Position numbers and translations under genes: made by a program. A stretch of 64,000 nt of DNA from Natrinema mahii (GTDB taxonomy: Archaea; Halobacteriota; Halobacteria; Halobacteriales; Natrialbaceae): assembly GCA_000690595.2 (NCBI GenBank), contig JHUT02000006.1, positions 136,575 through 200,574 on the forward strand, in the 5' to 3' direction. Below the pieces are notes generated by a model. It saw only the letters and a list, made by a program, of their open reading frames with translations, was not told the origin of the DNA and ran no database searches. Every line of letters starts with the position of its first letter. Within the stretch, counting starts at the first letter, position 1. This document shows positions 1 to 64,000 of this stretch, piece after piece.

Positions 1-2
1 CC

Positions 3-809
3 CGCCGCACCGTCGACGTGTTGGATCTCCCCGGCGTCGCCGTTTCGGTTGAGGAGCGGTTGCCGCGCCACGTCGGCCTCGGGAGCGGCACCCAGCTCGC
101 GCTGGCGGTGCTGACGGCGACGGCGCGGGCCCACAGCCTCGAGCCGCGGGTCCGCGAGAACGCGCCCGCGATGGGGCGAGGCGGCCGCAGCGGCGTCGGC
201 GTCGCGACCTTCGAGGGGGGCGGGTTCGTCGTCGACGCCGGCCACCCGACGAACCGCTTTACCACGGAGCCGCCGGCGGAAGGCGACTGGACGGTGCCGC
301 CGGTCGTCGCCCGCCACGACTTACCCGATGACTGGCGGTTTCTGGTCGTCGTCCCCGACGCCGAGCCCGGCCGCAGCGGCGACGACGAGGACGAGAGCAT
401 GCGCGCGGTCGTCGAGCGGGCCGACCCCGCGATCGCCGACGAGATCGCCGGCGTCGTCACCCGGAAACTGCTACCCGCCGCAGCCGGCGGCAGCCTCGAG
501 CCCTTCGGCGAGGCCGTCGCCGAGATCGGCCGCAAGAACGGTGCCTGGTACGCCGACGCACAGGGCGGGGTCTTCCGCCCGCCCGCGGGCGAACTCGTCG
601 ACGCGCTCGAGGACTGTCCGGTCCTCTCGGGCGTCGGCCAGTCCTCGTGGGGCCCGGTCGTCTACGGCGTGACCGATACCCGCCACGCCGAGGAGGCCGC
701 GGCCGCGGCCCGGGACGCGCTCGCGGAGCGCGGGCTCGAGGGACGAGTGATCCTCGCCGAAGCGGCCGAGAGTGGGGCTCGAGTCGAGACGGGTATCGAT
801 CGCCGATAG
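3..809 (+). CDS. beta-ribofuranosylaminobenzene 5'-phosphate synthase, 5' end cut by window
   Basis: GHMP-kinase-fold protein of the beta-RFAP synthase family, which joins PRPP and 4-aminobenzoate with loss of CO2 at the first committed step of tetrahydromethanopterin-type C1 carrier synthesis in the cytoplasm. The frame is open to the window edge, so about 60 N-terminal residues are missing; the GTG at 18 is internal. The glycine-rich GHMP nucleotide loop is visible as GLGSGTQLALAV, followed by a second conserved glycine patch (MGRGGRSGVGVATF) and a C-terminal GVGQSSWGP motif typical of the family. There is no partner gene in the window. Family assignment is good; the physiological product in a non-methanogenic haloarchaeon is inferred only from the family. 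Confidence 0.82.
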   Translation, partial: RRTVDVLDLPGVAVSVEERLPRHVGLGSGTQLALAVLTATARAHSLEPRVRENAPAMGRGGRSGVGVATFEGGGFVVDAGHPTNRFTTEPPAEGDWTVPPVVARHDLPDDWRFLVVVPDAEPGRSGDDEDESMRAVVERADPAIADEIAGVVTRKLLPAAAGGSLEPFGEAVAEIGRKNGAWYADAQGGVFRPPAGELVDALEDCPVLSGVGQSSWGPVVYGVTDTRHAEEAAAAARDALAERGLEGRVILAEAAESGARVETGIDRR

Positions 810-950
810 TGAGAGAGAACGAAAGCGCGGCGCGTAGCGCCGCGGTAAGACGAGCGGACCGACGGGACCCAGCGCATGACTGTTGTCGGTCGCTGTCGAT
901 CGACTATCCCACCAAGTTACGAAGAATCTATTGACTAATTCACGCCACAA

Positions 951-960
951 CTATAATATT
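951..960 (+). promoter_or_regulatory. TATA-like box for the lipoprotein gene at 983
   Basis: The AT-rich sequence ctataatatt is centred about 28 nt before the ATG at 983, the spacing expected for a leaderless haloarchaeal transcript. It argues for the start at 983 rather than 959. Confidence 0.55.
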
Positions 961-982
961 GATCGAATGGGGAGTGAAGTAT

Positions 983-1441
983 ATGCCCGCCCGACGACCT
1001 ATCCTATCAACTGTAGTATCCACCACAGTGGCCGGTCTTTCTGGATGTGTCTCGTCAATTTATTCTAGCAACCAGTTAGTTCTCAGCTGTATTGAGATAG
1101 CTAATGCAGATACCCAGTCGCATACTATTCATGTGCGTGTTGATTACGAAAACGAAGAAATATTTTCCGATTCATACGACCTCAAGAATCGCAATGAGTC
1201 AGGACCACTCCAGCATCAATGGATCGATCAAGATTGGCCGGATGAGCCGGGACATTTCCGCGTTCACATGCGTATGGACGGCGATTCAGAGGGGACAACG
1301 GTTGACTCTAAAGAAGTATCTGACGAATATGCCCTCCAAGTCGCCTATTGGATTGGGAGGGACGGCTCAGGAATACCGTACTGGGAAACGATTGACTCCG
1401 AGAGCTATGAAGAAGATCGTAAAGAGTCAATTATAGTATAG
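983..1441 (+). CDS. predicted lipoprotein of unknown function
   Basis: A 152-residue protein with an N-terminal hydrophobic stretch ending in a lipobox-like LSGC (Cys around residue 21), so it is probably lipid-anchored outside the membrane. Two arginines (PARRP) sit before the hydrophobic stretch, which would also allow Tat export. The mature part is acidic and shows no enzyme motif; it may be a beta-sandwich-like carrier or structural domain (HTIHVRVDYENEEIFSDSY). Codon use is noticeably less GC-rich than the neighbours, which suggests a recently acquired or fast-evolving gene. The ATG at 983 is preferred because of the TATA box and because the signal then starts properly. I do not recognise a family beyond haloarchaeal lipoproteins. 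Confidence 0.65.
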   Translation: MPARRPILSTVVSTTVAGLSGCVSSIYSSNQLVLSCIEIANADTQSHTIHVRVDYENEEIFSDSYDLKNRNESGPLQHQWIDQDWPDEPGHFRVHMRMDGDSEGTTVDSKEVSDEYALQVAYWIGRDGSGIPYWETIDSESYEEDRKESIIV

Positions 1442-1630
1442 TTCTAGATCTTATGTCGCTGGTGTAGACGATTTCGTGCTGGTGGTCGAATATCCTGAGA
1501 CATTCGGCGGACTCGACCAGTTCCGGTAGCGGACTCTGTCGACCGTTTGCCGGACGACCGAGCGACGCGAGTGAGCGGAGCACAAACGGTCGGCCGCAAC
1601 CGGTAAACGGACGCGAGCAAACGACCCCGT

Positions 1631-2467
1631 ATGGAACGGATGCCGCTCGGGGTCTCGCGGCTCGATCGGATGATCGGTGGCGGCGCGCCAGCGGGCAGCG
1701 TCGTCTTACTGGCCGGCGAGTCCGGTGCCGGCGCACGTGAGTTCTGCTACACCAGCGCCGTGATGAACGGACTCGTCGAGGCCGCCCCCGATCTCTTCGA
1801 CCTCTACTACGGCGACCTCGCATCCGACGTGACCCTGCCCGAGGCCGTCCACTACGTCTCCTTTACCGACGAACCGAGCGCCGTCGTCGACGAGATGCAG
1901 TTCGTCATGGACGAGGCCCTCGTCGACGCGGGGATGGACGACGTCCGGTTCGTCGAACTCGCCGAGGAGTACTTCCAGCTGACGCCGGTGCCGACCGACT
2001 GGTACGCCGACGGGATGGCCGACATCACCGAACTCGGCAGCCACAACGAGCGCACCGACGTCCTCGAGGCGCTGGGCGAGTACCTGACCGACCACGCCAC
2101 CGACAACCTCGTCGTGATCGACTCGGTCACCGATCTGGTGGCGGCGGCCGACGACCGGTTGGGCTGGTCGGACCTGACCGTCCTGCTGAAGGGGCTCAAA
2201 CGCGCCTCGCATCGCTGGGGCGGGGTCATCCTCCTGCTCGTCAACTCGGAACTGCTCGGGCCGACGGAACTCGGCCGGCTCAAGGAGGCCACCGACGGCA
2301 CGCTGCTGTTCGAGTGGGAAAGCGGCGGCTCCGAACGCGCCCGCACCCTCGTCGTCGAGCAGTTCCGGGGCGTTCTCTCCCGGCTCGAGGACGAGGACAT
2401 CGTCCGCTTCGAGACGGAGATCCACGACGGCGGCTTCGACATCAGCAACGTCCGCAAGATCAGGTGA
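1631..2467 (+). CDS. HTR-like / RAD55-KaiC family ATPase-like protein
   Basis: A 278-residue RecA-superfamily protein of the RAD55/KaiC-like group often annotated 'HTR-like' in haloarchaea. The start (PLGVSRLDRMIGGGAPAGSVVLLAGESG) matches the family opening. The P-loop reads GESGAGARE where KaiC-like proteins have GxxGxGKT: the lysine position is Ala and the Ser/Thr position is Arg, so ATP hydrolysis is doubtful. A Walker B-like strand is present (NLVVIDSVTDLV, about residue 155-167) and a late basic/hydrophobic tail follows. It is a single gene, 66 bp before the zinc-ribbon gene. Family is clear; a regulatory or scaffold role is inference from the lost lysine. Confidence 0.78.
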   Translation: MERMPLGVSRLDRMIGGGAPAGSVVLLAGESGAGAREFCYTSAVMNGLVEAAPDLFDLYYGDLASDVTLPEAVHYVSFTDEPSAVVDEMQFVMDEALVDAGMDDVRFVELAEEYFQLTPVPTDWYADGMADITELGSHNERTDVLEALGEYLTDHATDNLVVIDSVTDLVAAADDRLGWSDLTVLLKGLKRASHRWGGVILLLVNSELLGPTELGRLKEATDGTLLFEWESGGSERARTLVVEQFRGVLSRLEDEDIVRFETEIHDGGFDISNVRKIR

Positions 2468-2533
2468 GGCGGCGCGGCTCAGCGCTCGGGTTTGGACCAA
2501 TCCTTATGCATCCGACCCCCTAAATAGAGGTAG

Positions 2534-3409
2534 ATGTCGAGCCAGAACCACGACGAGAGCGGCGTCTCGTTCGCGATTCCCGCCGAGGCCGACGACTGGC
2601 TGGCCGACGAAGCCGCCCGGCGCGGCGAGAGCCGCGACGATATCTGTCGGCGGCTGGTGACCGCTGCGGCCGCGGTCGCGACGGACGACGACCTCGAACT
2701 GGCCGACCGCGACGAACTCGCCGCCGTCCGGGGCCAGCTAGCGACCCACCGCGAGGAGTTTCAGGCCCACCTCGACGACGTCCGCGAGCGAGTCGTCCAG
2801 GTCAAACGCGAGGCCGACGCCAAGGCCCCGGCCGATCACGACCACGCCGACTACCCGACGGACAGCGACCTCGCGGCCGTCCGCGCGGACCTCGAGGCAC
2901 TCGAGGAGACCGTCGACCGCGGCTTCGGGAACTTCGAGACCGTCCTCGAGGACCTCCTCGGGGACGTCGACGAGCTAGCTGAGCGGTCGACCCTGCTGGC
3001 CGCGGCGGTGGTCGACCTCCGGGAGCGCGACGACGACCGCGCCGACCGACGCCGTCGCCGGGCCGCGACCGACGACCTCAAGCTGGCGGCCAACCGACTG
3101 GGCGTGCGCACGGCGACCTGCGAGGACTGCGGCTCGAGCGTCGATATCGCGTTGCTGACCGCCCCGGAGTGTCCCCACTGTGGGAACGCCGTCACCGACG
3201 TCGCCGAGCGGTCGTCGATCTTCGGCTCCCATCGGCTCCTGACTGGCGAGCCGCCGGCGCTCGAGGCCCCGTCCGCGGAGTCGGGCGGACCCGACTCGGA
3301 CGCGGTACGCGGGATCGCCGACGAAGACACAACGCCGACGGCCGACTCGAGGGCAGTGACGTTCGACGACGACAGCGGTTCCGACACCGGCGGTGAGTCC
3401 GATGACTGA
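2534..3409 (+). CDS. ribbon-helix-helix / coiled-coil / zinc-ribbon protein
   Basis: A 291-residue soluble protein. Residues about 10-45 (SFAIPAEADDWLADEAARRG) look like a CopG-type ribbon-helix-helix DNA-binding unit; residues about 55-165 are a long Glu/Arg/Leu heptad region likely to form a coiled coil; residues about 195-220 hold CEDCG and CPHCG, a four-cysteine zinc ribbon; the tail is acidic and disordered. This reads as a DNA-binding oligomer. A TATA-like cttatgcat lies about 27 nt before the ATG, so the transcript is probably leaderless. The stop overlaps the next ATG, so the two genes are translationally coupled. The target is unknown. Confidence 0.7.
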   Translation: MSSQNHDESGVSFAIPAEADDWLADEAARRGESRDDICRRLVTAAAAVATDDDLELADRDELAAVRGQLATHREEFQAHLDDVRERVVQVKREADAKAPADHDHADYPTDSDLAAVRADLEALEETVDRGFGNFETVLEDLLGDVDELAERSTLLAAAVVDLRERDDDRADRRRRRAATDDLKLAANRLGVRTATCEDCGSSVDIALLTAPECPHCGNAVTDVAERSSIFGSHRLLTGEPPALEAPSAESGGPDSDAVRGIADEDTTPTADSRAVTFDDDSGSDTGGESDD

Positions 3410-3905
3410 CGACACCGGCGACGATGGCGACGAGAGCGAGTTCGTGGAGGGTGATGGAGCCGAATTCGGAGCCGGCGACGGTACCGAGTTCACTCACGAC
3501 GCGGCCTCGCTCGAGGTCGGCGATCCCGAATCGGACGACCGCGCCGACCCCCTCGGTGACCTCGCCGCGACCGTCGCGGAGTCGGCCGGCGACGAACCGG
3601 ACGCGGAGACGGCCGCGTTCGACGACCTGTTCGACCGCCAAGACACCGCCGAGATCGACGCCGACCGGCTCTGGGAGCGACTCGAGGGCGACGACCTGCC
3701 GGCGCCGACGGAGGCGGCCGACAGCGAGGTCCGCGAGGTCGACAAGCGCGCCTACTGCCAGGGGTGTGAGTACCTCACCGAGCCGCCCGACGTCGCCTGC
3801 ACCCACGAAGACGCCGAGATTCTGGCGGTGCCGACGATCGAGACGGTCCGGGTCGCGGACTGTCCGTTCGTCCTCGCGGACGAGGACGGCGACCGGGAGC
3901 GGTGA
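3402..3905 (+). CDS. acidic protein with C-terminal cysteine/histidine zinc-binding motif
   Basis: A 167-residue protein whose first 100 residues are extremely acidic and low in complexity, followed by a compact domain with YCQGCEYL, ACTHEDAEI and VADCPFV, i.e. four cysteines and a histidine spaced for metal binding. The ATG at 3402 overlaps the upstream stop by 8 nt (ATGACTGA); a GTG at 3393 is possible but less likely. The overlap says it works with the ribbon-helix-helix/zinc-ribbon protein before it. I recognise the C-terminal pattern as recurrent in haloarchaeal proteins of unknown function, but I assign no activity. Confidence 0.68.
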   Translation: MTDDTGDDGDESEFVEGDGAEFGAGDGTEFTHDAASLEVGDPESDDRADPLGDLAATVAESAGDEPDAETAAFDDLFDRQDTAEIDADRLWERLEGDDLPAPTEAADSEVREVDKRAYCQGCEYLTEPPDVACTHEDAEILAVPTIETVRVADCPFVLADEDGDRER

Positions 3906-3953
3906 CGCGCCGATCTCGAGTGTTTTTGCCGCTCGGGCACGTACCGGCCGGGT

Positions 3954-4283
3954 ATGCAATTCTGCGACGACTGCGGCTCGATGATGAAAGCGCAGGGTGA
4001 TCGCATGGTCTGTACGAACGACGACTGCGGGGCCTCGAGCGAGCGCGACCGCGAGCAGGAAGACGCCTTCGTCACGACGGAGTCCCAGACCGACGACGAC
4101 GTGATCGAGTCCGACGAGAACGCCAACTTCGAGGGGAAACCGAAGGCGAACGACGTGATCTGTGACGAGTGCGGTGCCGAGGAGGCGTGGTACACGCTCA
4201 AACAGACCGCGTCGGCCGACGAGCCGCCGACGCGGTTTTTCAAGTGTACCGAGTGCGGGAATCGGTGGCGGGAGTACAACTGA
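3954..4283 (+). CDS. tfs: transcription factor S (TFIIS/RPB9-like)
   Basis: Archaeal transcript cleavage factor that helps RNA polymerase back out of arrested complexes. The 109 residues contain an N-terminal zinc ribbon (CDDCG near residue 4 and CTNDDCG near 20) and a C-terminal zinc ribbon (CDECG near 66 and CTECG near 101). The tip of the second ribbon carries the Asp-Glu pair (ASADEPPTRFF) that stimulates RNA cleavage, so this is an active-type TFS and not an inhibitory paralogue. Length is normal for the family. It sits 48 bp behind the zinc protein gene and may share its transcript. Confidence 0.93.
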   Translation: MQFCDDCGSMMKAQGDRMVCTNDDCGASSERDREQEDAFVTTESQTDDDVIESDENANFEGKPKANDVICDECGAEEAWYTLKQTASADEPPTRFFKCTECGNRWREYN

Positions 4284-4379
4284 CGACGCTGCCAGATCCG
4301 TTCGACGTTTCTGACCGGATTATCGTGCTAACTGACACCAATGGGCAAGGAATAAGCGCCGGTCCACCGTAGCGGGCGT

Positions 4380-5111
4380 ATGGACGCGCTCGAGCGGCCG
4401 ACGTTCGACTCCGAGGCCAGCCGGCGTCTCTACGAGTACGTCGAGCGCCACGGGACCGTCGAACGGCACAAACTGCGCGAGATCGTCTCCCTCCCGGCCG
4501 AGGAGTTCCAGACCCGCCTCGAGGAGCTGAAGACGGACGGCTATCTCGCGGAGGACGGCGGGACGCTCCGGCTCGCGCTCGAGTTCGGGGCCGTCGAGAA
4601 ACACGCGTTGGACGAGTTCACTGTCACCGTCCGCCCCGCCAGACAGGACGACTTCGACGGGCTGGTCGAGACGATCAGGGACGTCACGGCCGAGGAGAGC
4701 TACGTCGTCGCCGAGACGGTCGCCGAGCAACTGCTCTCCGACGACACCGTCACCAGACACACCGCGATCGAGACCCGCCAGTTCTTCGTCGCGACCGTCG
4801 ACGGCGCGGTCGTCGGCTGGACGCACCTCGATCTCCACCGACTCGAGCCGATCCGAGAGGTCGCCCAGCAGACCGTCGGCGTCCGCGAGGCCTACCGGGG
4901 TCACGGGATTGGGAGCACGCTCCTGCAGCGCGGGATCGAGTGGGCCGAGGCCAACGGCTACCGGAAGCTCTACAACAGCGTTCCCGTCGTCAACGACACC
5001 GCGCTCGAGTTCCTGACCGTCCACGGCTGGGACACCGAGGCGATCCGCAGGGACCACTACGCGATCGACGGCGAGTACGTCGACGAAGTGATGATGGCCT
5101 ACGAGCTGTAG
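4380..5111 (+). CDS. GNAT-family N-acetyltransferase with N-terminal winged-helix-like part
   Basis: A 243-residue protein. Residues 1-75 resemble a winged-helix unit (RLYEYVERHGTVERHKLREI... LKTDGYL), and residues about 80-243 form a GNAT domain with the acetyl-CoA loop VREAYRGHGIGSTLLQRGIEW (motif A, Q/RxxGxG/A as YRGHGIGS) and a late asparagine (YNSVPVVNDTALEFLTVHGW). Predicted to transfer an acetyl group to an amine; the substrate is not evident. The family is common in haloarchaea in this two-part form. It stands alone between tfs and dinB, all on the same strand. Confidence 0.85.
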   Translation: MDALERPTFDSEASRRLYEYVERHGTVERHKLREIVSLPAEEFQTRLEELKTDGYLAEDGGTLRLALEFGAVEKHALDEFTVTVRPARQDDFDGLVETIRDVTAEESYVVAETVAEQLLSDDTVTRHTAIETRQFFVATVDGAVVGWTHLDLHRLEPIREVAQQTVGVREAYRGHGIGSTLLQRGIEWAEANGYRKLYNSVPVVNDTALEFLTVHGWDTEAIRRDHYAIDGEYVDEVMMAYEL

Positions 5112-5190
5112 CGGCGACGCGGGGCGGTCCTCGACCGCTGCCGGCGGGCGCAACGTTCACGTCCGTCCGGACGAATCGATCGGTAGACGA

Positions 5191-6498
5191 ATGTCCGACG
5201 GGCCGCGGCTGCCGGGCGTCGAGCGCGAGACCGACGAGGACCGGATCGTCTGTCACGTCGACGCCGACTGTTTCTATGCCTCCTGCGAGCGGCTGCGCGA
5301 GCCCGAACTCCGGGGCGAACCCGTCGTCGTTGGCATGGGGTACGAACCCGGCGAGACCGTCGGGGCCGTCGCTACCGCCAGCTACGAGGCCCGCGAGTTC
5401 GGCGTCGAGAGCGCCCAAGCGATTTCGACGGCCCTCGAGCGACTGCCCAGACGCGCGGCGTACGAGGCCGGCGATCTCGACGGGGAGACAGACTGCGCGG
5501 AGACCGGCCACTACCGCCCCGTCGACATGGACTACTACGAGTCGGTCGCGGCCGACGTCCGGGAGATCCTCCACGACTGCGCGGACGTGGTCCGAGAGGT
5601 CAGCATCGACGAGGCCTACCTCGACGTGACCGAGCGCACGGCGTGGGAGGTCGCCGACGGCTTCGCCCGGCACATCAAAGACCGCATCCGCCGTGAGGTC
5701 GGCGTGGCCGTCAGCGTGGGCGTCGCGCCGACGATGAGTACGGCCAAGATCGCCAGCGACTTCGACAAACCCGACGGGCTCACCGTCGTCCGGCCCGACG
5801 AGAGCCGTGACTTCCTCGCCCCGCTCGCGGTCGACCTGCTGCACGGCGTCGGTCCCGTGACCGCCCGCGAGCTTCGGGAGATGGGCCTCGAGACGGCCGG
5901 CGACGTGGCGGCGACCGATCCGGAGCCGCTGGTCGAGCGGTTCGGCGAGCGCGGCCGGGAACTGTACGACCGCGCGCGCGGCGACGACGACCGCCGCGTC
6001 GAGCCCAAGGGCGACCCCAAGAGCTTCTCCCGGGAGTCGGCCTTCGCCGAGGCCGTCGCGGAACCCGAGCCGAAGTACGACCAGATCGAGACGCTCGCGG
6101 CGGCCGTCGCCGACCGCGCCCGCCGGGAGGGCGCGCTGTACCGGACCATCGGCGTCAAGGCGGTCACGCCGCCGTACGACGTCAATACGCGCGAGCGGTC
6201 CCTGCCCGGCCCCGTCGACGACCCCGACCTGGTCGACCGCGTGGCGCGCGACCTCTTCGCCGAGTTCGAGCGCGAGCCCGTCCGCAAGGTCGGCGTCCGC
6301 GTCGCCAACCTCGAGTTCGCGGCCGCCGACCAGGCCAGCCTCGAGAGTTGGGAGGGGGACGGGGGCGGTCCCGACGGGCGGTCGAACCCCGAGTCAGCCG
6401 ACGACGAAGCCGCCGACGCGACCGACGACGAGCCGGAGCCGGGGACGCTCGGCGGCGATCGCTCGAACGGACAGTCGTCGCTCGCGGACTTCTCGTGA
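5191..6498 (+). CDS. dinB: DNA polymerase IV (Y-family, DinB)
   Basis: Translesion DNA polymerase. Catalytic carboxylates are in DADCFYASCE (about residue 25) and SIDEAYLDVT (about residue 128), the steric-gate region follows the first motif (FYASCE), and helix-hairpin-helix residues VDLLHGVGPVTARELREMG lie near residue 215. The little-finger domain (residues about 270-385) is followed by an acidic linker and a C-terminal QSSLADF, a good PCNA-interacting peptide (Q-x-x-L-x-x-F). The 435 residues are typical for haloarchaeal homologues. It acts on DNA bound to the PCNA clamp; damage regulation cannot be read from the sequence. Confidence 0.94.
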   Translation: MSDGPRLPGVERETDEDRIVCHVDADCFYASCERLREPELRGEPVVVGMGYEPGETVGAVATASYEAREFGVESAQAISTALERLPRRAAYEAGDLDGETDCAETGHYRPVDMDYYESVAADVREILHDCADVVREVSIDEAYLDVTERTAWEVADGFARHIKDRIRREVGVAVSVGVAPTMSTAKIASDFDKPDGLTVVRPDESRDFLAPLAVDLLHGVGPVTARELREMGLETAGDVAATDPEPLVERFGERGRELYDRARGDDDRRVEPKGDPKSFSRESAFAEAVAEPEPKYDQIETLAAAVADRARREGALYRTIGVKAVTPPYDVNTRERSLPGPVDDPDLVDRVARDLFAEFEREPVRKVGVRVANLEFAAADQASLESWEGDGGGPDGRSNPESADDEAADATDDEPEPGTLGGDRSNGQSSLADFS

Positions 6499-6644
6499 CC
6501 GCCCGTCCGCCGTGTCCGCTCCGACCGCGGCGGCCACAACGCACTCGGCGCTCGAGACCGAGCTTCCGCCTGGATCGGCAAGAACATTGAAACTATAACC
6601 CCTCCCCCACAACTCGGGGACAGACCATCCCGCCCGACGCTCAT

Positions 6645-7973
6645 ATGACAGAGGACTTCTACGATCTACTCGAGGTCTCGCCCGACGCCGATCAGGACGA
6701 GATCAAGGACGCCTACCGCGAACAGGTCCGTGTCTATCACCCCGACGTGAACGACGACGATCGCGCACAGGCGCAGTTCACCGCCGTCAAGACCGCCTAC
6801 GACATCCTCGGCGATCCCGTCGAACGACAGGCCTACGATCGGCTGGGTCACGAGGACTACGTCGCCAAGCGGACCAGCGGCCTCCCCTCCCCCGACGTCT
6901 GGCAGAGCGACGACGGCGATGACGACGACGGCGGAACCGAAGTGAGCTACTCGGAATCGGAGACGGCGTCCGCCTCGGCGTCGACCGCCGGCGCGTCGGC
7001 AGCCGGCGCCGCGAGCAGCGGCTCGAGTGCCTCGAGTCGCGGCTCGGCGTCGACTTCGACCTCGAGCGCCGGTGCGAGCGCGACCGGCTCGGCCGCCGGA
7101 ACCGGTGGCACGACCTCGAGGACGGGTGCGTCGGCGACCGGCGCGACCGCCGACGCCTCGAGCGCGACCGCCACCGGGACCGCGACGGGGACCGGCGGCG
7201 GAACGGGCTCGGGAACGAGCAATCGAGCCGGCGACTCGGGCGACACCGCCGGCGGTACCGATCGATCGCGGACGACCGACAGTGACGACGGGTCGACGGC
7301 CAATCCGATCGCCCGCTGGTGGCGGCGACGGAACGTCTCCCTGCCGCTGCTGTGGCTGTCGGTGATCATTTACGCCGCCGGCCTCGTCCAGTTCGGACTC
7401 GCAAACGAGAGCGCGCTTCGCTCGCTCCGGGCCGAACTGTCGGGGATCGGTGCCGACCCGCAGGGGCTCTGGACCGCGCTCTCGGCCGACCGGCAGGGCG
7501 TCGAGACGACCGTCGCGTTCATGCGCGGCCTCGAGGTCGTGACCCCGCCGCTCGAGCGGCCGCTGTGGTACGGCGCGCTGGCGGGCGTCGTCGCCCTCGC
7601 CGCCCTCGGACTGCTCGTCTCGCGGGTCGTCCGCCGGGAGGAGACCTGGGGGCCGGTGACGATCGACGAGACGATCGTCGTCGCGCTGTCGGTGGCGGTG
7701 CCGACGACGCTGGTCGGCGGCCCGCTGCTCGCCGGCGCGGTCCTCATGCCGCTGTTGTTCGGCGTCGTCGTTCGGCACACGCGGCGCGGGCCGGGCTGGA
7801 CGCCGTCGTATCTCTACGTCCTCCCCGTCCTCGCCCCGCTTGCGGCCGTCGGCGCGGCGGCGGCGGGCGTCACCAGCCTCCCGATCGACATCGCCGCGGT
7901 CGTCGTCCTGCCGCTGCTCGGCGGGCTGGGGCTGCCGCTGCGGGCGACGATCAGGAAACGGTTCGGGCGCTGA
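6645..7973 (+). CDS. membrane-anchored J-domain protein
   Basis: Residues 1-65 are a complete J domain with the Hsp70-stimulating HPD at 32-34 (VYHPDVND). It has no G/F or zinc-finger part of a canonical DnaJ. Residues about 85-225 are a low-complexity Ser/Thr/Ala/Gly linker, and residues about 232-442 hold five or six hydrophobic segments (LPLLWLSVIIYAAGLVQFGL, LAGVVALAALGLLVSRVV, then several near the end). The protein therefore probably tethers a cytoplasmic J domain to the membrane to recruit DnaK there. ATG at 6645 begins immediately before the J-domain helix. The membrane part is not a family I can name. Confidence 0.85.
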   Translation: MTEDFYDLLEVSPDADQDEIKDAYREQVRVYHPDVNDDDRAQAQFTAVKTAYDILGDPVERQAYDRLGHEDYVAKRTSGLPSPDVWQSDDGDDDDGGTEVSYSESETASASASTAGASAAGAASSGSSASSRGSASTSTSSAGASATGSAAGTGGTTSRTGASATGATADASSATATGTATGTGGGTGSGTSNRAGDSGDTAGGTDRSRTTDSDDGSTANPIARWWRRRNVSLPLLWLSVIIYAAGLVQFGLANESALRSLRAELSGIGADPQGLWTALSADRQGVETTVAFMRGLEVVTPPLERPLWYGALAGVVALAALGLLVSRVVRREETWGPVTIDETIVVALSVAVPTTLVGGPLLAGAVLMPLLFGVVVRHTRRGPGWTPSYLYVLPVLAPLAAVGAAAAGVTSLPIDIAAVVVLPLLGGLGLPLRATIRKRFGR

Positions 7974-8027
7974 TCACCCGCGAACTGGGGCGCCCGCTTT
8001 TCTCTCGTGGCTGCGACGCGACCGAAC

Positions 8028-8037
8028 GGTTAAAACC
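8028..8037 (+). promoter_or_regulatory. TATA-like box of the MBF1-like gene
   Basis: The sequence ggttaaaacc is centred 27 nt before the ATG at 8059 and so fits a leaderless transcript starting at that ATG. It disfavours the in-frame ATG at 8044. Confidence 0.55.
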
Positions 8038-8058
8038 CGACAGATGCCAAACTCCCGC

Positions 8059-8580
8059 ATGGCCAAGTACTCGACCGGTTCGTCCGGCGGTGGCGGCGGG
8101 ACGAACTGCGAACTCTGTGGTACCGAGAGCGACTCGCTGACGCTCGCGTCGGTCGCCGGCGCGGAACTCGAGGTCTGTCCTGACTGCGCGCCACACGACG
8201 ATTCGACGGCCCACGGCGGGGGAGACCGAAAGCGAAGCGAGCAGGACGCGGGCTCGAGCGACGGACCCGACCGCAAGCGGAAGGTGGCCCAGAACGTCGC
8301 GAAGGCCAACCCGGTCTGGGACGGCGACTCCGAACACTGGGAGAGCGAGGGCACGAACTACGACGACGACCCCCTTCCCTACCTCGTCTCGGACTACGGC
8401 GAGGCCCTCGTCGAGGCCCGACGGGAGGCCGGCCTCCAACGCGAGGAACTCGCCGAGGAACTCGGCGCACCCGAGAAAGACATCCTCGCGGTCGAACAGG
8501 GCCGAGCGACCCAGGCCGGCGTCGGCGGCGGGCTGATCGAGGCTCTCGAGGAGCGACTGGACGTAACCCTGGCGGAGTGA
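8059..8580 (+). CDS. MBF1-like multiprotein bridging factor (zinc + HTH)
   Basis: Archaeal MBF1-type transcription cofactor, 173 residues. The N-terminal opening MAKYSTGSSGGG is characteristic of haloarchaeal members, followed by a zinc ribbon (CELCG and CPDCA), a basic/acidic linker, and a C-terminal lambda-Cro-type helix-turn-helix (YGEALVEARREAGLQREELA, then LGAPEKDILAVEQG). In archaea MBF1 links regulators to the basal machinery and contacts translation components. The start at 8059 is set by the upstream TATA box; the open frame extends further upstream but that part overlaps the DnaJ-like gene and is not coding. Confidence 0.88.
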   Translation: MAKYSTGSSGGGGGTNCELCGTESDSLTLASVAGAELEVCPDCAPHDDSTAHGGGDRKRSEQDAGSSDGPDRKRKVAQNVAKANPVWDGDSEHWESEGTNYDDDPLPYLVSDYGEALVEARREAGLQREELAEELGAPEKDILAVEQGRATQAGVGGGLIEALEERLDVTLAE

Positions 8581-8657
8581 GCGACCGGTAGTTTTTCTCG
8601 GGTCGGGCGACGGTCTCGGCGGGCAGACTTTTAGTGACCGAGGACGGACTGTGATCG

Positions 8658-9521
8658 ATGACCGGGCAACGGGCGGCGGCGGAGCCGTACGCGACGCGGT
8701 TCGAGACCGAGGTGACGGCGATCGACGGGCGACGGGTCTGGCTCGAGCGCAGTCACTTCTTCGGGGCGAGTGCGGGCCAACCGGCCGACAGAGGGACGGT
8801 CAGCGATATCACGGTCACCGACGTCGAACTGGTCGACGGCGAGCAGGTCCACGTGCTGGCCGACGCCCCCTCGTTTTCGGTCGGCCACCGGGTTCTCTGT
8901 TCGGTCGACTGGTCCTTTCGGATGTACTGCATGCGGGCTCACACCGCCAGTCACGTCCTGCTCGGGGTCGCCGACCGGTTGCTCGACGACGTCTCCTACG
9001 CGGGTCTCGAGATCGGCCCGGAGACGGTTCGGGTCGACCTCGAGACGGCAGCGACGATCGACGACGAGCGGTTGCTGGAACTCGACGAGGCGGTCAACCG
9101 CGTAGTCTGGGAGTCCCGGCCGGTGTCGTGGGACGACGAGCCGGTGTCGGCGGTCCGCGAGCGCGAGGCCGTCGTCTTCGACGACCACGCCGACGACGCC
9201 GCCGTGGAGAAAGGGCGCGTCCGAACCGTCGCTATCGCGGACGAGAAGGACCGCCAGCGCACGGGCCGGTTCACCGCGACGACCGGCTCGCCGGAGCCGT
9301 GGGACGCGCGGGTCTGCGGCGGGACTCACGTCCGCAACACCCGCGAGATCGGCCCCGTTACGATACTTGGAACCGCGAGTCCCGAGGAGGACGTGACCCG
9401 GGTCGAACTCGCCGTCGGCCCGGCGGCGATCGAACGGCGAACGGCCGAAAAGCGGGCCGCCTTCGCCGCGATGGAAGCGACCGACGCCGCCCTCGAGGAC
9501 GTACCCGACGACCTCGAGTAG
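8658..9521 (+). CDS. alaX: alanyl-tRNA editing protein AlaX
   Basis: Free-standing homologue of the AlaRS editing domain; it hydrolyses mischarged Ser-/Gly-tRNA(Ala). The zinc ligands are visible as HTASH (HxxxH, about residues 95-99) and CGGTH (CxxxH, about residues 218-222). The N-terminal beta-barrel motif RSHFFGASAGQPADRGTV corresponds to the GGQxxDxG element. 287 residues is the long-form size without an aminoacylation domain. It lies 77 bp after the MBF1-like gene on the same strand. Confidence 0.9.
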   Translation: MTGQRAAAEPYATRFETEVTAIDGRRVWLERSHFFGASAGQPADRGTVSDITVTDVELVDGEQVHVLADAPSFSVGHRVLCSVDWSFRMYCMRAHTASHVLLGVADRLLDDVSYAGLEIGPETVRVDLETAATIDDERLLELDEAVNRVVWESRPVSWDDEPVSAVREREAVVFDDHADDAAVEKGRVRTVAIADEKDRQRTGRFTATTGSPEPWDARVCGGTHVRNTREIGPVTILGTASPEEDVTRVELAVGPAAIERRTAEKRAAFAAMEATDAALEDVPDDLE

Positions 9522-9727
9522 TAGCCGATACTGACGCCGCCTGTCGTATTTTCGCTATCATACATGATTAGAGAATTCACTTGGGACAGTATGTGACTGA
9601 AGCTACAAATGGGTCTGAAACGTTCTTTCCCGTTTACACTAACATACGGATACCATCCATCATGGATCGGTGGGATAGTATAATAATACTGCACCAGTGA
9701 TTTTTACTGCCAGACCGTACGTTATAT

Positions 9728-10954
9728 ATGGTCGAAATATCGCGTCGGAGGGCGGCATTACTGCTTGGTGGTGGTGGCGTACTGGGCTACGGAACGCTCG
9801 CCATCACAGGTGGCGTCGGTTCGAATGAGCCGTCGGTACCGAACTCCATCCCAGTAGACGGGTGCAGTGAGCGAGCGGCTTGGCCGACTCTCCAGCGCGA
9901 TCCAAAACGAAATGCTGCCATCGACCAATCGATGACGCGTCAGCCCGCGTTGCGAAGCGAAGGGGAGCCTGTAAATTCTATTTCGGGACGGGCAATGGTG
10001 GTTTGCACCGACGAGTACGTTATTTGGCATCTCGAGCAGGGAAAGACCGTTCATCGGTATCATACGCCGTCGGGTAGGGTTGACTCACTCTCGCTGCAAT
10101 CCAGGTTACGTGTCTATCCGGCAATCCACTGCTCGCTGTTGGGAGTCCACACGAAATCAGCAGTGTACTGGATCGATATCGATGAGTGGAACATCGTCTC
10201 GAAGACATCCGCGAGTACACCGCTCATGGACGTGCTTGTTGACGACGACTTCGCCTATCTTCAACTCGGCGGCGGAATCCAGACGTTTGCGGTCGACACG
10301 GGCGAGCCGGCGTGGTCGTTCGAACCCGAGTGGACGGCAGTCGGTATCAGCAGCTCGGACGAGAGGGTTTTCGTGATCGACGCTACCGCGGGCGAGGGCG
10401 GGACGCTCACTGCCCTCGAGAAGGGAACGGGGGAGATCCGCTGGACGACCGACGTGATCGGCGAAACGTATTCGTCGCCGGTCGTCGGCAACGCCGTCTA
10501 CGTCCTGAACAACGAGGGAACGCTGTACGCGCTCGAGGCGGAAACCGGCGACCTCGAGTGGCGGGAGCGCGTGACCGACACGCCCGACCGGTATACGATC
10601 CCAGCCGTTCGGGACGGGACCGTCTATGTCTCGGACGAGTCCGGCGGACAGACCGTCGCCCTCGACGCCAAAACCGGCGAGCGAACGTGGGAGGCGCCGA
10701 TCCCGCGCGACGACGGAACAGACGAGTCGTCAACGACGCTGTCGGCCCCTGTCTGTACACCCGAGTCAGTGTTGGTCGGGGCTGCACCCGGCGGACTGGT
10801 CGCTCTCTCGCAATCGGACGGCTCCACTCAGTGGCAAGCGTCGTCGCACTCGATCGTCTCGAATCTCGCCATGAACGCGAACGGGGTGTACGCACTCTCG
10901 CCCGACGGGGTGATAGCAGCGACGGACGCCGTTTCGGACGAGTCCAGTACGTGA
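9728..10954 (+). CDS. exported PQQ-type beta-propeller repeat protein
   Basis: A 408-residue protein with a Tat-like start (SRRRAALLLGGGGVLGYG, residues 5-22) followed by repeats of the PQQ-dehydrogenase/BamB blade type: W-x-F/x (AWSF), G-x-I-R-W-T-T, G-D-L-E-W-R, GERTWEAPIP, DGSTQWQA. These form a seven- or eight-bladed propeller, usually a protein-binding scaffold or a quinoprotein domain; the dehydrogenase catalytic residues are not evident. The upstream 200 bp are AT-rich and hold atttttact about 27 nt before the ATG. It is predicted to face the outside. Substrate or partner unknown. Confidence 0.85.
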   Translation: MVEISRRRAALLLGGGGVLGYGTLAITGGVGSNEPSVPNSIPVDGCSERAAWPTLQRDPKRNAAIDQSMTRQPALRSEGEPVNSISGRAMVVCTDEYVIWHLEQGKTVHRYHTPSGRVDSLSLQSRLRVYPAIHCSLLGVHTKSAVYWIDIDEWNIVSKTSASTPLMDVLVDDDFAYLQLGGGIQTFAVDTGEPAWSFEPEWTAVGISSSDERVFVIDATAGEGGTLTALEKGTGEIRWTTDVIGETYSSPVVGNAVYVLNNEGTLYALEAETGDLEWRERVTDTPDRYTIPAVRDGTVYVSDESGGQTVALDAKTGERTWEAPIPRDDGTDESSTTLSAPVCTPESVLVGAAPGGLVALSQSDGSTQWQASSHSIVSNLAMNANGVYALSPDGVIAATDAVSDESST

Positions 10955-11048
10955 ACCGGCCAGGATACTCCGTTCCGTCCGGCACGACTGCGCAACCCCG
11001 CCCACCGCAGGTGACAGTTATTACTACCGTGCGAGTGAACGTCCGACT

Positions 11049-12287
11049 ATGGGAGTCGATTACTCGAGGCTGCACGACCCGAACGCCGAGTACACGATGC
11101 GGGACCTCTCGGCGGAGACGATGGGCGTCACGCGCGAGCGCGGTGGCGGGCGCGATGTCGAGATCACTGACGTCCAGACGACGATGGTCGACGGCAACTT
11201 CCCGTGGACGCTCGTGCGGATCTATACGGACGCGGGGATCGTCGGCACCGGCGAGGCCTACTGGGGGGCTGGCGCGCCGGAACTGATCGAGCGGATGACG
11301 CCGTTCCTGCGGGGGGAGAACCCGCTGGACATCGACCGGCTGACCGAACACCTCGTCCAGAAGATGTCCGGCGAGGGCTCGATCGGCGGCGTCACCGTCA
11401 CCGCGATTTCGGGCATCGAGGTCGCCCTGCACGATCTGGCCGGGAAAATCCTCGAGGTGCCGGCCTACCAGCTGCTGGGCGGCAAGTACCGCGACGAGGT
11501 CCGGGTCTACTGCGACTGCCATACAGAAGAGGAGGCGGACCCGATCGCCTGTGCGGACGAGGCCGAGCGCGTCGTCGAGGAGTTGGGCTACGACGCCCTG
11601 AAGTTCGACCTCGACGTGCCCAGCGGCCACGAGAAAGACCGCGCGAACCGTCACCTCCGCGCGCCGGAGATCGAACACAAAGCCTCGATCGTCGAGGCAG
11701 TCACCGAGCGCGTTGGCTCGCGCGCCGACGTGGCCTTCGACTGTCACTGGAGCTTCTCGGGCGGTAGCGCCAAGCGACTCGCGAAGCGCCTCGAGGAGTA
11801 CGACGTCTGGTGGCTCGAGGACCCCGTGCCGCCGGAGAACCACGACGTGCAACGCGAAGTCACGCAGTCGACGACGACGCCGATCACCGTCGGCGAGAAC
11901 GTCTACCGGAACCACGGCCAGCGCCGCCTGCTCGAGGAACAGGCCGTCGACATCATCGCGCCGGACATGCCGAAAGTCGGCGGGATGCGCGAGACGCGCA
12001 AGATCGCCGATCTGGCGGACATGTACTACGTCCCGGTCGCGATGCACAACGTCGCCTCGCCGGTCGCGACGGTCGCCAGCGCCCACGTCGGCGCGGCGAT
12101 TTCGAACGCCTTGGCCGTCGAGTACCACTCCTACGAACTCGGCTGGTGGGAGGACCTGGTCGAGGAGACGGTCATCGAGGACGGCTCGATCGAGGTCCCC
12201 GAGGAGCCCGGCCTCGGCGTCACGCTCGACATGGACGCCGTCGCGGAACACGCGGTCGAGGGCGAGGACATCTTCGACGAGGCCTGA
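11049..12287 (+). CDS. mandelate racemase/muconate lactonizing family enzyme (gluconate dehydratase-like)
   Basis: Enolase-superfamily enzyme of 412 residues, closest in character to haloarchaeal D-gluconate/sugar-acid dehydratases that feed the semi-phosphorylative Entner-Doudoroff route. A capping domain (residues 35-150) is followed by a TIM barrel with KFDLD (about residue 182), metal-binding acids in FDCHW, WLEDPVPP and VGEN, and the general-base histidine in AMHN (about residue 335). The ATG at 11049 is 95 bp behind the beta-propeller gene. A paralogue lies at 17317, which shares the same KFDLD, DCHW and LED signatures. The substrate is inferred, not shown. Confidence 0.82.
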   Translation: MGVDYSRLHDPNAEYTMRDLSAETMGVTRERGGGRDVEITDVQTTMVDGNFPWTLVRIYTDAGIVGTGEAYWGAGAPELIERMTPFLRGENPLDIDRLTEHLVQKMSGEGSIGGVTVTAISGIEVALHDLAGKILEVPAYQLLGGKYRDEVRVYCDCHTEEEADPIACADEAERVVEELGYDALKFDLDVPSGHEKDRANRHLRAPEIEHKASIVEAVTERVGSRADVAFDCHWSFSGGSAKRLAKRLEEYDVWWLEDPVPPENHDVQREVTQSTTTPITVGENVYRNHGQRRLLEEQAVDIIAPDMPKVGGMRETRKIADLADMYYVPVAMHNVASPVATVASAHVGAAISNALAVEYHSYELGWWEDLVEETVIEDGSIEVPEEPGLGVTLDMDAVAEHAVEGEDIFDEA

Positions 12288-12357
12288 TCCCGCGCCCGGT
12301 TTAGCGGCTGCTCGTGCCGGCTCCCGTTTTATGTCGCTCGTCGGGGTGGCTACCCGC

Positions 12358-13500
12358 GTGCCACCGAACGAACGGACGCGACGACGGTTCCTGCGGACGG
12401 CTGGAACGATCAGCACCATCGCGGCGCTGGGCCTCGGCGGGACGGGAACCGGCGCTGCACAGAACGACGGCGACTCGAGCGCGTCGGGCGACGGCCCCGA
12501 CGTCGACAGCGAGTACGCGGCGGTGTACGAGGCGGTGATCGACTCCGTCGTGCTGGTGTCCGTCGCCGGAACGGACGCCCCAGGCGGCGGGCGAGGCGGG
12601 ATCGGTACCGGATTCGTTCTGGAGAACGGGTACGTCCTGACGAACAACCACGTCGTCGAGGCCGCGCGCGAGGGTGAGATCGAACTCCAGTTCAACGACG
12701 GCGAGTGGCGGACGGCCTCCGTCGTCGGCACCGACGTCTACAGCGATCTCGCCGTCCTCGCGGTCGAGGACCTGCCCGAGATCGCCGACGGTCTCTCGCT
12801 GGCCGACGCGGAGCCGGTGATCGGCCAGGAGGTTCTCGCGATCGGCAATCCGTTGGGCCTCGACGCCTCCGTCTCACAGGGGATCGTCAGCGGGCTCGAT
12901 CGGGCGCTCCCCAGCCCGACCGGGTTCTCGATCCCGGCCGCAATCCAGACCGACGCGCCGATCAACCCCGGCAACAGCGGCGGGCCGCTGGTGAGCCTCG
13001 ACAACGAGGTGCTGGGCGTCGTCTTCGCCGGGGCCGGCCAGACCATCGGCTTCGCGATCTCCGCACAACTGGCGACCCGCGTCGTCCCCGCGCTCATCGA
13101 GGACGGCAACTACGACCATCCCTACATGGGAGTCGGGGTCCAGCCGGTCGGCCCGAGCATCGCCGAGGAGATCGGTCTCGAGGAGGCGACCGGCGTGCTG
13201 GTCGCCGAGGTCGTCCCGAACTCCCCCGCGGACGGCGTCCTCGAGCCGGCGGTAACGGGACGGCCCGAAACGGGCGACGTGATCGTCGCCATCGAGGGGA
13301 CGCCGATCCCCACGCAGGACCAACTCTCCTCGTATCTCGCGCTCGAGGCGTCGCCGGACGAGACGGTCGCGGTCGAGGTCGTCCGCGACGGCGAGCGGGG
13401 GACCGTCGAGCTGACGCTCGGCACCCGCCCGGAGCCGGATCGGCCGCGGCCGCCGATCCCGGGCGGGCCGGGCCAACGACCGCCGGGGCCCCGACCCTGA
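12358..13500 (+). CDS. HtrA/DegP-type serine protease, Tat-exported
   Basis: Trypsin-fold protease plus PDZ domain that degrades or chaperones damaged proteins outside the membrane. The Tat signal RTRRRFLRTAGT is at residues 6-17. The catalytic triad is complete: His98 (TNNHVV), Asp130 (YSDLAVL) and Ser207 (NPGNSGGPL). The PDZ-like domain runs from about residue 245 to 365 and the tail is proline/glycine-rich. I prefer the GTG at 12358, which puts the twin arginines near the N-terminus and lies about 28 nt after a cgttttatg box; an in-frame ATG at 12331 is the alternative. The frame stays open far upstream, but that is antisense-like overlap with the dehydratase gene. Confidence 0.9.
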   Translation: MPPNERTRRRFLRTAGTISTIAALGLGGTGTGAAQNDGDSSASGDGPDVDSEYAAVYEAVIDSVVLVSVAGTDAPGGGRGGIGTGFVLENGYVLTNNHVVEAAREGEIELQFNDGEWRTASVVGTDVYSDLAVLAVEDLPEIADGLSLADAEPVIGQEVLAIGNPLGLDASVSQGIVSGLDRALPSPTGFSIPAAIQTDAPINPGNSGGPLVSLDNEVLGVVFAGAGQTIGFAISAQLATRVVPALIEDGNYDHPYMGVGVQPVGPSIAEEIGLEEATGVLVAEVVPNSPADGVLEPAVTGRPETGDVIVAIEGTPIPTQDQLSSYLALEASPDETVAVEVVRDGERGTVELTLGTRPEPDRPRPPIPGGPGQRPPGPRP

Positions 13501-13590
13501 TCGCCGTCGATCGCCGTCGCACACGGCCGACTCGAGTCCAGCACTGCCGTTTCCGGACCCGTCCCGTCGCGATCGGCGACTCGTCCGCCC

Positions 13591-13806
13591 TCACTCCGCC
13601 TCGGTCTCGCCTTCCGCCTCCTCGGCCTCACCTTCCGCCTCTTCGAGGGTCTCCGCGTCCTCGCGAGGCGCGTTCTGCGTCCCGAGGGCACCGTCGCCGT
13701 CGTCGACCTCGTCGGGATCGCGGTCGATCCGCTCAAGTTCGTCTTCGATCTCGGCTTCTCGTTCGGCCTCGTACTCGTCGGTTCTGTCGGTGTCGTCGTC
13801 GGCCAT
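13591..13806 (-). CDS. small highly acidic protein
   Basis: 71 residues (ATG at 13806) with almost nothing but Asp, Glu, Ala, Arg and Thr; repeated EAEGEAEEAEGETEAE at the end. It is probably unstructured and binds nothing recognisable. It is divergent from secE, with about 155 bp between the two starts. The composition is extreme even for a haloarchaeon, so it may be a real small protein or a chance frame; the clear ATG and full use of the frame up to the stop support the former. Confidence 0.45.
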   Translation of the reverse strand: MADDDTDRTDEYEAEREAEIEDELERIDRDPDEVDDGDGALGTQNAPREDAETLEEAEGEAEEAEGETEAE

Positions 13807-13930
13807 GCGGCGGCGCTTGGCGGTCGAGCGGTTTGGATGCGGGGCCGTCGAGTGCAACGTCGATGGCGGCCTCGAGTCGGCCCGCCGAGCGGGGTCGATC
13901 GTGGCAACCCTTCGGCTGACACGAAAGACA

Positions 13931-13939
13931 GATAAAAGA
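13931..13939 (+). promoter_or_regulatory. TATA-like box of secE-spt5
   Basis: gataaaaga is centred 28 nt before the secE ATG, consistent with a leaderless secE-spt5 transcript. Confidence 0.55.
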
Positions 13940-13962
13940 CCCCGCGCTGTGAATAGACAGAT

Positions 13963-14142
13963 ATGGACGTTCCCTACGACCTCACCTCGTACGTTCGGGT
14001 GTTGAAAATGGCGACGACACCCACGACCGAGGAGTTCCTCCAAGTGTCGAAGATCGCCGGTGCGGGGATCTTCCTGGTTGGCCTCGTCGGCTTCATCATC
14101 GGCGCGATTATGCTGTTCATCTCGGGCGGTGGTGGCATCTAA
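13963..14142 (+). CDS. secE: preprotein translocase subunit SecE/Sec61 gamma
   Basis: A 59-residue protein, too short to stand out as a long frame but clear on reading: an amphipathic N-terminal helix ([20 protein letters not shown]), then a single membrane helix ([20 protein letters not shown]) and a glycine-rich tail. This is the classic archaeal SecE that clamps SecY in the protein-conducting channel. Its stop overlaps the next start as TAATG, so spt5 is translationally coupled, the conserved archaeal order. Confidence 0.92.
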
Positions 14143-14579
14143 TGGGGATCTACGCTGTCAAAACGACGGCGAGTCAGGAACGGACCGTCGCCGACATGAT
14201 CATCAACCGCGAGGAACCGGAGATCCACGCGGCGCTGGCCCCCGACTCGCTGACCTCCTACGTGATGGTCGAAGCCGAGGGCGACGCCGTCCTCAACCGC
14301 GTCCTTGAGGACATTCCCCACGCCCGCAGCATCGTCCCCGGCAAGTCAGACATTTCGGAGGTCGAACACTTCCTCTCGCCGAAGCCGGACGTCGAGGGGA
14401 TCGCCGAGGGCGACATCGTCGAACTCATCGCCGGTCCGTTCAAGGGCGAGAAGGCACAGGTACAGCGTATCGACGAAGGCAAAGACCAGGTGACCGTCGA
14501 ACTGTACGAGGCGACGGTCCCGATTCCGGTGACGGTGCGGGGCGACCAGATTCGCGTGCTGGATTCCGACGAGCGGTAG
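14142..14579 (+). CDS. spt5: transcription elongation factor Spt5 (NusG family)
   Basis: A 145-residue elongation factor that binds the RNA polymerase clamp and promotes processivity. Residues 1-82 are the NGN domain ([17 protein letters not shown]...) and residues about 88-145 the KOW domain ([20 protein letters not shown], then [15 protein letters not shown]). The ATG overlaps the secE stop. The last 69 bp plus the stop are duplicated downstream at 14696, see the repeat entries; the gene itself is intact. Confidence 0.95.
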
Positions 14580-14595
14580 CGAGTCGGTTCGCTCG
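14511..14595 (+). repeat. direct repeat copy 1 (3' end of spt5)
   Basis: 85 bp identical to 14696-14780. It covers the last 69 bp of spt5, including the stop, and 16 bp after it. The perfect match means a recent duplication. Confidence 0.95.
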
Positions 14596-14629
14596 GCGCG
14601 AGCGGAGCGAGCGCCGAGGATGTTTTATA

Positions 14630-14691
14630 CTAAATTTTGCGAGGAGCGGTAGCCGATGCGAAGCGAGGCTACCCGACGACGTAAAATTTAG
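14630..14691. repeat. 62-bp inverted-repeat element between the two spt5-end copies
   Basis: The outer arms ctaaatttt (14630-14638) and aaaatttag (14683-14691) are perfect 9-bp complements; inside, ggtagcc (14648-14654) pairs with ggctacc (14667-14673). A nested hairpin like this can be a miniature element or a transcription terminator for secE-spt5. Its insertion with flanking duplication favours a mobile or recombination origin. Confidence 0.7.
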
Positions 14692-14695
14692 GAGC

Positions 14696-14780
14696 GCGAC
14701 GGTCCCGATTCCGGTGACGGTGCGGGGCGACCAGATTCGCGTGCTGGATTCCGACGAGCGGTAGCGAGTCGGTTCGCTCG
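14696..14780 (+). repeat. direct repeat copy 2 (non-coding remnant of spt5 end)
   Basis: Exact 85-bp copy of 14511-14595, now without the upstream part of the gene. It is not translated as part of a plausible frame. Confidence 0.95.
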
Positions 14781-15110
14781 AGGCGAGCGCTGCGAGGGCC
14801 TCGGAACGCGACCGGGGAGGAACGACCGCGAGCAGCGAGCGTCGTGGACGGTTTCGATTCTATTCCGCGAGGTGTGTAACCGATGTACGTGACCGTCGCT
14901 GAACGCTCAACGTCGCAATCGGAACTGGCGAGTCATATCCGTCATCAACCTCAGCCGCGAGGATTCAGCGGCCGTGAAACCGACCGGCGACAGATCGCTG
15001 CGGGCCGATCATCCGGCCTGTAATAAAAAGACTCGGTTCCGAAGAGAAAGCGGTAACGACGGACGCGAGAAAGAATATGTTGTTCGCTACCACAACGCGA
15101 ACGATACTCA

Positions 15111-15914
15111 ATGAGTCACGAGGAACGCGCGGATTCGACTGCGAGGAACAGCGATACGACGACGCTCTCGCGACGGCGACTGCTGCGGACGACGGCGGCG
15201 ACGGTCGTCGCCGGGACCGGGCTGAGCGTCGCGTCGGGGTCGGTCGCGGCCGACACCGACGAGATCATGGAAGTCGATTTCCGGGACGGCACGCCGAGCA
15301 TCGACGACGCGCCCCAGAACGAGGACGAGGTCGTCTTCAGCGTCCACGGCTATACGGGATCCTCGGAGAGCGTAAGTCTGGCCGCGACCTTCCAACAGAC
15401 CGCCAGAGACCTCGGCTATACCGAGACCGTGACCGCGGTCACGTGGGACGACAGCGGCCTCCCCTGGTCGGCCGAAGCGAGCGCTCGAGACACCGGCGAC
15501 GCGTTCGCCGCCTGGCTCGGCGACTACAAGACCGCCAACCCGGACACGACGATCCGCATCCTCGGCCACTCGATGGGCGGGATCGTCCAGATGGAGACGC
15601 TCGCGGCCATCGGCGGCGACTTCGCCGTCACGACGGCCGACAGCATCGGCTCCTACGAGGTGGACGACGCCCCCTGTGAGGGCGGGGACTTCTCCGACGC
15701 CATCGAGTCCTCGGCCGGCGAGGTCCACAACTACTACTCGACCAACGACAGCATCGCCCGACTCGGGAGCGGCCCGGCCGACTGCGGCGGCTGGTTCTCC
15801 GACGGGGAGACGGCGAGCAACTACGCGGACGTCGACGTGAGCGACGCCGTTCCCGACCACACGTCCTACAAGGAGAGCTCCGGCTGCGTCTCGGCGATCA
15901 TCGACAACTACTGA
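15111..15914 (+). CDS. secreted alpha/beta-hydrolase, lipase-like
   Basis: A 267-residue Tat-exported hydrolase. The signal LSRRRLLRTTAATVVAG is at residues 19-35 with cleavage probably after SVAA. Catalytic Ser154 lies in GHSMGG, with Asp213 (TNDSI) and His250 (PDHTSY) in the right order for a lipase/esterase fold, and the oxyanion strand HGYTGS is at residues 79-84. Three cysteines (189, 225, 259) in the mature part could form a disulfide outside the cell. Likely cleaves an ester outside the membrane; the substrate is not evident. It follows a 530-bp gene-free stretch and starts a region of its own. Confidence 0.86.
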   Translation: MSHEERADSTARNSDTTTLSRRRLLRTTAATVVAGTGLSVASGSVAADTDEIMEVDFRDGTPSIDDAPQNEDEVVFSVHGYTGSSESVSLAATFQQTARDLGYTETVTAVTWDDSGLPWSAEASARDTGDAFAAWLGDYKTANPDTTIRILGHSMGGIVQMETLAAIGGDFAVTTADSIGSYEVDDAPCEGGDFSDAIESSAGEVHNYYSTNDSIARLGSGPADCGGWFSDGETASNYADVDVSDAVPDHTSYKESSGCVSAIIDNY

Positions 15915-15980
15915 CGGCGCTGCGACGCGACTCGAGCGGCCGACGAGAGAGGACGGCGGAGACGAGGACGACGTTCGTCG

Positions 15981-16268
15981 TTACCGCTTCAGTTCGGTCG
16001 CGATCGCTTTCATGTCCGCGACCGATTCGATCTCCTCGAGCAGTTCCTCGCGTTCCCGGACCGCTTCGGAGCTGGCGCCGTAGGCGCGGACGTACTCGGC
16101 GCGGCTGTGTTCCGTGAAGGCGTGTCGGATCGCGAGGTAGCCGTCGGGGACGACGGTGCCACAGACCTTACACTCGCGGCGCTGGTGTTCCGTCGCCTGA
16201 TGGACGACGGCCGACTCGACGTCTTCGAAGACCGATCCACAGCCGTCGATTCCGCATTCCCAGGCCAT
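15981..16268 (-). CDS. small double C2H2-type zinc-finger protein (DUF7565-like)
   Basis: 95 residues with two zinc fingers of the form C-x4-C-x12-H-x4-H (CGIDGC ... HQATEH) and C-x2-C-x12-H-x4-H (CKVC ... HAFTEH), then a charged helix (REREELLEEIESVADMKAIA). Probably binds DNA, RNA or a protein partner. Such small zinc-finger proteins are numerous in haloarchaea and mostly uncharacterised. It converges on the lipase-like gene. Confidence 0.75.
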   Translation of the reverse strand: MAWECGIDGCGSVFEDVESAVVHQATEHQRRECKVCGTVVPDGYLAIRHAFTEHSRAEYVRAYGASSEAVREREELLEEIESVADMKAIATELKR

Positions 16269-16405
16269 TCGATACCGGAACTCGCACGGCCGCCCTAATC
16301 ATCCTTTCGCAGCCGAGTCCATCGGTCGGAAGACACGTATCCGAGCGGCCGCCGAATCAGAATTCATAACTCGGCTGTCCCGAAAGTGGGGGGCGTGATC
16401 GAGGA

Positions 16406-17158
16406 GTGACGTACCGAGTCGACCCCCACGTGAAGGTGCTGACCGATCGCGTCGTCGAACGGGCGAAGCGGGCCGACCTCGATGCGATCGTCTACGCACC
16501 GCATTTCACCCGACTCCCGGAGATCCGCGAGCGGGCGGCGGCGTACTCCGACGACGACCTGCTGGTGATCCCCGCCCGCGAGGTGTTTACCGGGACGTGG
16601 CGGAACCGCAAACACGCCCTCGCGTTGGGCCTCGAGGAACCGGTTCCCGATTTCATCCCGCTCGAGACGGCGATGGCCGAGTTCGAGCGCCAGGGGGCGA
16701 CGGTCCTCGTCCCGCATCCGGAGTTCGCGAACGTGAGCCTCGCCGAGGCGGATCTGCGACGGTACGCCGACGTGATCGACGCCGTCGAAATCTACAACTC
16801 GCGACATTTCCCGTGGGACAACCGACGCGCCCGTGACCTCGCCGATTCCCTCTCGCTGCCGCCTTTCACGTCGTCGTACGCACACCTCCCGCGGTCCGTC
16901 GGGGTCGCACACACCGCCCTCGAGGCCGCCATCGAGACGGAAGCCGACCTCCTCGAGGCGCTCGAGGACGGGGTCGCCCGTCGCGTGGTCTACGACAACG
17001 GGCCGTATCGCTGGTCGACGACCGCCTCGGAACTCGGCCATCTCGTCTACGAGAACACCTGGAAGAAAGTCGACCGGCTCTTCCTCTCGGGGACCGAGCC
17101 GACCCATCCCCACCACATCGCCTACGACGGTCGCTTCGACGACGACGCCGTCTATTAG
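16406..17158 (+). CDS. PHP-domain metal-dependent phosphoesterase-like protein
   Basis: A 250-residue protein with the PHP fold: YRVDPHVK (residues 3-10; the usual DxHxH has lost its second His to Lys), then IVYAPHFTRL, VIPAREVFTG, VLVPHPEF (about residue 98), and IYNSRHFPWDNRR. The metal site is thus partly changed, although the later His/Glu residues remain. PHP proteins hydrolyse phosphoesters; the substrate is unknown here. The GTG at 16406 is the first usable start, with GGAG just before it. Confidence 0.75.
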   Translation: MTYRVDPHVKVLTDRVVERAKRADLDAIVYAPHFTRLPEIRERAAAYSDDDLLVIPAREVFTGTWRNRKHALALGLEEPVPDFIPLETAMAEFERQGATVLVPHPEFANVSLAEADLRRYADVIDAVEIYNSRHFPWDNRRARDLADSLSLPPFTSSYAHLPRSVGVAHTALEAAIETEADLLEALEDGVARRVVYDNGPYRWSTTASELGHLVYENTWKKVDRLFLSGTEPTHPHHIAYDGRFDDDAVY

Positions 17159-17316
17159 TACCGCTCGGGCCGCGTGTCCTCCGCCACCGACGCTCGAGCC
17201 GGTGGTTTGACGTGTGGCCGTGTGTCAGTACTTCTCACGATGTCCTCGAGGTTCCGTTCCACCGCGCTGTCGTCCACTTCAGAAATCGACACTGCCGTCG
17301 ACAGGGGTGACAGACG

Positions 17317-18540
17317 GTGAGGGACTTCTCGAACCACGCCGCGGAGCGACCCGACGGACAGGACGTCGAGATTACCGGGATCGAGTCGGCGGTCGTCGAC
17401 GGGAACTTCGAGTGGAACCTCGTGAAAGTCCACACCGACGCGGGCGTGACGGGGATCGGCGAGGCCTACCGCGGGGGCGGCGTCCCGGAACTGATCGAGT
17501 ACGCGAACCGATTTCTGGTCGGCGAGAACCCAGTGGACGTCGAGCGACTGTTCCGGCGCATCGTACAGGAGACGTCGGGCCACGGCGGGACGACGGGCAA
17601 GGTCGTCACCGCCGCCTCGGGGATCGAGATCGCGCTCTGGGACGCCGCCGGGAAGATCCTGGACCTGCCGGTCTACCAGTTGCTGGGCTCGCGCTACCGC
17701 GACCGGATTCGAATCTACTGCGACTGCCATGCCGGCGAGGCCTACGCGGTCGACGACGGCGGGTTCACCGAGTACGCCGACGCGGACGCCTACACCCCCG
17801 AGGCCTACGCCGCCGAGGCCAAGCGCGTCGTCGACATGGGCTTCGACGCGATCAAGTTCGACCTCGACATGGAACGGGACACCGAGCCCGATCCCTACAA
17901 CGGCCGGCTCACCAACGCCGCGATCGACCACAAAGTCTCGGTCGTCGAAGCCGTCCGCGACGCCGTCGGACGCGAGGTCGACCTCGCCTTCGACTGCCAC
18001 TGGGACTACACCGTCGAGAGCGCAACTCGGCTCGCCCGCCAACTCGAGCCCTACGACCTCATGTGGCTCGAGGACGTCGTCCCGCCGGAGGAGACCGACG
18101 CCCAGCGGGAGGTCGCCCGGCGGACCGAGACGCCGCTAGCAACGGGCGAGAACCGCTTTCGCATCCACGAACTGAGCGACCTGCTCGACGAGTACGCGGT
18201 CGACGTGATCACGCCCGATCCGGCCACCTGCGGCGGCCTCGCCGAGTCCAAACGGATCGCCCAGCGCGCAGAGGAACGGTACATCCCGTTCTCGCCGCAC
18301 AACGTCTGTAGCCCCGTCGGCACGATGGCCTGCGTCCACCTCTGTGCCGCCGTCCCCAACGCCGACGTGCTGGAATATCACGCCCTCGAGGTGGACTGGT
18401 GGGACGACCTGCTCGCACGCGAGGGGCCGCTCATCGAGGACGGCTACATCGACGTGCCGACCGAGCCGGGGCTGGGGATCGAACTGGACGAGGGCGTTCT
18501 CGAGGCCCATCTGTTGCCCGGGACCGACGGCTTCGACTGA
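17317..18540 (+). CDS. second mandelate racemase/muconate lactonizing family enzyme
   Basis: A 407-residue enolase-superfamily enzyme, paralogous to the gene at 11049. It shares the opening VEITGIESAVVDGNFEWNLV, the KFDLD motif, FDCHW, WLEDVVPPEE, TGEN and the histidine in SPHN (about residue 329, where the paralogue has AMHN). The insertion YAVDDGGFTEYADADAY near residue 147 is absent from the paralogue, so substrate specificity probably differs. GTG at 17317 is the start; upstream bases contain no better one. Likely a sugar-acid dehydratase; the substrate is inferred only from family. Confidence 0.82.
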   Translation: MRDFSNHAAERPDGQDVEITGIESAVVDGNFEWNLVKVHTDAGVTGIGEAYRGGGVPELIEYANRFLVGENPVDVERLFRRIVQETSGHGGTTGKVVTAASGIEIALWDAAGKILDLPVYQLLGSRYRDRIRIYCDCHAGEAYAVDDGGFTEYADADAYTPEAYAAEAKRVVDMGFDAIKFDLDMERDTEPDPYNGRLTNAAIDHKVSVVEAVRDAVGREVDLAFDCHWDYTVESATRLARQLEPYDLMWLEDVVPPEETDAQREVARRTETPLATGENRFRIHELSDLLDEYAVDVITPDPATCGGLAESKRIAQRAEERYIPFSPHNVCSPVGTMACVHLCAAVPNADVLEYHALEVDWWDDLLAREGPLIEDGYIDVPTEPGLGIELDEGVLEAHLLPGTDGFD

Positions 18541-18681
18541 TCGGTACGCAGTTACCATTCATTTCAGTTTGAGGTCGAAAGATTCCATCCGAGGTGGGAT
18601 ATGATACTTGTGTTCAGTATAGAGATAGTGTGCGACCGTTTCAGCGTGATTCTCGTCTGAAACCGGATTTCACAGAGCCAG

Positions 18682-18897
18682 TCATATAGAATTAGTATTG
18701 GCCCTTGCCTTCTGAGACAGATAAATAAACAAACCAAGCACCCCGAGGAACCAATATGCGATTCCTCGGATTTTCGGAGAGAAGAACCCACGTTTCTTAG
18801 AATCCTCGTAGACGTAGTATCCGACTGTTGGCCAGAAAATCAAGAGGTACAGTCCAACACGGATGAGTACTCCGTTGTACGCGCTAAGCCACTCCAT
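18682..18897 (-). CDS. small two-helix membrane protein
   Basis: 71 residues (ATG at 18897) with two membrane segments (VLIRVGLYLLIFWPTVGYYV and IAYWFLGVLGLFIYL) joined by a basic loop (EDSKKRGFFSPKIRG), so the loop faces inside. The coding sequence is AT-richer than its neighbours. A TATA-like gatacttatc lies 25-35 nt before the start on the minus strand. No family recognised. An upstream extension to 18999 is possible but adds non-membrane residues with poor codon use. Confidence 0.6.
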   Translation of the reverse strand: MEWLSAYNGVLIRVGLYLLIFWPTVGYYVYEDSKKRGFFSPKIRGIAYWFLGVLGLFIYLSQKARANTNSI

Positions 18898-19051
18898 GCC
18901 CGTATAGAAGTGTACGGTTGATAAGTATCTATCACTAACCGATAAGTTCGCATATAGTTGTCTCTCAGTATCGATGCGTATCCAGCAAGTCGTTTCCAAC
19001 GCAATGTCTGATAACCATCATTATGTGGCTAGAGCTCGAAATCCGAGTCAC

Positions 19052-19324
19052 ATGCCCTCTCAAAGGACAGTCGGCGCTGCGCCGTTGATCACGGGAATTT
19101 TGCTCGCCTTCCAGTCGTCCGGCACGCTAGTCCAAAGCGGACGTTCGCTGTGGTCGGTCCTCGGTCTCGTTGGTGGCTGTGCTGCCATCGTCGTCGGTCT
19201 CGGAACGCTGCGTGAATGGGACGCGTTCGAACGGGAGACGATCGGGAACGATCGGCCTTCGGTGGCCGTTCTCGGACTCGCCGCCGCCGCGTTCTTCGCC
19301 GGTGTAGCGATCGCCATCGCGTAA
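19052..19324 (+). CDS. small membrane protein with three hydrophobic segments
   Basis: 90 residues beginning MPSQRTVGAAPLI with hydrophobic stretches at about residues 8-24, 33-50 and 70-90. The charged loop REWDAFERETIGNDR separates the last two. The ATG at 19052 is favoured over 19004 because a ttatgt box sits about 28 nt before it and the first helix then starts correctly. Function unknown. Confidence 0.6.
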   Translation: MPSQRTVGAAPLITGILLAFQSSGTLVQSGRSLWSVLGLVGGCAAIVVGLGTLREWDAFERETIGNDRPSVAVLGLAAAAFFAGVAIAIA

Positions 19325-19459
19325 CCGACTGCGAACGAAATCCCCCGTATTCTCGAGACGGACGCCGTGTTCGCATCGTGATGCAGGCGCTCGAGACCGA
19401 TAATAGAGCGCTGGGACGCACGCACACGTAGTTGACTCCGTTCCGAACGGTGAACCGTG

Positions 19460-19924
19460 CTACTGCGTCCCGTCGGCGTCGCGGACTCGAGCGAGCGTCG
19501 CTTCGACCCGGTCCCAGTGGCTCCCCCGCCAGAAGTGCTGGCCACAGTCCCGACAGACCCACGTCTCGTCTGCCGTCGGATCGGGCGCGTATTCCGGCGT
19601 CGAACCGGTCGGATCGACCGACTCGAGCGGACCGTTACACCGCCCGCAGAAAGCGGGGTCGTCGGCCAGCGTGAGATCGACGCCCGCGGCGTCGAGTTCG
19701 GCGAGTTGGGCCTCGACCTCGCGGGCCTCGAGGAGGATCGACTCGTCGGCGCGGGCCGCCACGTCGACGTCTCGCGTGACGACGGTTCGGCCCTCGTCGC
19801 GGGCGACGGCGAGGAGGTCGTCGTCGGCCTCAAGTCCGCGGTCGCCGGCGTAGGCGGTGTCGTGGTTACACATCCGCAGATAGGAACGGAGCCCGCCGCA
19901 CATGAGATCGAGGAGGAGTCGCAT
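19460..19924 (-). CDS. Mut7-C ribonuclease-domain protein
   Basis: A 154-residue PIN-related Mut7-C (DUF82) protein. It opens with MRLLLDLMCGGLRSYLRM, the family start with the first acidic residue of the PIN-like site, continues with GLEADDDLLAVARDEGRTVVTRD (second acidic pair), and ends with a zinc ribbon (FCGRCNGPL ... WVCRDCGQHFW). Predicted RNA-processing nuclease. The long open frame in this phase continues upstream across the polX gene, but that part is antisense-like and not coding. It lies 17 bp behind polX, probably in one operon. Confidence 0.88.
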   Translation of the reverse strand: MRLLLDLMCGGLRSYLRMCNHDTAYAGDRGLEADDDLLAVARDEGRTVVTRDVDVAARADESILLEAREVEAQLAELDAAGVDLTLADDPAFCGRCNGPLESVDPTGSTPEYAPDPTADETWVCRDCGQHFWRGSHWDRVEATLARVRDADGTQ

Positions 19925-19941
19925 GGTGTAGCGGGGACGTG

Positions 19942-21738
19942 TCAGTGGAGGAACTCCCGCAGCGCGTCGCGTTCCCAGGTGTTGATCACGTCCGCGGGCT
20001 CGGCCCACCCTCGCCGAGCCGTGTGGACGCCCCAGCGCATGTACTCGAGCGTTGCGGGCCGGTGGGCGTCGGTGTTGACGGCGATCACCGCACCCTCGTC
20101 TATGGCGGCCTGAACCGCGCTGCCCCAGAGGTCGAGCCGCCGGGGGTTGGCGTTGACCTCGAGGGCGGTGTCGTGGTCGGCGGCGGCCGCCCCGAGCGCG
20201 GTCGCGTCGAACTCGAGGCCGGAGCGCTCGTTGAGCAGGCGGCCGCTGGGGTGGCCAAGCACGTCGATCGTCGGGTTCTCGACGGCGCGAACGAGCCGGT
20301 CGGTCGCGGTCTCGGCGTCCTGACTCAGGGCGCTGTGGGTCGAGGCGACGATCACGTCCAGCGCGTCGATCACGTCGTCGGAGAGGTCGATCTCGCCCGC
20401 GGCGTCGACGTTGGCCTCGATCCCCGCGAAGACCTCGATTTCGGCGTCGTCGCCGACCGCGCGAATTTCCGCGACCTGTTCGAGGATCTCGTCGTCGGCA
20501 AGGCCCATATCGCCGACGACCCCCGGGCCCTCGGCGTGATCGGCGATTCCGAAGTAGTCGTAGCCCCGATCGGCGGCCGCCTCGACCATCGCCTCGATCG
20601 GGGTGTTGCCGTCGGACCACTCGGTGTGGGTGTGCAGGTCGCCGCGGATATCGCCGCGCTCGAGCAGGGCCGGTAACGCGTCGTTCTCGGCGGCTTCGAT
20701 CTCGCCGCGGTTCTCGCGGAGTTCCGGCGGAATCCGGGGGAGTCCGAGCGCCTCGTACATGCCCGCTTCGGTCTCGCCCGCGACGCGGTCGCCGACGCGC
20801 TGGTCCGCTTCGTGGTCTTCGACGTCGTTGTCGGACTCCGTCCGACTGCTCGAGGCGCGTAGCGCCTCGCTGCTGACGTCGAAGGCCCCGTACTCGTTTA
20901 ATTTCATCCCGCGGTCGATCGCGTAGTTGCGCAAGGCGACGTTGTGGTCCTTGCTCCCCGTGAAGTACTGCAGCGCCGACCCGAACTCCGCGGGGACGAC
21001 CACCCGCAGGTCGACGCGGCTCTCGCCGACGCGGACGCTGGCCTTCTCGGGGCCGGACTCGATCTCGTCGTCGACGGAGTCCCACGCGAGCAACCCCTCG
21101 ACGACCGCCTCGCCGTCCACGGTCGCCGCGAGGACATCCACGTCGCCGATCGTCTCGCGCCACCGGCGGATCGAGCCGGCGACCTCGCAGCGCTCGACCG
21201 CCTCGAGGCCCTCGAGGTACGCCAGCACGTCGTCGGCCAGCGGCCGGGCCTCCCCAAGGAGTTGGCGCTGGCCGACCGTTCGGGCGAACTCGAGGTTCTC
21301 GAGGATGTTCTGCTCGGTCTTCGGGCCGAACCCCTTGACCTCCTGTACCTCGCCGGCCTCGGCCGCGTCCTCGAGGTCGTCTAACGTCTCGACCCCGAGT
21401 TCCCGATACAGCTTCCCCGCGGTCTTGGGGCCGACGCCCTCGATGCGGGTGATGTCGGCGATGTCGATCGGCAGCTCGGCCCGCAGCTCCTCGAGTTCCT
21501 CGATCTCGCCGGTCTCGACGAACTCGCCGATCTTCGCCGAGATGGCGTCGCCGACGCCGTCGATGTTTGCGAGGACGTCGCGGTCGCCGGCCGCGACGCG
21601 GTCGGCGATCGGCGAGGGATGGGCCCGGACGTTCTCGGCCGCCCGTCGGTAGGCGCGGGGCTTGTACTCGACGTCGTCGGCCTCGAGCAGGTCGGCGAAC
21701 TCCTCGAGTCGGGCCGCGATCTCGGCGTTGGTCGTCAT
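19942..21738 (-). CDS. polX: DNA polymerase X / 3'-5' exonuclease (PolX)
   Basis: A 598-residue repair enzyme. Residues 1-150 hold helix-hairpin-helix motifs (NIDGVGDAISAKI, RIEGVGPKTAGKLY, VKGFGPKTEQNIL); residues about 170-250 are the nucleotidyltransferase palm (AGSIRRWRETIGDVDVL, with the DVD metal residues); residues about 335-598 form a PHP exonuclease domain (GDLHTHTEWSDG, then ADHAEG, STHSAL, NTDAH). An unusually long acidic linker lies between them (SSSRTESDNDVEDHEADQRV, near residue 295). ATG at 21738 overlaps the upstream stop by 4 nt. Fills short gaps in base-excision repair. Confidence 0.95.
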   Translation of the reverse strand: MTTNAEIAARLEEFADLLEADDVEYKPRAYRRAAENVRAHPSPIADRVAAGDRDVLANIDGVGDAISAKIGEFVETGEIEELEELRAELPIDIADITRIEGVGPKTAGKLYRELGVETLDDLEDAAEAGEVQEVKGFGPKTEQNILENLEFARTVGQRQLLGEARPLADDVLAYLEGLEAVERCEVAGSIRRWRETIGDVDVLAATVDGEAVVEGLLAWDSVDDEIESGPEKASVRVGESRVDLRVVVPAEFGSALQYFTGSKDHNVALRNYAIDRGMKLNEYGAFDVSSEALRASSSRTESDNDVEDHEADQRVGDRVAGETEAGMYEALGLPRIPPELRENRGEIEAAENDALPALLERGDIRGDLHTHTEWSDGNTPIEAMVEAAADRGYDYFGIADHAEGPGVVGDMGLADDEILEQVAEIRAVGDDAEIEVFAGIEANVDAAGEIDLSDDVIDALDVIVASTHSALSQDAETATDRLVRAVENPTIDVLGHPSGRLLNERSGLEFDATALGAAAADHDTALEVNANPRRLDLWGSAVQAAIDEGAVIAVNTDAHRPATLEYMRWGVHTARRGWAEPADVINTWERDALREFLH

Positions 21739-22175
21739 CGGCCCCTCCGTGAGGCTCCGTCGTCTTCCCGACCCAGCGCCTTCTTCAGGAAGGACATCCA
21801 GCGCTTGCGGTCCTGGGCCTGCTTGGCCTGCTGTTCGCGCTCGAGATCCGTCGGGCCGAGGCTCTCGAGGGCGTTCAACGCCCGGTCGATGCCGATGATG
21901 CTCTGGGCGAGTTCCTCGCCCTCCTCGCGGGTGATCGCGCCCTCTTCGATCCGCTCGAGTCGCTCGAGTCGCTCGCGTCGCAGGTTTCGCTTGGCCTGCT
22001 CGACGCGGTCGCGTTCGCCGGACGGCACCGTCTCGCGGCGCTTGATCTCGAAGACGAACGTCCGGAGATCGATCTCCTCGCCCTGGACCGTGATCGTCTC
22101 CGGAATGTCCGCGCCGACGGTCGCGCCCTCGCGCTCGACGCGCTCGAGCAGTTGCTTGCGCTCGTACTCTTGCAC
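21735..22175 (-). CDS. DUF5788-family protein
   Basis: A 146-residue soluble, charged protein starting at GTG 22175 (QEYERKQLLERVEREGATVG). The first half includes a conserved IPETITVQGEEIDLRTFVFE stretch, and the second half is a coiled helix (VEQAKRNLRRERLERLERIE) ending in a basic tail. The stop overlaps the polX ATG as ATGA, so the two are co-translated; a role with PolX is inferred from the overlap. The longer upstream frame (to 22229) lacks conserved residues. Confidence 0.75.
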   Translation of the reverse strand: MQEYERKQLLERVEREGATVGADIPETITVQGEEIDLRTFVFEIKRRETVPSGERDRVEQAKRNLRRERLERLERIEEGAITREEGEELAQSIIGIDRALNALESLGPTDLEREQQAKQAQDRKRWMSFLKKALGREDDGASRRGR

Positions 22176-22341
22176 ACTCCGATATGGGCGGTGGGGACGC
22201 AAAAATGTACAGCCACTGCTCTCCACCATACGGATCCAATCAAAACAACAATCTGATTTAGAGCCAATAGAAATAATATAAAAAAGATTTAAAGGTTGAA
22301 TTAGAAAAATATATAACGGTAGATGAATTATACTCTTTCAG

Positions 22342-23106
22342 ATGAAAGAAAATAACCGTCCTAAGAGTAGAAGAAAAGTCCTTAAGATAACCGGCTCAGG
22401 CCTTGTAGCTGCCAGTGCATTTTCAACGGTTGGTTCAGCGTCAGAAAATTCGGATGAAGATTGTGACCACTGTGCATCGGTTGAAATCCTATCAGAGGAT
22501 AAGGATATCCAAATAATACGTGTAGAAAAAGATGATAGAGTCTATGACTACCAAGTGAATAAGGAAGAAGGTAGTGCGAAACCGATTACAGTCGATAGGC
22601 CCGTTTCAACTAGTGACATTAGAAATAGAGGCAATGTATCGATACAAAACCATGAAAGTATAATCGAGAAGTCTGATTATGATGTTAATAAAGAAGGAGA
22701 TTGTGGCGGATACATATACAGCAGTCACTATTCAGTCGTTTTCACTTTTACGACAGGCGATTCTCTAGACGACTATCCAAGCGGTGCGCTTGAAGCAGGA
22801 TTATGTGCTGTTATCGGGGGTGCTGCAGGTTCAAGAGGTGGCTATGTTGGGTTGGCACTTGCTGGACTGGGTGCGGTCGCCTGTTTCTCAATTGGATATT
22901 TCTTCCTTGATCATGTTGACTATTCTGGGAGAAGTGGTGCAATTGGTGCGTGGGATTGTCACACCGGTTTTCTTGGTGAGGAAGGCCTGTGTACTGGTGT
23001 TTCAAACAGCTATACAACTGATTCTGAAGATCTTGACCAAGCGAGAAAAATCCAAGGTGCCCACCTATCATTAGGAGAAGATGTAGCTAGCTACATATCT
23101 ATATAA
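22342..23106 (+). CDS. Tat-exported cysteine-containing halocin-like precursor
   Basis: A 254-residue protein encoded in strongly AT-rich DNA. Twin-arginine signal SRRKVLKITGSG is at residues 9-20, cleavage probably near Ala33. The next part (34-140) is soluble, with C41-x2-C44 and C121. From residue 147 comes a glycine/alanine-rich hydrophobic core (EAGLCAVIGGAAGSRG, then LALAGLGAVACFSIGYFF) with Cys155 and Cys181, followed by DHVDYSGRSG, C206 and C217 (EEGLCTG). The order Tat signal, soluble N-part, then a compact Gly/Ala-rich cysteine domain resembles halocin C8-type precursors, whose C-terminus is the toxin and N-part the immunity protein. This is my inference from layout and composition, not a proven match. 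A convergent small membrane gene and an IS lie next door. Confidence 0.5.
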   Translation: MKENNRPKSRRKVLKITGSGLVAASAFSTVGSASENSDEDCDHCASVEILSEDKDIQIIRVEKDDRVYDYQVNKEEGSAKPITVDRPVSTSDIRNRGNVSIQNHESIIEKSDYDVNKEGDCGGYIYSSHYSVVFTFTTGDSLDDYPSGALEAGLCAVIGGAAGSRGGYVGLALAGLGAVACFSIGYFFLDHVDYSGRSGAIGAWDCHTGFLGEEGLCTGVSNSYTTDSEDLDQARKIQGAHLSLGEDVASYISI

Positions 23107-23135
23107 TAATATTTTTGTATCATGAAAATATACAA

Positions 23136-23360
23136 TCATATAAAATGTTGATCAATAATTGAGAACAAAATATTCCCAAGGAGTACCGATCCCCCAGCAA
23201 AGAGTGCGCCGAGGACTCCATGCACTGTTGCTGATTCAACAAGATGGGGAAGAAATATATTTGCAGTTAATCCACCGATCCCAGCGGAAATACCACAGAC
23301 TAGGGCCATTAATGCAGTACTCCTCTCGTCCCAGGTTTCCAGCACCAATCTTCTGACCAT
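23136..23360 (-). CDS. small two-helix membrane protein beside the halocin-like gene
   Basis: 74 residues (ATG at 23360; a TTG at 23369 is also possible) with two hydrophobic segments (ALMALVCGISAGIGGLTANI and GVLGALFAGGSVLLGNILFS). The DNA is AT-rich like the gene it converges on, and a ttttatttac-type box precedes it on the minus strand. It could be an immunity or transport partner of the halocin-like product, or simply cargo; only the position argues for a link. Confidence 0.5.
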   Translation of the reverse strand: MVRRLVLETWDERSTALMALVCGISAGIGGLTANIFLPHLVESATVHGVLGALFAGGSVLLGNILFSIIDQHFI

Positions 23361-23438
23361 TATAACCAATTTTAATCATTAAGTAAATAAAACTTTTTAT
23401 TGGGACAAATTAACACATATAATAATTGTAGAATTATG

Positions 23439-23446
23439 GCCTCAGA
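23439..23446 (+). repeat. 8-bp target duplication, left
   Basis: gcctcaga immediately before the left inverted repeat; it recurs exactly at 24193-24200. Confidence 0.95.
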
Positions 23447-23460
23447 GGCACTGTCTAGTT
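23447..23460 (+). repeat. left terminal inverted repeat of IS6 element
   Basis: GGCACTGTCTAGTT, complementary to 24179-24192 without mismatch. Confidence 0.95.
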
Positions 23461-23505
23461 GAGTCAGTTTGAGAAGTGAGCAGGTCGTTGAGTTAATCAA
23501 CCAAG

Positions 23506-24184
23506 ATGCTCGCAGACCTGCTCAGCGAGAGCTACGACGCGGATTTAGAAGAATCTTGGGAGAACGAGCGGACGGCGAACGCCCGTCAGGGCGTTCGCCG
23601 TCCGCCTCCACGAGACTGGTTGTTCTCTTCGAGAGACAACAACGATTTTAGCTGAATTAGGCGTTGAACGCTCACATGGAGAGGTTTGGAATTGGGTGCA
23701 TCGGCTGGCTGACAGCGAACGCGACCCGCCGACGACGTCGCCGTCACGGGTCGCTGTTGATGAAACCGCTGTCAAGATCAACGGCGAATGGTCTTGGCTA
23801 TATGCTGCAATGAACACCGAGACGAAGCTGATTCTCGATGTCGCGTTGTTTGGTCGGCATGGCACCGATCCGGCAGCTGCGTTTCTGCATCGACTCGACG
23901 AGAAATACGACCTCTCCGACACCGTATTTCTCGTCGATCAGTTCGGGTATCGGACTGCCCTTGCTCGATTAGGATTGAGCGGTCGGGTCAACTACACCGA
24001 GCAAAACCTCATCGAAAAGTGGTTTCACACCCTCAAAATGCGGATCGACCGCTTCCACAACTCGTGGGTGGGCAGTCGGTCGAGCGCACGCGAATGGTTT
24101 GAACAGTTCATGCACTACTACAACCGCCAGAGACCGCATCAAGCTCTCGACGGAAAGACGCCGATCGAGGAGGTGCAGAACTAG
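23506..24184 (+). pseudogene. IS6-family DDE transposase, +1 frameshift
   Basis: The N-terminal part (ATG 23506: MLADLLSESYDADLEESWEN) stays in one frame to about 23575, where gcgaacgcccgtcag carries an extra base compared with the frame needed downstream. The remainder (RSHGEVWNWVHRLADSERD, then AVDETAVKINGEWSWLYAA with the first catalytic Asp, VDQFG with the second, NLIEKWFHTLKMR with the Glu, ending RPHQALDGKTPIEEV) is intact in the next frame to the stop at 24184. About 225 residues in total if repaired. Programmed shifting cannot be excluded, but no slippery sequence is evident, so I call it inactivated. Confidence 0.9.
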
Positions 24185-24192
24185 ACAGTGCC
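24179..24192 (-). repeat. right terminal inverted repeat of IS6 element
   Basis: AACTAGACAGTGCC, perfect complement of the left repeat; it includes the transposase stop codon. Confidence 0.95.
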
Positions 24193-24200
24193 GCCTCAGA
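24193..24200 (+). repeat. 8-bp target duplication, right
   Basis: gcctcaga immediately after the right inverted repeat, matching 23439-23446. Confidence 0.95.
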
Positions 24201-24270
24201 AGGACTATGTAGGATAGTTCTTCAGACAGAATCCCAAACCCCTTAGCGATCCCTCACATACCCCCGGTTA

Positions 24271-25212
24271 ATGGCGAAGTGCGACGCGTGTGGGAACGAC
24301 GAAAACATGCCGTACAACTGTCGTCACTGCGGCGGCACCTACTGTGGCGACCATCGGCTGCCCGAGAACCACGACTGCTCGGGACTCGAGAACTGGAACG
24401 ACCCGCAGGGCGTCTTCGACAGCGGGTTCGACGACGGCGTCGGTTCCGGCGGGAGTAGCTCGCGGGCCGCCGGAGTCATGGACAAACTCCCGATCGACAC
24501 CGGCCCGGGCGGCCCGCTGGCGTACTTCCGCGGGAACATGACCTACACGTTCCTCGCGCTCATCTGGCTGACGTTTCTCGCGCAACTGCTCGTGGGGACG
24601 TTCGGTAGCCGATCGCTCTACGAGTCGCTGTTCCTGTTGACTTCGTGGAACGTCGAGTACGTCTGGACGTGGGTCACGTCCGTCTTCTCCCACAGCACGG
24701 GTAACTTCATGCACATCGTCGGGAACAGCATCGTGATATTCTTCTTCGGGCCGCTCGTCGAGCGGTACGTCGGCTCGCGGAACTTCGCGGCTCTGTTCAT
24801 CGTCAGCGGCGTCCTCGCCGGCCTCGGTCAGATCGCGATCTCCGTCGCCCAAGGGAGTCCGACCGCCGTCCTCGGGGCCAGCGGTGCCGCGCTGGCGATC
24901 ATGGGCGTTCTGACCGTGCTGAACCCCGGCCTGAAGGTCTATCTCTACTTCATCCTTCCCGTCCCAATCTGGCTGCTGACCGCCGGCTACGCCTTCATCA
25001 GCGTCTTCTTCCTCACCGGCGCGACCGGCGGCGGCGGTATCGCCCACGGCGCACACCTCGTCGGCCTCGTGATCGGGCTCGCCTACGGCCAATACGTCAA
25101 ACAGAACCGGAACGTCAGCGCGCCCAGTCGTCTCGAGTTCGGCGGCGGTGGCGGTCCCGGCGGTCCCGGCGGCCCCGGTGGCCCAGGCGGTCCCGGCCGC
25201 GGCCGGTTCTGA
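24271..25212 (+). CDS. rhomboid-family intramembrane serine protease with AN1-type zinc finger
   Basis: A 313-residue membrane protease. Residues 1-40 form an AN1-like zinc finger (CDACG, CRHCGGTYCGDHRLPENHDC). Six membrane segments follow from residue 90 to about 275. Catalytic Ser204 is in GASGA and His262 in HGAHLVGLVIG, the rhomboid dyad; the His-x-x-x-Asn pair in the second helix is FMHIVGNS. The C-terminus is a (GGP)n tail. Fusion of rhomboid to a cytoplasmic zinc finger is a known haloarchaeal form. It starts 78 bp after the IS target duplication, so the IS sits in its upstream region and may affect its promoter. Confidence 0.93.
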   Translation: MAKCDACGNDENMPYNCRHCGGTYCGDHRLPENHDCSGLENWNDPQGVFDSGFDDGVGSGGSSSRAAGVMDKLPIDTGPGGPLAYFRGNMTYTFLALIWLTFLAQLLVGTFGSRSLYESLFLLTSWNVEYVWTWVTSVFSHSTGNFMHIVGNSIVIFFFGPLVERYVGSRNFAALFIVSGVLAGLGQIAISVAQGSPTAVLGASGAALAIMGVLTVLNPGLKVYLYFILPVPIWLLTAGYAFISVFFLTGATGGGGIAHGAHLVGLVIGLAYGQYVKQNRNVSAPSRLEFGGGGGPGGPGGPGGPGGPGRGRF

Positions 25213-25272
25213 CCCCCGCATCCGTCGCAGGACCCCGCAACTGATTTTCGCCCGGCGTCTACCCTCGACCCA

Positions 25273-26064
25273 ATGCACCAGCCCCGTCCCGACCTCGCTC
25301 CCGACGGCTCACTCTCGCGCGCGGAGATGGAGTCCCTTCAACGTGAGATCGCTTCCGTCGCGACCTTCGAGGACGATCTCTCCGTCGATCCAGCCGTGCT
25401 GTCGAACCCGCTCGAGGCCGCGGCGAGCGGCGGCGAGCAACCGGTCGTCGCCGGCGTCGACCAGTCGTTCCTGACGAACGCCGACGGCGAGCAGGACCGC
25501 GCGCTGAGCGCCGTCGTCGCAACCCGCGGCGGCGAGGTGATCGAACGCGTCCACGCGGTGACCGACCTCGAGATCCCCTACATCCCCGGCCTGCTCTCCT
25601 TTCGCGAGGGGCGGCCGATCCTCGCGGCGCTCGAGGAGTTGGCCGTCGAGCCGGACCTGCTGTTGTTCGACGGCAGCGGCCGCATCCACTTCCGGCAGGC
25701 CGGCATCGCGACCCACATGGGCGTCGTCCGTGACGTGCCCAGCATCGGCGTCGCCAAGAGCCTGCTCTGTGGGACTCCCCGGGCGGACACCGACGACCTC
25801 TCGGAGGGGACGACGATCGGTATCGAAGCGAACTCGAGGGTGGACGCGCCCGACGGCACCCTGCTGGGCTATGCGGTCCAGACGCGCCAGTACGACTCGC
25901 CGAACCGGTATATCAACCCGCTCTACGTCAGTCCCGGCCACCGCGTGGGGCCCGAGACGGCGGCCGACGTCGCACTCGCGCTCTCCTCGTCGTACAAGCT
26001 CCCCGAACCGGTCCGCCTCGCGGACACGTACGCCGACGAAGCCAAAGGAGAGATCGACGCGTAG
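25273..26064 (+). CDS. nfi: endonuclease V
   Basis: DNA-repair endonuclease that cuts near deoxyinosine (deaminated adenine). Catalytic acids are in VAGVDQSF (about residue 61), DLEIPYIPGLLSFREG (the conserved PYxPGxLxFRE with the Glu) and LLFDGSGRIHFRQAG (family DGxGxxHPR), and the K in VAKSLLCG is the later conserved lysine. 263 residues is slightly long because of an N-terminal acidic extension. It follows the rhomboid gene by 60 bp on the same strand. Confidence 0.92.
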   Translation: MHQPRPDLAPDGSLSRAEMESLQREIASVATFEDDLSVDPAVLSNPLEAAASGGEQPVVAGVDQSFLTNADGEQDRALSAVVATRGGEVIERVHAVTDLEIPYIPGLLSFREGRPILAALEELAVEPDLLLFDGSGRIHFRQAGIATHMGVVRDVPSIGVAKSLLCGTPRADTDDLSEGTTIGIEANSRVDAPDGTLLGYAVQTRQYDSPNRYINPLYVSPGHRVGPETAADVALALSSSYKLPEPVRLADTYADEAKGEIDA

Positions 26065-26246
26065 CCGATTCGACCGTCCACCGGCTACAGCCTGCTGATC
26101 AGCCGCCCGCGGCGGGTGGCCCCTTTCGGGGTGTTTGCCGTCTCGAGACGATCGGTAGGGCCGGTCGAACTCGAATCCGATCCGAACAGTACGATCAGCG
26201 CGACAAACCATCGATACTTAGGTATCGTCGCACGAACCGGTCGGGT

Positions 26247-27203
26247 ATGGCTACCGACGTGGACGTCGAGAGGACAGCCGACGACGGCGCCGACGGGACC
26301 GTCGTCGAGGACGACCCCGGCCGCGAGACCGCCGCGGACGATGCAGGCCCCGCAGGCGACGCCGATCGCTACACGCGCAAGCAGTCGGTACTCATCACCG
26401 GCTGCTCGTCCGGCATCGGTCGCGCGACCGCCCGCGCCTTCCTCGACGACGACTGGCAGGTCTTCGCCACGGCGCGCAACGCCGCCGACATCACTGACCT
26501 CGCGGACGAGGGCTGTGAGACTCTCGCGCTGGACGTCACCGATCCCGAGCAGGTCGCCCGGACCGTCGAGGCGGTCGTCGACGACGCCGGCTCGATCGAC
26601 TGCGTCGTGAACAACGCCGGCTACGCCCAGATGGGGCCGCTCGAGGACGTCTCGACGAGCGACCTCCACCGACAGTTCGACGTCAACGTCTACGGTCCTC
26701 ATCGGCTGACCCGCGCCGCCCTCCCGCACATGCGAGCGCAGGGCGAGGGCCGGATCGTCAACGTCTCGAGCGTCTCCGGTCGGCTCTCGATGCCCGGCTC
26801 GGGTGCGTACTCCGGGTCGAAGTTCGCCCTCGAGGGGATGAGCGACGCGTTACGGGCCGAAGTCGACGAGTTCGACATCGACGTGGTGCTGATCGAGCCC
26901 GGCCCGGTCGAGACGGCGTTCACGAACCGCGTCGACGAGGAACTCCCGGAGAACGAGCGGACGGCCGACTACGAGTCGCTGTACGAACTCTACGACGACG
27001 CCCAACTGATCGGCGGCGGCAGCGGCGGCCCCTTTGCCTCCGAGGCCGAGGACGTCGCCGAGGCGATCCTCGAGTCGGCGACCAGTCCCGACCCGCCCGC
27101 CCGGTACCCGGTCGGTCCCCTCGCGCAGTACGGGCTGTACGCCCGGTTCCTCCCGGCCTCGATTCGCGACAGGCTCTACGGACTGGTCCGCAAACTGGTC
27201 TGA
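26247..27203 (+). CDS. short-chain dehydrogenase/reductase
   Basis: A 318-residue oxidoreductase: an acidic N-terminal extension (1-45), then the Rossmann motif TGCSSGIG (about residues 52-59), NNAG (about 116-119), the catalytic SSVSG, and YSGSK (YxxxK, about residues 190-194). The C-terminus (RFLPASIRDRLYGLVRKLV) could associate with the membrane. It reduces or oxidises an alcohol/carbonyl using NAD(P); substrate unknown. Stand-alone gene. Confidence 0.9.
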   Translation: MATDVDVERTADDGADGTVVEDDPGRETAADDAGPAGDADRYTRKQSVLITGCSSGIGRATARAFLDDDWQVFATARNAADITDLADEGCETLALDVTDPEQVARTVEAVVDDAGSIDCVVNNAGYAQMGPLEDVSTSDLHRQFDVNVYGPHRLTRAALPHMRAQGEGRIVNVSSVSGRLSMPGSGAYSGSKFALEGMSDALRAEVDEFDIDVVLIEPGPVETAFTNRVDEELPENERTADYESLYELYDDAQLIGGGSGGPFASEAEDVAEAILESATSPDPPARYPVGPLAQYGLYARFLPASIRDRLYGLVRKLV

Positions 27204-27231
27204 ACGCCGTCCGCCGGCCGCACGCGGCCGC

Positions 27232-27762
27232 CTACCGCTCCGAATCGTCGTATCGCTCGGCCGCCGACTCGAACCCCAGTTCCGACTGTTCGCGCCCGCG
27301 GCGCTGCTCGAGGGCGGCGATCGCGTCGGGGTCGGGCGCGGCGTCGTCGGTGATGCGGGCCCACGAGTCGTGGACCTTCGAGTGACACCAGCGACAGAGA
27401 TAGACCGTGATCTCGTGGGAGAGAGTCTCGCCGTCGCGATCATAGGAGAGGTGATGTTCCTCGAGCAGCGGCCGCTCGTCGTCGTGGGCCATGCGTTTCT
27501 CCGCGAGGCCACAGCGGACGCACTCCCGATCGCGGTTGCGCGACCGGAAGTGGGGGCAGTCGGCCCACGACCAGTCGGACTCGGGATCGACGACGGGACA
27601 CTCGTAGTCGTCCGCGGCGCGCTCGCGGGCGAACGCGGGGTCGTGTTCGTAGTGATCGAAGGCGTACCGACAGTTCCCCTCGCCGGTGAGGTGATCGCAG
27701 ACGCCCGCGAACTCGTAGGGATCGTCGACGCCGACCGGGGTCCCCTGCGGCGTTTTCTCCAT
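27232..27762 (-). CDS. HNH-type metal-binding protein (DUF7097-like)
   Basis: A 176-residue protein rich in cysteine and histidine: CDHL, NCRYAFDHYEH, ADCPHF, then CVRCGL, EEHHLSY, and CRWCHSKVH. The last three form an HNH/ββα-metal pattern (C-x2-C ... HH ... C-x2-CH-x3-H) seen in nucleases. The N-terminal zinc-like patch is additional. Whether it cuts DNA is not shown; the HNH histidines are in place. Convergent with the SDR gene. Confidence 0.75.
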   Translation of the reverse strand: MEKTPQGTPVGVDDPYEFAGVCDHLTGEGNCRYAFDHYEHDPAFARERAADDYECPVVDPESDWSWADCPHFRSRNRDRECVRCGLAEKRMAHDDERPLLEEHHLSYDRDGETLSHEITVYLCRWCHSKVHDSWARITDDAAPDPDAIAALEQRRGREQSELGFESAAERYDDSER

Positions 27763-27882
27763 CGTCGACGGGGCGTAGGGCCCCAGGGGTGTTGAATCGA
27801 CCGCCCGCGTGCAGGACGATCCGAGGGCCGTCGTCTGCCGTTGTCGGTGGGATTTTGTCCTTCGCCCGCGTCACCGCCGACC

Positions 27883-28233
27883 GTGCTTCCGACCGACGAT
27901 CCCGACACCCTCCTCTCGACCGACGACGTCCTCGCGGCCGTCGACGCGATCGGCGACCGCGACCGATTCGCGGTCGCGTACGCGGTGTACGCACACCCGG
28001 ACGACGGCGTGACCGGTCCCGAGATCGCGGCCGAACTGGACCGCGGGGCGGCGGCGATCGAACCCGCCATCGACGCGCTCGTCGACGGCGGCGTCCTCGC
28101 CGAGCGGATGCTCTGCCTCGTCGACCCGTCGGTCGACGGCCCCGAGTACGAACTGACCGAGTTCGGCCGGCTCCTGCTCGAGGACGGCGTACTGGCGGCG
28201 TTCGACGCCGCGGCGACGGTCGAGGACCTGTAG
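27883..28233 (+). CDS. winged-helix DNA-binding protein
   Basis: A 116-residue protein (GTG 27883, opening LPTDDPDTLLSTDDVLAAVD) with an ArsR/MarR-like wHTH: AVAYAVYAHPDDGVTGPEIA, then AAIEPAIDALVDGGVLAERM and the wing YELTEFGRLLLEDG. Probably a transcription regulator; target not evident. A frame extension to TTG 27841 lacks conserved residues. It lies 41 bp before the DUF192 gene and may share its transcript. Confidence 0.72.
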   Translation: MLPTDDPDTLLSTDDVLAAVDAIGDRDRFAVAYAVYAHPDDGVTGPEIAAELDRGAAAIEPAIDALVDGGVLAERMLCLVDPSVDGPEYELTEFGRLLLEDGVLAAFDAAATVEDL

Positions 28234-28274
28234 CGGCCGAGGGGTTTTTCTCGTCGCCGGCCCCACTCGAGGGC

Positions 28275-28655
28275 GTGCGAGTAGTCCACGAGCCCGTTCC
28301 CGACGCCGCGGGTCCCGGGAGCGACGAGCGCGACTCGGAGGTGCTGGCGACGACCGTCGAGGTCGCGGACTCGCTGCTGAGTCGGGCCCGGGGGCTCATG
28401 TTCCGCCGGTCGATCCCGGACGACTACGCGCTGGCGTTTCCCTTCGAGTCGGCCGAGACCCGCGACCTCCACATGCTGTTCGTCCGCTTCCCAATCGACG
28501 CCGTCTGGGTCGTCGACGACGTCGTCCAGCGCGTCGAACGGCTCCGGCCCTGGCGAAGCGTCGCCCGCGCCGAGGCCGATCTGATCCTCGAGTTGCCGGC
28601 CGGCCGCGGGGCCGCGATCGACCCCGGCGACCGACTGCGACTCGAGGACGCCTGA
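28275..28655 (+). CDS. DUF192-family protein
   Basis: A 126-residue protein with the DUF192 signature: SLLSRARGLMFRRSIPDDYA (RxxGLMxR), FPFESAETRDLHMLFVRFPIDAVWVV (family HxxxMxFPIDxxxxD) and ILELPAGRG. DUF192 proteins are small beta-barrel domains, often exported, with no known enzyme activity. No signal peptide or lipobox is visible, so it may be cytoplasmic here. GTG start at 28275. Confidence 0.85.
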   Translation: MRVVHEPVPDAAGPGSDERDSEVLATTVEVADSLLSRARGLMFRRSIPDDYALAFPFESAETRDLHMLFVRFPIDAVWVVDDVVQRVERLRPWRSVARAEADLILELPAGRGAAIDPGDRLRLEDA

Positions 28656-28714
28656 CGGATCGGTATCCGGAACCGGCGGTTTTAAGACACCGTGATACGT
28701 TGTGACGGGATACA

Positions 28715-28795
28715 ATGGCACGCCATACGCCATCTGACGAGGATAGAGGAAGTCGGGGCGACCCGGCTGGGCGTGAAATTCTCCGACGAGTATAA
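28715..28795 (+). CDS. 26-residue leader micro-ORF before the LeuA-family gene
   Basis: ATG 28715 to TAA 28793-28795 encodes MARHTPSDEDRGSRGDPAGR followed by EILRRV. A ttttaag box at 28680-28686 sits just over 30 nt upstream, so the transcript probably begins at or close to this ATG, making it the first frame of the message. It ends with Ile-Leu-Arg-Arg-Val, i.e. three branched-chain residues, before a synthase of branched-chain amino-acid biosynthesis. This is suggestive of attenuation or leader-peptide control but not proof. Confidence 0.4.
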   Translation: MARHTPSDEDRGSRGDPAGREILRRV

Positions 28796-28841
28796 TCACC
28801 GTTCCGACGACAACACCCGCAGTTCCCGCAATTCACCACTC

Positions 28842-30374
28842 TTGCCTGTAACTCACTCACCCGAACAGACGATCGCATCGGACCGTACAGTACGCCTGCT
28901 TGATACGACGCTTCGCGACGGCGAGCAAGCGCCGGGCGTCTCGCTCTCGCCGGACGAGAAAGTCGAGATCGCCCGCTCGCTTGAGCGCGCGGGCGTCTCG
29001 GTCATCGAAGCCGGCAGCGCCTGTACCGGTGCGGGTGAGCGACAGGCCATCTCGCGGGTGACTGACCTCGATCTCGACGCCCGCGTCACCAGCTTCTGTC
29101 GCGGGATGAAAGGCGACATCGACCTCGCGCTCGAGTGTGACGTCGACGGAGTCCACATCGTCGTCCCCGCCAGCGATCGCCACGTCGAGGGCAAGGTCGG
29201 CACGTCCCGCGAGGACAACCTCGAGAACACCGCCGAACTGGTCGCCTACGCCAAAGAGAACGACCTCTGGGTCGAGGTCATCGGCGAGGACGGCTCGCGA
29301 GCGGATCTCGACTACCTCGAGCGGCTGGCCGAGACGTCCTTCGAGGCCGGCGCGGACCGCTTTTGTTTCGCCGACACCGTCGGTCACACCGGCCCCGAAC
29401 ACACCCACGAGGCCGTCTCCCGACTCGCCGACCTCGGTCCGGTGAGCGCCCACACTCACGACGACCTCGGGCTGGGCGTCACGAACGCGCTCGCGGCCGT
29501 CTCGGCGGGGGCCGATCTGGTTCACTGCACGGTCGACGGCCTCGGCGAACGCGCCGGCAACGTCGCCTTGGAGGAGGTCGCGATCGCGCTCGATCACGTC
29601 TACGACGTCGAGACGCTCGACCTGGAGGAAGTGTACGACCTCGCCCAGATCGTCGCCCGGGCGACGGGCGTCCAGCTCCCGCCGAACAAGGCCGTCATCG
29701 GCGAGAACGCCTTCACCCACGAGAGCGGGATCCACACCGACGGCACGCTCAAAGACGACAAGATGTACGAGCCCTACGCGCCCGAGACGGTCGGGCGCGA
29801 ACGCCGGCTCGCGCTCGGCAAACACACCGGCCGCGCGGGCGTCAGGGCCGCCCTCGAGGAACACGGCGTCGAGGCCGACGACGACGAGGTCGCCGAGATC
29901 GCCACCCGCGTGACGGAACTGGGCGATCGCGGTCGCCGGGTCACCGACGCCGACCTGTTGGCGATCGCCGAGGACGTCACCGGCGACGACCGCGAGCGCG
30001 TCGTCGAACTCCTCGATCTCTCCGCGACCAGCGGCGGGGCGGTCCCCACGGCCAGCATCAGGCTGTCCGTCGACGGCGAGGAACGCGTCGCCAGCGGCAC
30101 CGGCTCCGGCCCCGTCGACGCCGCCGTCTCCGCCGTCCGCGAGGCGCTTGGCTCGATGGCCGACGCCGAACTCGAGTCCTACCACGTCGACGCCGTCACC
30201 GGCGGCACCGACGCCGTCGTCACCGTCGAGGTGACGATGGTTCGCAACGACCGCTCGGTGACGGTCGCCCGTAGCGAGGCCGACATCACTCGCGCGAGCG
30301 TCACGGCGATGGTCGACGCGCTCGATCGGCTGCTCGCGGCCGATCAGCAGCCGCTCGCGCCGGCCGACGACTGA
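28842..30374 (+). CDS. LeuA-family synthase, (R)-citramalate or 2-isopropylmalate synthase
   Basis: A 510-residue acetyl-CoA-dependent Claisen condensing enzyme. The HMGL-like TIM barrel starts LLDTTLRDGEQAPGVSLSP (catalytic Arg and metal Asp), then EAGSACTG, FADTVGHTGPEHTH, the metal histidines AHTHDDLG, TVDGLGERAGN and GENAFTHESGIHTDG. Residues about 390-505 are the LeuA dimer regulatory domain (GGAVPTASIRLSVDG, GTGSGPVDAAVSAVREAL), so feedback inhibition by Leu or Ile is expected. Citramalate synthase (threonine-independent isoleucine) and isopropylmalate synthase (leucine) cannot be separated by eye. TTG 28842 is chosen; GTG 28773 and 28692 are in-frame alternatives. Confidence 0.85.
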   Translation: MPVTHSPEQTIASDRTVRLLDTTLRDGEQAPGVSLSPDEKVEIARSLERAGVSVIEAGSACTGAGERQAISRVTDLDLDARVTSFCRGMKGDIDLALECDVDGVHIVVPASDRHVEGKVGTSREDNLENTAELVAYAKENDLWVEVIGEDGSRADLDYLERLAETSFEAGADRFCFADTVGHTGPEHTHEAVSRLADLGPVSAHTHDDLGLGVTNALAAVSAGADLVHCTVDGLGERAGNVALEEVAIALDHVYDVETLDLEEVYDLAQIVARATGVQLPPNKAVIGENAFTHESGIHTDGTLKDDKMYEPYAPETVGRERRLALGKHTGRAGVRAALEEHGVEADDDEVAEIATRVTELGDRGRRVTDADLLAIAEDVTGDDRERVVELLDLSATSGGAVPTASIRLSVDGEERVASGTGSGPVDAAVSAVREALGSMADAELESYHVDAVTGGTDAVVTVEVTMVRNDRSVTVARSEADITRASVTAMVDALDRLLAADQQPLAPADD

Positions 30375-30478
30375 CGACGGCCGTCGCTGCTCAGCGGCGC
30401 CGGTCGCTGACGCGGCCACCTCGTTTTCCGATTCGATCCGACAGTGGCAGCAGCGTCGACTCCCGTCCGTGCGTGTCC

Positions 30479-30679
30479 CTACTCCTGTCGGAACGGATCG
30501 CTGACGGCGTTCCACGGATCGAGGAAATACACGCCCGCGAGAAACAGCGCGAGGAGGACGACGAACAGGCGAGCGGCCGCGCTCGCAGACGTGGGCACGC
30601 CGAGATCGAGGGTCGTCGCCATCACGAGTGCGACCCCGATCCAGAGGGAGCCGACGATCGCTCGTTTTCGACGGTCCAT
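30479..30679 (-). CDS. small two-helix membrane protein
   Basis: 66 residues: RRKRAIVGSLWIGVALVMAT then LFVVLLALFLAGVYFLDPWN, two hydrophobic helices with a basic N-terminus and the tail FRQE. It lies convergent with the LeuA-family gene. Haloarchaea carry many such small membrane proteins; no family recognised. Confidence 0.6.
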   Translation of the reverse strand: MDRRKRAIVGSLWIGVALVMATTLDLGVPTSASAAARLFVVLLALFLAGVYFLDPWNAVSDPFRQE

Positions 30680-30889
30680 AGTCGCTCGTTCGACTCGAGT
30701 CGCTTGAATGCGTGGGGTTTCGAACGGGTCGGTTCCGAAACGCCGTCTCGAGCGCAGCGAGTCCGAGACGGACTGTTATCAGTCGATGCCGATACACGCA
30801 CCAGCGACCCGCCCCGTGTCACCGAGACACCGTGATACAGACCGTCCGCGCAGTCGGCGGGGACTACCAGCGCCGAGTCGCAAATGCGG

Positions 30890-32548
30890 TCACGACGAGT
30901 CGATCGGCCCGAGGCCGACGGTCTCCTCCTCGAGGGCGTTCTGACGCCGATTGAGCATGCCGACGTCCGCGTACGAGACCGGTCCGCGAACTTGCTCGGC
31001 TTCGGGTCCGGGTTGGTGGCCGAGGTAGTCGACGTTCGGGTTCGTTCCGATGTCCGCGAGCAACTCGAACTCGTTTTGGGGCGCGTTGACGTAATCCTCG
31101 AACAGTTCCTGTGCGACCTCCGCCACGTTGGCGACTTGGACGTCCTGTCTCGGCCCCTCGAACTGGTCGGGCAGCAACTCGAGTTCCTCGCGAACCTGCT
31201 CGCTTTCGAGGTCGAGACCGGTGTCTTCGATCGCGCTGACGACCTCGAGGATGCCCGTTTCCTTGTCCGGGAGCGAATCGCCCGGCGGCGCGTCCTCTTC
31301 GTAGTCCTCGTGTGTGATTTGGACCCCCGTCGCGAGCGCGATTCGCCGCCTCGTGAACTCGTCGACGGCATCGATGACCGCGTCCAGATCGCCGCTGACG
31401 CCCTCGAGCGACGACGAAACCGAATCCGCGGACGGAAGTTCAGTATTCAGGTTGATGATCGTTCGCGATCGAGCCGGGTTCTCCCTGTACCGTTCGGGAT
31501 CGCTCGCGGGGTTGTTCTTGTCGCCAAACTGGATCACGTTCGGGGGGCAGGCGACCTCGCAGGCGACCGTGCCGATGTTGCCCTCGCCGAAGTTTCCGTC
31601 CTGACGCGCGGGATCGAAGACGCACTTCGACATGACGCCGCGAGGGGCGCGAGCGCTGACGCGCCGGTCGCGATAGTCGTAGACCATGTCCGCATTCAGT
31701 TCGTCCTCGTCGGTTTCCGGTTCCTCCCACTGGAAGTAGTTGACGCCGTACGGGCAGGCGACCTGACAGTACCGGCAGCCGATGCAGACGTCGTAGTCGG
31801 TCAGTACCATCCCGCCTCTCTCGCGGGTATGACGGGCCGTCGTCGGACAGACCTTCTCGCAGGGCGCGTCGGTGCAGTGCTGACACGGGCGGACGAGGTA
31901 GTTGAACTCGTGAACGGCCGGGTTATCCCCGCAGTTCTCGGGATCGACGTCGACGGTGTCGGGGTCCGGGGACTCGACCGCGCCGTCCTCGAAGGCAAGA
32001 ACGTACATCCAGTTTGACCCCTGGTCCCAGTTGTGTTCCTGATTACACGCGGTCACGCAGGCGAGACAGCCGTCACAGTTCTCGAGGTCGATCGTCATCC
32101 CCCACTGGGTCCCCTCGTCGGCGTCCTGGACTTCTCCCGTTTCCTCGACGGCGGGTTCCGGCTCCTGTTGATCGACTGCACCCCAGCCGAGGCTCGCGAA
32201 TCCCAGCCCAGCACCCGTCTTTTTGAGCATCTCACGACGGGAGCCGTCGCCGTTGGCGAGTTGTACCAGCGACGCCCCGATACCCCCCGCTTCGTCGGCC
32301 GCATCGTCCGGGCTGGCGATCGGCCGTTCGTCCTCGCCGAACTCCGCGACCACGTCGTCGTGATACCGCTCGTGGAACTCCGCCTCCGAGAGTTCGCCTT
32401 TCGTGACCCGCATGGCGTCTCGCCCCATCTCCATCCCGAGTTCGGTGTCGTACTCCGTGTCGTCGAGCATCTCCTCGAGGTCGTCCTGCCACGACTCGCC
32501 GAGGGGGTGAAACACCTCGTCGTCCGACTGGTCGTCGTCGAAACTCAT
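30890..32548 (-). CDS. Tat-signal 4Fe-4S ferredoxin-type protein (electron-transfer subunit)
   Basis: A 552-residue iron-sulfur protein. An acidic N-terminal module (residues 1-100) precedes an internal twin-arginine-like SRREMLKKTGAGLGF (about residue 103), typical of this haloarchaeal type. Four 4Fe-4S cysteine clusters follow: CDGCLACVTAC, CQHCTDAPCEKVC, CIGCRYCQVACPYG and a fourth made by the later CVF and CEVACPP, as in DmsB/NrfC/PsrB-like subunits. Residues about 360-552 are an acidic tail without cysteines. No molybdoenzyme or NrfD-like partner is nearby. The ATG at 32548 is preferred over GTG 32602. Confidence 0.85.
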   Translation of the reverse strand: MSFDDDQSDDEVFHPLGESWQDDLEEMLDDTEYDTELGMEMGRDAMRVTKGELSEAEFHERYHDDVVAEFGEDERPIASPDDAADEAGGIGASLVQLANGDGSRREMLKKTGAGLGFASLGWGAVDQQEPEPAVEETGEVQDADEGTQWGMTIDLENCDGCLACVTACNQEHNWDQGSNWMYVLAFEDGAVESPDPDTVDVDPENCGDNPAVHEFNYLVRPCQHCTDAPCEKVCPTTARHTRERGGMVLTDYDVCIGCRYCQVACPYGVNYFQWEEPETDEDELNADMVYDYRDRRVSARAPRGVMSKCVFDPARQDGNFGEGNIGTVACEVACPPNVIQFGDKNNPASDPERYRENPARSRTIINLNTELPSADSVSSSLEGVSGDLDAVIDAVDEFTRRRIALATGVQITHEDYEEDAPPGDSLPDKETGILEVVSAIEDTGLDLESEQVREELELLPDQFEGPRQDVQVANVAEVAQELFEDYVNAPQNEFELLADIGTNPNVDYLGHQPGPEAEQVRGPVSYADVGMLNRRQNALEEETVGLGPIDSS

Positions 32549-32720
32549 CGTCTCCACCGTTTCGATGTCGCTCGAGTACCGTTCATTGTGGCTCGCGTTC
32601 ACATACCTATCACCAGTCCTCGCAAAGAGACCCGACCTGCAAATGACGGGTAGCCGGCTCCCGGAGCGGGACGTGTCTCGACGGCGGAGGGCTCGCTACG
32701 CTCACCGTCTTGTGCTGCCG

Positions 32721-32751
32721 CAAAAGCGCCGAGAGGGGAGATTCGAACTCC
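32721..32751 (-). repeat. duplicated tRNA-Ser 3' fragment
   Basis: Contains caaaagcgccgagagg and gagattcgaactcc, matching the T-arm/acceptor end and downstream flank of the tRNA-Ser at 32886-32913 with two or three differences. It includes the TTCGAAT loop but no anticodon arm, so it is not a tRNA. It may be an old attachment-site remnant or a partial duplication. Confidence 0.65.
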
Positions 32752-32890
32752 GCCGAGACGTTCCGGGTCGTTCGCTCCGCTCACTTCCCGGGCTGCGACT
32801 CGTCTCGTTCAAATCGTCCGTAATCAGTTCGCAGCAACGGACGTTGATTCGCGCCGCTGCGCGGCGCTCATCGGTTTGTTGCTGTAAAAG

Positions 32891-32975
32891 CGCCGAGAGG
32901 GAGATTTGAACTCCCGAGTCCGTGAGGACAGCAGATTTCGAATCTGCCGCCTTGGCCGGGCTAGGCTATCTCGGC
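32891..32975 (-). tRNA. tRNA-Ser (anticodon CGA)
   Basis: Read on the minus strand the 85 nt begin GCCGAGA and end TCTCGGC plus discriminator G, giving a perfect 7-bp acceptor stem. The anticodon loop is TTCGAAA (CGA, reading UCG), the variable arm is long (TGTCCTCACGGACTC) as in class II serine tRNAs, and the T-arm is GGGAG-TTCAAAT-CTCCC. No intron; no CCA encoded. Confidence 0.95.
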
Positions 32976-32998
32976 TCACTCCTCCCTACTCGAGTGAC

Positions 32999-33009
32999 GT
33001 TTTTACCCG
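32999..33009 (-). promoter_or_regulatory. TATA-like box of tRNA-Ser
   Basis: On the minus strand gggtaaaaacg is centred about 28-30 nt before the tRNA 5' end. Confidence 0.5.
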
Positions 33010-33074
33010 TTTCGATTTTTTCGCTCCGTGCGAACGGTTCGCCCGAGGGCGACGACGCCTCGAGCCGAGCGGCG

Positions 33075-35765
33075 TTACCCGGTGTTTTTCATCCCGGCCG
33101 CGATCCCCTTGACCGTCAGTCGCAGTGTTCGCTCCTCGATGTCGGTCCGGTGGGTTCGATCGAGCAGGTAGACCTGGAGCATGTTCAGGGGGTCGACGTA
33201 GGGGTTTCGCCGCTCGAGGTTCTCGCCGAGCCAGTCGCGGGTGTGGAGCTGCTCGCGCTGGCCGATCTCGGTGATCAGTTCGGTCGCTCGCTCGTACTCC
33301 TCGGTGACTCGAGGGAAGAACCGCTTCCGGAGGTCGTCGTCGGCCATCTCGGCGTAGCGCTCGGCGATCTCGAGTTCGGTTCGGGACAGCGAGAGCGCGG
33401 CGTTGTCGAGCGTCGTCCGGAAGAACGGCCACTCCTCGTACATCTGCTGGAGCGTCTCCATCGAGCCGCCGTTGGCTACGTAGGCGTCGACTCCCGTCGC
33501 GAGCGCGTACCAGCCCGGGAGGATACACCGCGACTGGGTCCAGGAGAACACCCACGGGATCGCCCGCAGGTCCTCGACGGTGCGCTCGCCGCTGCGGGAG
33601 GCCGGTCGCGAGCCTAGATCCAGGTCCTCGATGACGGTGATCGGCGTCGCCTGCTCGAAGTAGCGGACGAACCCGTCGCTCTCCAAGAGGTCGCGGTACT
33701 CCCGGCGGGCGGCGTCGGCCATCGTTTCCATCGCGTCGACCCACTCCTCGGGGACCTCCTCTTCGGGCTGGTCTAGCGCCTGCTTGCGCGCCCGGAGTTG
33801 GGCGTTGAGCATCTGTTCGATGTTGCGCTCGGCGATGCGGGGGTTGGCGTACTTCTCGGCGATGGCCTCGCCCTGCTCGGTGAATTTGACCTGGCCCGTG
33901 ACCGTACTGTTGGGCAGGGCCAGCAACGCCTCGTTCATCGGGCCCCCGCCCCGCGAGATCGAGCCGCCGCGGCCGTGGAACAGCCGCATCGTCACGTCGT
34001 GATCGTCACAGATCTCGCCGAGCCGGCGCTGGTTCTTGTACAGCGACCAGTTGGCCGCGAGAAAGCCGTTTTCCTTGTTCGAGTCCGAGTACCCCAGCAT
34101 GATCTCCTGGGTCTGCCCGCGGGCTGCCAGCGCCTGTGCGTAGGCCTCGTTCTCGAACAGCGTGCCCATGATCCGGCGGGCCCCCGAGAGGGCGTACTCG
34201 GTCTCCAAGAGCGGGACGATATCGAGTCCCGAGTGTTCGGGCAGGGAGACGACGCCGGCCTGATCCGCGAGGAACAACACCTCGAGGACGTGGCTCGGCT
34301 CCTCGGTCATCGAGATGCAGTAGGTGTCGATCGCGTGGCTCCCGTACTCGGTCTGCCACGCCGCGAGGCGATCGAACAGGTCGAGGACTCGCGCCGATTC
34401 CTCGGAGAGGTCCGCCGTCCGCTCGAGGTCGATCACGGGCTCGTCCTGCAGGACGGCGTCGGTCAGGAACTCGGCGCGCTCGTCCTCCGAGAGGCCGCGG
34501 TAGTCGATTCCCTCGGCCTCGAGGGCCTCGGCGATGGCGTCGGTGTGTTTCTGCTGGTGGTCCCGCAGGTCCAGACTCGCCAGCGAGAAGCCGAAGGTCG
34601 CGACCCGCCGCCGGATCGGGTCGACGTGGGCGTCGACGACGCTTTCGGCACCGTTGTCGCGGAGGCTCTCGGCGATGACTGTGAGATCGTCGCGCAGGCC
34701 CTCGACCGTCTCGTAGCCGCCCGGGCGAACGTCGCCGACGCGGCGAATGCGCTCGCGCATGAGCTTGAGCTTCTGTCGGTACGGCTCGTCGGGGTAGCGC
34801 TCCTCGGCCGTCCGAGCGGTCCCCGGCAGTCGCTCGCGGTCTTCCTCGAGCGAGGCCTGAAACGCCGAGCCGGCGTCGATCCGGCTCCCGTCCTGACTTA
34901 ACACGCCGGAGAGGCGCTTGAGCTGATCGCGGTACTGTTCCAGGACGACCGAGCGCTGCCGTTCGAGGGTGTTGGCCGTGACCTCGGGGGTGACGTAGGG
35001 GTTGCCGTCGCGGTCGCTGCCGGCCCACGAGCGGAACTCGAAGAGCTTCGGAATCTCGAGACTGCCGGGGACCTCCGCGTCGATGGCGTCGGCGAGTTCG
35101 TCGTAGACTTCGCCGACCACGTCGAACAGCGTGTTCTCGAGGTACCACTGGACGTTGCGCGCCTCGTCTTCGGGTTCGGGCTGGCGATTGCGGACCTGCG
35201 GCGTCTGCCAGAGGCTCGTGACCTCCGCGTCGACGTCCCGCCAGACCTGTCTCTCTTCCTTGTCGGTCAGCAGCCGCTCGTCTAAGGTCTCGAGCGACGT
35301 TGAAATCTCCCGCAACTTTGACTTGACCGTCTTCCGACGGGCCTCGGTCGGGTGGGCGGTAAACGTCGGCTCGATCAAGACGTCGTCGAGTACCTGCCGG
35401 ACGGTCTCGACGTCTGCCTCGCCCAACTCGGCGGCCGCGGTCTCGAGACTATCTTCGAGGGTGTCCTCGTGGGAGGCGGTCCGAATGGTCCGGACCCGCT
35501 CGCGCTCCTCGGCGAGGTTGATCAGTTCGAAGTAGGTGGTAAACGCCCGGGCGACGATCCGTTGCTGATGAGGCGAGAGCCCCTCGAGTTCCGTGATCAG
35601 CGGCTCCCGGGACTCGAGGTCGCCGGACCGGTAATCGATCGCGGCACGACGACAGGACTCGACGGTTTCGAACGCGCGCCGTGAGGTCTGCTCCTCGAGG
35701 ACGTCGCCGAGCAACGCCCCGAGTTCGCGGACGTCCTGACGGACGTTCCGATTGTGGAGTCGCAT
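33075..35765 (-). CDS. ppc: phosphoenolpyruvate carboxylase
   Basis: An 896-residue bacterial-type PEP carboxylase that adds bicarbonate to PEP to make oxaloacetate. Conserved features: FTAHPTEARRKTVKSKL (about residue 136, with the catalytic His), GYSDSNKENGFLAANW (about 578), FHGRGGSISRGGGP (about 612, mobile loop) and the C-terminal LRLTVKGIAAGMKNTG. Length is full. It replenishes the TCA cycle; haloarchaea with this gene can fix CO2 anaplerotically. ATG at 35765 opens the protein just before the conserved N-terminal helices. Confidence 0.96.
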   Translation of the reverse strand: MRLHNRNVRQDVRELGALLGDVLEEQTSRRAFETVESCRRAAIDYRSGDLESREPLITELEGLSPHQQRIVARAFTTYFELINLAEERERVRTIRTASHEDTLEDSLETAAAELGEADVETVRQVLDDVLIEPTFTAHPTEARRKTVKSKLREISTSLETLDERLLTDKEERQVWRDVDAEVTSLWQTPQVRNRQPEPEDEARNVQWYLENTLFDVVGEVYDELADAIDAEVPGSLEIPKLFEFRSWAGSDRDGNPYVTPEVTANTLERQRSVVLEQYRDQLKRLSGVLSQDGSRIDAGSAFQASLEEDRERLPGTARTAEERYPDEPYRQKLKLMRERIRRVGDVRPGGYETVEGLRDDLTVIAESLRDNGAESVVDAHVDPIRRRVATFGFSLASLDLRDHQQKHTDAIAEALEAEGIDYRGLSEDERAEFLTDAVLQDEPVIDLERTADLSEESARVLDLFDRLAAWQTEYGSHAIDTYCISMTEEPSHVLEVLFLADQAGVVSLPEHSGLDIVPLLETEYALSGARRIMGTLFENEAYAQALAARGQTQEIMLGYSDSNKENGFLAANWSLYKNQRRLGEICDDHDVTMRLFHGRGGSISRGGGPMNEALLALPNSTVTGQVKFTEQGEAIAEKYANPRIAERNIEQMLNAQLRARKQALDQPEEEVPEEWVDAMETMADAARREYRDLLESDGFVRYFEQATPITVIEDLDLGSRPASRSGERTVEDLRAIPWVFSWTQSRCILPGWYALATGVDAYVANGGSMETLQQMYEEWPFFRTTLDNAALSLSRTELEIAERYAEMADDDLRKRFFPRVTEEYERATELITEIGQREQLHTRDWLGENLERRNPYVDPLNMLQVYLLDRTHRTDIEERTLRLTVKGIAAGMKNTG

Positions 35766-36147
35766 ATCGTGTGGATGTGCATGCCATAGTAAAAACCCCT
35801 AGCAGGAGTGCTACCCGACTCATACATCGTTTTCCGTGATAGTTACTGGCGGTGATGTTCGGTCGACGAGCGACCCTGCCGATCCGTTCGCTCGCCGACC
35901 CGATCACTATCGACACCACAATAAGATCTGGGGATACTTACTACGAGTATAAATATTTCTCAATCTCGTTGGTTTCGGCTGTTCTATACGAACGACTGCG
36001 GCATTCAATTTCGAATAGCGGGTAGTCCCCGCCCCTGATTTTTCCACTAACTTGCGTATCGCACGAAACGCATCCGTGCCGGATGCGGCGATAGAGGGGA
36101 CGGCGGGTTCCCGATCGAACTCCGGGAGATCACAGCCCCGCGGTTCG
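35766..36147. other. intergenic region, no gene seen
   Basis: 382 bp between the divergent upstream side of ppc and the stop of the epimerase gene. It includes an AT-rich stretch (gagtataaatatttctc near 35950) that could be a promoter, but I see no coding frame with haloarchaeal codon use. Confidence 0.6.
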
Positions 36148-37077
36148 TCACTCGTCAGTGTACTGTGCACAGACCCGCCGAATCCCCTCCTCGAAGTCGA
36201 TCTGCGGTTCCCAGCCGATCGCCTCGCGGATCTTCGAGGCGTCGGCGCAGGTGTCGTGGACGTAGACATCCTCGGGGATGGGATTTTCCACGTACTCGGG
36301 CTCGATGTCGGTCCCCAGTTCGTCGTTGATCATCTCGACGACCGTGTCGAAGTCGTAGGCCTCGCCGGTCCCGAGGTTGTAGATCCCGTCGAGTTCGGCC
36401 GCCGCCGCGCCCTCGAGGCCGCGGACGATGTCGGAGACGTGGGTGAAGTCCCGCGTCTGGGTGCCGTCGCCGTACAGCACCGGCGACTCGCCGTTGGCGA
36501 TGTCGTCGGCGAACTGCGCGATCACGTTGGCGTACTCGCCTTTGTGTTCCTCCGCGCCGCCGTAGCCCTGATACACCGAGAAAAAGCGCATGCCGGCCAT
36601 CGACATGTCGTAGTGGTTCGCGAAGTACTCGCCGTAGCGCTCCCGGGCGAGCTTCGAGGCTTCGTAGCCGGTATCGACGCCCACGTCCATGTCCTCGGGC
36701 GAGGGTTCGGTACGGCTGCCGTAGATCGACGACGTCGAGGCGTAGACAACGGTGTCACAGCCGTCCTGCCGGGCCTGTTCGACCACGTTGACGAAGCCCT
36801 CGACGTTCACGCGAGCGCCCGTGGTCGGGTCCTCCTCGTGCATCGCATAGGACGACAGCGCAGCCAGGTGAAAGACGACGTCGACATCGGTCGGCAGGTC
36901 GTCCTCGAGGACGCTCGCGTCGACGAACTCGACGTCCTCGGCGAGGTTCTCCGGCGTGCCCAGATACTGGTCGTCGACGACGGTCACGTCGTTGTCCGCG
37001 GCGAGGTGGTTCGCCAGGTTCGAGCCGATGAATCCCGCCCCGCCGGTGACGAGAACGGTCCGATCGTCCAGAGTCAT
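36148..37077 (-). CDS. NAD-dependent nucleotide-sugar epimerase/dehydratase (GalE-like)
   Basis: A 309-residue extended SDR. Motifs in order: VLVTGGAGFIGSNLANHL (NAD loop, residues 7-24), VFHLAALSS, YASTSSIYG (catalytic Ser/Thr), YEASKLARERYGEYF (YxxxK), RFFSVYQGYG (substrate loop with R) and QTRDFTHVSDIVRG. Acts on UDP- or dTDP-sugars for glycan synthesis. ATG at 37077 places the Rossmann motif near the N-terminus; a longer start at 37104 is possible. Single gene divergent from the MFS transporter. Confidence 0.9.
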   Translation of the reverse strand: MTLDDRTVLVTGGAGFIGSNLANHLAADNDVTVVDDQYLGTPENLAEDVEFVDASVLEDDLPTDVDVVFHLAALSSYAMHEEDPTTGARVNVEGFVNVVEQARQDGCDTVVYASTSSIYGSRTEPSPEDMDVGVDTGYEASKLARERYGEYFANHYDMSMAGMRFFSVYQGYGGAEEHKGEYANVIAQFADDIANGESPVLYGDGTQTRDFTHVSDIVRGLEGAAAAELDGIYNLGTGEAYDFDTVVEMINDELGTDIEPEYVENPIPEDVYVHDTCADASKIREAIGWEPQIDFEEGIRRVCAQYTDE

Positions 37078-37308
37078 ATCGGGAATCGCAGGTCGGCGAC
37101 CCATAGGTGTTTTGAAAACCCGAGCGCGGCGAGGTACCGCGATCGACTCGAACGGGCGGTAACAGACGGCCGACCTGTCGGTCGCGAACGATCGCGGCCC
37201 GCGACTCGCCTCACGGAACGCACGGATACTCCGTCAGAAGGGTGTCTGGACGGGATTTGGGCTCTCGAATCGCCTCTGTGTTGCCGCCCCCGCCGCTCGA
37301 GCCGTAGC

Positions 37309-37318
37309 TTTAATAAAT
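37309..37318 (+). promoter_or_regulatory. TATA-like box of the MFS gene
   Basis: tttaataaat is centred 26 nt before the GTG at 37339 and supports that start as a leaderless one. Confidence 0.55.
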
Positions 37319-37338
37319 ATGATAGCATATCCCAAACG

Positions 37339-38661
37339 GTGAGCCTGCTCTCGGACCCGTATCGACGGCGCTGGATCGGCTGGGGACTGCTCATGGCGTC
37401 GTTCTTCCTCGTCAGTCTCCACCGGTCCTCGACCGCGGTCCTCTCGGGGGAACTGATGCGCGCGTTCGATACGACGGCGACGAGCCTCGGACTGCTGCAC
37501 TCCTCGTTTTTCTACCTGTACGCGGCGTTTCAGGTGCCCGCGGGGCTGTTGACGGACCGGTACGGCGCGCGGGCGATCGCCGCGGCGGGGACCGCCGTGA
37601 TGAGCGCCGGCGCGGTCGCGTTCGGGCTGGCATCGACCTATCCGGTCGCGTTCGGCGGCCGCGTGCTGGTCGGGCTGGGGGCCAGCGTCCTCTTCGTCGC
37701 GGCGCTGCGGTTCTGTGCGAACTGGTTTCGCCCCGACGAGTTCGGCACGATGACCGGCGCGACGTTCAGCGTCGGCATTCTGGGCGGCCTCGCGGCGACG
37801 ACGCCGCTCGCGATCGCGGTTTCGCGGCTCGGCTGGCGGGCGTCGCTGGTCGGGCTCGGCGCGTTCGGCCTCGCGGCCGCGGTCGGCATCCTCCTCGTCT
37901 CCCACGACTCGCCGGCCGACGCCGGCCTCGAGCCGATCGACGACGTGCCGGATCGCCCGGACGTGACCGACGCCGCGACGCTCAAGCGATACGTCACGGA
38001 TGCGGTCCGCGAGCCCGAGACGTGGCTGCTGGGGATCATGCTCTTTTTCATGACCGGGATCGGGATCACGATCTTCGGCCTGTGGGGGATCCCCTATCTC
38101 GTCCAGACCCACGGGATCTCCGTGACCGAGGCCTCGGTCTACCTGCTGGTGGGCAACGTCGGCGGAATGATCGGGCCGACGGCCTTCGGCTGGCTCTCGG
38201 ACCGATCGGGGAAGCGAACCGGACTCATCGTCTTCTCGACGGTCGTCTTCGGGCTGACCTGGACGGTCTTTGCCGTCTTCGGGACCGTCCCCCTGTTGCT
38301 CGTCGGTGCGATCTTTCTCTTCTCCCGGGTCCTTCGCGGCGGGGTGCCGCTTGCCTTTACAGTCATCAAGGAGCGCCATCCCGAGGGTGCCAGCGGAACC
38401 GTGATCGGCCTAGTTAACACGATGGGCTGGGTCGGCGCGGCCGTCTTCCCGGTCGTCCTCGGTGCCGCGCTCGACGCCTACTGGACCGGTGACACCGTCA
38501 ACGGCACCCGCGTCTACACCGAGTTCGGCTACCGGGTCGCGTTCGCCATCGCGGCCGCCGCGGGACTGCTCGCCGCGGCCTGTGCAACCGTACTCCACGT
38601 CCGAACGCGGGCCGAACGGCCCCTCGAGTCCGGCACCGATATCGATCAGCAGGCGAGTTGA
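37339..38661 (+). CDS. major facilitator superfamily transporter
   Basis: A 440-residue membrane protein with twelve hydrophobic segments. The MFS loop 2-3 signature is present as GLLTDRYGARAI (GxLaDrxGrr) near residue 72, and the symmetric FGWLSDRSGKRTGL lies near residue 277. The N-terminal segment RRRWIGWGLLMASFFLVSLH starts just after the GTG. Closest in character to the organic-anion or sugar-phosphate/nitrate-type permease group; the substrate cannot be told. The open frame runs far upstream but that part overlaps the epimerase gene antisense and is not coding. Confidence 0.9.
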   Translation: MSLLSDPYRRRWIGWGLLMASFFLVSLHRSSTAVLSGELMRAFDTTATSLGLLHSSFFYLYAAFQVPAGLLTDRYGARAIAAAGTAVMSAGAVAFGLASTYPVAFGGRVLVGLGASVLFVAALRFCANWFRPDEFGTMTGATFSVGILGGLAATTPLAIAVSRLGWRASLVGLGAFGLAAAVGILLVSHDSPADAGLEPIDDVPDRPDVTDAATLKRYVTDAVREPETWLLGIMLFFMTGIGITIFGLWGIPYLVQTHGISVTEASVYLLVGNVGGMIGPTAFGWLSDRSGKRTGLIVFSTVVFGLTWTVFAVFGTVPLLLVGAIFLFSRVLRGGVPLAFTVIKERHPEGASGTVIGLVNTMGWVGAAVFPVVLGAALDAYWTGDTVNGTRVYTEFGYRVAFAIAAAAGLLAAACATVLHVRTRAERPLESGTDIDQQAS

Positions 38662-38745
38662 CGCCGCCGGGCGGCCCGAGCCGTCTCCGACCGTCCCCTG
38701 CCTCAGCCCACAGCTACTTGTCGATACATACCACACCACATCGTC

Positions 38746-39201
38746 ATGCGCTACTACGAGGACATCGAGGTCGGGGAGACCCGGGAGTTCGGCGAGTACC
38801 ACGTGACCAAAGAAGAGGTACTCGAGTTCGCCGGACAGTACGACCCGCAACCGTTCCACACCGACGAGGAGGCCGCCGAGGACTCCGCGTTCGGCGAACT
38901 GGTCGCGTCGGGCTGGCACACCGCCGCCATGTGCATGCGGATGCTCGTCGACGGGCCAATCCAGGACCGCGCCAGCATGGGCGCTCGCGGCGTCGACGAA
39001 CTCCGGTGGAAGCAGCCGGTCAAACCCGGGGACACCCTCTCGGTCCGGACCGAAATCGTCGATAAACGCGTCTCCGAGAGCGATCCGACCCGCGGCTACG
39101 TCGACAGCAAACTCGAGGGGATCAACCAGGACGGCGACGTGGTCATCTCCTGGATCGGGCTGGGCATGATCGCCCGCCGACCGGACGACGGGGAGGCGTG
39201 A
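38746..39201 (+). CDS. MaoC-family hot-dog dehydratase
   Basis: A 151-residue (R)-specific enoyl-CoA hydratase-like protein. The hydratase motif is FAGQYDPQPFHTDEEAAEDSAFGELVASGWHTAA, with Asp (YDPQPFH) and His (FHTD) of the catalytic pair and the conserved S/G-W-H patch. Likely hydrates or dehydrates an acyl-CoA intermediate in degradation. It shares a 4-nt overlap (GTGA) or 2-bp gap with the next gene, so they are co-transcribed. Confidence 0.9.
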   Translation: MRYYEDIEVGETREFGEYHVTKEEVLEFAGQYDPQPFHTDEEAAEDSAFGELVASGWHTAAMCMRMLVDGPIQDRASMGARGVDELRWKQPVKPGDTLSVRTEIVDKRVSESDPTRGYVDSKLEGINQDGDVVISWIGLGMIARRPDDGEA

Positions 39202-39203
39202 GG

Positions 39204-39728
39204 ATGGCCCGGGTGCCGCTGCTCGAGGCCGCCGACCTCCCTGAGGAGTACCGCTATCTGTTCACCGAGAACGACGTGGGCGACGCCCACATCTTTCAGG
39301 CGATGGCCAACGCCCCGGAGCTGCTACAGTGGTACATGCGCTACTCGACGCGGCTCTGGGACGTCCTGCCGGCCCGCGAACGCGAGGTGGTCATTCTGGC
39401 GGCCGCCCGCGCCCTCGAGCACGAGTACGAGTGGCACCAGCACGTCCGGCTGGGCCGCGAGGCCGGCGTAACCGACGCCGGGATCACCGCCATCAGCGAG
39501 GGCGACCTCGCGGCGCTTTCGGACCGCGACGCGGCGCTGGTCGCCTACGCCCGCAGCGTCGCCCTCGGCGATCCCCGCGACGGCGACCACGACCGCCTCG
39601 GCGAGTACTACGACGTCGAGACCGTCGTCGGCGTCGCCATGCTCGCGGCCCACTACGTCGCGACGGCGCGGGTGCTGGACGCGTTCGACGTCGCGACCGA
39701 GGAGGCGTTCGTCGGCTGGCGGCCCTGA
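39204..39728 (+). CDS. carboxymuconolactone decarboxylase-family protein lacking the redox cysteines
   Basis: A 174-residue all-helical CMD/AhpD-fold protein: VLPAREREVVILAAARALEHEYEWHQHVRLGREAGV is the core helix pair, continuing with ALVAYARSVAL and MLAAHYVATARVLDAF. AhpD peroxidases need a CxxC in this fold; none is present (HEYEWHQH holds Glu and His instead), so it should not be a peroxidase. ATG 39204 is preferred over the overlapping GTG 39198. Cotranscribed with MaoC, so a role in the same acyl degradation is inferred. Confidence 0.82.
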   Translation: MARVPLLEAADLPEEYRYLFTENDVGDAHIFQAMANAPELLQWYMRYSTRLWDVLPAREREVVILAAARALEHEYEWHQHVRLGREAGVTDAGITAISEGDLAALSDRDAALVAYARSVALGDPRDGDHDRLGEYYDVETVVGVAMLAAHYVATARVLDAFDVATEEAFVGWRP

Positions 39729-39971
39729 CCGTTCGCGGCGAAGTACTCATTCGGTGACTCCTCGACCCGACTCGAAACGACGCGTCCACGACGTTCGGGT
39801 CGGGCGACGGACAGCAAGCCCTGCCGGGCCGAGGAGATCGCGGTACCCTTGGGTACGGTTCCGGCCCGGCCGCGGACGGAAAACCGCGCGAAATCACGAG
39901 TGTGTGGCCGGTCTTTCCGACGGGCGGCGCTCACCGCCGGAGTTATTGGCCGCGGCGTCGAGACGAACCGT

Positions 39972-40466
39972 ATGACTTTCGTCGTCCCGTTCGACGGATC
40001 GGAACTCGCTGAAGCCGCGCTCGTCAGGGCCGTCGAGTACGACGCCGCACTCGAGGAGGGAATCGCGGCCGTCGTCGTCGTTCCGGAGCGCAAAGGATAC
40101 GCGCGGGAGAAAGGCTGGATCGACGAGGACGAACCGTACGACGTCGATGCGGTCGTCGAACGCCTTCGCGAACGGGTACGGACGCTCGCACCGTCGGCGA
40201 CGTTCGAGTGCGAACGGATCCGTGAGTTTCCGCCCGAGGCCCGACTCGCCGGCCACATCGAGCGGCTGATACGGAACCACGATCCGAGCGTCGTGTTCCT
40301 CGGAAGCGACAACGTCGGCCGCGTCGTGACGCCGCTGACGAGCGTCGGCGTCCACGTCGCCGCCGACGAATCGTACGACGTCTTCATCGTTCGCCAGCCG
40401 ACGCCGCCGGGGCTCGAGGCCCTCGAGCCCCATCCCGACTTCTACCGGGACACGGAGTCGACGTAG
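39972..40466 (+). CDS. divergent universal stress protein
   Basis: A 164-residue UspA-fold protein beginning MTFVVPFDGSELAEAALVRA, with the central strand CERIREFPPEARLAGHIERL and late VVFLGSDNVGRVVTPLTSVGV. The ATP-binding G-x2-G-x9-G(S/T) motif is altered, so it may not bind ATP. First of the stress cluster (39.97-43.0 kb). Confidence 0.8.
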   Translation: MTFVVPFDGSELAEAALVRAVEYDAALEEGIAAVVVVPERKGYAREKGWIDEDEPYDVDAVVERLRERVRTLAPSATFECERIREFPPEARLAGHIERLIRNHDPSVVFLGSDNVGRVVTPLTSVGVHVAADESYDVFIVRQPTPPGLEALEPHPDFYRDTEST

Positions 40467-40564
40467 CGATCGCGATATCCGGTGAGGTGCCGATCGGCGG
40501 CCTTCGGCGGATCGGACCGACGGGGTGGTTTTATACTGCCAAACGGTGTTCGATCACCGAACCC

Positions 40565-41026
40565 ATGAATTTCGACGAGTTTACCGGCGACGTCCAGCAC
40601 CGACTCGAGCTGCCCGGAACCGGCGAGACCGTCCGCGCGATCAGGGCCACGCTCGTGACGCTCGGCCAACGGCTTCCCGAGGGCGCGGCCGCGGATCTCG
40701 CGGCCTCGCTGCCGATGGAAATCGACTGGTACCTGACCGGGGCAGTCGACGAACACGGCCAGCGGTTCGACTGGCGGGAGTTCGTCTCGCGGGTGAGCGA
40801 CATCGAGAGAACGGACGAGTCAGAAGCCGCCTACCACGCCCGCGTCATCGTCGATTTCGTCCGGACGCAGGTGCCGGCGTCCGACTTCCGCGAACTCCGC
40901 GACCAACTCCCCGAAGACCAGTCGGACGAGAACTGGGCGGAACTGTTCGATGTCGTCGACGCCGGCGGCTGGGGCGACGCCGAAGAGGCCCAGACCGGCG
41001 GCGGGCCACAACCCGAAGGCGAGTGA
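40565..41026 (+). CDS. DUF2267-family protein
   Basis: A 153-residue protein with the DUF2267 pattern: MNFDEFTGDVQHRLELPGTG, AIRATLVTLGQRLPEGAAADLAASLP, EIDWYLTG and FDWREFVSRVSDIE, plus an acidic tail. The family has no known activity but often travels with UspA or other stress genes, as here. Confidence 0.83.
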   Translation: MNFDEFTGDVQHRLELPGTGETVRAIRATLVTLGQRLPEGAAADLAASLPMEIDWYLTGAVDEHGQRFDWREFVSRVSDIERTDESEAAYHARVIVDFVRTQVPASDFRELRDQLPEDQSDENWAELFDVVDAGGWGDAEEAQTGGGPQPEGE

Positions 41027-41125
41027 TCGCGGCCGACTCGCGGCGAGGGCGACCCCGTCGCCGCCGGCGTCCGACCGTCGTCACCGGTCCCAGCGGTTAA
41101 TGGTCGCGTCGACGAAGGGGACGGT

Positions 41126-41527
41126 GTGTACGACCGAATTCTCGTTCCGACCGACGGTCGCGAGGAGACCGAACGGGCGATCGACGAAGCGATCGCGCTC
41201 GCCGCCGAACACGACGCAACGCTCCACACGCTGTACGTGGTCAACTCCGCCGCGATCGCGCCCGGCATCGATTTCGAGGACCTCGAGGACGTCGGCAGAC
41301 AGGCGGTCGAATACGTCCGCGATCGGGCGACGGCCGCCGGTGTCGATCGGGTCGCGTGTGCCGTGACACACGGCCTCCGCCATCGCGCGATTCTCGACTA
41401 CGCCGCCGACCGCGAGATCGACCTGATCGTCATCGGTCGCCATCGAGAACTCGACCACCTCGTTCGCGGGAGCGTCTCGAAACGCGTCTCCGAGGAGGCG
41501 ACGGTCCCGGTGTTACTCGTCGAGTGA
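41126..41527 (+). CDS. universal stress protein (UspA)
   Basis: A 133-residue single-domain UspA (MYDRILVPTDGREETERAID). The nucleotide loop is variant: IVIGRHRELDHLVRGSVSKRV, with the last G-S/T kept and the first G-x2-G incomplete, so ATP binding is uncertain. GTG at 41126 is used; no ATG is available. Confidence 0.88.
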   Translation: MYDRILVPTDGREETERAIDEAIALAAEHDATLHTLYVVNSAAIAPGIDFEDLEDVGRQAVEYVRDRATAAGVDRVACAVTHGLRHRAILDYAADREIDLIVIGRHRELDHLVRGSVSKRVSEEATVPVLLVE

Positions 41528-41586
41528 CCGCCAGCCGGGTCCCCGTACCCACACCATTAATCACCGGGGAACCGAAGTCTTTCGCC

Positions 41587-42501
41587 ATGTCACCGACACC
41601 CGACGCGATCGATTCGATCCTCCTCCCGACGGACGGCAGCGACGGTGCGCTGGCGGGGGCGAAACGGGGCGCCGATCTCGCCGCGATGGCCGACGCGACC
41701 GTTCACGTCCTCTCGGCCGTCGACACGTCCGCGATCGAGGACGTCGCATCCGTTCTCGAGTCGGCCGTAGACGACCAGCGAGCCGCGCTCGAGGCCGACG
41801 CCGAGTCGGCCGTCGAATCCGTCTCGTCGATGGTCGGGGACCGGTATCCGGACTGCGAGGTCACGACGGCGACCGAGCGGGGGCGGCCCTTTCGGGTCAT
41901 CGATCGCTACGTCGAGGAACACGATATCGACGTCGTCGCGATGGGAACGAAGGGGCGAACGGGTGTCAAACGAGTCGTTCTCGGGAGCGTCACCGAGAAC
42001 GTCCTCCGGACCGTCGGGGCTCCGATACTCGTCGTGCCGCCAGCGGCGAGTGACGCGCCGCTCACCGAGGATACCGTCCGGAACGTCCTCCTGCCGACGG
42101 ACGGCAGCGACGGTGCGGCGGTCGCCGTCGACTGGGGACTGGCGCTCGCGGCGGCCTTCGACGCGATGACCCACGCGGTCTACTCGGTCGACACGAGGCG
42201 GTTCTCGCCGCAGGCGGAGCCCGGCGAAATCCTCGCCGACCTCGAGCGTCCCGGCGAAGACGCCCTCGAGTCGGTCCGCGAACGCGCACGAGAACGCGGC
42301 TGTAGCCTCACGGGCACCATCGCGACGGGACCGCCGGCACGAGTCGTGCTGGACTACGCCGACGGCAACGATATCGATCTCATCGCGATGGGGACACACG
42401 GCCGGTCGGGGCTCGAGCGACACTTCCTCGGGAGCGTGACCGAAAACGTCGTCCGGAACGCCGAGTTGCCGGTGTTTTGCGTTCCGATGAGCGGTGCGTG
42501 A
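41587..42501 (+). CDS. tandem two-domain universal stress protein
   Basis: A 304-residue protein with two UspA domains, residues about 8-148 and 160-301, each opening with (I/V)LLPTDGSDGA and ending with GTKGRTGVKRVVLGSVTENV and GTHGRSGLERHFLGSVTENV. Both G-x2-G-x9-GS motifs are intact, so both should bind ATP. Third Usp gene of the cluster, 59 bp after the previous one. Confidence 0.93.
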   Translation: MSPTPDAIDSILLPTDGSDGALAGAKRGADLAAMADATVHVLSAVDTSAIEDVASVLESAVDDQRAALEADAESAVESVSSMVGDRYPDCEVTTATERGRPFRVIDRYVEEHDIDVVAMGTKGRTGVKRVVLGSVTENVLRTVGAPILVVPPAASDAPLTEDTVRNVLLPTDGSDGAAVAVDWGLALAAAFDAMTHAVYSVDTRRFSPQAEPGEILADLERPGEDALESVRERARERGCSLTGTIATGPPARVVLDYADGNDIDLIAMGTHGRSGLERHFLGSVTENVVRNAELPVFCVPMSGA

Positions 42502-42573
42502 GCATCGGCGACGGCTCTGCGGCGGTTCGACCACGGGAACGGTATTATATCGACGGTCGTCGTAGCGGCCGGT

Positions 42574-43002
42574 ATGGGTGAGCGACTCCTCGTTGCCTAC
42601 GACGGGTCAGAACCGGCGAAAGACGCGCTCGAGTACGCGCTCGAGACGTTTCCGGATGCGGACGTCACCGCCCTGTACGTCGTTCCGGTTCCGGACGGGT
42701 ACTGGATGGCGTTTCAGGATCCCGAGGATCGGGTGCCGGCCACCGAACGCGGCCGCGATGAGGGACGCGATATCCTCGACGAAGCGGTCGAGATCGCCGC
42801 GGACCACGGCCGCGACCTCGAAACCGAAATCGCGACTGGAAAGCCGGATCAGGAGATTATCGAGTCGGCGACGACGGACGACTACGAGACGATCGTTATC
42901 GGAAGCCACGGCCGCGATCGAATGTCGCGCGTCTTGCTCGGTAGCGTCGCCGAAAAAGTGGTTCGCCGATCACCGATTCCAGTCATCGTCGCCCGGGACT
43001 GA
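42574..43002 (+). CDS. universal stress protein (UspA)
   Basis: A 142-residue single-domain UspA (MGERLLVAYDGSEPAKDALE) with an intact ATP motif GSHGRDRMSRVLLGSVAEKV. Fourth Usp gene of the cluster. Confidence 0.93.
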   Translation: MGERLLVAYDGSEPAKDALEYALETFPDADVTALYVVPVPDGYWMAFQDPEDRVPATERGRDEGRDILDEAVEIAADHGRDLETEIATGKPDQEIIESATTDDYETIVIGSHGRDRMSRVLLGSVAEKVVRRSPIPVIVARD

Positions 43003-43167
43003 CTCGGGCGACCGTTCCCCTCGGAACCGACTCGCGTCGCGGACGGCGCTTGCGAGAGTGACGCCCGTCGGTCGACCGAGGACGGCCGGCCATCGACCGA
43101 CGTAGGAGTGTGCCGTCAGCGCCGACCGCGGACCCCGACGTTCCAACCCGGCGGAAAGTAGCAGCGT

Positions 43168-43176
43168 CTTTATATG
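43168..43176 (+). promoter_or_regulatory. TATA-like box of the CNNM/CorC gene
   Basis: ctttatatg is centred 28 nt before the ATG at 43200 and decides this start over the in-frame ATG-like codon at 43110. Confidence 0.55.
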
Positions 43177-43199
43177 AACTCTCGGCGAATCGTCAGTTC

Positions 43200-44273
43200 A
43201 TGGAGCCCATCGAAATCGGCGTTCGGTTGGTCGCCGGCATCGCTCTCATTCTGGCGAACGCCTTCTTCGTCGCGATCGAGTTCGCGCTCACTCGCGTTCG
43301 ACAGTATCCCGAGTCGGAGTTCGACGAACCGGGGCTGCGACGCGCGTGGGAAATGACCAACGAACTCGAGATCTATCTGACCAGCTGTCAGGTGGGCATC
43401 AGCGGGACGAGCATCGCCGTCGGCATCATCGCCGAACCGGCCCTCGCGACGATCATCCGTCCCGTCTTCGAGAACACCGCACTCGCCTCCGCGGGCGCCG
43501 GTGCCGTCCTCGCGTTCGTCATCATCAACCTCCTTCATCTCACCCACGGCGAACAGACGCCGACCTACCTCGGCGTCGAGCGAACGAAGTTCGTCGCGAG
43601 GTACGGGGCCACCCCGCTGTACTGGTTCGCGAAACTCCTCTCGCCCGTGATCTGGTTCGGAGACGCCGTCGCGAAGTGGACGCTACACCGGTTCGGGATC
43701 GAGATGACCGGTGCGTGGCTCGAGACCGAGACGGAGATCATCGAAACGCGCGCCGAACTCCGGAACCGGCTCGCGTCGGTCCTCGAGCAGGGCGACGTCC
43801 CGGACGATCGCCGGGAGGAGATCATCAACGCCCTGACCGTCGGCGACCGGCCGGTCGAGGAGGAGATGACGCCCGTCGAGGACGTCACCTTCCTCTCGAC
43901 GACGGCTTCCACCGCGGAGAACGTCGATCGGATCGGCTCGAGCCCGCACACCCGGTTTCCGCTGATCGAGGAGACGCCCGAGTCGTTCGTCGGCATCGTC
44001 TACGCCCCGACGGTCGTCGACCGAATCGACGACCTGCGAAACGGCGACGCGTCCGTTGCCGACATCGCGACGCCGCCGATGACGCTGCCCGCCGACATGC
44101 ACGTCAGCGACGCGATCGACGAGCTACAGGCGGCACAGCAGGAACTCGCGCTCGTCGAAGCCGATGGGACCGTCGTCGGGCTACTGACGGCGACCGATGC
44201 CCTCGAGGCACTGGTCGGGGATTTCGAGGACCCCCTCGTCGCGAACGACGGCTTGCTGCAGGGCCGTCCGTGA
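43200..44273 (+). CDS. CNNM/CorC (DUF21) membrane protein with CBS domains
   Basis: A 357-residue protein of the hemolysin III/CNNM transporter group. The DUF21 membrane part runs from residue 5 to about 155 (IGVRLVAGIALILANAFFVAIEF, LTSCQVGISGTSIAVGI, GAVLAFVIINLLHLTHGEQTPTYLG), and two CBS domains fill residues about 215-345 (VEEEMTPVEDVTFL, VADIATPPMTLPADM). Family members move Mg2+/Co2+ or sense ions; CBS domains usually bind adenosyl nucleotides. It closes the stress cluster. Confidence 0.9.
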   Translation: MEPIEIGVRLVAGIALILANAFFVAIEFALTRVRQYPESEFDEPGLRRAWEMTNELEIYLTSCQVGISGTSIAVGIIAEPALATIIRPVFENTALASAGAGAVLAFVIINLLHLTHGEQTPTYLGVERTKFVARYGATPLYWFAKLLSPVIWFGDAVAKWTLHRFGIEMTGAWLETETEIIETRAELRNRLASVLEQGDVPDDRREEIINALTVGDRPVEEEMTPVEDVTFLSTTASTAENVDRIGSSPHTRFPLIEETPESFVGIVYAPTVVDRIDDLRNGDASVADIATPPMTLPADMHVSDAIDELQAAQQELALVEADGTVVGLLTATDALEALVGDFEDPLVANDGLLQGRP

Positions 44274-45533
44274 CTCCGGGGGAGATCGCCACGGCCGCTC
44301 CTCTCGCCGCCCGTCGGCCACTGCTATCAGACGAGATCGAACTGGATTCCGCCAACAGGCGTCGCTTTTCGACTCGGATTCGGAGAACTGCTCCGACGGG
44401 GGATTCGACCCCTGATCATTGCCTCGAGGACGCGTGTCGGTTGTCGCATCGTGCCAGCCGGCGAAGGCGTGGAGCCAGGATTCAGCTGTTGCGAGTTTTG
44501 CGCGACTGAAATAGTTTGGAAGTAGAAAGGTATAGCGATTCATATCGTGAAAGACACGTTTAACAGCGTTCCGATTGCCATGTTTCTCGTCTCGGAATCG
44601 GAGTCCGGATCGACGGAGTGCAGTCCGGATATTTTTCCGCCACCGACGAGAGACACGGTATTCTCGACGCCGGATCTCTCGGTCAGTTCATGTGACGCAG
44701 TTCCCAGAGAGCGGATATAGTTGTCGAAAAGAGCCGTACGTGGCGTACTACGTTCGATTTTGGAGCGACGGCGGCAGACAGCAGTACTGTCGATCGACGC
44801 TCCGAATCGCCGCCTCGTCGAGCGAACCATGATTCGATGACACATCGATGGCGGGCCGCAACTCACATTTTCGCCCCCACTCGTGAACGACTTCCCGCGA
44901 TCGTTTGGAGTTTAAACATATACTTTTCGAACTGTAGATGAAAGCGATAGGTAGGGTGATAGAGCCGAAGATCCACACCTTCAACGGATGTGGTATCTAC
45001 TCACACTCTACAACTGTGTTCTGGCACTGCCCGTTACCAGCAACACGGGACGTTCTACAACCACAGAACCGCCCCGATCCGCTCTCGGATCGCTTCTCGA
45101 TCCGTACGTCCCGCGAAGCCGTCGTTTCTCTCCGTTCTCGAGTACCGCCCCTTCGAGCCGAACGGACCGATCGCGGGGGCTCCCGTCGTCGCTCGAGTCC
45201 CCGTCGATTGTGTCTGGTCGATCACTCGTTCGACACCGGGATTCCAGTGAGCGATTCACGCGATCACTTCGAGAGCGGTGTGTCCGATGGATCCCCGTCA
45301 GTAGCACCGAAGCCGATTTCGTTCCGACTGCTCACCCAACGCCGGTCTTTCTCCCGCTGTGTTGAGTGTGGCCACTTTGACCTCCTCACGGCTAAAGCCG
45401 TGGGCTTTCGCCTCGAATCTCTGTAAGGAGCCGACAGCCCAGTCGCAGGAGTCGTGTCTTCCCGTGGCGAACTCGAGAAAGGCCGAACGTACCGCCTCAG
45501 TCCCCCAGCGGCAGGGAACTGAATCCGACTCTC
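44274..45533. other. gene-poor, probably decayed region
   Basis: About 1.26 kb without a gene I can defend. The frames here are short, use non-haloarchaeal codons and show no motif. A 58-codon plus-strand frame at 44547-44720 (MKDTFNSVPIAMFLVSESE...) has a start and stop but no other support. The region ends with an IS200/IS605-like hairpin (45387-45402). This looks like the scar of insertion and deletion of mobile DNA. Confidence 0.6.
45387..45402. repeat. perfect hairpin, IS200/IS605-type right-end remnant
   Basis: CACGGC-TAAA-GCCGTG: 6-bp stem, 4-nt loop, followed by gggctttcgcctcg. This is the sort of end hairpin used by TnpA/TnpB elements; the same gggctttcgcctcg tail follows a hairpin near 60741. 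No transposase gene remains, so it is an orphan end. Confidence 0.55.
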
Positions 45534-46337
45534 TCAGGGCAGGCCGTCGCGCAGCGCCTCGACATCGTCGGGGTCGTGGCCGCAGTACACGTCGGCGTCG
45601 GTTCGGCGCTCGATCTCCTGTACGCGGTGGAGGCTCTCCTCCCAGTGGCGCTTGCTCCAGAGCAGTTCCCCGCCCATCGGGTGTTCCTCGACGTAGTTGG
45701 CTCGCGTGTACGCCTGATCGCCAGTGAACACGACGGTCCCGTATCCGTCGATGTCGATACGCGTGCCCATCACGCCCGGGGTGTGGCCCGGTAGGTGGAG
45801 AAACTCGACGTCCTCGAAGTGGGTCTCGGTATCGCCGTGGACGATCTGCCAGTTGAGGTCGTGATCGAAGTCCGTGGGCACGTACGCGCTCGAGCCCTGG
45901 TCGGTCTTGGCGGAGTAGTAGGCGTATTTTATCTCCTGCTCGTGGACGAACACCGGGACGTCGGTGCCGGCAAAGCGATGCAGGCTCCCCGCGTGATCGA
46001 GGTGGAGGTGTGTCTGGACCACGGCGTCGATGTCGTCGACGCTGTACCCGACGTCCTCGAGCGCGTCGGGGAGCGGATGCTCGTCGGCGTCGTGGTGTTC
46101 GAATGCGGCGTACAGTTCCGCTGGCCAGTAGCCGTCGCCGCACTCGGGGTGGGACCCGGTGTCCCAGAGGATGGTCGCCTCGGGGTGGTCGATAACGAGG
46201 TTATACACCGGCCCCTCGATCATCTCTACGTCCGGATTCGGGTCGACGGCCGATCCCATCGTCTCGTTTTCGATGAGGAAGTTCCGGTCGGTTCGGATCG
46301 ATCCCCGATCGACAAGACTGATGGTAGCATCTACCAT
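45534..46337 (-). CDS. metallo-beta-lactamase-fold hydrolase, lactonase-like
   Basis: A 267-residue MBL hydrolase with HLHLDHAG (HxHxDH zinc site, about residue 91), HLPGHTPG, FTGDQAY and the late GHD (YCGHDPDD). The pattern and size match the N-acyl-homoserine lactonase (AiiA/AttM-like) group, but other esters are possible. ATG at 46337 has gtta-GGAG about 8 nt upstream on the minus strand; a longer frame to 46421 would add a short basic tail. Divergent from the acyl-CoA synthetase, with about 120 bp between them. Confidence 0.85.
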   Translation of the reverse strand: MVDATISLVDRGSIRTDRNFLIENETMGSAVDPNPDVEMIEGPVYNLVIDHPEATILWDTGSHPECGDGYWPAELYAAFEHHDADEHPLPDALEDVGYSVDDIDAVVQTHLHLDHAGSLHRFAGTDVPVFVHEQEIKYAYYSAKTDQGSSAYVPTDFDHDLNWQIVHGDTETHFEDVEFLHLPGHTPGVMGTRIDIDGYGTVVFTGDQAYTRANYVEEHPMGGELLWSKRHWEESLHRVQEIERRTDADVYCGHDPDDVEALRDGLP

Positions 46338-46460
46338 GGTATCTCCTAACTCTAGTTTCGCTGTTAAACCTTTCTCCGATTTGTCACCGCACCTTTTTGT
46401 TACCGTCCATCTATGTGTCACTCGTTACCTTACAGAACGAGTGGATCACCGGAGGAAACA

Positions 46461-46487
46461 ATGCTACGAGATCACAGACTCCCATGA
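46461..46487 (+). CDS. 8-residue micro-ORF with strong Shine-Dalgarno before the acyl-CoA synthetase
   Basis: ATG 46461 to TGA 46485-46487 encodes MLRDHRLP. It is preceded by ggaggaaaca (GGAGG ending about 5 nt before the ATG) and its stop overlaps the synthetase ATG as ATGA at 46484-46487. This would let a ribosome loaded at the strong site re-initiate on the enzyme. Probably a coupling device rather than a functional peptide. Confidence 0.35.
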   Translation: MLRDHRLP

Positions 46488-48166
46488 CACGAGGACGACG
46501 CTTGGACGCGTATCACTTCTACGAGGACGACTGGGACAGCTACGAGCAGTTACGGGAGGCGTTCGAGTGGGACGTGCCCGACCGGTTCAACATGGCGACG
46601 TATCTGTGCGACCGGTGGGCCGACGACAAGAGCCGCGTCGCGCTGTTCGCCGAAGATGCGGCGGGCACCGAGGAGACGTACACGTTCTGGCAGCTGCGAA
46701 ACGTGACGAACCGGCTGGCGAACTACCTGCGGGCACGGGGCGTCGAGGCCGGCGACCGCGTGGGCGTGAACGCACCACAGCGGCCGGAGACGGTGTTCGC
46801 CCATCTCGCCGTCTGGAAACTCGGTGCGATGTCGGTCCCTCTCTCGACGCTCTTTGGCCCCGACGCCGTCGAGTATCGCCTCGACGACTGCGACGCCGTC
46901 GCGGCCGTCGTCGACGAGTCCAATATCGAGAACGTCCGGGAGGCCTGCACGTCGCTGCCGACCCTCGAGACCACGCTGACCGTCGGCGACGTAACGCCGG
47001 ACGAGGCGGCCGGTGAAGTGGCCTTCTGGGACGCCATCGACGACCACTCGCGGGAGTTCGACACCGTCGAGACGGCCGCCGAGGACGACGCCATCCTCAT
47101 CTATACGTCCGGGACGACCGGCGATCCGAAGGGCGTGCGCCACGCCCATCGGCTGGTACTCGGCCACCTGCCGCTTTTCGTCACCACCTTCGGGAACATG
47201 GACCTCCAGGAGGGCGACGTGTTCTGGACGCCCGCCGAGTGGGCCTGGATCGCCTCCCTGTTCGACGTGGTGATGCCCGCGCTCTACTACGGGAAGCCGG
47301 TCGTCGCCTACAACGGCGGGCAGTTCGACCCCGCGGCGGCGTTCCGACTCATCGAACGGTACGGCGTCTCGAACTTCTTCGCCCCGCCGACCGCGCTGCG
47401 CATGATGATGCAAGTCGACGACACCGACCGGTTCGACGTAGGGACGCTCAGAACCATCGCCAGCGGTGGCGAGTCGCTGGGCCAGTCCATCGTCGACTGG
47501 GCACAGGACACCTTCGGGGACACCGCCGTCCACGAGGGCTACGGGCAGACCGAGGCGAACATGCTCGTCGGCGACTGCACCGCCCTGACGGAGTTCCGCG
47601 AGGGCTATATCGGCCGCGCCGGCCCCGGTCACGAGGTGGCCATCGTCGATCCCGAAACTGCCGAACCGACCGTCGAAACGGGCGAGAGCGGCGAAATCGC
47701 CGTTCGCTACGAGGACAACCCCGTCTGCTTCGTAGAGTACTGGAACAAACCGGAGAAGACGGCGGGCAAGGTGCGAAACGGCTGGCTGCTCACCGAGGAC
47801 CTCGGGCGGATGGACGAGGACGGCTACGTGGCGTTCGTGGGGCGGAAAGACGACGTGATCATCTCCGCGGGCTACCGCATCGGCCCGGAAGAAGTCGAGG
47901 ACAGCGTCGCCGGCCACGAGGCCGTCGCCGACGCCGCGGTGATCGGCGTCCCCGACGACGAGCGCGGGGAGGTGCCGAAGGCGTTCGTGGTGTTGACCGC
48001 CGACGCCGAACCGAGCGACGACCTGCGAGCGTTGATCCGCCAGCACGTCCGCGACCGCCTTGCGAAGTACGAGTACCCGCGCGACATCGAAGTCGTCGAC
48101 GAACTTCCGAAGACCGCCACCGGCAAAGTCCGTCGGGCCTCGCTGCGAGACCGCGAGGGAATCTGA
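46484..48166 (+). CDS. AMP-binding acyl-CoA synthetase (acetyl-/medium-chain type)
   Basis: A 560-residue ligase that activates an acid with ATP and CoA. Motifs: the P-loop ILIYTSGTTGDPKGVRHAHR (about residue 204), GYGQTE (about 345), VFVGRKDDVIISAGYRIGP (A8, about 452) and the C-terminal PKTATGKVRRASLR (catalytic Lys). Closest in layout to medium-chain or benzoate/aryl-CoA ligases rather than short acetyl-CoA synthetases, since the N-terminus is short. Divergent from the MBL hydrolase. Substrate inferred only from family. Confidence 0.88.
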   Translation: MTRGRRLDAYHFYEDDWDSYEQLREAFEWDVPDRFNMATYLCDRWADDKSRVALFAEDAAGTEETYTFWQLRNVTNRLANYLRARGVEAGDRVGVNAPQRPETVFAHLAVWKLGAMSVPLSTLFGPDAVEYRLDDCDAVAAVVDESNIENVREACTSLPTLETTLTVGDVTPDEAAGEVAFWDAIDDHSREFDTVETAAEDDAILIYTSGTTGDPKGVRHAHRLVLGHLPLFVTTFGNMDLQEGDVFWTPAEWAWIASLFDVVMPALYYGKPVVAYNGGQFDPAAAFRLIERYGVSNFFAPPTALRMMMQVDDTDRFDVGTLRTIASGGESLGQSIVDWAQDTFGDTAVHEGYGQTEANMLVGDCTALTEFREGYIGRAGPGHEVAIVDPETAEPTVETGESGEIAVRYEDNPVCFVEYWNKPEKTAGKVRNGWLLTEDLGRMDEDGYVAFVGRKDDVIISAGYRIGPEEVEDSVAGHEAVADAAVIGVPDDERGEVPKAFVVLTADAEPSDDLRALIRQHVRDRLAKYEYPRDIEVVDELPKTATGKVRRASLRDREGI

Positions 48167-48530
48167 CGTCCGCGAGTGAGGGCTTCAGGAGTCGAACAGC
48201 GGCAAAAAGCCCCGCTGGCGGCCCACGGCTTCGCCGGCTCCGCGTCGACCACCGCGGGGGCGAGATACCCGTGTTTATCCTCGGGGTAACCGGATGCGTG
48301 GAGTGAGCCCCCTTCGTGAACTCTCCCGATATTTCCTCGAGCGACCCATCGAGCGAGCGACTGTCGTTCTTGAACGATCGCAGCGGCTGTCTGGTCAAAA
48401 GATCGCTGTCGAGACGGTCCTGCCGGCAGTCGGTGTCTTCCGAGACGCTCCACGGGACGATCCGGCCCCCAGTCGGAGTTTCACGACGAATCCGACGTTC
48501 TTCGACTAACAGCGTCGCCTGTTGGGCCTG
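48167..48530. other. intergenic region with a terminator-like inverted repeat
   Basis: 364 bp. CAGCGG (48197-48202) pairs with CCGCTG (48212-48217) across a 9-nt loop containing aaaaa, a plausible terminator after the synthetase. The rest has only short frames with poor codon use, such as 48294-48509. Confidence 0.5.
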
Positions 48531-50093
48531 CTACCGTGGCGCTTTTGCCCGTCGTTCGATCGATGATTGCATCTCACGCATGAACTCGTCTACCGTGTTC
48601 CCCATAAGAATAACCGGCCGCCCCTCGGCGAGCAAGTCAGTTAGGACCCGTTCTGGGTCTGCCCTCGGGCTGTGGCGCTCGGTCGGCACATCGATGTTTT
48701 CGGCGAATGCCCGTGTGTTAGCCCCGCCAGCGTGCGCTTCGGTGATCAAGTCGCGCTCAAAAAGCAATTCGATATACTGCGCAAATGACGCCGTACGCCC
48801 CCGTCGATCCCTTCGGAGGTACACAAATGGCGTGATATATTCGTCATCGACAAGCATCCGTCGCACCATCTCCGTGCTTTCGACGTCATTTACTTCGGCA
48901 GCATTGAAAACACGCCCCCCTTCGACTGCGATCCACGTCGGTTGGATCGAACTGAGAAATGAGTCCATCTCGTCAGTTGGAAGCGGCCGTTCACCAACGG
49001 CGTCTAACACTGCATCGACTGCATGAATCGTTTCGGCACCGATCAGTCCTTCGTGTTCGTCGGGAATCTCAACCTGCTCAATCGTCCCTCCCCGACGTTC
49101 TATCTCTTTCTGCATATATTCGTGCAAGACTGGGTGTTGCTCACCGCTTACGACGTGTGTCCCCGCCGGGACCGACCGCGCAAACGAGCGTGCGAGGTCC
49201 GTCCGAGTTTTCCCGAGGGTATCTGTGTGATCCTGACGGACGTTTGTTAACACGATAATATCCGGATCGGTCAGCCGCTGGTTGAATAACCGTGTCGTAT
49301 ATTCCGTGATCCCCTGATTCTCGAAGATTGCGACGTCGTCGGGTTCGTATGCATCAAGTTCGGGGACGAACTCGGCGATAAGACTGATATTCTCGTAGAG
49401 CGTCGTTCGAGGGCCCCGTCGTTCGATCGGGTGAACCTCACCGTTGTGGATCAGCAGCGGATGGTTGCCGGTGATCTTCGTGAGCGTGTCATATCCCCGA
49501 CGGTTGAATACGTCGTCGAGCCGTTGGGTAGTTGACGATTTGCCACGAGTACCCGAGACGACAATCTGGGTATCGATTCGGTCGAGGATCTTGCGATGCC
49601 GGATACCCCTTGTTACTTCACTCACCAGCCCCGTCAAACTCGACGCACCGACTTCGATTGGGTTCGGACCGGCCTTCCACTCATATTCGGCCCCAACCAA
49701 AAACATCGGGAGCGCCCCCGCCGCATAGTCGAGGAACTGTTCCGATGCGGACTGTGCCGATGCTTCTGTCGGGAAGCGATCGGCACTGTGTCCCAGTACC
49801 GCGTTTGCGATTTGGAGCCGCCAAACCCAGTTGTTTCTCCCCTCCGGGAATTCTCCCGCCGGTGTAGGTTCTCGTTCGACGATGATCTCGGGTGCGTCGA
49901 TGTCGGTATCCGGGAACGACTGTTCGCTTCCCGATAGTTCGGCAACGGCGGCCCGAACTAAATCAACCGCTTCACGTGCCGCTCGAGACGTATCGTAGTG
50001 ACGACTACCGGTTGCGAGTACCCCCGCTGGCTCTCGAAGGCGCCATGACCAGCCGAACCCGCGGCCATAAATCTCGAAGGCCGTCCGGCTCAT
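48531..50093 (-). CDS. capB: poly-gamma-glutamate synthase CapB/PgsB with N-terminal YegP-like pair
   Basis: Membrane-associated amide ligase that polymerises gamma-glutamate using ATP; Mur-ligase fold. The P-loop GTRGKSST is at residues 181-188, followed by TGNHPLLIHN, GITEYTTRLFNQRL, NVRQDHTD and the later EQHPVLHEYMQKEIE. Residues 6-50 and 86-125 look like two YegP/DUF1508-type units, each with W-x-W-R-L (WSWRL and WVWRL) after a beta start (FEIYGRGFG). A standard CapB has about 390 residues; the extra ~130 are this N-terminal pair. The stop overlaps the upstream partner as ATGA, in one operon with capC. Confidence 0.88.
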   Translation of the reverse strand: MSRTAFEIYGRGFGWSWRLREPAGVLATGSRHYDTSRAAREAVDLVRAAVAELSGSEQSFPDTDIDAPEIIVEREPTPAGEFPEGRNNWVWRLQIANAVLGHSADRFPTEASAQSASEQFLDYAAGALPMFLVGAEYEWKAGPNPIEVGASSLTGLVSEVTRGIRHRKILDRIDTQIVVSGTRGKSSTTQRLDDVFNRRGYDTLTKITGNHPLLIHNGEVHPIERRGPRTTLYENISLIAEFVPELDAYEPDDVAIFENQGITEYTTRLFNQRLTDPDIIVLTNVRQDHTDTLGKTRTDLARSFARSVPAGTHVVSGEQHPVLHEYMQKEIERRGGTIEQVEIPDEHEGLIGAETIHAVDAVLDAVGERPLPTDEMDSFLSSIQPTWIAVEGGRVFNAAEVNDVESTEMVRRMLVDDEYITPFVYLRRDRRGRTASFAQYIELLFERDLITEAHAGGANTRAFAENIDVPTERHSPRADPERVLTDLLAEGRPVILMGNTVDEFMREMQSSIERRAKAPR

Positions 50094-51256
50094 GTCTCCT
50101 CACCTCCGGAGAGAACCGACGCAGAGAGAACGTCCTCTTCACTCGGTGGTGCCACGGTATACCAGTACGCGACTCCAAGAGCAGCTATCCAAATAATTCC
50201 TGTAATCCCCAGAACGGGCACCGTCAACTCTTGTGGAAACCCGCGGGGCTGCGGCGAACTGAACAGTCGGGCGATAATCAAGGCGGGGACAAATACCACG
50301 ATCTGAAGCGGGACGACGAGGCGGCGCTCGAATGGTGCCGAAGCGTGCGCATTGTACGCCCCGACACCTGCCAGGATCGCGGTGAAAAACGCCGACAGCC
50401 CTCGCTCGATCGGCACGACGAGCGTCAGCGATACGGACGCGAAAATCGCGACCGCGACAGTCACGCCAAGAAGCACCCGTCCGTACCGGAGTGTGAGATA
50501 GTTCGATAGCTGGATGAAGCCAAACGATAGCGCAAGCAAGAGGACGTACAGAACCACGAGCCAATAACTCGCTAACGCGTAAATAGCGAGGAGGACCGCA
50601 CCGATGATTCCGACACGAACGCCGAACCGACCACGGAGTCGTTCGGAGAGAACGAGCCCACCAGCGAACAGACCGGCCACGATCTCCCGAGGTAGTATTA
50701 CGGATTCGGGGTCGAAGGACACTGCAACACCGTTGTAGGTAGCGACGTCCGCGGTCGGAGAGAAGAGAATCGGGGGTGTCGATGCACCAAACTGCTGTGC
50801 AAATCCGGTAGAGACCAGTACCCAGCCGAGCGCAGTGAGGCCAGCGAAGAGCCCGATGCTCGTCAGGAAGTCGTTTCGACGATACTCCGGTTTGATTTGA
50901 TGGTAATTATAGGCGGCTAGTCCCGGGAGAATACTGCCGAGGAACGCGATCACTCCCACTTCAAGGCCTAATTGGAGGATGAAAAAGAGCGTGACTACTG
51001 GAACTGCCGTTCCGATACCTATCGCTGCGACGAGTTCGTCGCGACCAAAAATTAACGTTCGACGCCGCAAAATCCACAGGCCGACGTAGGCAGTTGTAGC
51101 GCTCAGCAAAAAGACAGGGAGCATAACGAAGTTTTTTAGCGTGTATACCGCAAGAACGGGAATGGTAATCGACCCGCCCATACGATACCCGGTAAATTGG
51201 GTGATTCCCCCGACGCTCAGCAAACCAACAACAGCGACTATCGTGGCCACCCACAT
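50090..51256 (-). CDS. capC: poly-gamma-glutamate synthase membrane subunit CapC/PgsC, internally doubled
   Basis: A 388-residue membrane protein with about ten hydrophobic segments. Standard CapC has ~150 residues; here two related halves can be seen. The first has IPVLAVYTLKNFVML, RRRTLIFGRDELVAAIGIGTAVPV and GSILPGLAAYNYHQIKPEYRRND; the second has IVAGLFAGGLVLSER..FGVRVG, RYGRVLLGVTVAVAI and ILAGVGAYNAHASAPFERRL. The shared G-x-x-A-Y-N-x-H-x-..-x-R motif closes each half. It partners CapB for polymer synthesis or translocation. Overlaps capB by 4 nt. No capA-like exporter gene is adjacent. Confidence 0.85.
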   Translation of the reverse strand: MWVATIVAVVGLLSVGGITQFTGYRMGGSITIPVLAVYTLKNFVMLPVFLLSATTAYVGLWILRRRTLIFGRDELVAAIGIGTAVPVVTLFFILQLGLEVGVIAFLGSILPGLAAYNYHQIKPEYRRNDFLTSIGLFAGLTALGWVLVSTGFAQQFGASTPPILFSPTADVATYNGVAVSFDPESVILPREIVAGLFAGGLVLSERLRGRFGVRVGIIGAVLLAIYALASYWLVVLYVLLLALSFGFIQLSNYLTLRYGRVLLGVTVAVAIFASVSLTLVVPIERGLSAFFTAILAGVGAYNAHASAPFERRLVVPLQIVVFVPALIIARLFSSPQPRGFPQELTVPVLGITGIIWIAALGVAYWYTVAPPSEEDVLSASVLSGGEET

Positions 51257-51314
51257 TGTGACTATCTACCGACTCCTGCATCTTTACTGTTTCAATTGAA
51301 GAGATACGATTCGC

Positions 51315-51686
51315 TCACTCGAGGGTTTGCTGTACACGCCCGGCGAGCTCGGATTTATTAAACGGCTTAGCCAGAAAATCGTCCGCGCCTGCCTCAAGCG
51401 CTCGAACGATGTCCTCCTCTCGACTTCTCGATGTTAGCATAATAACTGCTATCTCCTGGGTCTTTCCGTGTTCTCGGATGCGATCGAGAACCGAAAATCC
51501 ATCGGCTTCTGGCATCATAACGTCAAGAATGACCGCTTTCGGTGGCGAATCTGAGTACGCCGCTAAATACTCCCATGCCTTCTCGCCATTTTCGACGGTC
51601 TTCACCTCGAACTCCTCACGGAGACTGAGACGGATCATCTCTCGGATGTCTTCGTCGTCGTCGGCAGCCAGAATGTCTGCGGGCAT
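51315..51686 (-). CDS. CheY-like response regulator
   Basis: A 123-residue stand-alone receiver domain: acidic pocket ADDDED (9-12), phosphoacceptor Asp55 (VILDVMMPEADGF), Thr/Ser in MLTSRS and Lys in FLAKPF. No output domain, so it would act by protein contact. Divergent from the large sensor kinase and 59 bp from capC, which makes control of capsule synthesis or stress signalling plausible but unproven. Confidence 0.9.
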   Translation of the reverse strand: MPADILAADDDEDIREMIRLSLREEFEVKTVENGEKAWEYLAAYSDSPPKAVILDVMMPEADGFSVLDRIREHGKTQEIAVIMLTSRSREEDIVRALEAGADDFLAKPFNKSELAGRVQQTLE

Positions 51687-51791
51687 ACTGGAGAGATATC
51701 CTTCCACTTTCTTAATCCTCAGCCTTCCGAGTGTGGGCGGTCGATAGCTCCTCGAAGTGTCGAAGACAGGTCGATCGATCGATTTAGCGGG

Positions 51792-51802
51792 AAATATTTA
51801 AC
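51792..51802 (+). promoter_or_regulatory. TATA-like box of the sensor kinase
   Basis: aaatatttaac centred about 31 nt before the GTG at 51830. Confidence 0.45.
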
Positions 51803-51829
51803 CCATTCGGCGCCCGACATTCAGCAACC

Positions 51830-54800
51830 GTGCTCGGTCTTACCGACGAACTGGACGATACGATCCGAGTCCTCTATGTGAACTCCGATTCCTCGTTCGC
51901 CGAGTTGGTCCAAACCAAACTGCAACAGACGAGTATCGAGATCGACTGTATACCGGTGGGCGGTGTCGATGAGACGCTTCAACAGCTTGCGACGGAACGG
52001 ATCGACTGTATCGTAACGGCGTATTCGCTCGAAGACGCGGACGGTATCGAACTTACGAAATCAGTTCGACAGCAGAACGACGATATTCCGATAATCCTAT
52101 TTACCGGACAAGGGAGTGAGGACATCGCGAGTGATGCGACTCGTGCCAACGTATCGGATTATATTCCTGTCCGCTCGGATCGTGACAACTTCACGCTGCT
52201 TGCGGCTCGAATTCGAACGCTCACACACGCCGCACGGAAACGATCGGCGGCTGAGCGGACGAAACGACGCTTCCGACGAACGCTCGAACGAGCTACTGAC
52301 GCGGTTTACGCTGTCGATAGCGACTGGCGTATCGAGTACATGAACGAGAAGATGGCAGAGCGAGTCGACTGTGATCAGGACACCGTCGTCGGAAAGACTC
52401 TCTGGGAGGAGTTTCCCTCAATCGTCGGAACGGACCTCGAGGACAGATATCGAACTGCAATGGAGACCGGCGACCCCGTATCGTTCGAACAGCGTCTGGG
52501 TGACCCGTTCGACTACTGGGTCGAAGTACGAGCCTTTCCCGACGATGACGGTCTGACCGTCTTTTCGCGCGAGATTACTGCTGAGCGAGAGCGGGAACTG
52601 GAGCGACAGCGGAGTGACGCGATCCTAGAGAACATCCACGACGTCGTGATCGTTCTCGATGAGACGGGGAATGTCGCGTTTGCGAATACGGCTGCGAATC
52701 GGTTGATTGCGGGGAACCAGTCGGCTCAGCTCACAGGACAACAGCTTGAAGCGGCCGTCGGTGACCGCATTAGCGAGTCCGAGGCAGAGCAGTTCTCCCG
52801 GGCAGTCGAATCGACGCTCGGCGAGCTAGAGGAAGATGGTGGCCCCACCGGGTTGGACGAGACGGATCTCCAACTCGACATCACGGTTGGGAGCAGTGAA
52901 CGAACGTTTGATATCCACGTAACGCCGTTCCGGAGTGGAAAACGCAATCAAGTACTCGTCGTCGCTCGAGACAGCACCGAACAAACCGAGGTCACGCGCC
53001 AGTTGGAACGGGAGCGGGACGCACTCCGAAAACTCCAGTCCGTCATGGCAGAAAGCGGTGTCTCGACCGAGTCACGGCTCCGGAAACTACTGGAAGTCGG
53101 CTGTCAGACCCTCGAACTCGAAATCGGGATCGTCTCACGGATTCGGGACAACGACTACACGGTCAAGGCAGTTCACGCCCCGGATGCCGAGATCGAGGTC
53201 GGTGATCAGTTCGATCTCGAATCGACGTACTGTGAGGAAGTCGTCGGCAACGAGGCAGTCTGCGCGTTCGAAGATGCGATTGCCGAAGGGAAAACGACAC
53301 ACCCTGCGTATCGCGAGTTCGAGTTGGAGTCGTACATCGGTGTCCCGCTCGTGGTCGGTGGCGACCGCTATGGGACAGTGAACTTCTCGAGTCCGACGAC
53401 ACGGGTCGCCCCGTTCGGAGCGCTCGAACGAACGTTCGTCGAACTGTTATCGCAACTCGTGAGTGCCGAACTCGAGCGCAGTCGGGACCGTGCTGAACTC
53501 GAGCGTCAGGAGTATCTGTTCGAGCGCGTGCAGGATATCGCGGACATCGGTGTCTGGGAGTACTCCCCATCGACGGGTGAACTCACCTGGTCCGACGGGG
53601 TCCGTCGGATTCACGGTGTCGACGAGGACTACGAGCCGTCGCTGGGCGACGCAATCGAATTCTATCATCCTGACGACAGAGCGATGATTACCACAGCAGT
53701 CGACGAGGCAATCGAAGACGGACGACCCTACGACCTCGACCTCCGAATCGTTCGACCCGACGGAGAGGTACGTGACGTTCGGGCGTGGGGCGAACACGTC
53801 GATAACCCACAGCGCGGTGAGACAGCGCTTCGCGGCGTGTTTCAGGACATAACCGAGAGAGAAGCGGAACGACGTACGCATCGGGAACTCGCGGAGGAAT
53901 ACGAGGCACTGCTCGAAACGTCCGGCGACGCAATATTCCTGCTCGATGTCGATACTGCTGGCGCGGATCCAGCTTTCGAGTTCGCCCGGCTCAGTCCCGG
54001 ATACGAGACACAGACCGGGCTCACAACAGAGGACGTTCGCGGGAAGACACCGCAAGACGTGTTTGGCGACGAACAGGGGACTGAACTCGAAGCCAATTAC
54101 ACTCGCTGCGTCGATCAGCGTGAACCGATTTCGTACCGTGAAGAGCTCGATATCGGGGACGATGCTCGGTTCTGGGAGACGACCCTCGCACCAGTCATCG
54201 TCGACGGCGAAACCGTTCGAGTCGTGGGAATCGCTCGAAACGTCACCGAACAAGTCGAGCGAGAGCGCGAACTCGAAGCAACGAACCAGCGACTGGAATC
54301 ACTGATCGAGGCCACGCCACTCACGGTGATGGAAATCGGCACTGACGGGACCGTCATCCGCTGGAACGATGAGGCTGAACATATGTTCGGCTGGTCGCGG
54401 GAAGAGGTGCTCGGTGCGTTCAACCCGATCGTTCCGGACGAGCGGAAGGCCGAATTTGCATCACACAAGCAACGTGCCCTGAGCGGCGAGCGGATCCGCG
54501 CGAAGGAGATACGACGGGAAACGAAAGACGGAGACGAACTGGATCTGCTCTTGTCGGTCGCTCCGATTACAGGTCCCGACGGGGAAACCACGAGCATCCT
54601 TGCCGTCTTGGAGGACATTACCGAACAGAAACAGTTGGAAAGCCGTCTCCGCTCGCTTCAGGAGACTGCACAGGAACTTAGCGCCGCGACATCAAACGAA
54701 GAGATCGGAACGATCGCCGTTGCTGCGGCGGTCGAGATACTTGACTTTGACATCACCGGGATTTGGGAATACGACGATCGAGAGGACGCACTCCTCCCGA

Positions 54801-55735
54801 TTACGGAAACTCCCGCAGCACGAGAACTGTTTGGTGATTCCCCCCGGTTCACACCCGGTGACGGCCTCGCTTGGGATGCCTTTGAGTCGGGAGAAACCAA
54901 GGTGTATGACGATGTCCAGACCGAGGCGCAACCCCACAACCCGGACACGGAGATCCGAAGTGAGATTCTCGTCCCGCTGGGCGAGTACGGGCTCCTATCG
55001 ACCGGGTCGGTTTCCACGCAGGTCTTTTCGGAGGCGGACGTTGACCTGTTTCGGATTCTCGGTGCGACCGTCGAGGCAGCACTCGCACGAGCGAGTCGGG
55101 AAGCGGAATTACACCGACAGAACGAGCGACTCGACGAGTTCGCGAGCGTCGTAGCTCACGACCTTCGGAATCCACTCTCCGTCGCGATGGGGTTTCTCGA
55201 AATCGCAAAGGAGACTGAGGACGCGGATCACTTCGAAAAGGTCGAGTCCGCACACGACCGTATCGAACGCCTCATCGAGGATCTCCTTACGCTGGCACGT
55301 GGAGAAGCGATGATCGAGGATGCAAAAGCGGTCGATCTCGAGCGAATCACAACGGAGGCATGGGGATACGTCGATACTGACGAAGCAACGCTTACAGTGA
55401 CGGATGACGTCCCGACAGTAACCGGCGATGCAGGGCGGCTGACCCAGCTCTTTGAAAATCTCTTCCGAAACGCAGTTGAACACGGTGGTGCCGACGTCAC
55501 GGTGACCGTGGGTCGACTGGCCGAGGACGAGGGGTTCTACGTTGCGGATACCGGCAGCGGAATTCCCCAGGAGAGACAAGACGACGTGTTCCAGCACGGT
55601 GTCACGTCCAGTGAGGGTGGAACCGGCTTCGGCCTCTCGATCGTGGCCGACATCGCGAAGGCACACGGCTGGACGGTCTCGGTGACGGACGGAGCCGATG
55701 GCGGGGCACGGTTCGAGTTCAGGGGATCGACGTGA
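51830..55735 (+). CDS. multidomain sensor histidine kinase with degenerate receiver
   Basis: 1301 residues. Order: receiver-like domain (12-125), then PAS (about 145-260), PAS (265-385), GAF (400-550), PAS (560-680), PAS (690-805), PAS (815-925), GAF (935-1085), HisKA (1095-1155) and HATPase (1190-1301). The receiver has lost its phosphoacceptor: DCIVTAYSLEDADG has Ala64 where Asp is needed, so it is a pseudo-receiver. The kinase is intact: VVAHDLRNPLS (phospho-His), NLFRNAVEHG (N box), VADTGSGIPQE (G1) and GGTGFGLSIV (G2). Soluble, no membrane helix, so it senses cytoplasmic signals, possibly redox or aromatic ligands through PAS/GAF. Confidence 0.93.
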   Translation: MLGLTDELDDTIRVLYVNSDSSFAELVQTKLQQTSIEIDCIPVGGVDETLQQLATERIDCIVTAYSLEDADGIELTKSVRQQNDDIPIILFTGQGSEDIASDATRANVSDYIPVRSDRDNFTLLAARIRTLTHAARKRSAAERTKRRFRRTLERATDAVYAVDSDWRIEYMNEKMAERVDCDQDTVVGKTLWEEFPSIVGTDLEDRYRTAMETGDPVSFEQRLGDPFDYWVEVRAFPDDDGLTVFSREITAERERELERQRSDAILENIHDVVIVLDETGNVAFANTAANRLIAGNQSAQLTGQQLEAAVGDRISESEAEQFSRAVESTLGELEEDGGPTGLDETDLQLDITVGSSERTFDIHVTPFRSGKRNQVLVVARDSTEQTEVTRQLERERDALRKLQSVMAESGVSTESRLRKLLEVGCQTLELEIGIVSRIRDNDYTVKAVHAPDAEIEVGDQFDLESTYCEEVVGNEAVCAFEDAIAEGKTTHPAYREFELESYIGVPLVVGGDRYGTVNFSSPTTRVAPFGALERTFVELLSQLVSAELERSRDRAELERQEYLFERVQDIADIGVWEYSPSTGELTWSDGVRRIHGVDEDYEPSLGDAIEFYHPDDRAMITTAVDEAIEDGRPYDLDLRIVRPDGEVRDVRAWGEHVDNPQRGETALRGVFQDITEREAERRTHRELAEEYEALLETSGDAIFLLDVDTAGADPAFEFARLSPGYETQTGLTTEDVRGKTPQDVFGDEQGTELEANYTRCVDQREPISYREELDIGDDARFWETTLAPVIVDGETVRVVGIARNVTEQVERERELEATNQRLESLIEATPLTVMEIGTDGTVIRWNDEAEHMFGWSREEVLGAFNPIVPDERKAEFASHKQRALSGERIRAKEIRRETKDGDELDLLLSVAPITGPDGETTSILAVLEDITEQKQLESRLRSLQETAQELSAATSNEEIGTIAVAAAVEILDFDITGIWEYDDREDALLPITETPAARELFGDSPRFTPGDGLAWDAFESGETKVYDDVQTEAQPHNPDTEIRSEILVPLGEYGLLSTGSVSTQVFSEADVDLFRILGATVEAALARASREAELHRQNERLDEFASVVAHDLRNPLSVAMGFLEIAKETEDADHFEKVESAHDRIERLIEDLLTLARGEAMIEDAKAVDLERITTEAWGYVDTDEATLTVTDDVPTVTGDAGRLTQLFENLFRNAVEHGGADVTVTVGRLAEDEGFYVADTGSGIPQERQDDVFQHGVTSSEGGTGFGLSIVADIAKAHGWTVSVTDGADGGARFEFRGST

Positions 55736-55980
55736 ACGCCCCCTCAAAACGGAATTAACAATTGAGTGATGGCTTCGGGCTACCTCCGAAATAGCTGTCT
55801 TGGGTGAGGTGGCTGTTCCGAACACCCGCCATACGAAGTTCCAGCTGCAGTCCCGGTGTCGCTTCACGAAACCCAACTCGAGTGGGTCGGTGCTACCGCT
55901 GAGGAGGTAGACACGAGTGACACACCGATGCCCGACGTGACCAAACAGTTATCCACAGCAGGCGGTAAGGTAACTCCACA

Positions 55981-57057
55981 ATGAGAGCAGCAGTTTATTA
56001 CGGACAGGAAGACGTTCGTGTCGAAGAGATTGCAGAGCCAGACGGACCTGCTGCAGATGAAGTCCGTGTTGCCGTGGAAGCGTGTGGGATCTGCGGATCG
56101 GACCTTCACGAGTATACGGCAGGTCCGATTTTCGTTCCTGACGACGGAGAGCCAAACCCGGTAACGGGCGAAGAACTTCCGGTTCCGATGGGTCACGAGT
56201 TCGCGGGCGAAGTAACGGCAGTGGGCGATGAAGTGACCACCGTCTCCGTTGGCGATCGAGTGGCAGTGAATCCGATCATTTACTGCGACGAGTGCCAGCA
56301 CTGTAATGCAGGGAAGTATCACCTCTGCGAGTCGGGTGGATTCATCGGCCTGTCCGGTGGTGGTGGTGGACTCTCCGAGGAAGTCGTCGTTCCCGAGGAG
56401 AAAGCAATCACGCTTCCAGACTCGGTCCCGACGGAGTACGGTGCTCTTGTCGAACCGTTCAGTGTTGGATTTCATGCAGTCCAGACCAGTGATTTCTCCG
56501 CTGGCGATTCAGTTGCCGTCTATGGAACGGGTCCGATTGGGCTGACGGTGATTCAGGTGCTGCAGGCAGCTGGCGCGGGCACGATCTACGGTGTTGAACC
56601 GCAGGATTCGCGGCGTCACCTCGCAGCTGAAGTTGGAGCAGATGAGACGATAAACCCGATCGAGACTGACGCCACTGAATACATTACTGAGCAGACCGAT
56701 GGCGGCGTCGACGTGGCGTTCGAAGCCGCTGGGATCGAGCAGACGGTGCAGGACGCGATCGCGTCGACCGCTCCCAGCGGGAACGTTACGATCGTTAGCA
56801 TCTTCGAAGATACCGTCGAACTGAATCCAAACGAGTTCGTCATGGGTGAGCGGACACTCAGTGGGACGCTCGCCTACGAAGGTGGCCCGCAGTCGGACGA
56901 GGAGTTCGGTGCGGTCATCGATATGTTCGAATCGGAGGCCCTCGATCCGGAAGCGCTGATCAGCAGTCGGATCGAACTGGAGAACGTCGTCGAAGACGGG
57001 TTCGAGGCACTTCTTGATCCGGAGCGAGAAGCAGTGAAGATTCTCGTCGAACTGTAG
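55981..57057 (+). CDS. zinc alcohol dehydrogenase, (R,R)-butanediol/threonine dehydrogenase type
   Basis: A 358-residue MDR enzyme. Catalytic zinc ligands: Cys (ACGICGSDLHEY, about residue 37), His-Glu (GHEF, about 71-72); structural zinc lobe CDECQHCNAGKYHLC (about 101-115); NAD loop VYGTGPIGLTVIQVLQAAG (about 180). The size and motifs match 2,3-butanediol dehydrogenases that interconvert butanediol and acetoin, though sorbitol/threonine dehydrogenase is possible. It lies upstream of the lipoyl-E3 gene in the same direction, which is the main argument for the butanediol assignment. Codons are less GC-rich than the next gene. Confidence 0.85.
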   Translation: MRAAVYYGQEDVRVEEIAEPDGPAADEVRVAVEACGICGSDLHEYTAGPIFVPDDGEPNPVTGEELPVPMGHEFAGEVTAVGDEVTTVSVGDRVAVNPIIYCDECQHCNAGKYHLCESGGFIGLSGGGGGLSEEVVVPEEKAITLPDSVPTEYGALVEPFSVGFHAVQTSDFSAGDSVAVYGTGPIGLTVIQVLQAAGAGTIYGVEPQDSRRHLAAEVGADETINPIETDATEYITEQTDGGVDVAFEAAGIEQTVQDAIASTAPSGNVTIVSIFEDTVELNPNEFVMGERTLSGTLAYEGGPQSDEEFGAVIDMFESEALDPEALISSRIELENVVEDGFEALLDPEREAVKILVEL

Positions 57058-57157
57058 TCGGTTCCCGCTGTCGCTGTTCTATTTTATATTTTCCAGCGGA
57101 GATCCCCATCCAACCGTGGTCGACCGTGTGGTTCGATGCGCCCGTCGGTTCGGTTGC

Positions 57158-57167
57158 ATAGTATTGT
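57158..57167 (+). promoter_or_regulatory. direct repeat ATAGTATTGT (copy 1) before lipoyl-E3 gene
   Basis: 10-bp repeat found again at 57277-57286 within an otherwise AT-rich promoter region between the dehydrogenase and the dihydrolipoyl dehydrogenase. A possible regulator site; no regulator identified. Confidence 0.4.
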
Positions 57168-57276
57168 TAGTATAGCATAACATGTCCACTACTATTTTGG
57201 CCGATTAGGTGCCCCCTTCTGGCGAATAACCGTCTTTCACCCGAATTTGACGCCACCATATGCTACCGATCTGCCA

Positions 57277-57286
57277 ATAGTATTGT
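57277..57286 (+). promoter_or_regulatory. direct repeat ATAGTATTGT (copy 2)
   Basis: Second copy, about 43 nt before the ATG of the dihydrolipoyl dehydrogenase. It is close enough to the promoter to block or recruit RNA polymerase. Confidence 0.4.
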
Positions 57287-57328
57287 AGACCGAAGCCAAT
57301 ATCAGTCGCGAGGATCGAGTCTCAGTTG

Positions 57329-59158
57329 ATGACCTACGAGTTCGAACTCCCGGAACTTGGAAACGGCACCGACGAGGGGACGTTCGTTGCCTGTCACGTC
57401 GAACCGGGTGACGTCGTTACCGAAGGCGATCTCGTCGCCGAAGTCGAAACCGACAAGTCCGTCATCGAGGTGTCGGCACCGGTCGATGGGGCCGTTACCG
57501 AAGTCGTCGCTGACCCCGGCGATACCGTCTCCGTCGGCGACGTCGTCCTGCGCTTCGATTCCGACGGGCAAGCCACAGGCGACACTGCCGCTGACGCGGA
57601 CGACGATGGTCCCACCCCGGCTGTAACGCGACTCGAGACACCGGACGAGGAACCCGACGCGGACGAGTCGGATTCCGCCGGCGTGACTCCGGCAGTCACC
57701 CGTATCGATGATGGGGCCGGATCACCCGGACCGGCAGGAGCGTCCGCGAACACCGTCGACGGCGTTCCCGCGTCGAGCGAGGTACTCGTCATCGGGGCCG
57801 GTCCCGGTGGATACGTCGCGGCCATCCGCGCCGCCCAGCTCGGGCTCGAGGTCACGCTCGTCGAGAAGGACGCCTACGGGGGCACGTGCCTCAACGACGG
57901 CTGTATCCCGTCGAAGGCGCTCATCCACGGGGCAGACGTGGCCCACGAAGCGACGAGCGCGGAACATCTGGGAATCTCCGCCGAAATCAGCGTCGACGTC
58001 GATCGGCTGACCGACTGGAAAGACGGCGTGGTCGATCAGTTGACCGGCGGCGTCGAGAGCCTGTGTCGCGCAGCCGGCGTCACGCTCGTGGACGGCCACG
58101 CGGCGTTCGTCGACGACCACCGCGCCCGCATCTCGACCGACGACGGAGAGGCCACCCTCTCGTTCGAGTACGCGATCGTCGCCACCGGCAGCCGTCCCAT
58201 CGAGATTCCAGGGTTCGAACCCGACGGTGAGCGGATCCTCGACTCGAGCGATGCACTCGAACTCTCGGACGCCCCCGACCGGCTGCTCGTCGTCGGCGCG
58301 GGCTACATCGGTATGGAGCTGTCGACGGCCTTCGCGAAGCTGGGTACGGACGTCACGGTTGTCGAGATGTTCGACGACGTCCTGCCGATGTACGACGACG
58401 AGATCTCGCGCGTCGTCCGCGAACGGGCCGTCGAGTACGGCGTCGACTTCCGATTCGGCGAGCGCGCCGCCGACTGGGAGTCGACCGAGGATGGCGTCCG
58501 CGTCACGACCGAGAACGAAGACGGCGCGACGGCGGAACTCACCGCCGACGCCGTGTTAGCCGTCGCCGGGCGCGAACCGGCGACCGACACGGCGAACCTC
58601 GAGGCGGTCGGAATCGACCGCGACGAGAACGGGTTCGTGCCGACGGACGCACAGGGTCGAACGAGCCGCGACCACGTCTTCGCCGTCGGTGATGTCGCCG
58701 GCGAGCCGATGCTCGCACACAAGGCCAGTCACGAGGGCGAAGTCGCCGCGGCCGCAATCGCCGGTCAGCCGGCCGCCCTCGACCGCGAGGCGATGCCCGC
58801 AGCGGTGTTTACCGATCCGGAAGTCGCGACGGTCGGGTTGACCCGCCAAAGCGCCGCCGAATCGGGATACGACCCGGTCGTCGGTCGGATGCCACTACAG
58901 GCAAACGGTCGTGCGCTGACCGTCGAGGCGACCGATGGATTCGTTCGCGTGGTCGCCGACGCGGCGACAGAACGCGTCCTCGGCGCGCAGATCGTCGCCC
59001 CGAACGCCTCCGAACTGATCGGTGAGGTCGCTCTCGCACTCGAGGCCGATGCCGACCTCTCGATGCTCGCGGAGACGATCCACACGCATCCGACGCTGTC
59101 GGAGGCGATCATGGAAGCCGCCGCCGACGCTCGCGACGAAGCGGTCCACACCAACTGA
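57329..59158 (+). CDS. lpdA: dihydrolipoyl dehydrogenase with fused N-terminal lipoyl domain
   Basis: A 609-residue E3 flavoenzyme. Residues 1-80 are a lipoyl domain with the modified lysine K43 in ETDKSVIEV; a Pro/Ala/Asp-rich linker (85-150) joins it to the E3 core with FAD loop VLVIGAGPGGYVAAIR, redox disulfide GGTCLNDGCIPSK, NAD loop VVGAGYIGMELSTAFA, FAVGDVAGEPMLAH and the C-terminal HTHPTLSE. Reoxidises dihydrolipoyl groups with NAD. No E1 or E2 gene for a 2-oxoacid or acetoin complex is in the window, so the partner dehydrogenase is elsewhere or the fused lipoyl works alone. ATG 57329 is preferred over TTG 57326. Confidence 0.94.
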   Translation: MTYEFELPELGNGTDEGTFVACHVEPGDVVTEGDLVAEVETDKSVIEVSAPVDGAVTEVVADPGDTVSVGDVVLRFDSDGQATGDTAADADDDGPTPAVTRLETPDEEPDADESDSAGVTPAVTRIDDGAGSPGPAGASANTVDGVPASSEVLVIGAGPGGYVAAIRAAQLGLEVTLVEKDAYGGTCLNDGCIPSKALIHGADVAHEATSAEHLGISAEISVDVDRLTDWKDGVVDQLTGGVESLCRAAGVTLVDGHAAFVDDHRARISTDDGEATLSFEYAIVATGSRPIEIPGFEPDGERILDSSDALELSDAPDRLLVVGAGYIGMELSTAFAKLGTDVTVVEMFDDVLPMYDDEISRVVRERAVEYGVDFRFGERAADWESTEDGVRVTTENEDGATAELTADAVLAVAGREPATDTANLEAVGIDRDENGFVPTDAQGRTSRDHVFAVGDVAGEPMLAHKASHEGEVAAAAIAGQPAALDREAMPAAVFTDPEVATVGLTRQSAAESGYDPVVGRMPLQANGRALTVEATDGFVRVVADAATERVLGAQIVAPNASELIGEVALALEADADLSMLAETIHTHPTLSEAIMEAAADARDEAVHTN

Positions 59159-59277
59159 CCATCTGCTGTCGTCGGGGCAATTGGCGTCGGGTCGTTGCCG
59201 ATCTGTTGTCACACCGACGTGAGTACGCCCGATCCGCAAGGCACTTTCCTGTATGGTGGATACCACACAATACAGAC

Positions 59278-59670
59278 ATGGACGACATCGCTCTGACGAC
59301 GACCAGTGAAGACGGTTTCGACACCGAGAGCGTCATCGGCGACTTCGCGCTCGCTATCGATCCGATGGAAGAGACGGGCCCGAACCCGGTCTCGGTACTC
59401 GTCGCCGACTACGCGTCGTGTTTCCTCCCCGCCGTCCGAGTCGGTGCCCAAAAAGCCGGCTACGACGGCCTCGGTCGGATGGAAATAAACGCATCGGCCA
59501 CGCTCGACGACGAGGACGACCTCGAGGCCATCGAGTTCACGCTGAAAGTCGAGGCCGACGTCGACGATCCCGACGAGCTGGCGGCCCTCGGCGAAGAAGA
59601 ATGCCACGTACACGCGGCGCTTCGTGAGGGCCTCCACGCCGACATCACCGTCGAAGACGACGCGTTCTAA
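59278..59670 (+). CDS. OsmC-family peroxiredoxin-like protein
   Basis: A 130-residue OsmC-fold protein, MDDIALTTTSEDGFDTESVI, with the two redox cysteines in YASCFLPAV (about residue 48) and EECHVHAAL (about residue 109), and the conserved Glu/Arg area between. OsmC enzymes reduce organic peroxides, some using lipoyl or dihydrolipoyl donors, which fits its place between the E3 and the lipoate ligase. Downstream of lpdA by 119 bp. Confidence 0.88.
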   Translation: MDDIALTTTSEDGFDTESVIGDFALAIDPMEETGPNPVSVLVADYASCFLPAVRVGAQKAGYDGLGRMEINASATLDDEDDLEAIEFTLKVEADVDDPDELAALGEEECHVHAALREGLHADITVEDDAF

Positions 59671-59711
59671 ACCCCCGACTCGACGGCACGATACCCAACC
59701 GGTTTCCGATT

Positions 59712-59981
59712 ATGCACGACAGCGCGACACTGAAAGTTCCAACTGGAAAGCTCCTCGAGGTGGAGGTCACCTACGACGAACGCGTGACGGACGCCCGTGT
59801 GACCGGTGACTTCTTTCTCGAGCCACCGGAGAGTCACGCGGCACTCGAGGCCGCACTCGAGGGACACACAACAGACGTGTCTCGAACGACGCTCGTCGAG
59901 GCGATCCAGGACGTCGATGCGACGTGTATCGGTTTCGACGCGGAGCATCTGGCAGATGCAACGCTGGAGGCGATCCGATGA
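59712..59981 (+). CDS. lipoate-protein ligase C-terminal subunit (LplB-like)
   Basis: An 89-residue domain (MHDSATLKVPTGKLLEVEVT, then FFLEPPESHAALEAALEG) equivalent to the C-terminal domain of bacterial LplA, needed with the catalytic subunit for lipoate activation as in Thermoplasma LplA/LplB. Its stop overlaps the ligase ATG as ATGA, so the two are made together. Confidence 0.85.
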   Translation: MHDSATLKVPTGKLLEVEVTYDERVTDARVTGDFFLEPPESHAALEAALEGHTTDVSRTTLVEAIQDVDATCIGFDAEHLADATLEAIR

Positions 59982-60724
59982 CTTACCGAATCATCGACGA
60001 CGGAACGTACAGCGAGCCGGTGCAACAGGCCCTCGAGGGCGTTCTGGTCGAGCGGCTCGACGAGGGCGATCTCGAGCCGACGGTGCGATTCTGGTATCGC
60101 GAGTCGCCCGCAGTCGCGCTCGGACGGTTTCAGGCGTACGAAGACGAAGTCGCGGTCGACTACGCCGACCACCGCGATATCGACATCGTCCGGCGGCTCA
60201 CTGGCGGCGGCGCGATGTACGTCGAACCGGGGGCGGTCATCACCTATTCGTTGTACCTGCCACGCGAGGCGGTCCCGGCCGATATCGAGGCCAGTTACGC
60301 TGCGCTCGACCAGTGGGCGATCGACGCCCTCGGGAGTATCGGGCTCGAGGTCTCTCACGAGCCGTTGAACGATATCACTCATCCCGACGGCAAGATCGGC
60401 GGCTCGGCACAACTTCGCAAAGACGATGCGGTCGTCCATCACACGACGATGAGCTACGCACTCGATACGAGCGAGATGCTTCGAGTGCTCCGTATCGGCG
60501 AGGAGACAGTCTCCGACAAGGCGATCGAGTCCGCCGAAAAGCGCGTTGCTGTCATGCGTGACCACGTCGACGCGAGCCGGGAAGCGATCATTGCTGCGCT
60601 GAAGGACACGTTCGCCGAGCGCTTCGATGCCGAGCCCGGGTCAGTGCCAAACGAGGTCATCAGTGAGGCGCGGACACGTGCCAGCGAGACGTTCGCCACC
60701 GAGGAGTGGAACCGAAAGCTCTAG
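59978..60724 (+). CDS. lplA: lipoate-protein ligase catalytic subunit (LplA-N)
   Basis: A 248-residue biotin/lipoate A/B ligase fold. It activates lipoate with ATP and transfers it to a lysine of lipoyl domains. Motifs: VRRLTGGGAMYVEPGAVITYSL (conserved RRxxGGGA), DGKIGGSAQLRKDDAV with the catalytic Lys (KIxGSAQ), and HHTTMSYALD. The catalytic unit lacks its C-terminal domain, which is supplied by the overlapping upstream gene. The obvious substrate is the lipoyl domain of the E3 two genes upstream. Confidence 0.92.
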   Translation: MTYRIIDDGTYSEPVQQALEGVLVERLDEGDLEPTVRFWYRESPAVALGRFQAYEDEVAVDYADHRDIDIVRRLTGGGAMYVEPGAVITYSLYLPREAVPADIEASYAALDQWAIDALGSIGLEVSHEPLNDITHPDGKIGGSAQLRKDDAVVHHTTMSYALDTSEMLRVLRIGEETVSDKAIESAEKRVAVMRDHVDASREAIIAALKDTFAERFDAEPGSVPNEVISEARTRASETFATEEWNRKL

Positions 60725-60740
60725 CCTAGACGTTCTCTCC

Positions 60741-60752
60741 GCCCTGAAGGGC
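60741..60752. repeat. hairpin with shared tail, orphan IS200/IS605-type end
   Basis: GCCCT-GA-AGGGC followed by aggctttcgcctcg. The tail matches that behind the hairpin at 45387-45402, so the two come from related elements. No transposase gene near either. Confidence 0.5.
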
Positions 60753-61181
60753 AGGCTTTCGCCTCGGATTTTCCGCAAATCGCCTCGGGGGGCAATCCCC
60801 GTGGCACTCGACGAGACGGTGAGTCGGTTCGCCGAGAACGGTGCTGGCGGTCTGCAGCTGTCGCCCCGAAACCGAACGAGACCACCAGAAACGCCCATAT
60901 TAGACAGGGGGAGTCGTTCTTCCGGGGCTGTTTCGAGTTGGCCGAGAAACGCGACGTCGAAACCGCCGTCTCCCCATCGGTGAAGCGACCATAGTCAGAC
61001 TGCGATCCGTCGAGTCGGACTCCGAGTTCGAGAGAACGGAGATAGCACCCGAGACGCCATTCAAATGTAATTTGCAATACCAAATAGCAGACCTTGTCGT
61101 TCCCAAATAACTATCTCCCGTGAGCGGTCCGATCGACGACCCATGAATCCGTGTCGTGGCCAGACACGCCGTCCGACGCGA

Positions 61182-61198
61182 GTTTGGTATATACAAAC
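61182..61198. promoter_or_regulatory. palindromic operator overlapping TATA box of IclR gene
   Basis: GTTTG-GTATATA-CAAAC: 5-bp arms around an AT centre that also serves as TATA box, about 35-40 nt before the ATG at 61227. A site that overlaps the TATA box suits an IclR-type autorepressor. Confidence 0.5.
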
Positions 61199-61226
61199 CT
61201 ATATGCTGCGGTGAACACGAGAGACT

Positions 61227-62030
61227 ATGGACGCCGACGACTCGAGCGGATCACCTCGTCGCATCAAATCCATTCAGACAGCGAGTGCCCTCCTGGAAGC
61301 GATTCAGTATCTCGAGACGCCGACGTTTACCGATCTCTGCAACGAGGTCGAGATTTCGAAGGGGACGGTTCATACGTATCTCGAGACGCTGGAGAACGAG
61401 GGGTTCATCGCGAAATCCGGGAGCGAATATCAGCTCGGAGTACGGCTGGTAACGATGGGTGAGAGCGTTCGCAATCAGACGGACATCTACCGCGCAGGGC
61501 AGGACGAGGTCGAAAAGCTCGCCGAGAAGACGGGCGAGTGGGTTCATCTCACGGTCGAGTGTCAGGGGCAAGAAGTAACGCTCTACGAAAGTAGCGGCGA
61601 CAGGGCGATCGCGATGGATTATCACCTTCGCATGCGGGAGTCTCCGCAGTACCTGTATCACACGGCGGCCGGAAAGGCGATGCTCGCGTGTTTCGATCGA
61701 GACCGGGTCCGGGACCTAGTCAACCGACAGGGGTTCGTCCAACGAACCGAAAAGACGATCACGGACCTCGAAACGCTGTTCGCGGAACTCGACCAGATCC
61801 AGACCCAGGGGTACGCGGTCAACGATGAAGAGGAAGTACGAGGCATGCGTTCCGTCGGAACTGCGATCACGGGACCCGACGCCACCGTCTGTGGGGCGAT
61901 AAGCGTCACGGCCCCGACCAGTCGTCTCTCCGGGGACTACTTCGAATCCGAGATTCCCGAGTTGGTCATGGAAGCAGCCAATATTATCGAGGTGAACCTC
62001 GAGACGGCCGGCGTCGAAAAGCCGCGCTGA
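61227..62030 (+). CDS. IclR-family transcriptional regulator
   Basis: A 267-residue regulator: N-terminal winged helix (RIKSIQTASALLEAIQYLET... TFTDLCNEVEISKGTVHTYL, residues 13-75) and a C-terminal effector-binding domain (residues about 85-255; YHTAAGKAMLACF, QGYAVNDEEEVRGMRSVGTAI, CGAISVTAPTSRL are family motifs). The ligand is unknown. Convergent with the glutamate dehydrogenase and near the class III aminotransferase, so amino-acid or organic-acid metabolism is a plausible target. Confidence 0.93.
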   Translation: MDADDSSGSPRRIKSIQTASALLEAIQYLETPTFTDLCNEVEISKGTVHTYLETLENEGFIAKSGSEYQLGVRLVTMGESVRNQTDIYRAGQDEVEKLAEKTGEWVHLTVECQGQEVTLYESSGDRAIAMDYHLRMRESPQYLYHTAAGKAMLACFDRDRVRDLVNRQGFVQRTEKTITDLETLFAELDQIQTQGYAVNDEEEVRGMRSVGTAITGPDATVCGAISVTAPTSRLSGDYFESEIPELVMEAANIIEVNLETAGVEKPR

Positions 62031-62120
62031 GTTCGGAAACCGACCGAAGGCGCGGTATCTTCGGAATCGGTGTCGGCAATCACGCCGTGAGATGACGTAT
62101 TCGGGTGTCCGTCGACCGCC

Positions 62121-63410
62121 CTATGGCCAGAGTCCCCGGGCTTCCTTCGCCTCGCCGATGCGGTTGAGCGCCACGATGTACGCCGCATCCCGCCAACTCA
62201 CGTCCCGGGCGTCGACTTCCGCTTTCACGTCGGCCCACGCGTCGAGCATCGCCGACTCGAGTTCCTCGTTGACCCGCTCTTTGGACCACGTTCGGCGGTT
62301 GATGTCCTGGAGCCACTCGAAGTAGGAGACGGTGACACCGCCGGCGTTCGCGAGGATATCGGGAATGACGTGCTTGCCGCGCTCGTGAAGGATCGTGTCC
62401 GCGGTCGACGTGGTCGGACCGTTTGCGCCCTCCACGACGATGTCGGCCTGGATTCGATCCGCGTTGTCGGCCGTGATGACGTTCCCGATGGCGGCCGGGA
62501 TGAGAACGTCCACGTCCAGTTCGAGGAGTTCCTCGTTGGAAACCGTCTTCGAACTGTCGTAACGCAGCACGCCTTCCGGCTCCTCCTTGTGGGACGGAAC
62601 GTCCTGTGTATCCAGGCCGTCCGGATCGTACAGACCCCCGTTGACGTCGCTGACGGCCACGACGTCCGCACCCCACTCGTCGAGCAGGCGGGCGGCGTTC
62701 GCACCGACGCTCCCGTACCCTTGCACCGCGATCGACACGTCCTCGAGGCGCTCGTCGTAGTACTCGATCGCTTCCCGCGCGACGATGGCGACGCTCCGCC
62801 CGGGGGCTTCCTCGCGACCGTAACTCCCGCCGATGACGGGCGGTTTGCCGGTGACGACGCCGGGAATCGTTTCCCCTTCCTGCATACTGTACGCGTCCAT
62901 GAACCAGGCCATCGTCTGCGCGTCGGTCCCCATATCGGGCGCGGGGATGTCCCTGCTGGGGCCGACCTCGTCCCGGATTTCTTCCGCGAACCGTCGGGTC
63001 AGGCGTTCTTTCTCGTCGTCGCTGAGGTCTTTCGGATCGACGACGATCCCGCCTTTCCCCCCGCCGAACGGGATATCCATGACAGCACATTTCCACGTCA
63101 TCCACATGGCGAGTCCGACACACTCGTCGGCGCTCACCTCGGGGTGATAGCGGAGTCCGCCCTTGTAGGGGCCGCGAACGTCGTCGTGCTGTGCGCGATA
63201 GCCGGTAAAGACGTCGACGGATCCGTCGTCTCGCTCGAGCGGAATGGAGACCTCGACGACTCTGGTCGGGTGTTTGAGACGTTCGATGACGCCGTCGTCG
63301 ACGTCGGTCCGGCTCGCAGCGGTGCGGAGCTGTCGGCGCGCCGTTTCGAGGGGTGATTCGGTCGTCGATTCGCTGTCAGATTCCGCCTTGGTGGTCTGCT
63401 TTTGTGTCAT
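62121..63410 (-). CDS. gdhB: glutamate dehydrogenase (Glu/Leu/Phe/Val family)
   Basis: A 429-residue enzyme interconverting glutamate and 2-oxoglutarate plus ammonium. Motifs: [17 protein letters not shown] (substrate lysine), [21 protein letters not shown] (catalytic Lys), the NAD(P) loop [17 protein letters not shown] (here AVQGYGSVG), and [17 protein letters not shown] 63410 fits the family N-terminus; a longer start at 63452 lacks conserved residues. It lies next to an aminotransferase gene, so both handle amino-group transfer. Confidence 0.94.
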
Positions 63411-63519
63411 TGTCTGTGGGTTGGTGTTTCGTTGGTCGTGATCGTCGTGCACCGTGAACGCGTGGGTACGTGCCTGAGCCGTATCGATGGAGCTGCGTGA
63501 CTCTCAGCTGGGCAATCGG

Positions 63520-64000
63520 TTACGATTCCACGTGGTCGATCGCGTCGTCGAGTAGTTCGACGGCGATATCGAGTTCGCGCTCGTGAACGTCGAGGGGCGG
63601 GAGCAGTCGAAGCGTCTTTTGCCCGCATCCGAGCGTCAGTAGTCCCCGTTGGAGGGCGGCGTCGACGACCGCCTCTCGACGATCCTTCGTATCGAACTCG
63701 ATCGCAGTCATGAGCCCGAGTCCGCGAACGTCGACGACCGTTTCGGGGTGACTGGCCTGCAGCTCCTCGAGCTGACCCAGGAACCGCTCGCCGGCCTGCT
63801 TCGCGTGGCTAAGGAGGTCGTGTTCCTGGATGGCTGCAACCGTGAGCGTCCCCTGAATCGACGAGAGGATATCGCCGGCACCCCACGTCGAGGAGAGGCG
63901 ACTCTTTTCGTCCGGGAAGAGATCCTCGGACGCGATCGTCGCGCCGACACGCAGCGCTTTGGCGCTCGTGATGACGTCCGGCTCGAAGTCGTAGTGGTCG
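63520..64000 (-). CDS. class III aminotransferase, C-terminal part only (window edge)
   Basis: The gene starts beyond position 64000; 160 codons are visible. The PLP-binding lysine is in DVITSAKALRVG, followed by SRLSSTWGAGDILSSIQ, VVDVRGLGLMTAIEFD and TLGCGQKTLRLLPPLDVHE, which are typical of class III omega-aminotransferases (acetylornithine, GABA or diamine type). The exact substrate cannot be told from this piece. Same strand as gdhB, 109 bp behind it. Confidence 0.9.
   Translation of the reverse strand, partial: DHYDFEPDVITSAKALRVGATIASEDLFPDEKSRLSSTWGAGDILSSIQGTLTVAAIQEHDLLSHAKQAGERFLGQLEELQASHPETVVDVRGLGLMTAIEFDTKDRREAVVDAALQRGLLTLGCGQKTLRLLPPLDVHERELDIAVELLDDAIDHVES

Follow-up and report, generated by a model that had tools for sequence, protein, structure and literature searches.

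An open reading frame on the minus strand (48531-50093) of the window, by which we mean the whole 64,000-nucleotide stretch of Natrinema mahii DNA that was analysed, encodes a protein of 520 amino acids, and its ATG overlaps the stop codon of the upstream capC gene, in an operon-like layout. The features of the locus are given in Table 1.

Table 1. Features of the capB locus, in positions of the window.
Feature	Position	Strand	Evidence
YegP/DUF1508-type unit 1, residues 4-54	49932..50084	-	DUF1508 and HVO_2922 scores, 3bid profile match, repeat-protein profile, model
YegP/DUF1508-type unit 2, residues 68-132	49698..49892	-	6q2z profile match, repeat-protein profile, model, YegP fold match
Linker between doublet and ligase, residues 133-155	49629..49697	-	low pLDDT
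CapB/PgsB-like Mur-type ligase, residues 156-520	48534..49628	-	TIGR04012, Mur_ligase_M, FolC/MurT/Mur folds, P-loop
capC, 388 aa, two CapC stretches	50090..51256	-	Pfam Caps_synth_CapC, 91.8 bits
Stand-alone response-regulator receiver, 130 aa, without output domain, upstream of capC	51315..51707	-	receiver models
Histidine kinase, 1301 aa, divergent from the receiver gene	51830..55735	+	Pfam Response_reg, PAS, GAF, HisKA, HATPase_c
Four-gene cassette, shared DNA block	48542..55730	.	blastn, ~82% identity to relatives of other haloarchaeal families

In the ligase part, TIGR04012 (NCBIfam PgsB) matched residues 160-339 with 84.8 bits, Mur_ligase_M matched residues 179-303 with 23.5 bits (cut-off 24), and a CapB-only profile matched from about residue 156. 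The sequence GTRGKSS at residues 181-187 fits the P-loop pattern G-x-x-G-K-[ST] and is kept in relatives, and the best fold matches of the full-length model were FolC, MurT and Mur ligases. The equivalog cut-off of TIGR04012 (222.7 bits) was missed by the window protein and also by haloarchaeal relatives with a plain CapB, lacking the N-terminal part described below (94-107 bits), therefore we call the protein CapB/PgsB-like and not a TIGR04012 PgsB. CapB/PgsB ligases join glutamate in an ATP-dependent manner, together with CapC (PMC5751247). The window protein would belong to the amide ligases of the Mur/FolC superfamily that depend on ATP, and it is probably active as such, with a putative polyglutamate-type product.

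A sequence-only reading of this DNA had proposed that about 130 extra residues with two W-x-W-R-L repeats precede the ligase. The extension exists, its length is nearer 150 residues when judged by the start of the ligase profiles (about residues 156-160), and both repeats were found, WSWRL at residues 15-19 and WVWRL at residues 89-93. This N-terminal part (N-part) consists of two units and a linker of about 23 residues, and unit 1 carries the motif YGRGFGW. The window protein alone scored 13.5-17.7 bits against Pfam DUF1508 (cut-off 22) and 15.8-20.2 bits against NCBIfam HVO_2922 (cut-off 90). Because the match to DUF1508 lay in unit 1 only, the call of unit 2 needs a family profile or a structure. 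The assignment became firm once relatives were included: of 22 N-parts, 18 matched DUF1508 (best E 8.6e-8) and 19 matched HVO_2922 (best E 3.2e-10), both at E<=1. When a profile of these 22 N-parts was searched with hmmsearch against 177,635 PDB sequences, HVO_2922 (6q2z) ranked first with unit 2 (E 2e-4) and NMB1088 (3bid) second with unit 1 (E 0.007), and the next match had an E of 0.3. Matches of the N-part to Imm5_like, Arm-DNA-bind_3, haemagglutinin and others were weak, scattered and at chance level, and were rejected.

A further profile was built solely from stand-alone haloarchaeal repeat proteins, which are genuine DUF1508 members (L015 scored 197.8 bits with Pfam); since these were themselves found with the window protein as query, the profile is only partly independent. 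It reported both units in 25 of 25 N-extended CapBs and none in any plain CapB. On the window copy it gave an E of 5e-10 for unit 1 and 0.0045 for unit 2, and unit 2 was weak in several CapBs (for example, E 0.35 in L110). Long haloarchaeal proteins of many DUF1508-type units were seen at L015, L016, L017 and L020, with a membrane-like N-terminal sequence also predicted at L017, and the genome of N. mahii itself holds a many-unit protein of this type (C1:816184-818346, an open frame of 1039 aa).

The N-part was modelled by AlphaFold2 without templates. Unit 1 was predicted to form strands at residues 5-11, 14-21 and 24-29 and a helix at 36-53, and unit 2 strands at 69-74, 89-95 and 98-103, a helix at 110-124 and a strand at 128-132, so that residues 4-132 of the model make the tandem beta-beta-beta-alpha(-beta) pair that characterizes the YegP/DUF1508 (UPF0339) fold. 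Blocks of 10 residues within both units averaged a pLDDT of 75-97; low confidence was limited to the linker, where the blocks that cover residues 131-160 fell to about 40-60. A Foldseek search of the predicted N-part against 350,542 PDB chains returned just two matches at E<0.001, both tandem YegP proteins: YegP of E. coli (2k8e, E 6.6e-5, TM 0.77 on the target) and SO3888 of Shewanella (2k49, E 4.5e-4, TM 0.71). The third match had an E of 0.04 and a probability of 0.28. The YegP-like fold is an internal repeat of two beta-beta-beta-alpha-beta domains (PMC2954219), thus the doublet corresponds to a whole YegP. By profile and predicted fold, residues 4-132 of CapB are a YegP-type pseudodimer of two DUF1508 units. 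The fusion of CapB to two YegP/DUF1508-like units that the sequence-only reading had put forward was in this way borne out by sequence profiles, structure prediction and relatives.

We considered whether the N-part might instead stem from a start codon read wrongly, or be a disordered stretch, and so be unrelated to YegP. The window protein alone, scoring below the curated Pfam and NCBIfam cut-offs, would be consistent with this, but the results of profile searches, structure prediction and selection contradict it, as does the overlap between the start codon and the capC stop; we regard it as highly improbable. Conservation of the N-part and purifying selection on it led us to reject a wrong capB start codon. 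Pairwise dN/dS (simple NG86 counts, of pairs that are not independent) was 0.10-0.38 in the N-part versus 0.03-0.16 in the ligase, which indicates that the N-part is kept, more loosely than the ligase. That the N-part might be merely disordered, which the earlier reading had itself named as the outcome that would overturn its proposal, was likewise dismissed by the confidently folded units and their YegP fold matches.

The architecture survey across haloarchaea that the earlier reading had called for found a CapB match in 74 of the 392 genomes of the order. The survey rested on an alignment-based search; a single-protein scan of the genome contigs had given just five close relatives. The N-part was present in 25 of the 60 capB genes read order-wide and absent in the other 35. 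Beyond the order, the search covered the phylum of the organism and plasmid records. Searching the phylum brought in one more family (f19), which lies outside the class and is represented by two genera; all five capBs read from it had the N-part, with a weak unit 2, beside a CapC of 387-389 aa. Bacterial PgsB relatives on plasmids aligned with the window protein only from about residue 152 onward, which suggests, as far as plasmid records go, that bacteria may lack the fusion.

When the tree was built from the ligase part only, two changes were needed to explain where the N-part occurs; the simplest account is a single gain plus a single loss, which falls in a nested group of five. The branch uniting the N-extended CapBs of both families had moderate support (82/86). 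One relative, a CapB of 683 aa (L094:5324-7372, minus strand), has YegP doublets at both ends, of which the C-terminal one is far more canonical: it exceeds both the DUF1508 and the HVO_2922 cut-offs, and residues 615-662 match DUF1508 at 62.7 bits, far above the Pfam cut-off. This second doublet ties the YegP module to the enzyme independently. Two N-extended CapB-CapC pairs from different tree branches were found in each of two genomes, G381 and G181; in G381 (L081) they lie less than 7 kb apart.

These data bear on the idea that the doublet is an add-on for stability or salt adaptation without a specific partner. In this survey the doublet was confined to haloarchaea and a single other family of the phylum, which would fit such a role, as would the faster evolution of the N-part relative to the ligase. 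Plain CapBs, however, occur in the same salt-adapted organisms and the N-part is still under selection, and we consider this explanation quite unlikely.

A long, doubled CapC adjoined every order-wide locus with a substantial CapB. Both at haloarchaeal loci (L054-L113) and in f19 it measured about 390 aa, with two CapC stretches in the copies scanned; the CapC of L128, from another family, has 159 aa. Because loci with plain CapB have an equally long CapC, the idea that CapC was doubled to partner the doubled YegP was rejected. No CapA (PGA_cap) gene adjoined the window capB. The genome does hold two PGA_cap genes at other places, on C3 and C21, and CapA adjoins some N-extended relatives (L079, L081, L082, L087, L088 and L094).

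A receiver-only response regulator was found directly upstream of capC at 13 N-extended loci that group as a single clade on the tree, and roughly half of all N-extended loci lack it. The Asp, Thr/Ser and Lys residues of its phospho-site are kept in relatives. A histidine kinase gene stands beside the receiver in the window and at most receiver loci. It is divergent in most of them, but L082, L084 and L086 carry it on the receiver's strand, and at L108 no kinase was matched. The kinase of the window has an N-terminal receiver as well as PAS and GAF domains. YGRGFGW occurred in 14 of 14 CapBs with a receiver neighbour, including a truncated CapB whose receiver is truncated too, and in no others. 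All carriers form one clade, so this association counts as a single evolutionary event.

When the window was compared by blastn with L074-L078 and L112, DNA identity of about 82% spanned the four genes and nothing more. In the subclade of the window these genes encode the histidine kinase, the stand-alone receiver, the doubled CapC and the CapB with its YegP doublet, and relatives are located on plasmids of Salarchaeum and others. Since the identity across families is limited to the four genes and relatives lie on plasmids, the block is taken to be a horizontally moving cassette, judging from these comparisons. A transposase was rejected as a component of the cassette: it is found downstream of capB in L074, L076, L077 and L112 and is absent in the window. 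The transposase genes of these four loci are closely related and begin about 60 bases after capB. A decayed cassette was seen in another genome of the same genus (L109 in G026), with the capB frame broken after about residue 239, a truncated receiver, and the kinase on the other side.

A relative of poly-gamma-glutamate hydrolase neighboured 15 of the 35 plain-CapB loci (part of L058-L072, L097, L104 and L106), compared with none of the 24 order-wide N-extended loci. This contrast is not independent evidence, because the plain loci with the hydrolase cluster on the tree. It would nevertheless fit a synthase that itself sets chain length, and thus the proposal, already made in the sequence-only reading as polymer binding or tuning of chain length, that the doublet holds the growing polymer or the acceptor end near the active site, replacing the N-terminal substrate-binding domain of MurC-F, whose position the doublet occupies. 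Against this, the conserved residues of the N-part follow the fold (the W-x-W strand, a G, and D/V/R of the helix) and an alignment of relatives showed neither an obvious ligand pocket nor a conserved basic patch for an acidic polymer; moreover, plain CapBs function as a class without any doublet. We therefore regard polymer holding as rather unlikely.

The reading we prefer, held with about even confidence, is that the doublet is a non-catalytic, cytoplasmic protein-protein module that sets assembly or switching of the ligase. The CapB-like ligase would work with the co-transcribed, doubled membrane protein CapC, and on the cytoplasmic side the YegP-type doublet may let the ligase associate with itself, dock to CapC or receive a regulator. 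In this subclade the most plausible regulator is the co-transcribed receiver, which the neighbouring kinase would drive. We infer a module for assembly or control because conservation in the doublet falls on residues of the fold, because the doublet is kept more loosely than the ligase and can be lost or added again, and because its units also occur as long stand-alone repeats. The loss in five nested relatives and the renewed doubling at the C-terminus of L094 are as expected of an accessory module. A receiver without output domain, accompanying one N-extended subclade together with the kinase, was counted in favor of a control role, but roughly half of the N-extended loci lack the receiver, which rules it out as the partner of the doublet in general. 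A more specific version, that the doublet is a docking platform on which the stand-alone receiver, phosphorylated by the kinase, directly switches the polymer ligase on or off after translation, appears unlikely; the co-occurrence of YGRGFGW and receiver would fit it, as a single evolutionary event.

The components of this protein have known counterparts. E. coli YegP and Shewanella SO3888 share with the N-part two consecutive beta-beta-beta-alpha units with W-x-W/R strands, but YegP is a small stand-alone protein, whereas here the doublet fronts an enzyme, and sequence identity is just 12-14%. Haloferax volcanii HVO_2922 and Neisseria NMB1088, which ranked highest among PDB sequences for units 2 and 1, respectively, each have a single DUF1508 unit of about 60 residues without enzyme fusion, compared with two fused units here. 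Bacterial PgsB/CapB (TIGR04012) of the CapBCA complex shares the P-loop Mur-type ligase and the pairing with CapC; a YegP front end is not described for it, and the window differs in its doubled CapC and in having no adjacent capA. The adjacency of capC and capB is also shared, by description, with Haloquadratum walsbyi, in which the two were proposed as poly-gamma-glutamate capsule genes in a report that does not describe a YegP front end (PMC1544339).

The layout had been called unfamiliar from the sequence, and fairly so: no description of the architecture was found in the literature searched, and the names given to relatives by NCBI are "Mur ligase family protein", "Mur ligase" or "hypothetical protein". 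It recurs well beyond this genome, however. The parts are known; what is new is their combination, and it is no peculiarity of a single genome. In the literature searched, HVO_2922 and YegP appeared only in the contexts of stress, proteomics, structure and defence neighbourhoods, and no function of YegP/DUF1508 was established, despite wide occurrence and solved structures. The recurrent fusion of a YegP pair to one type of enzyme offers a concrete biochemical context in which the role of this fold can be tested. The fusion further marks out a group of archaeal CapB ligases hidden under generic annotation, some of which move together with a two-component system of their own.
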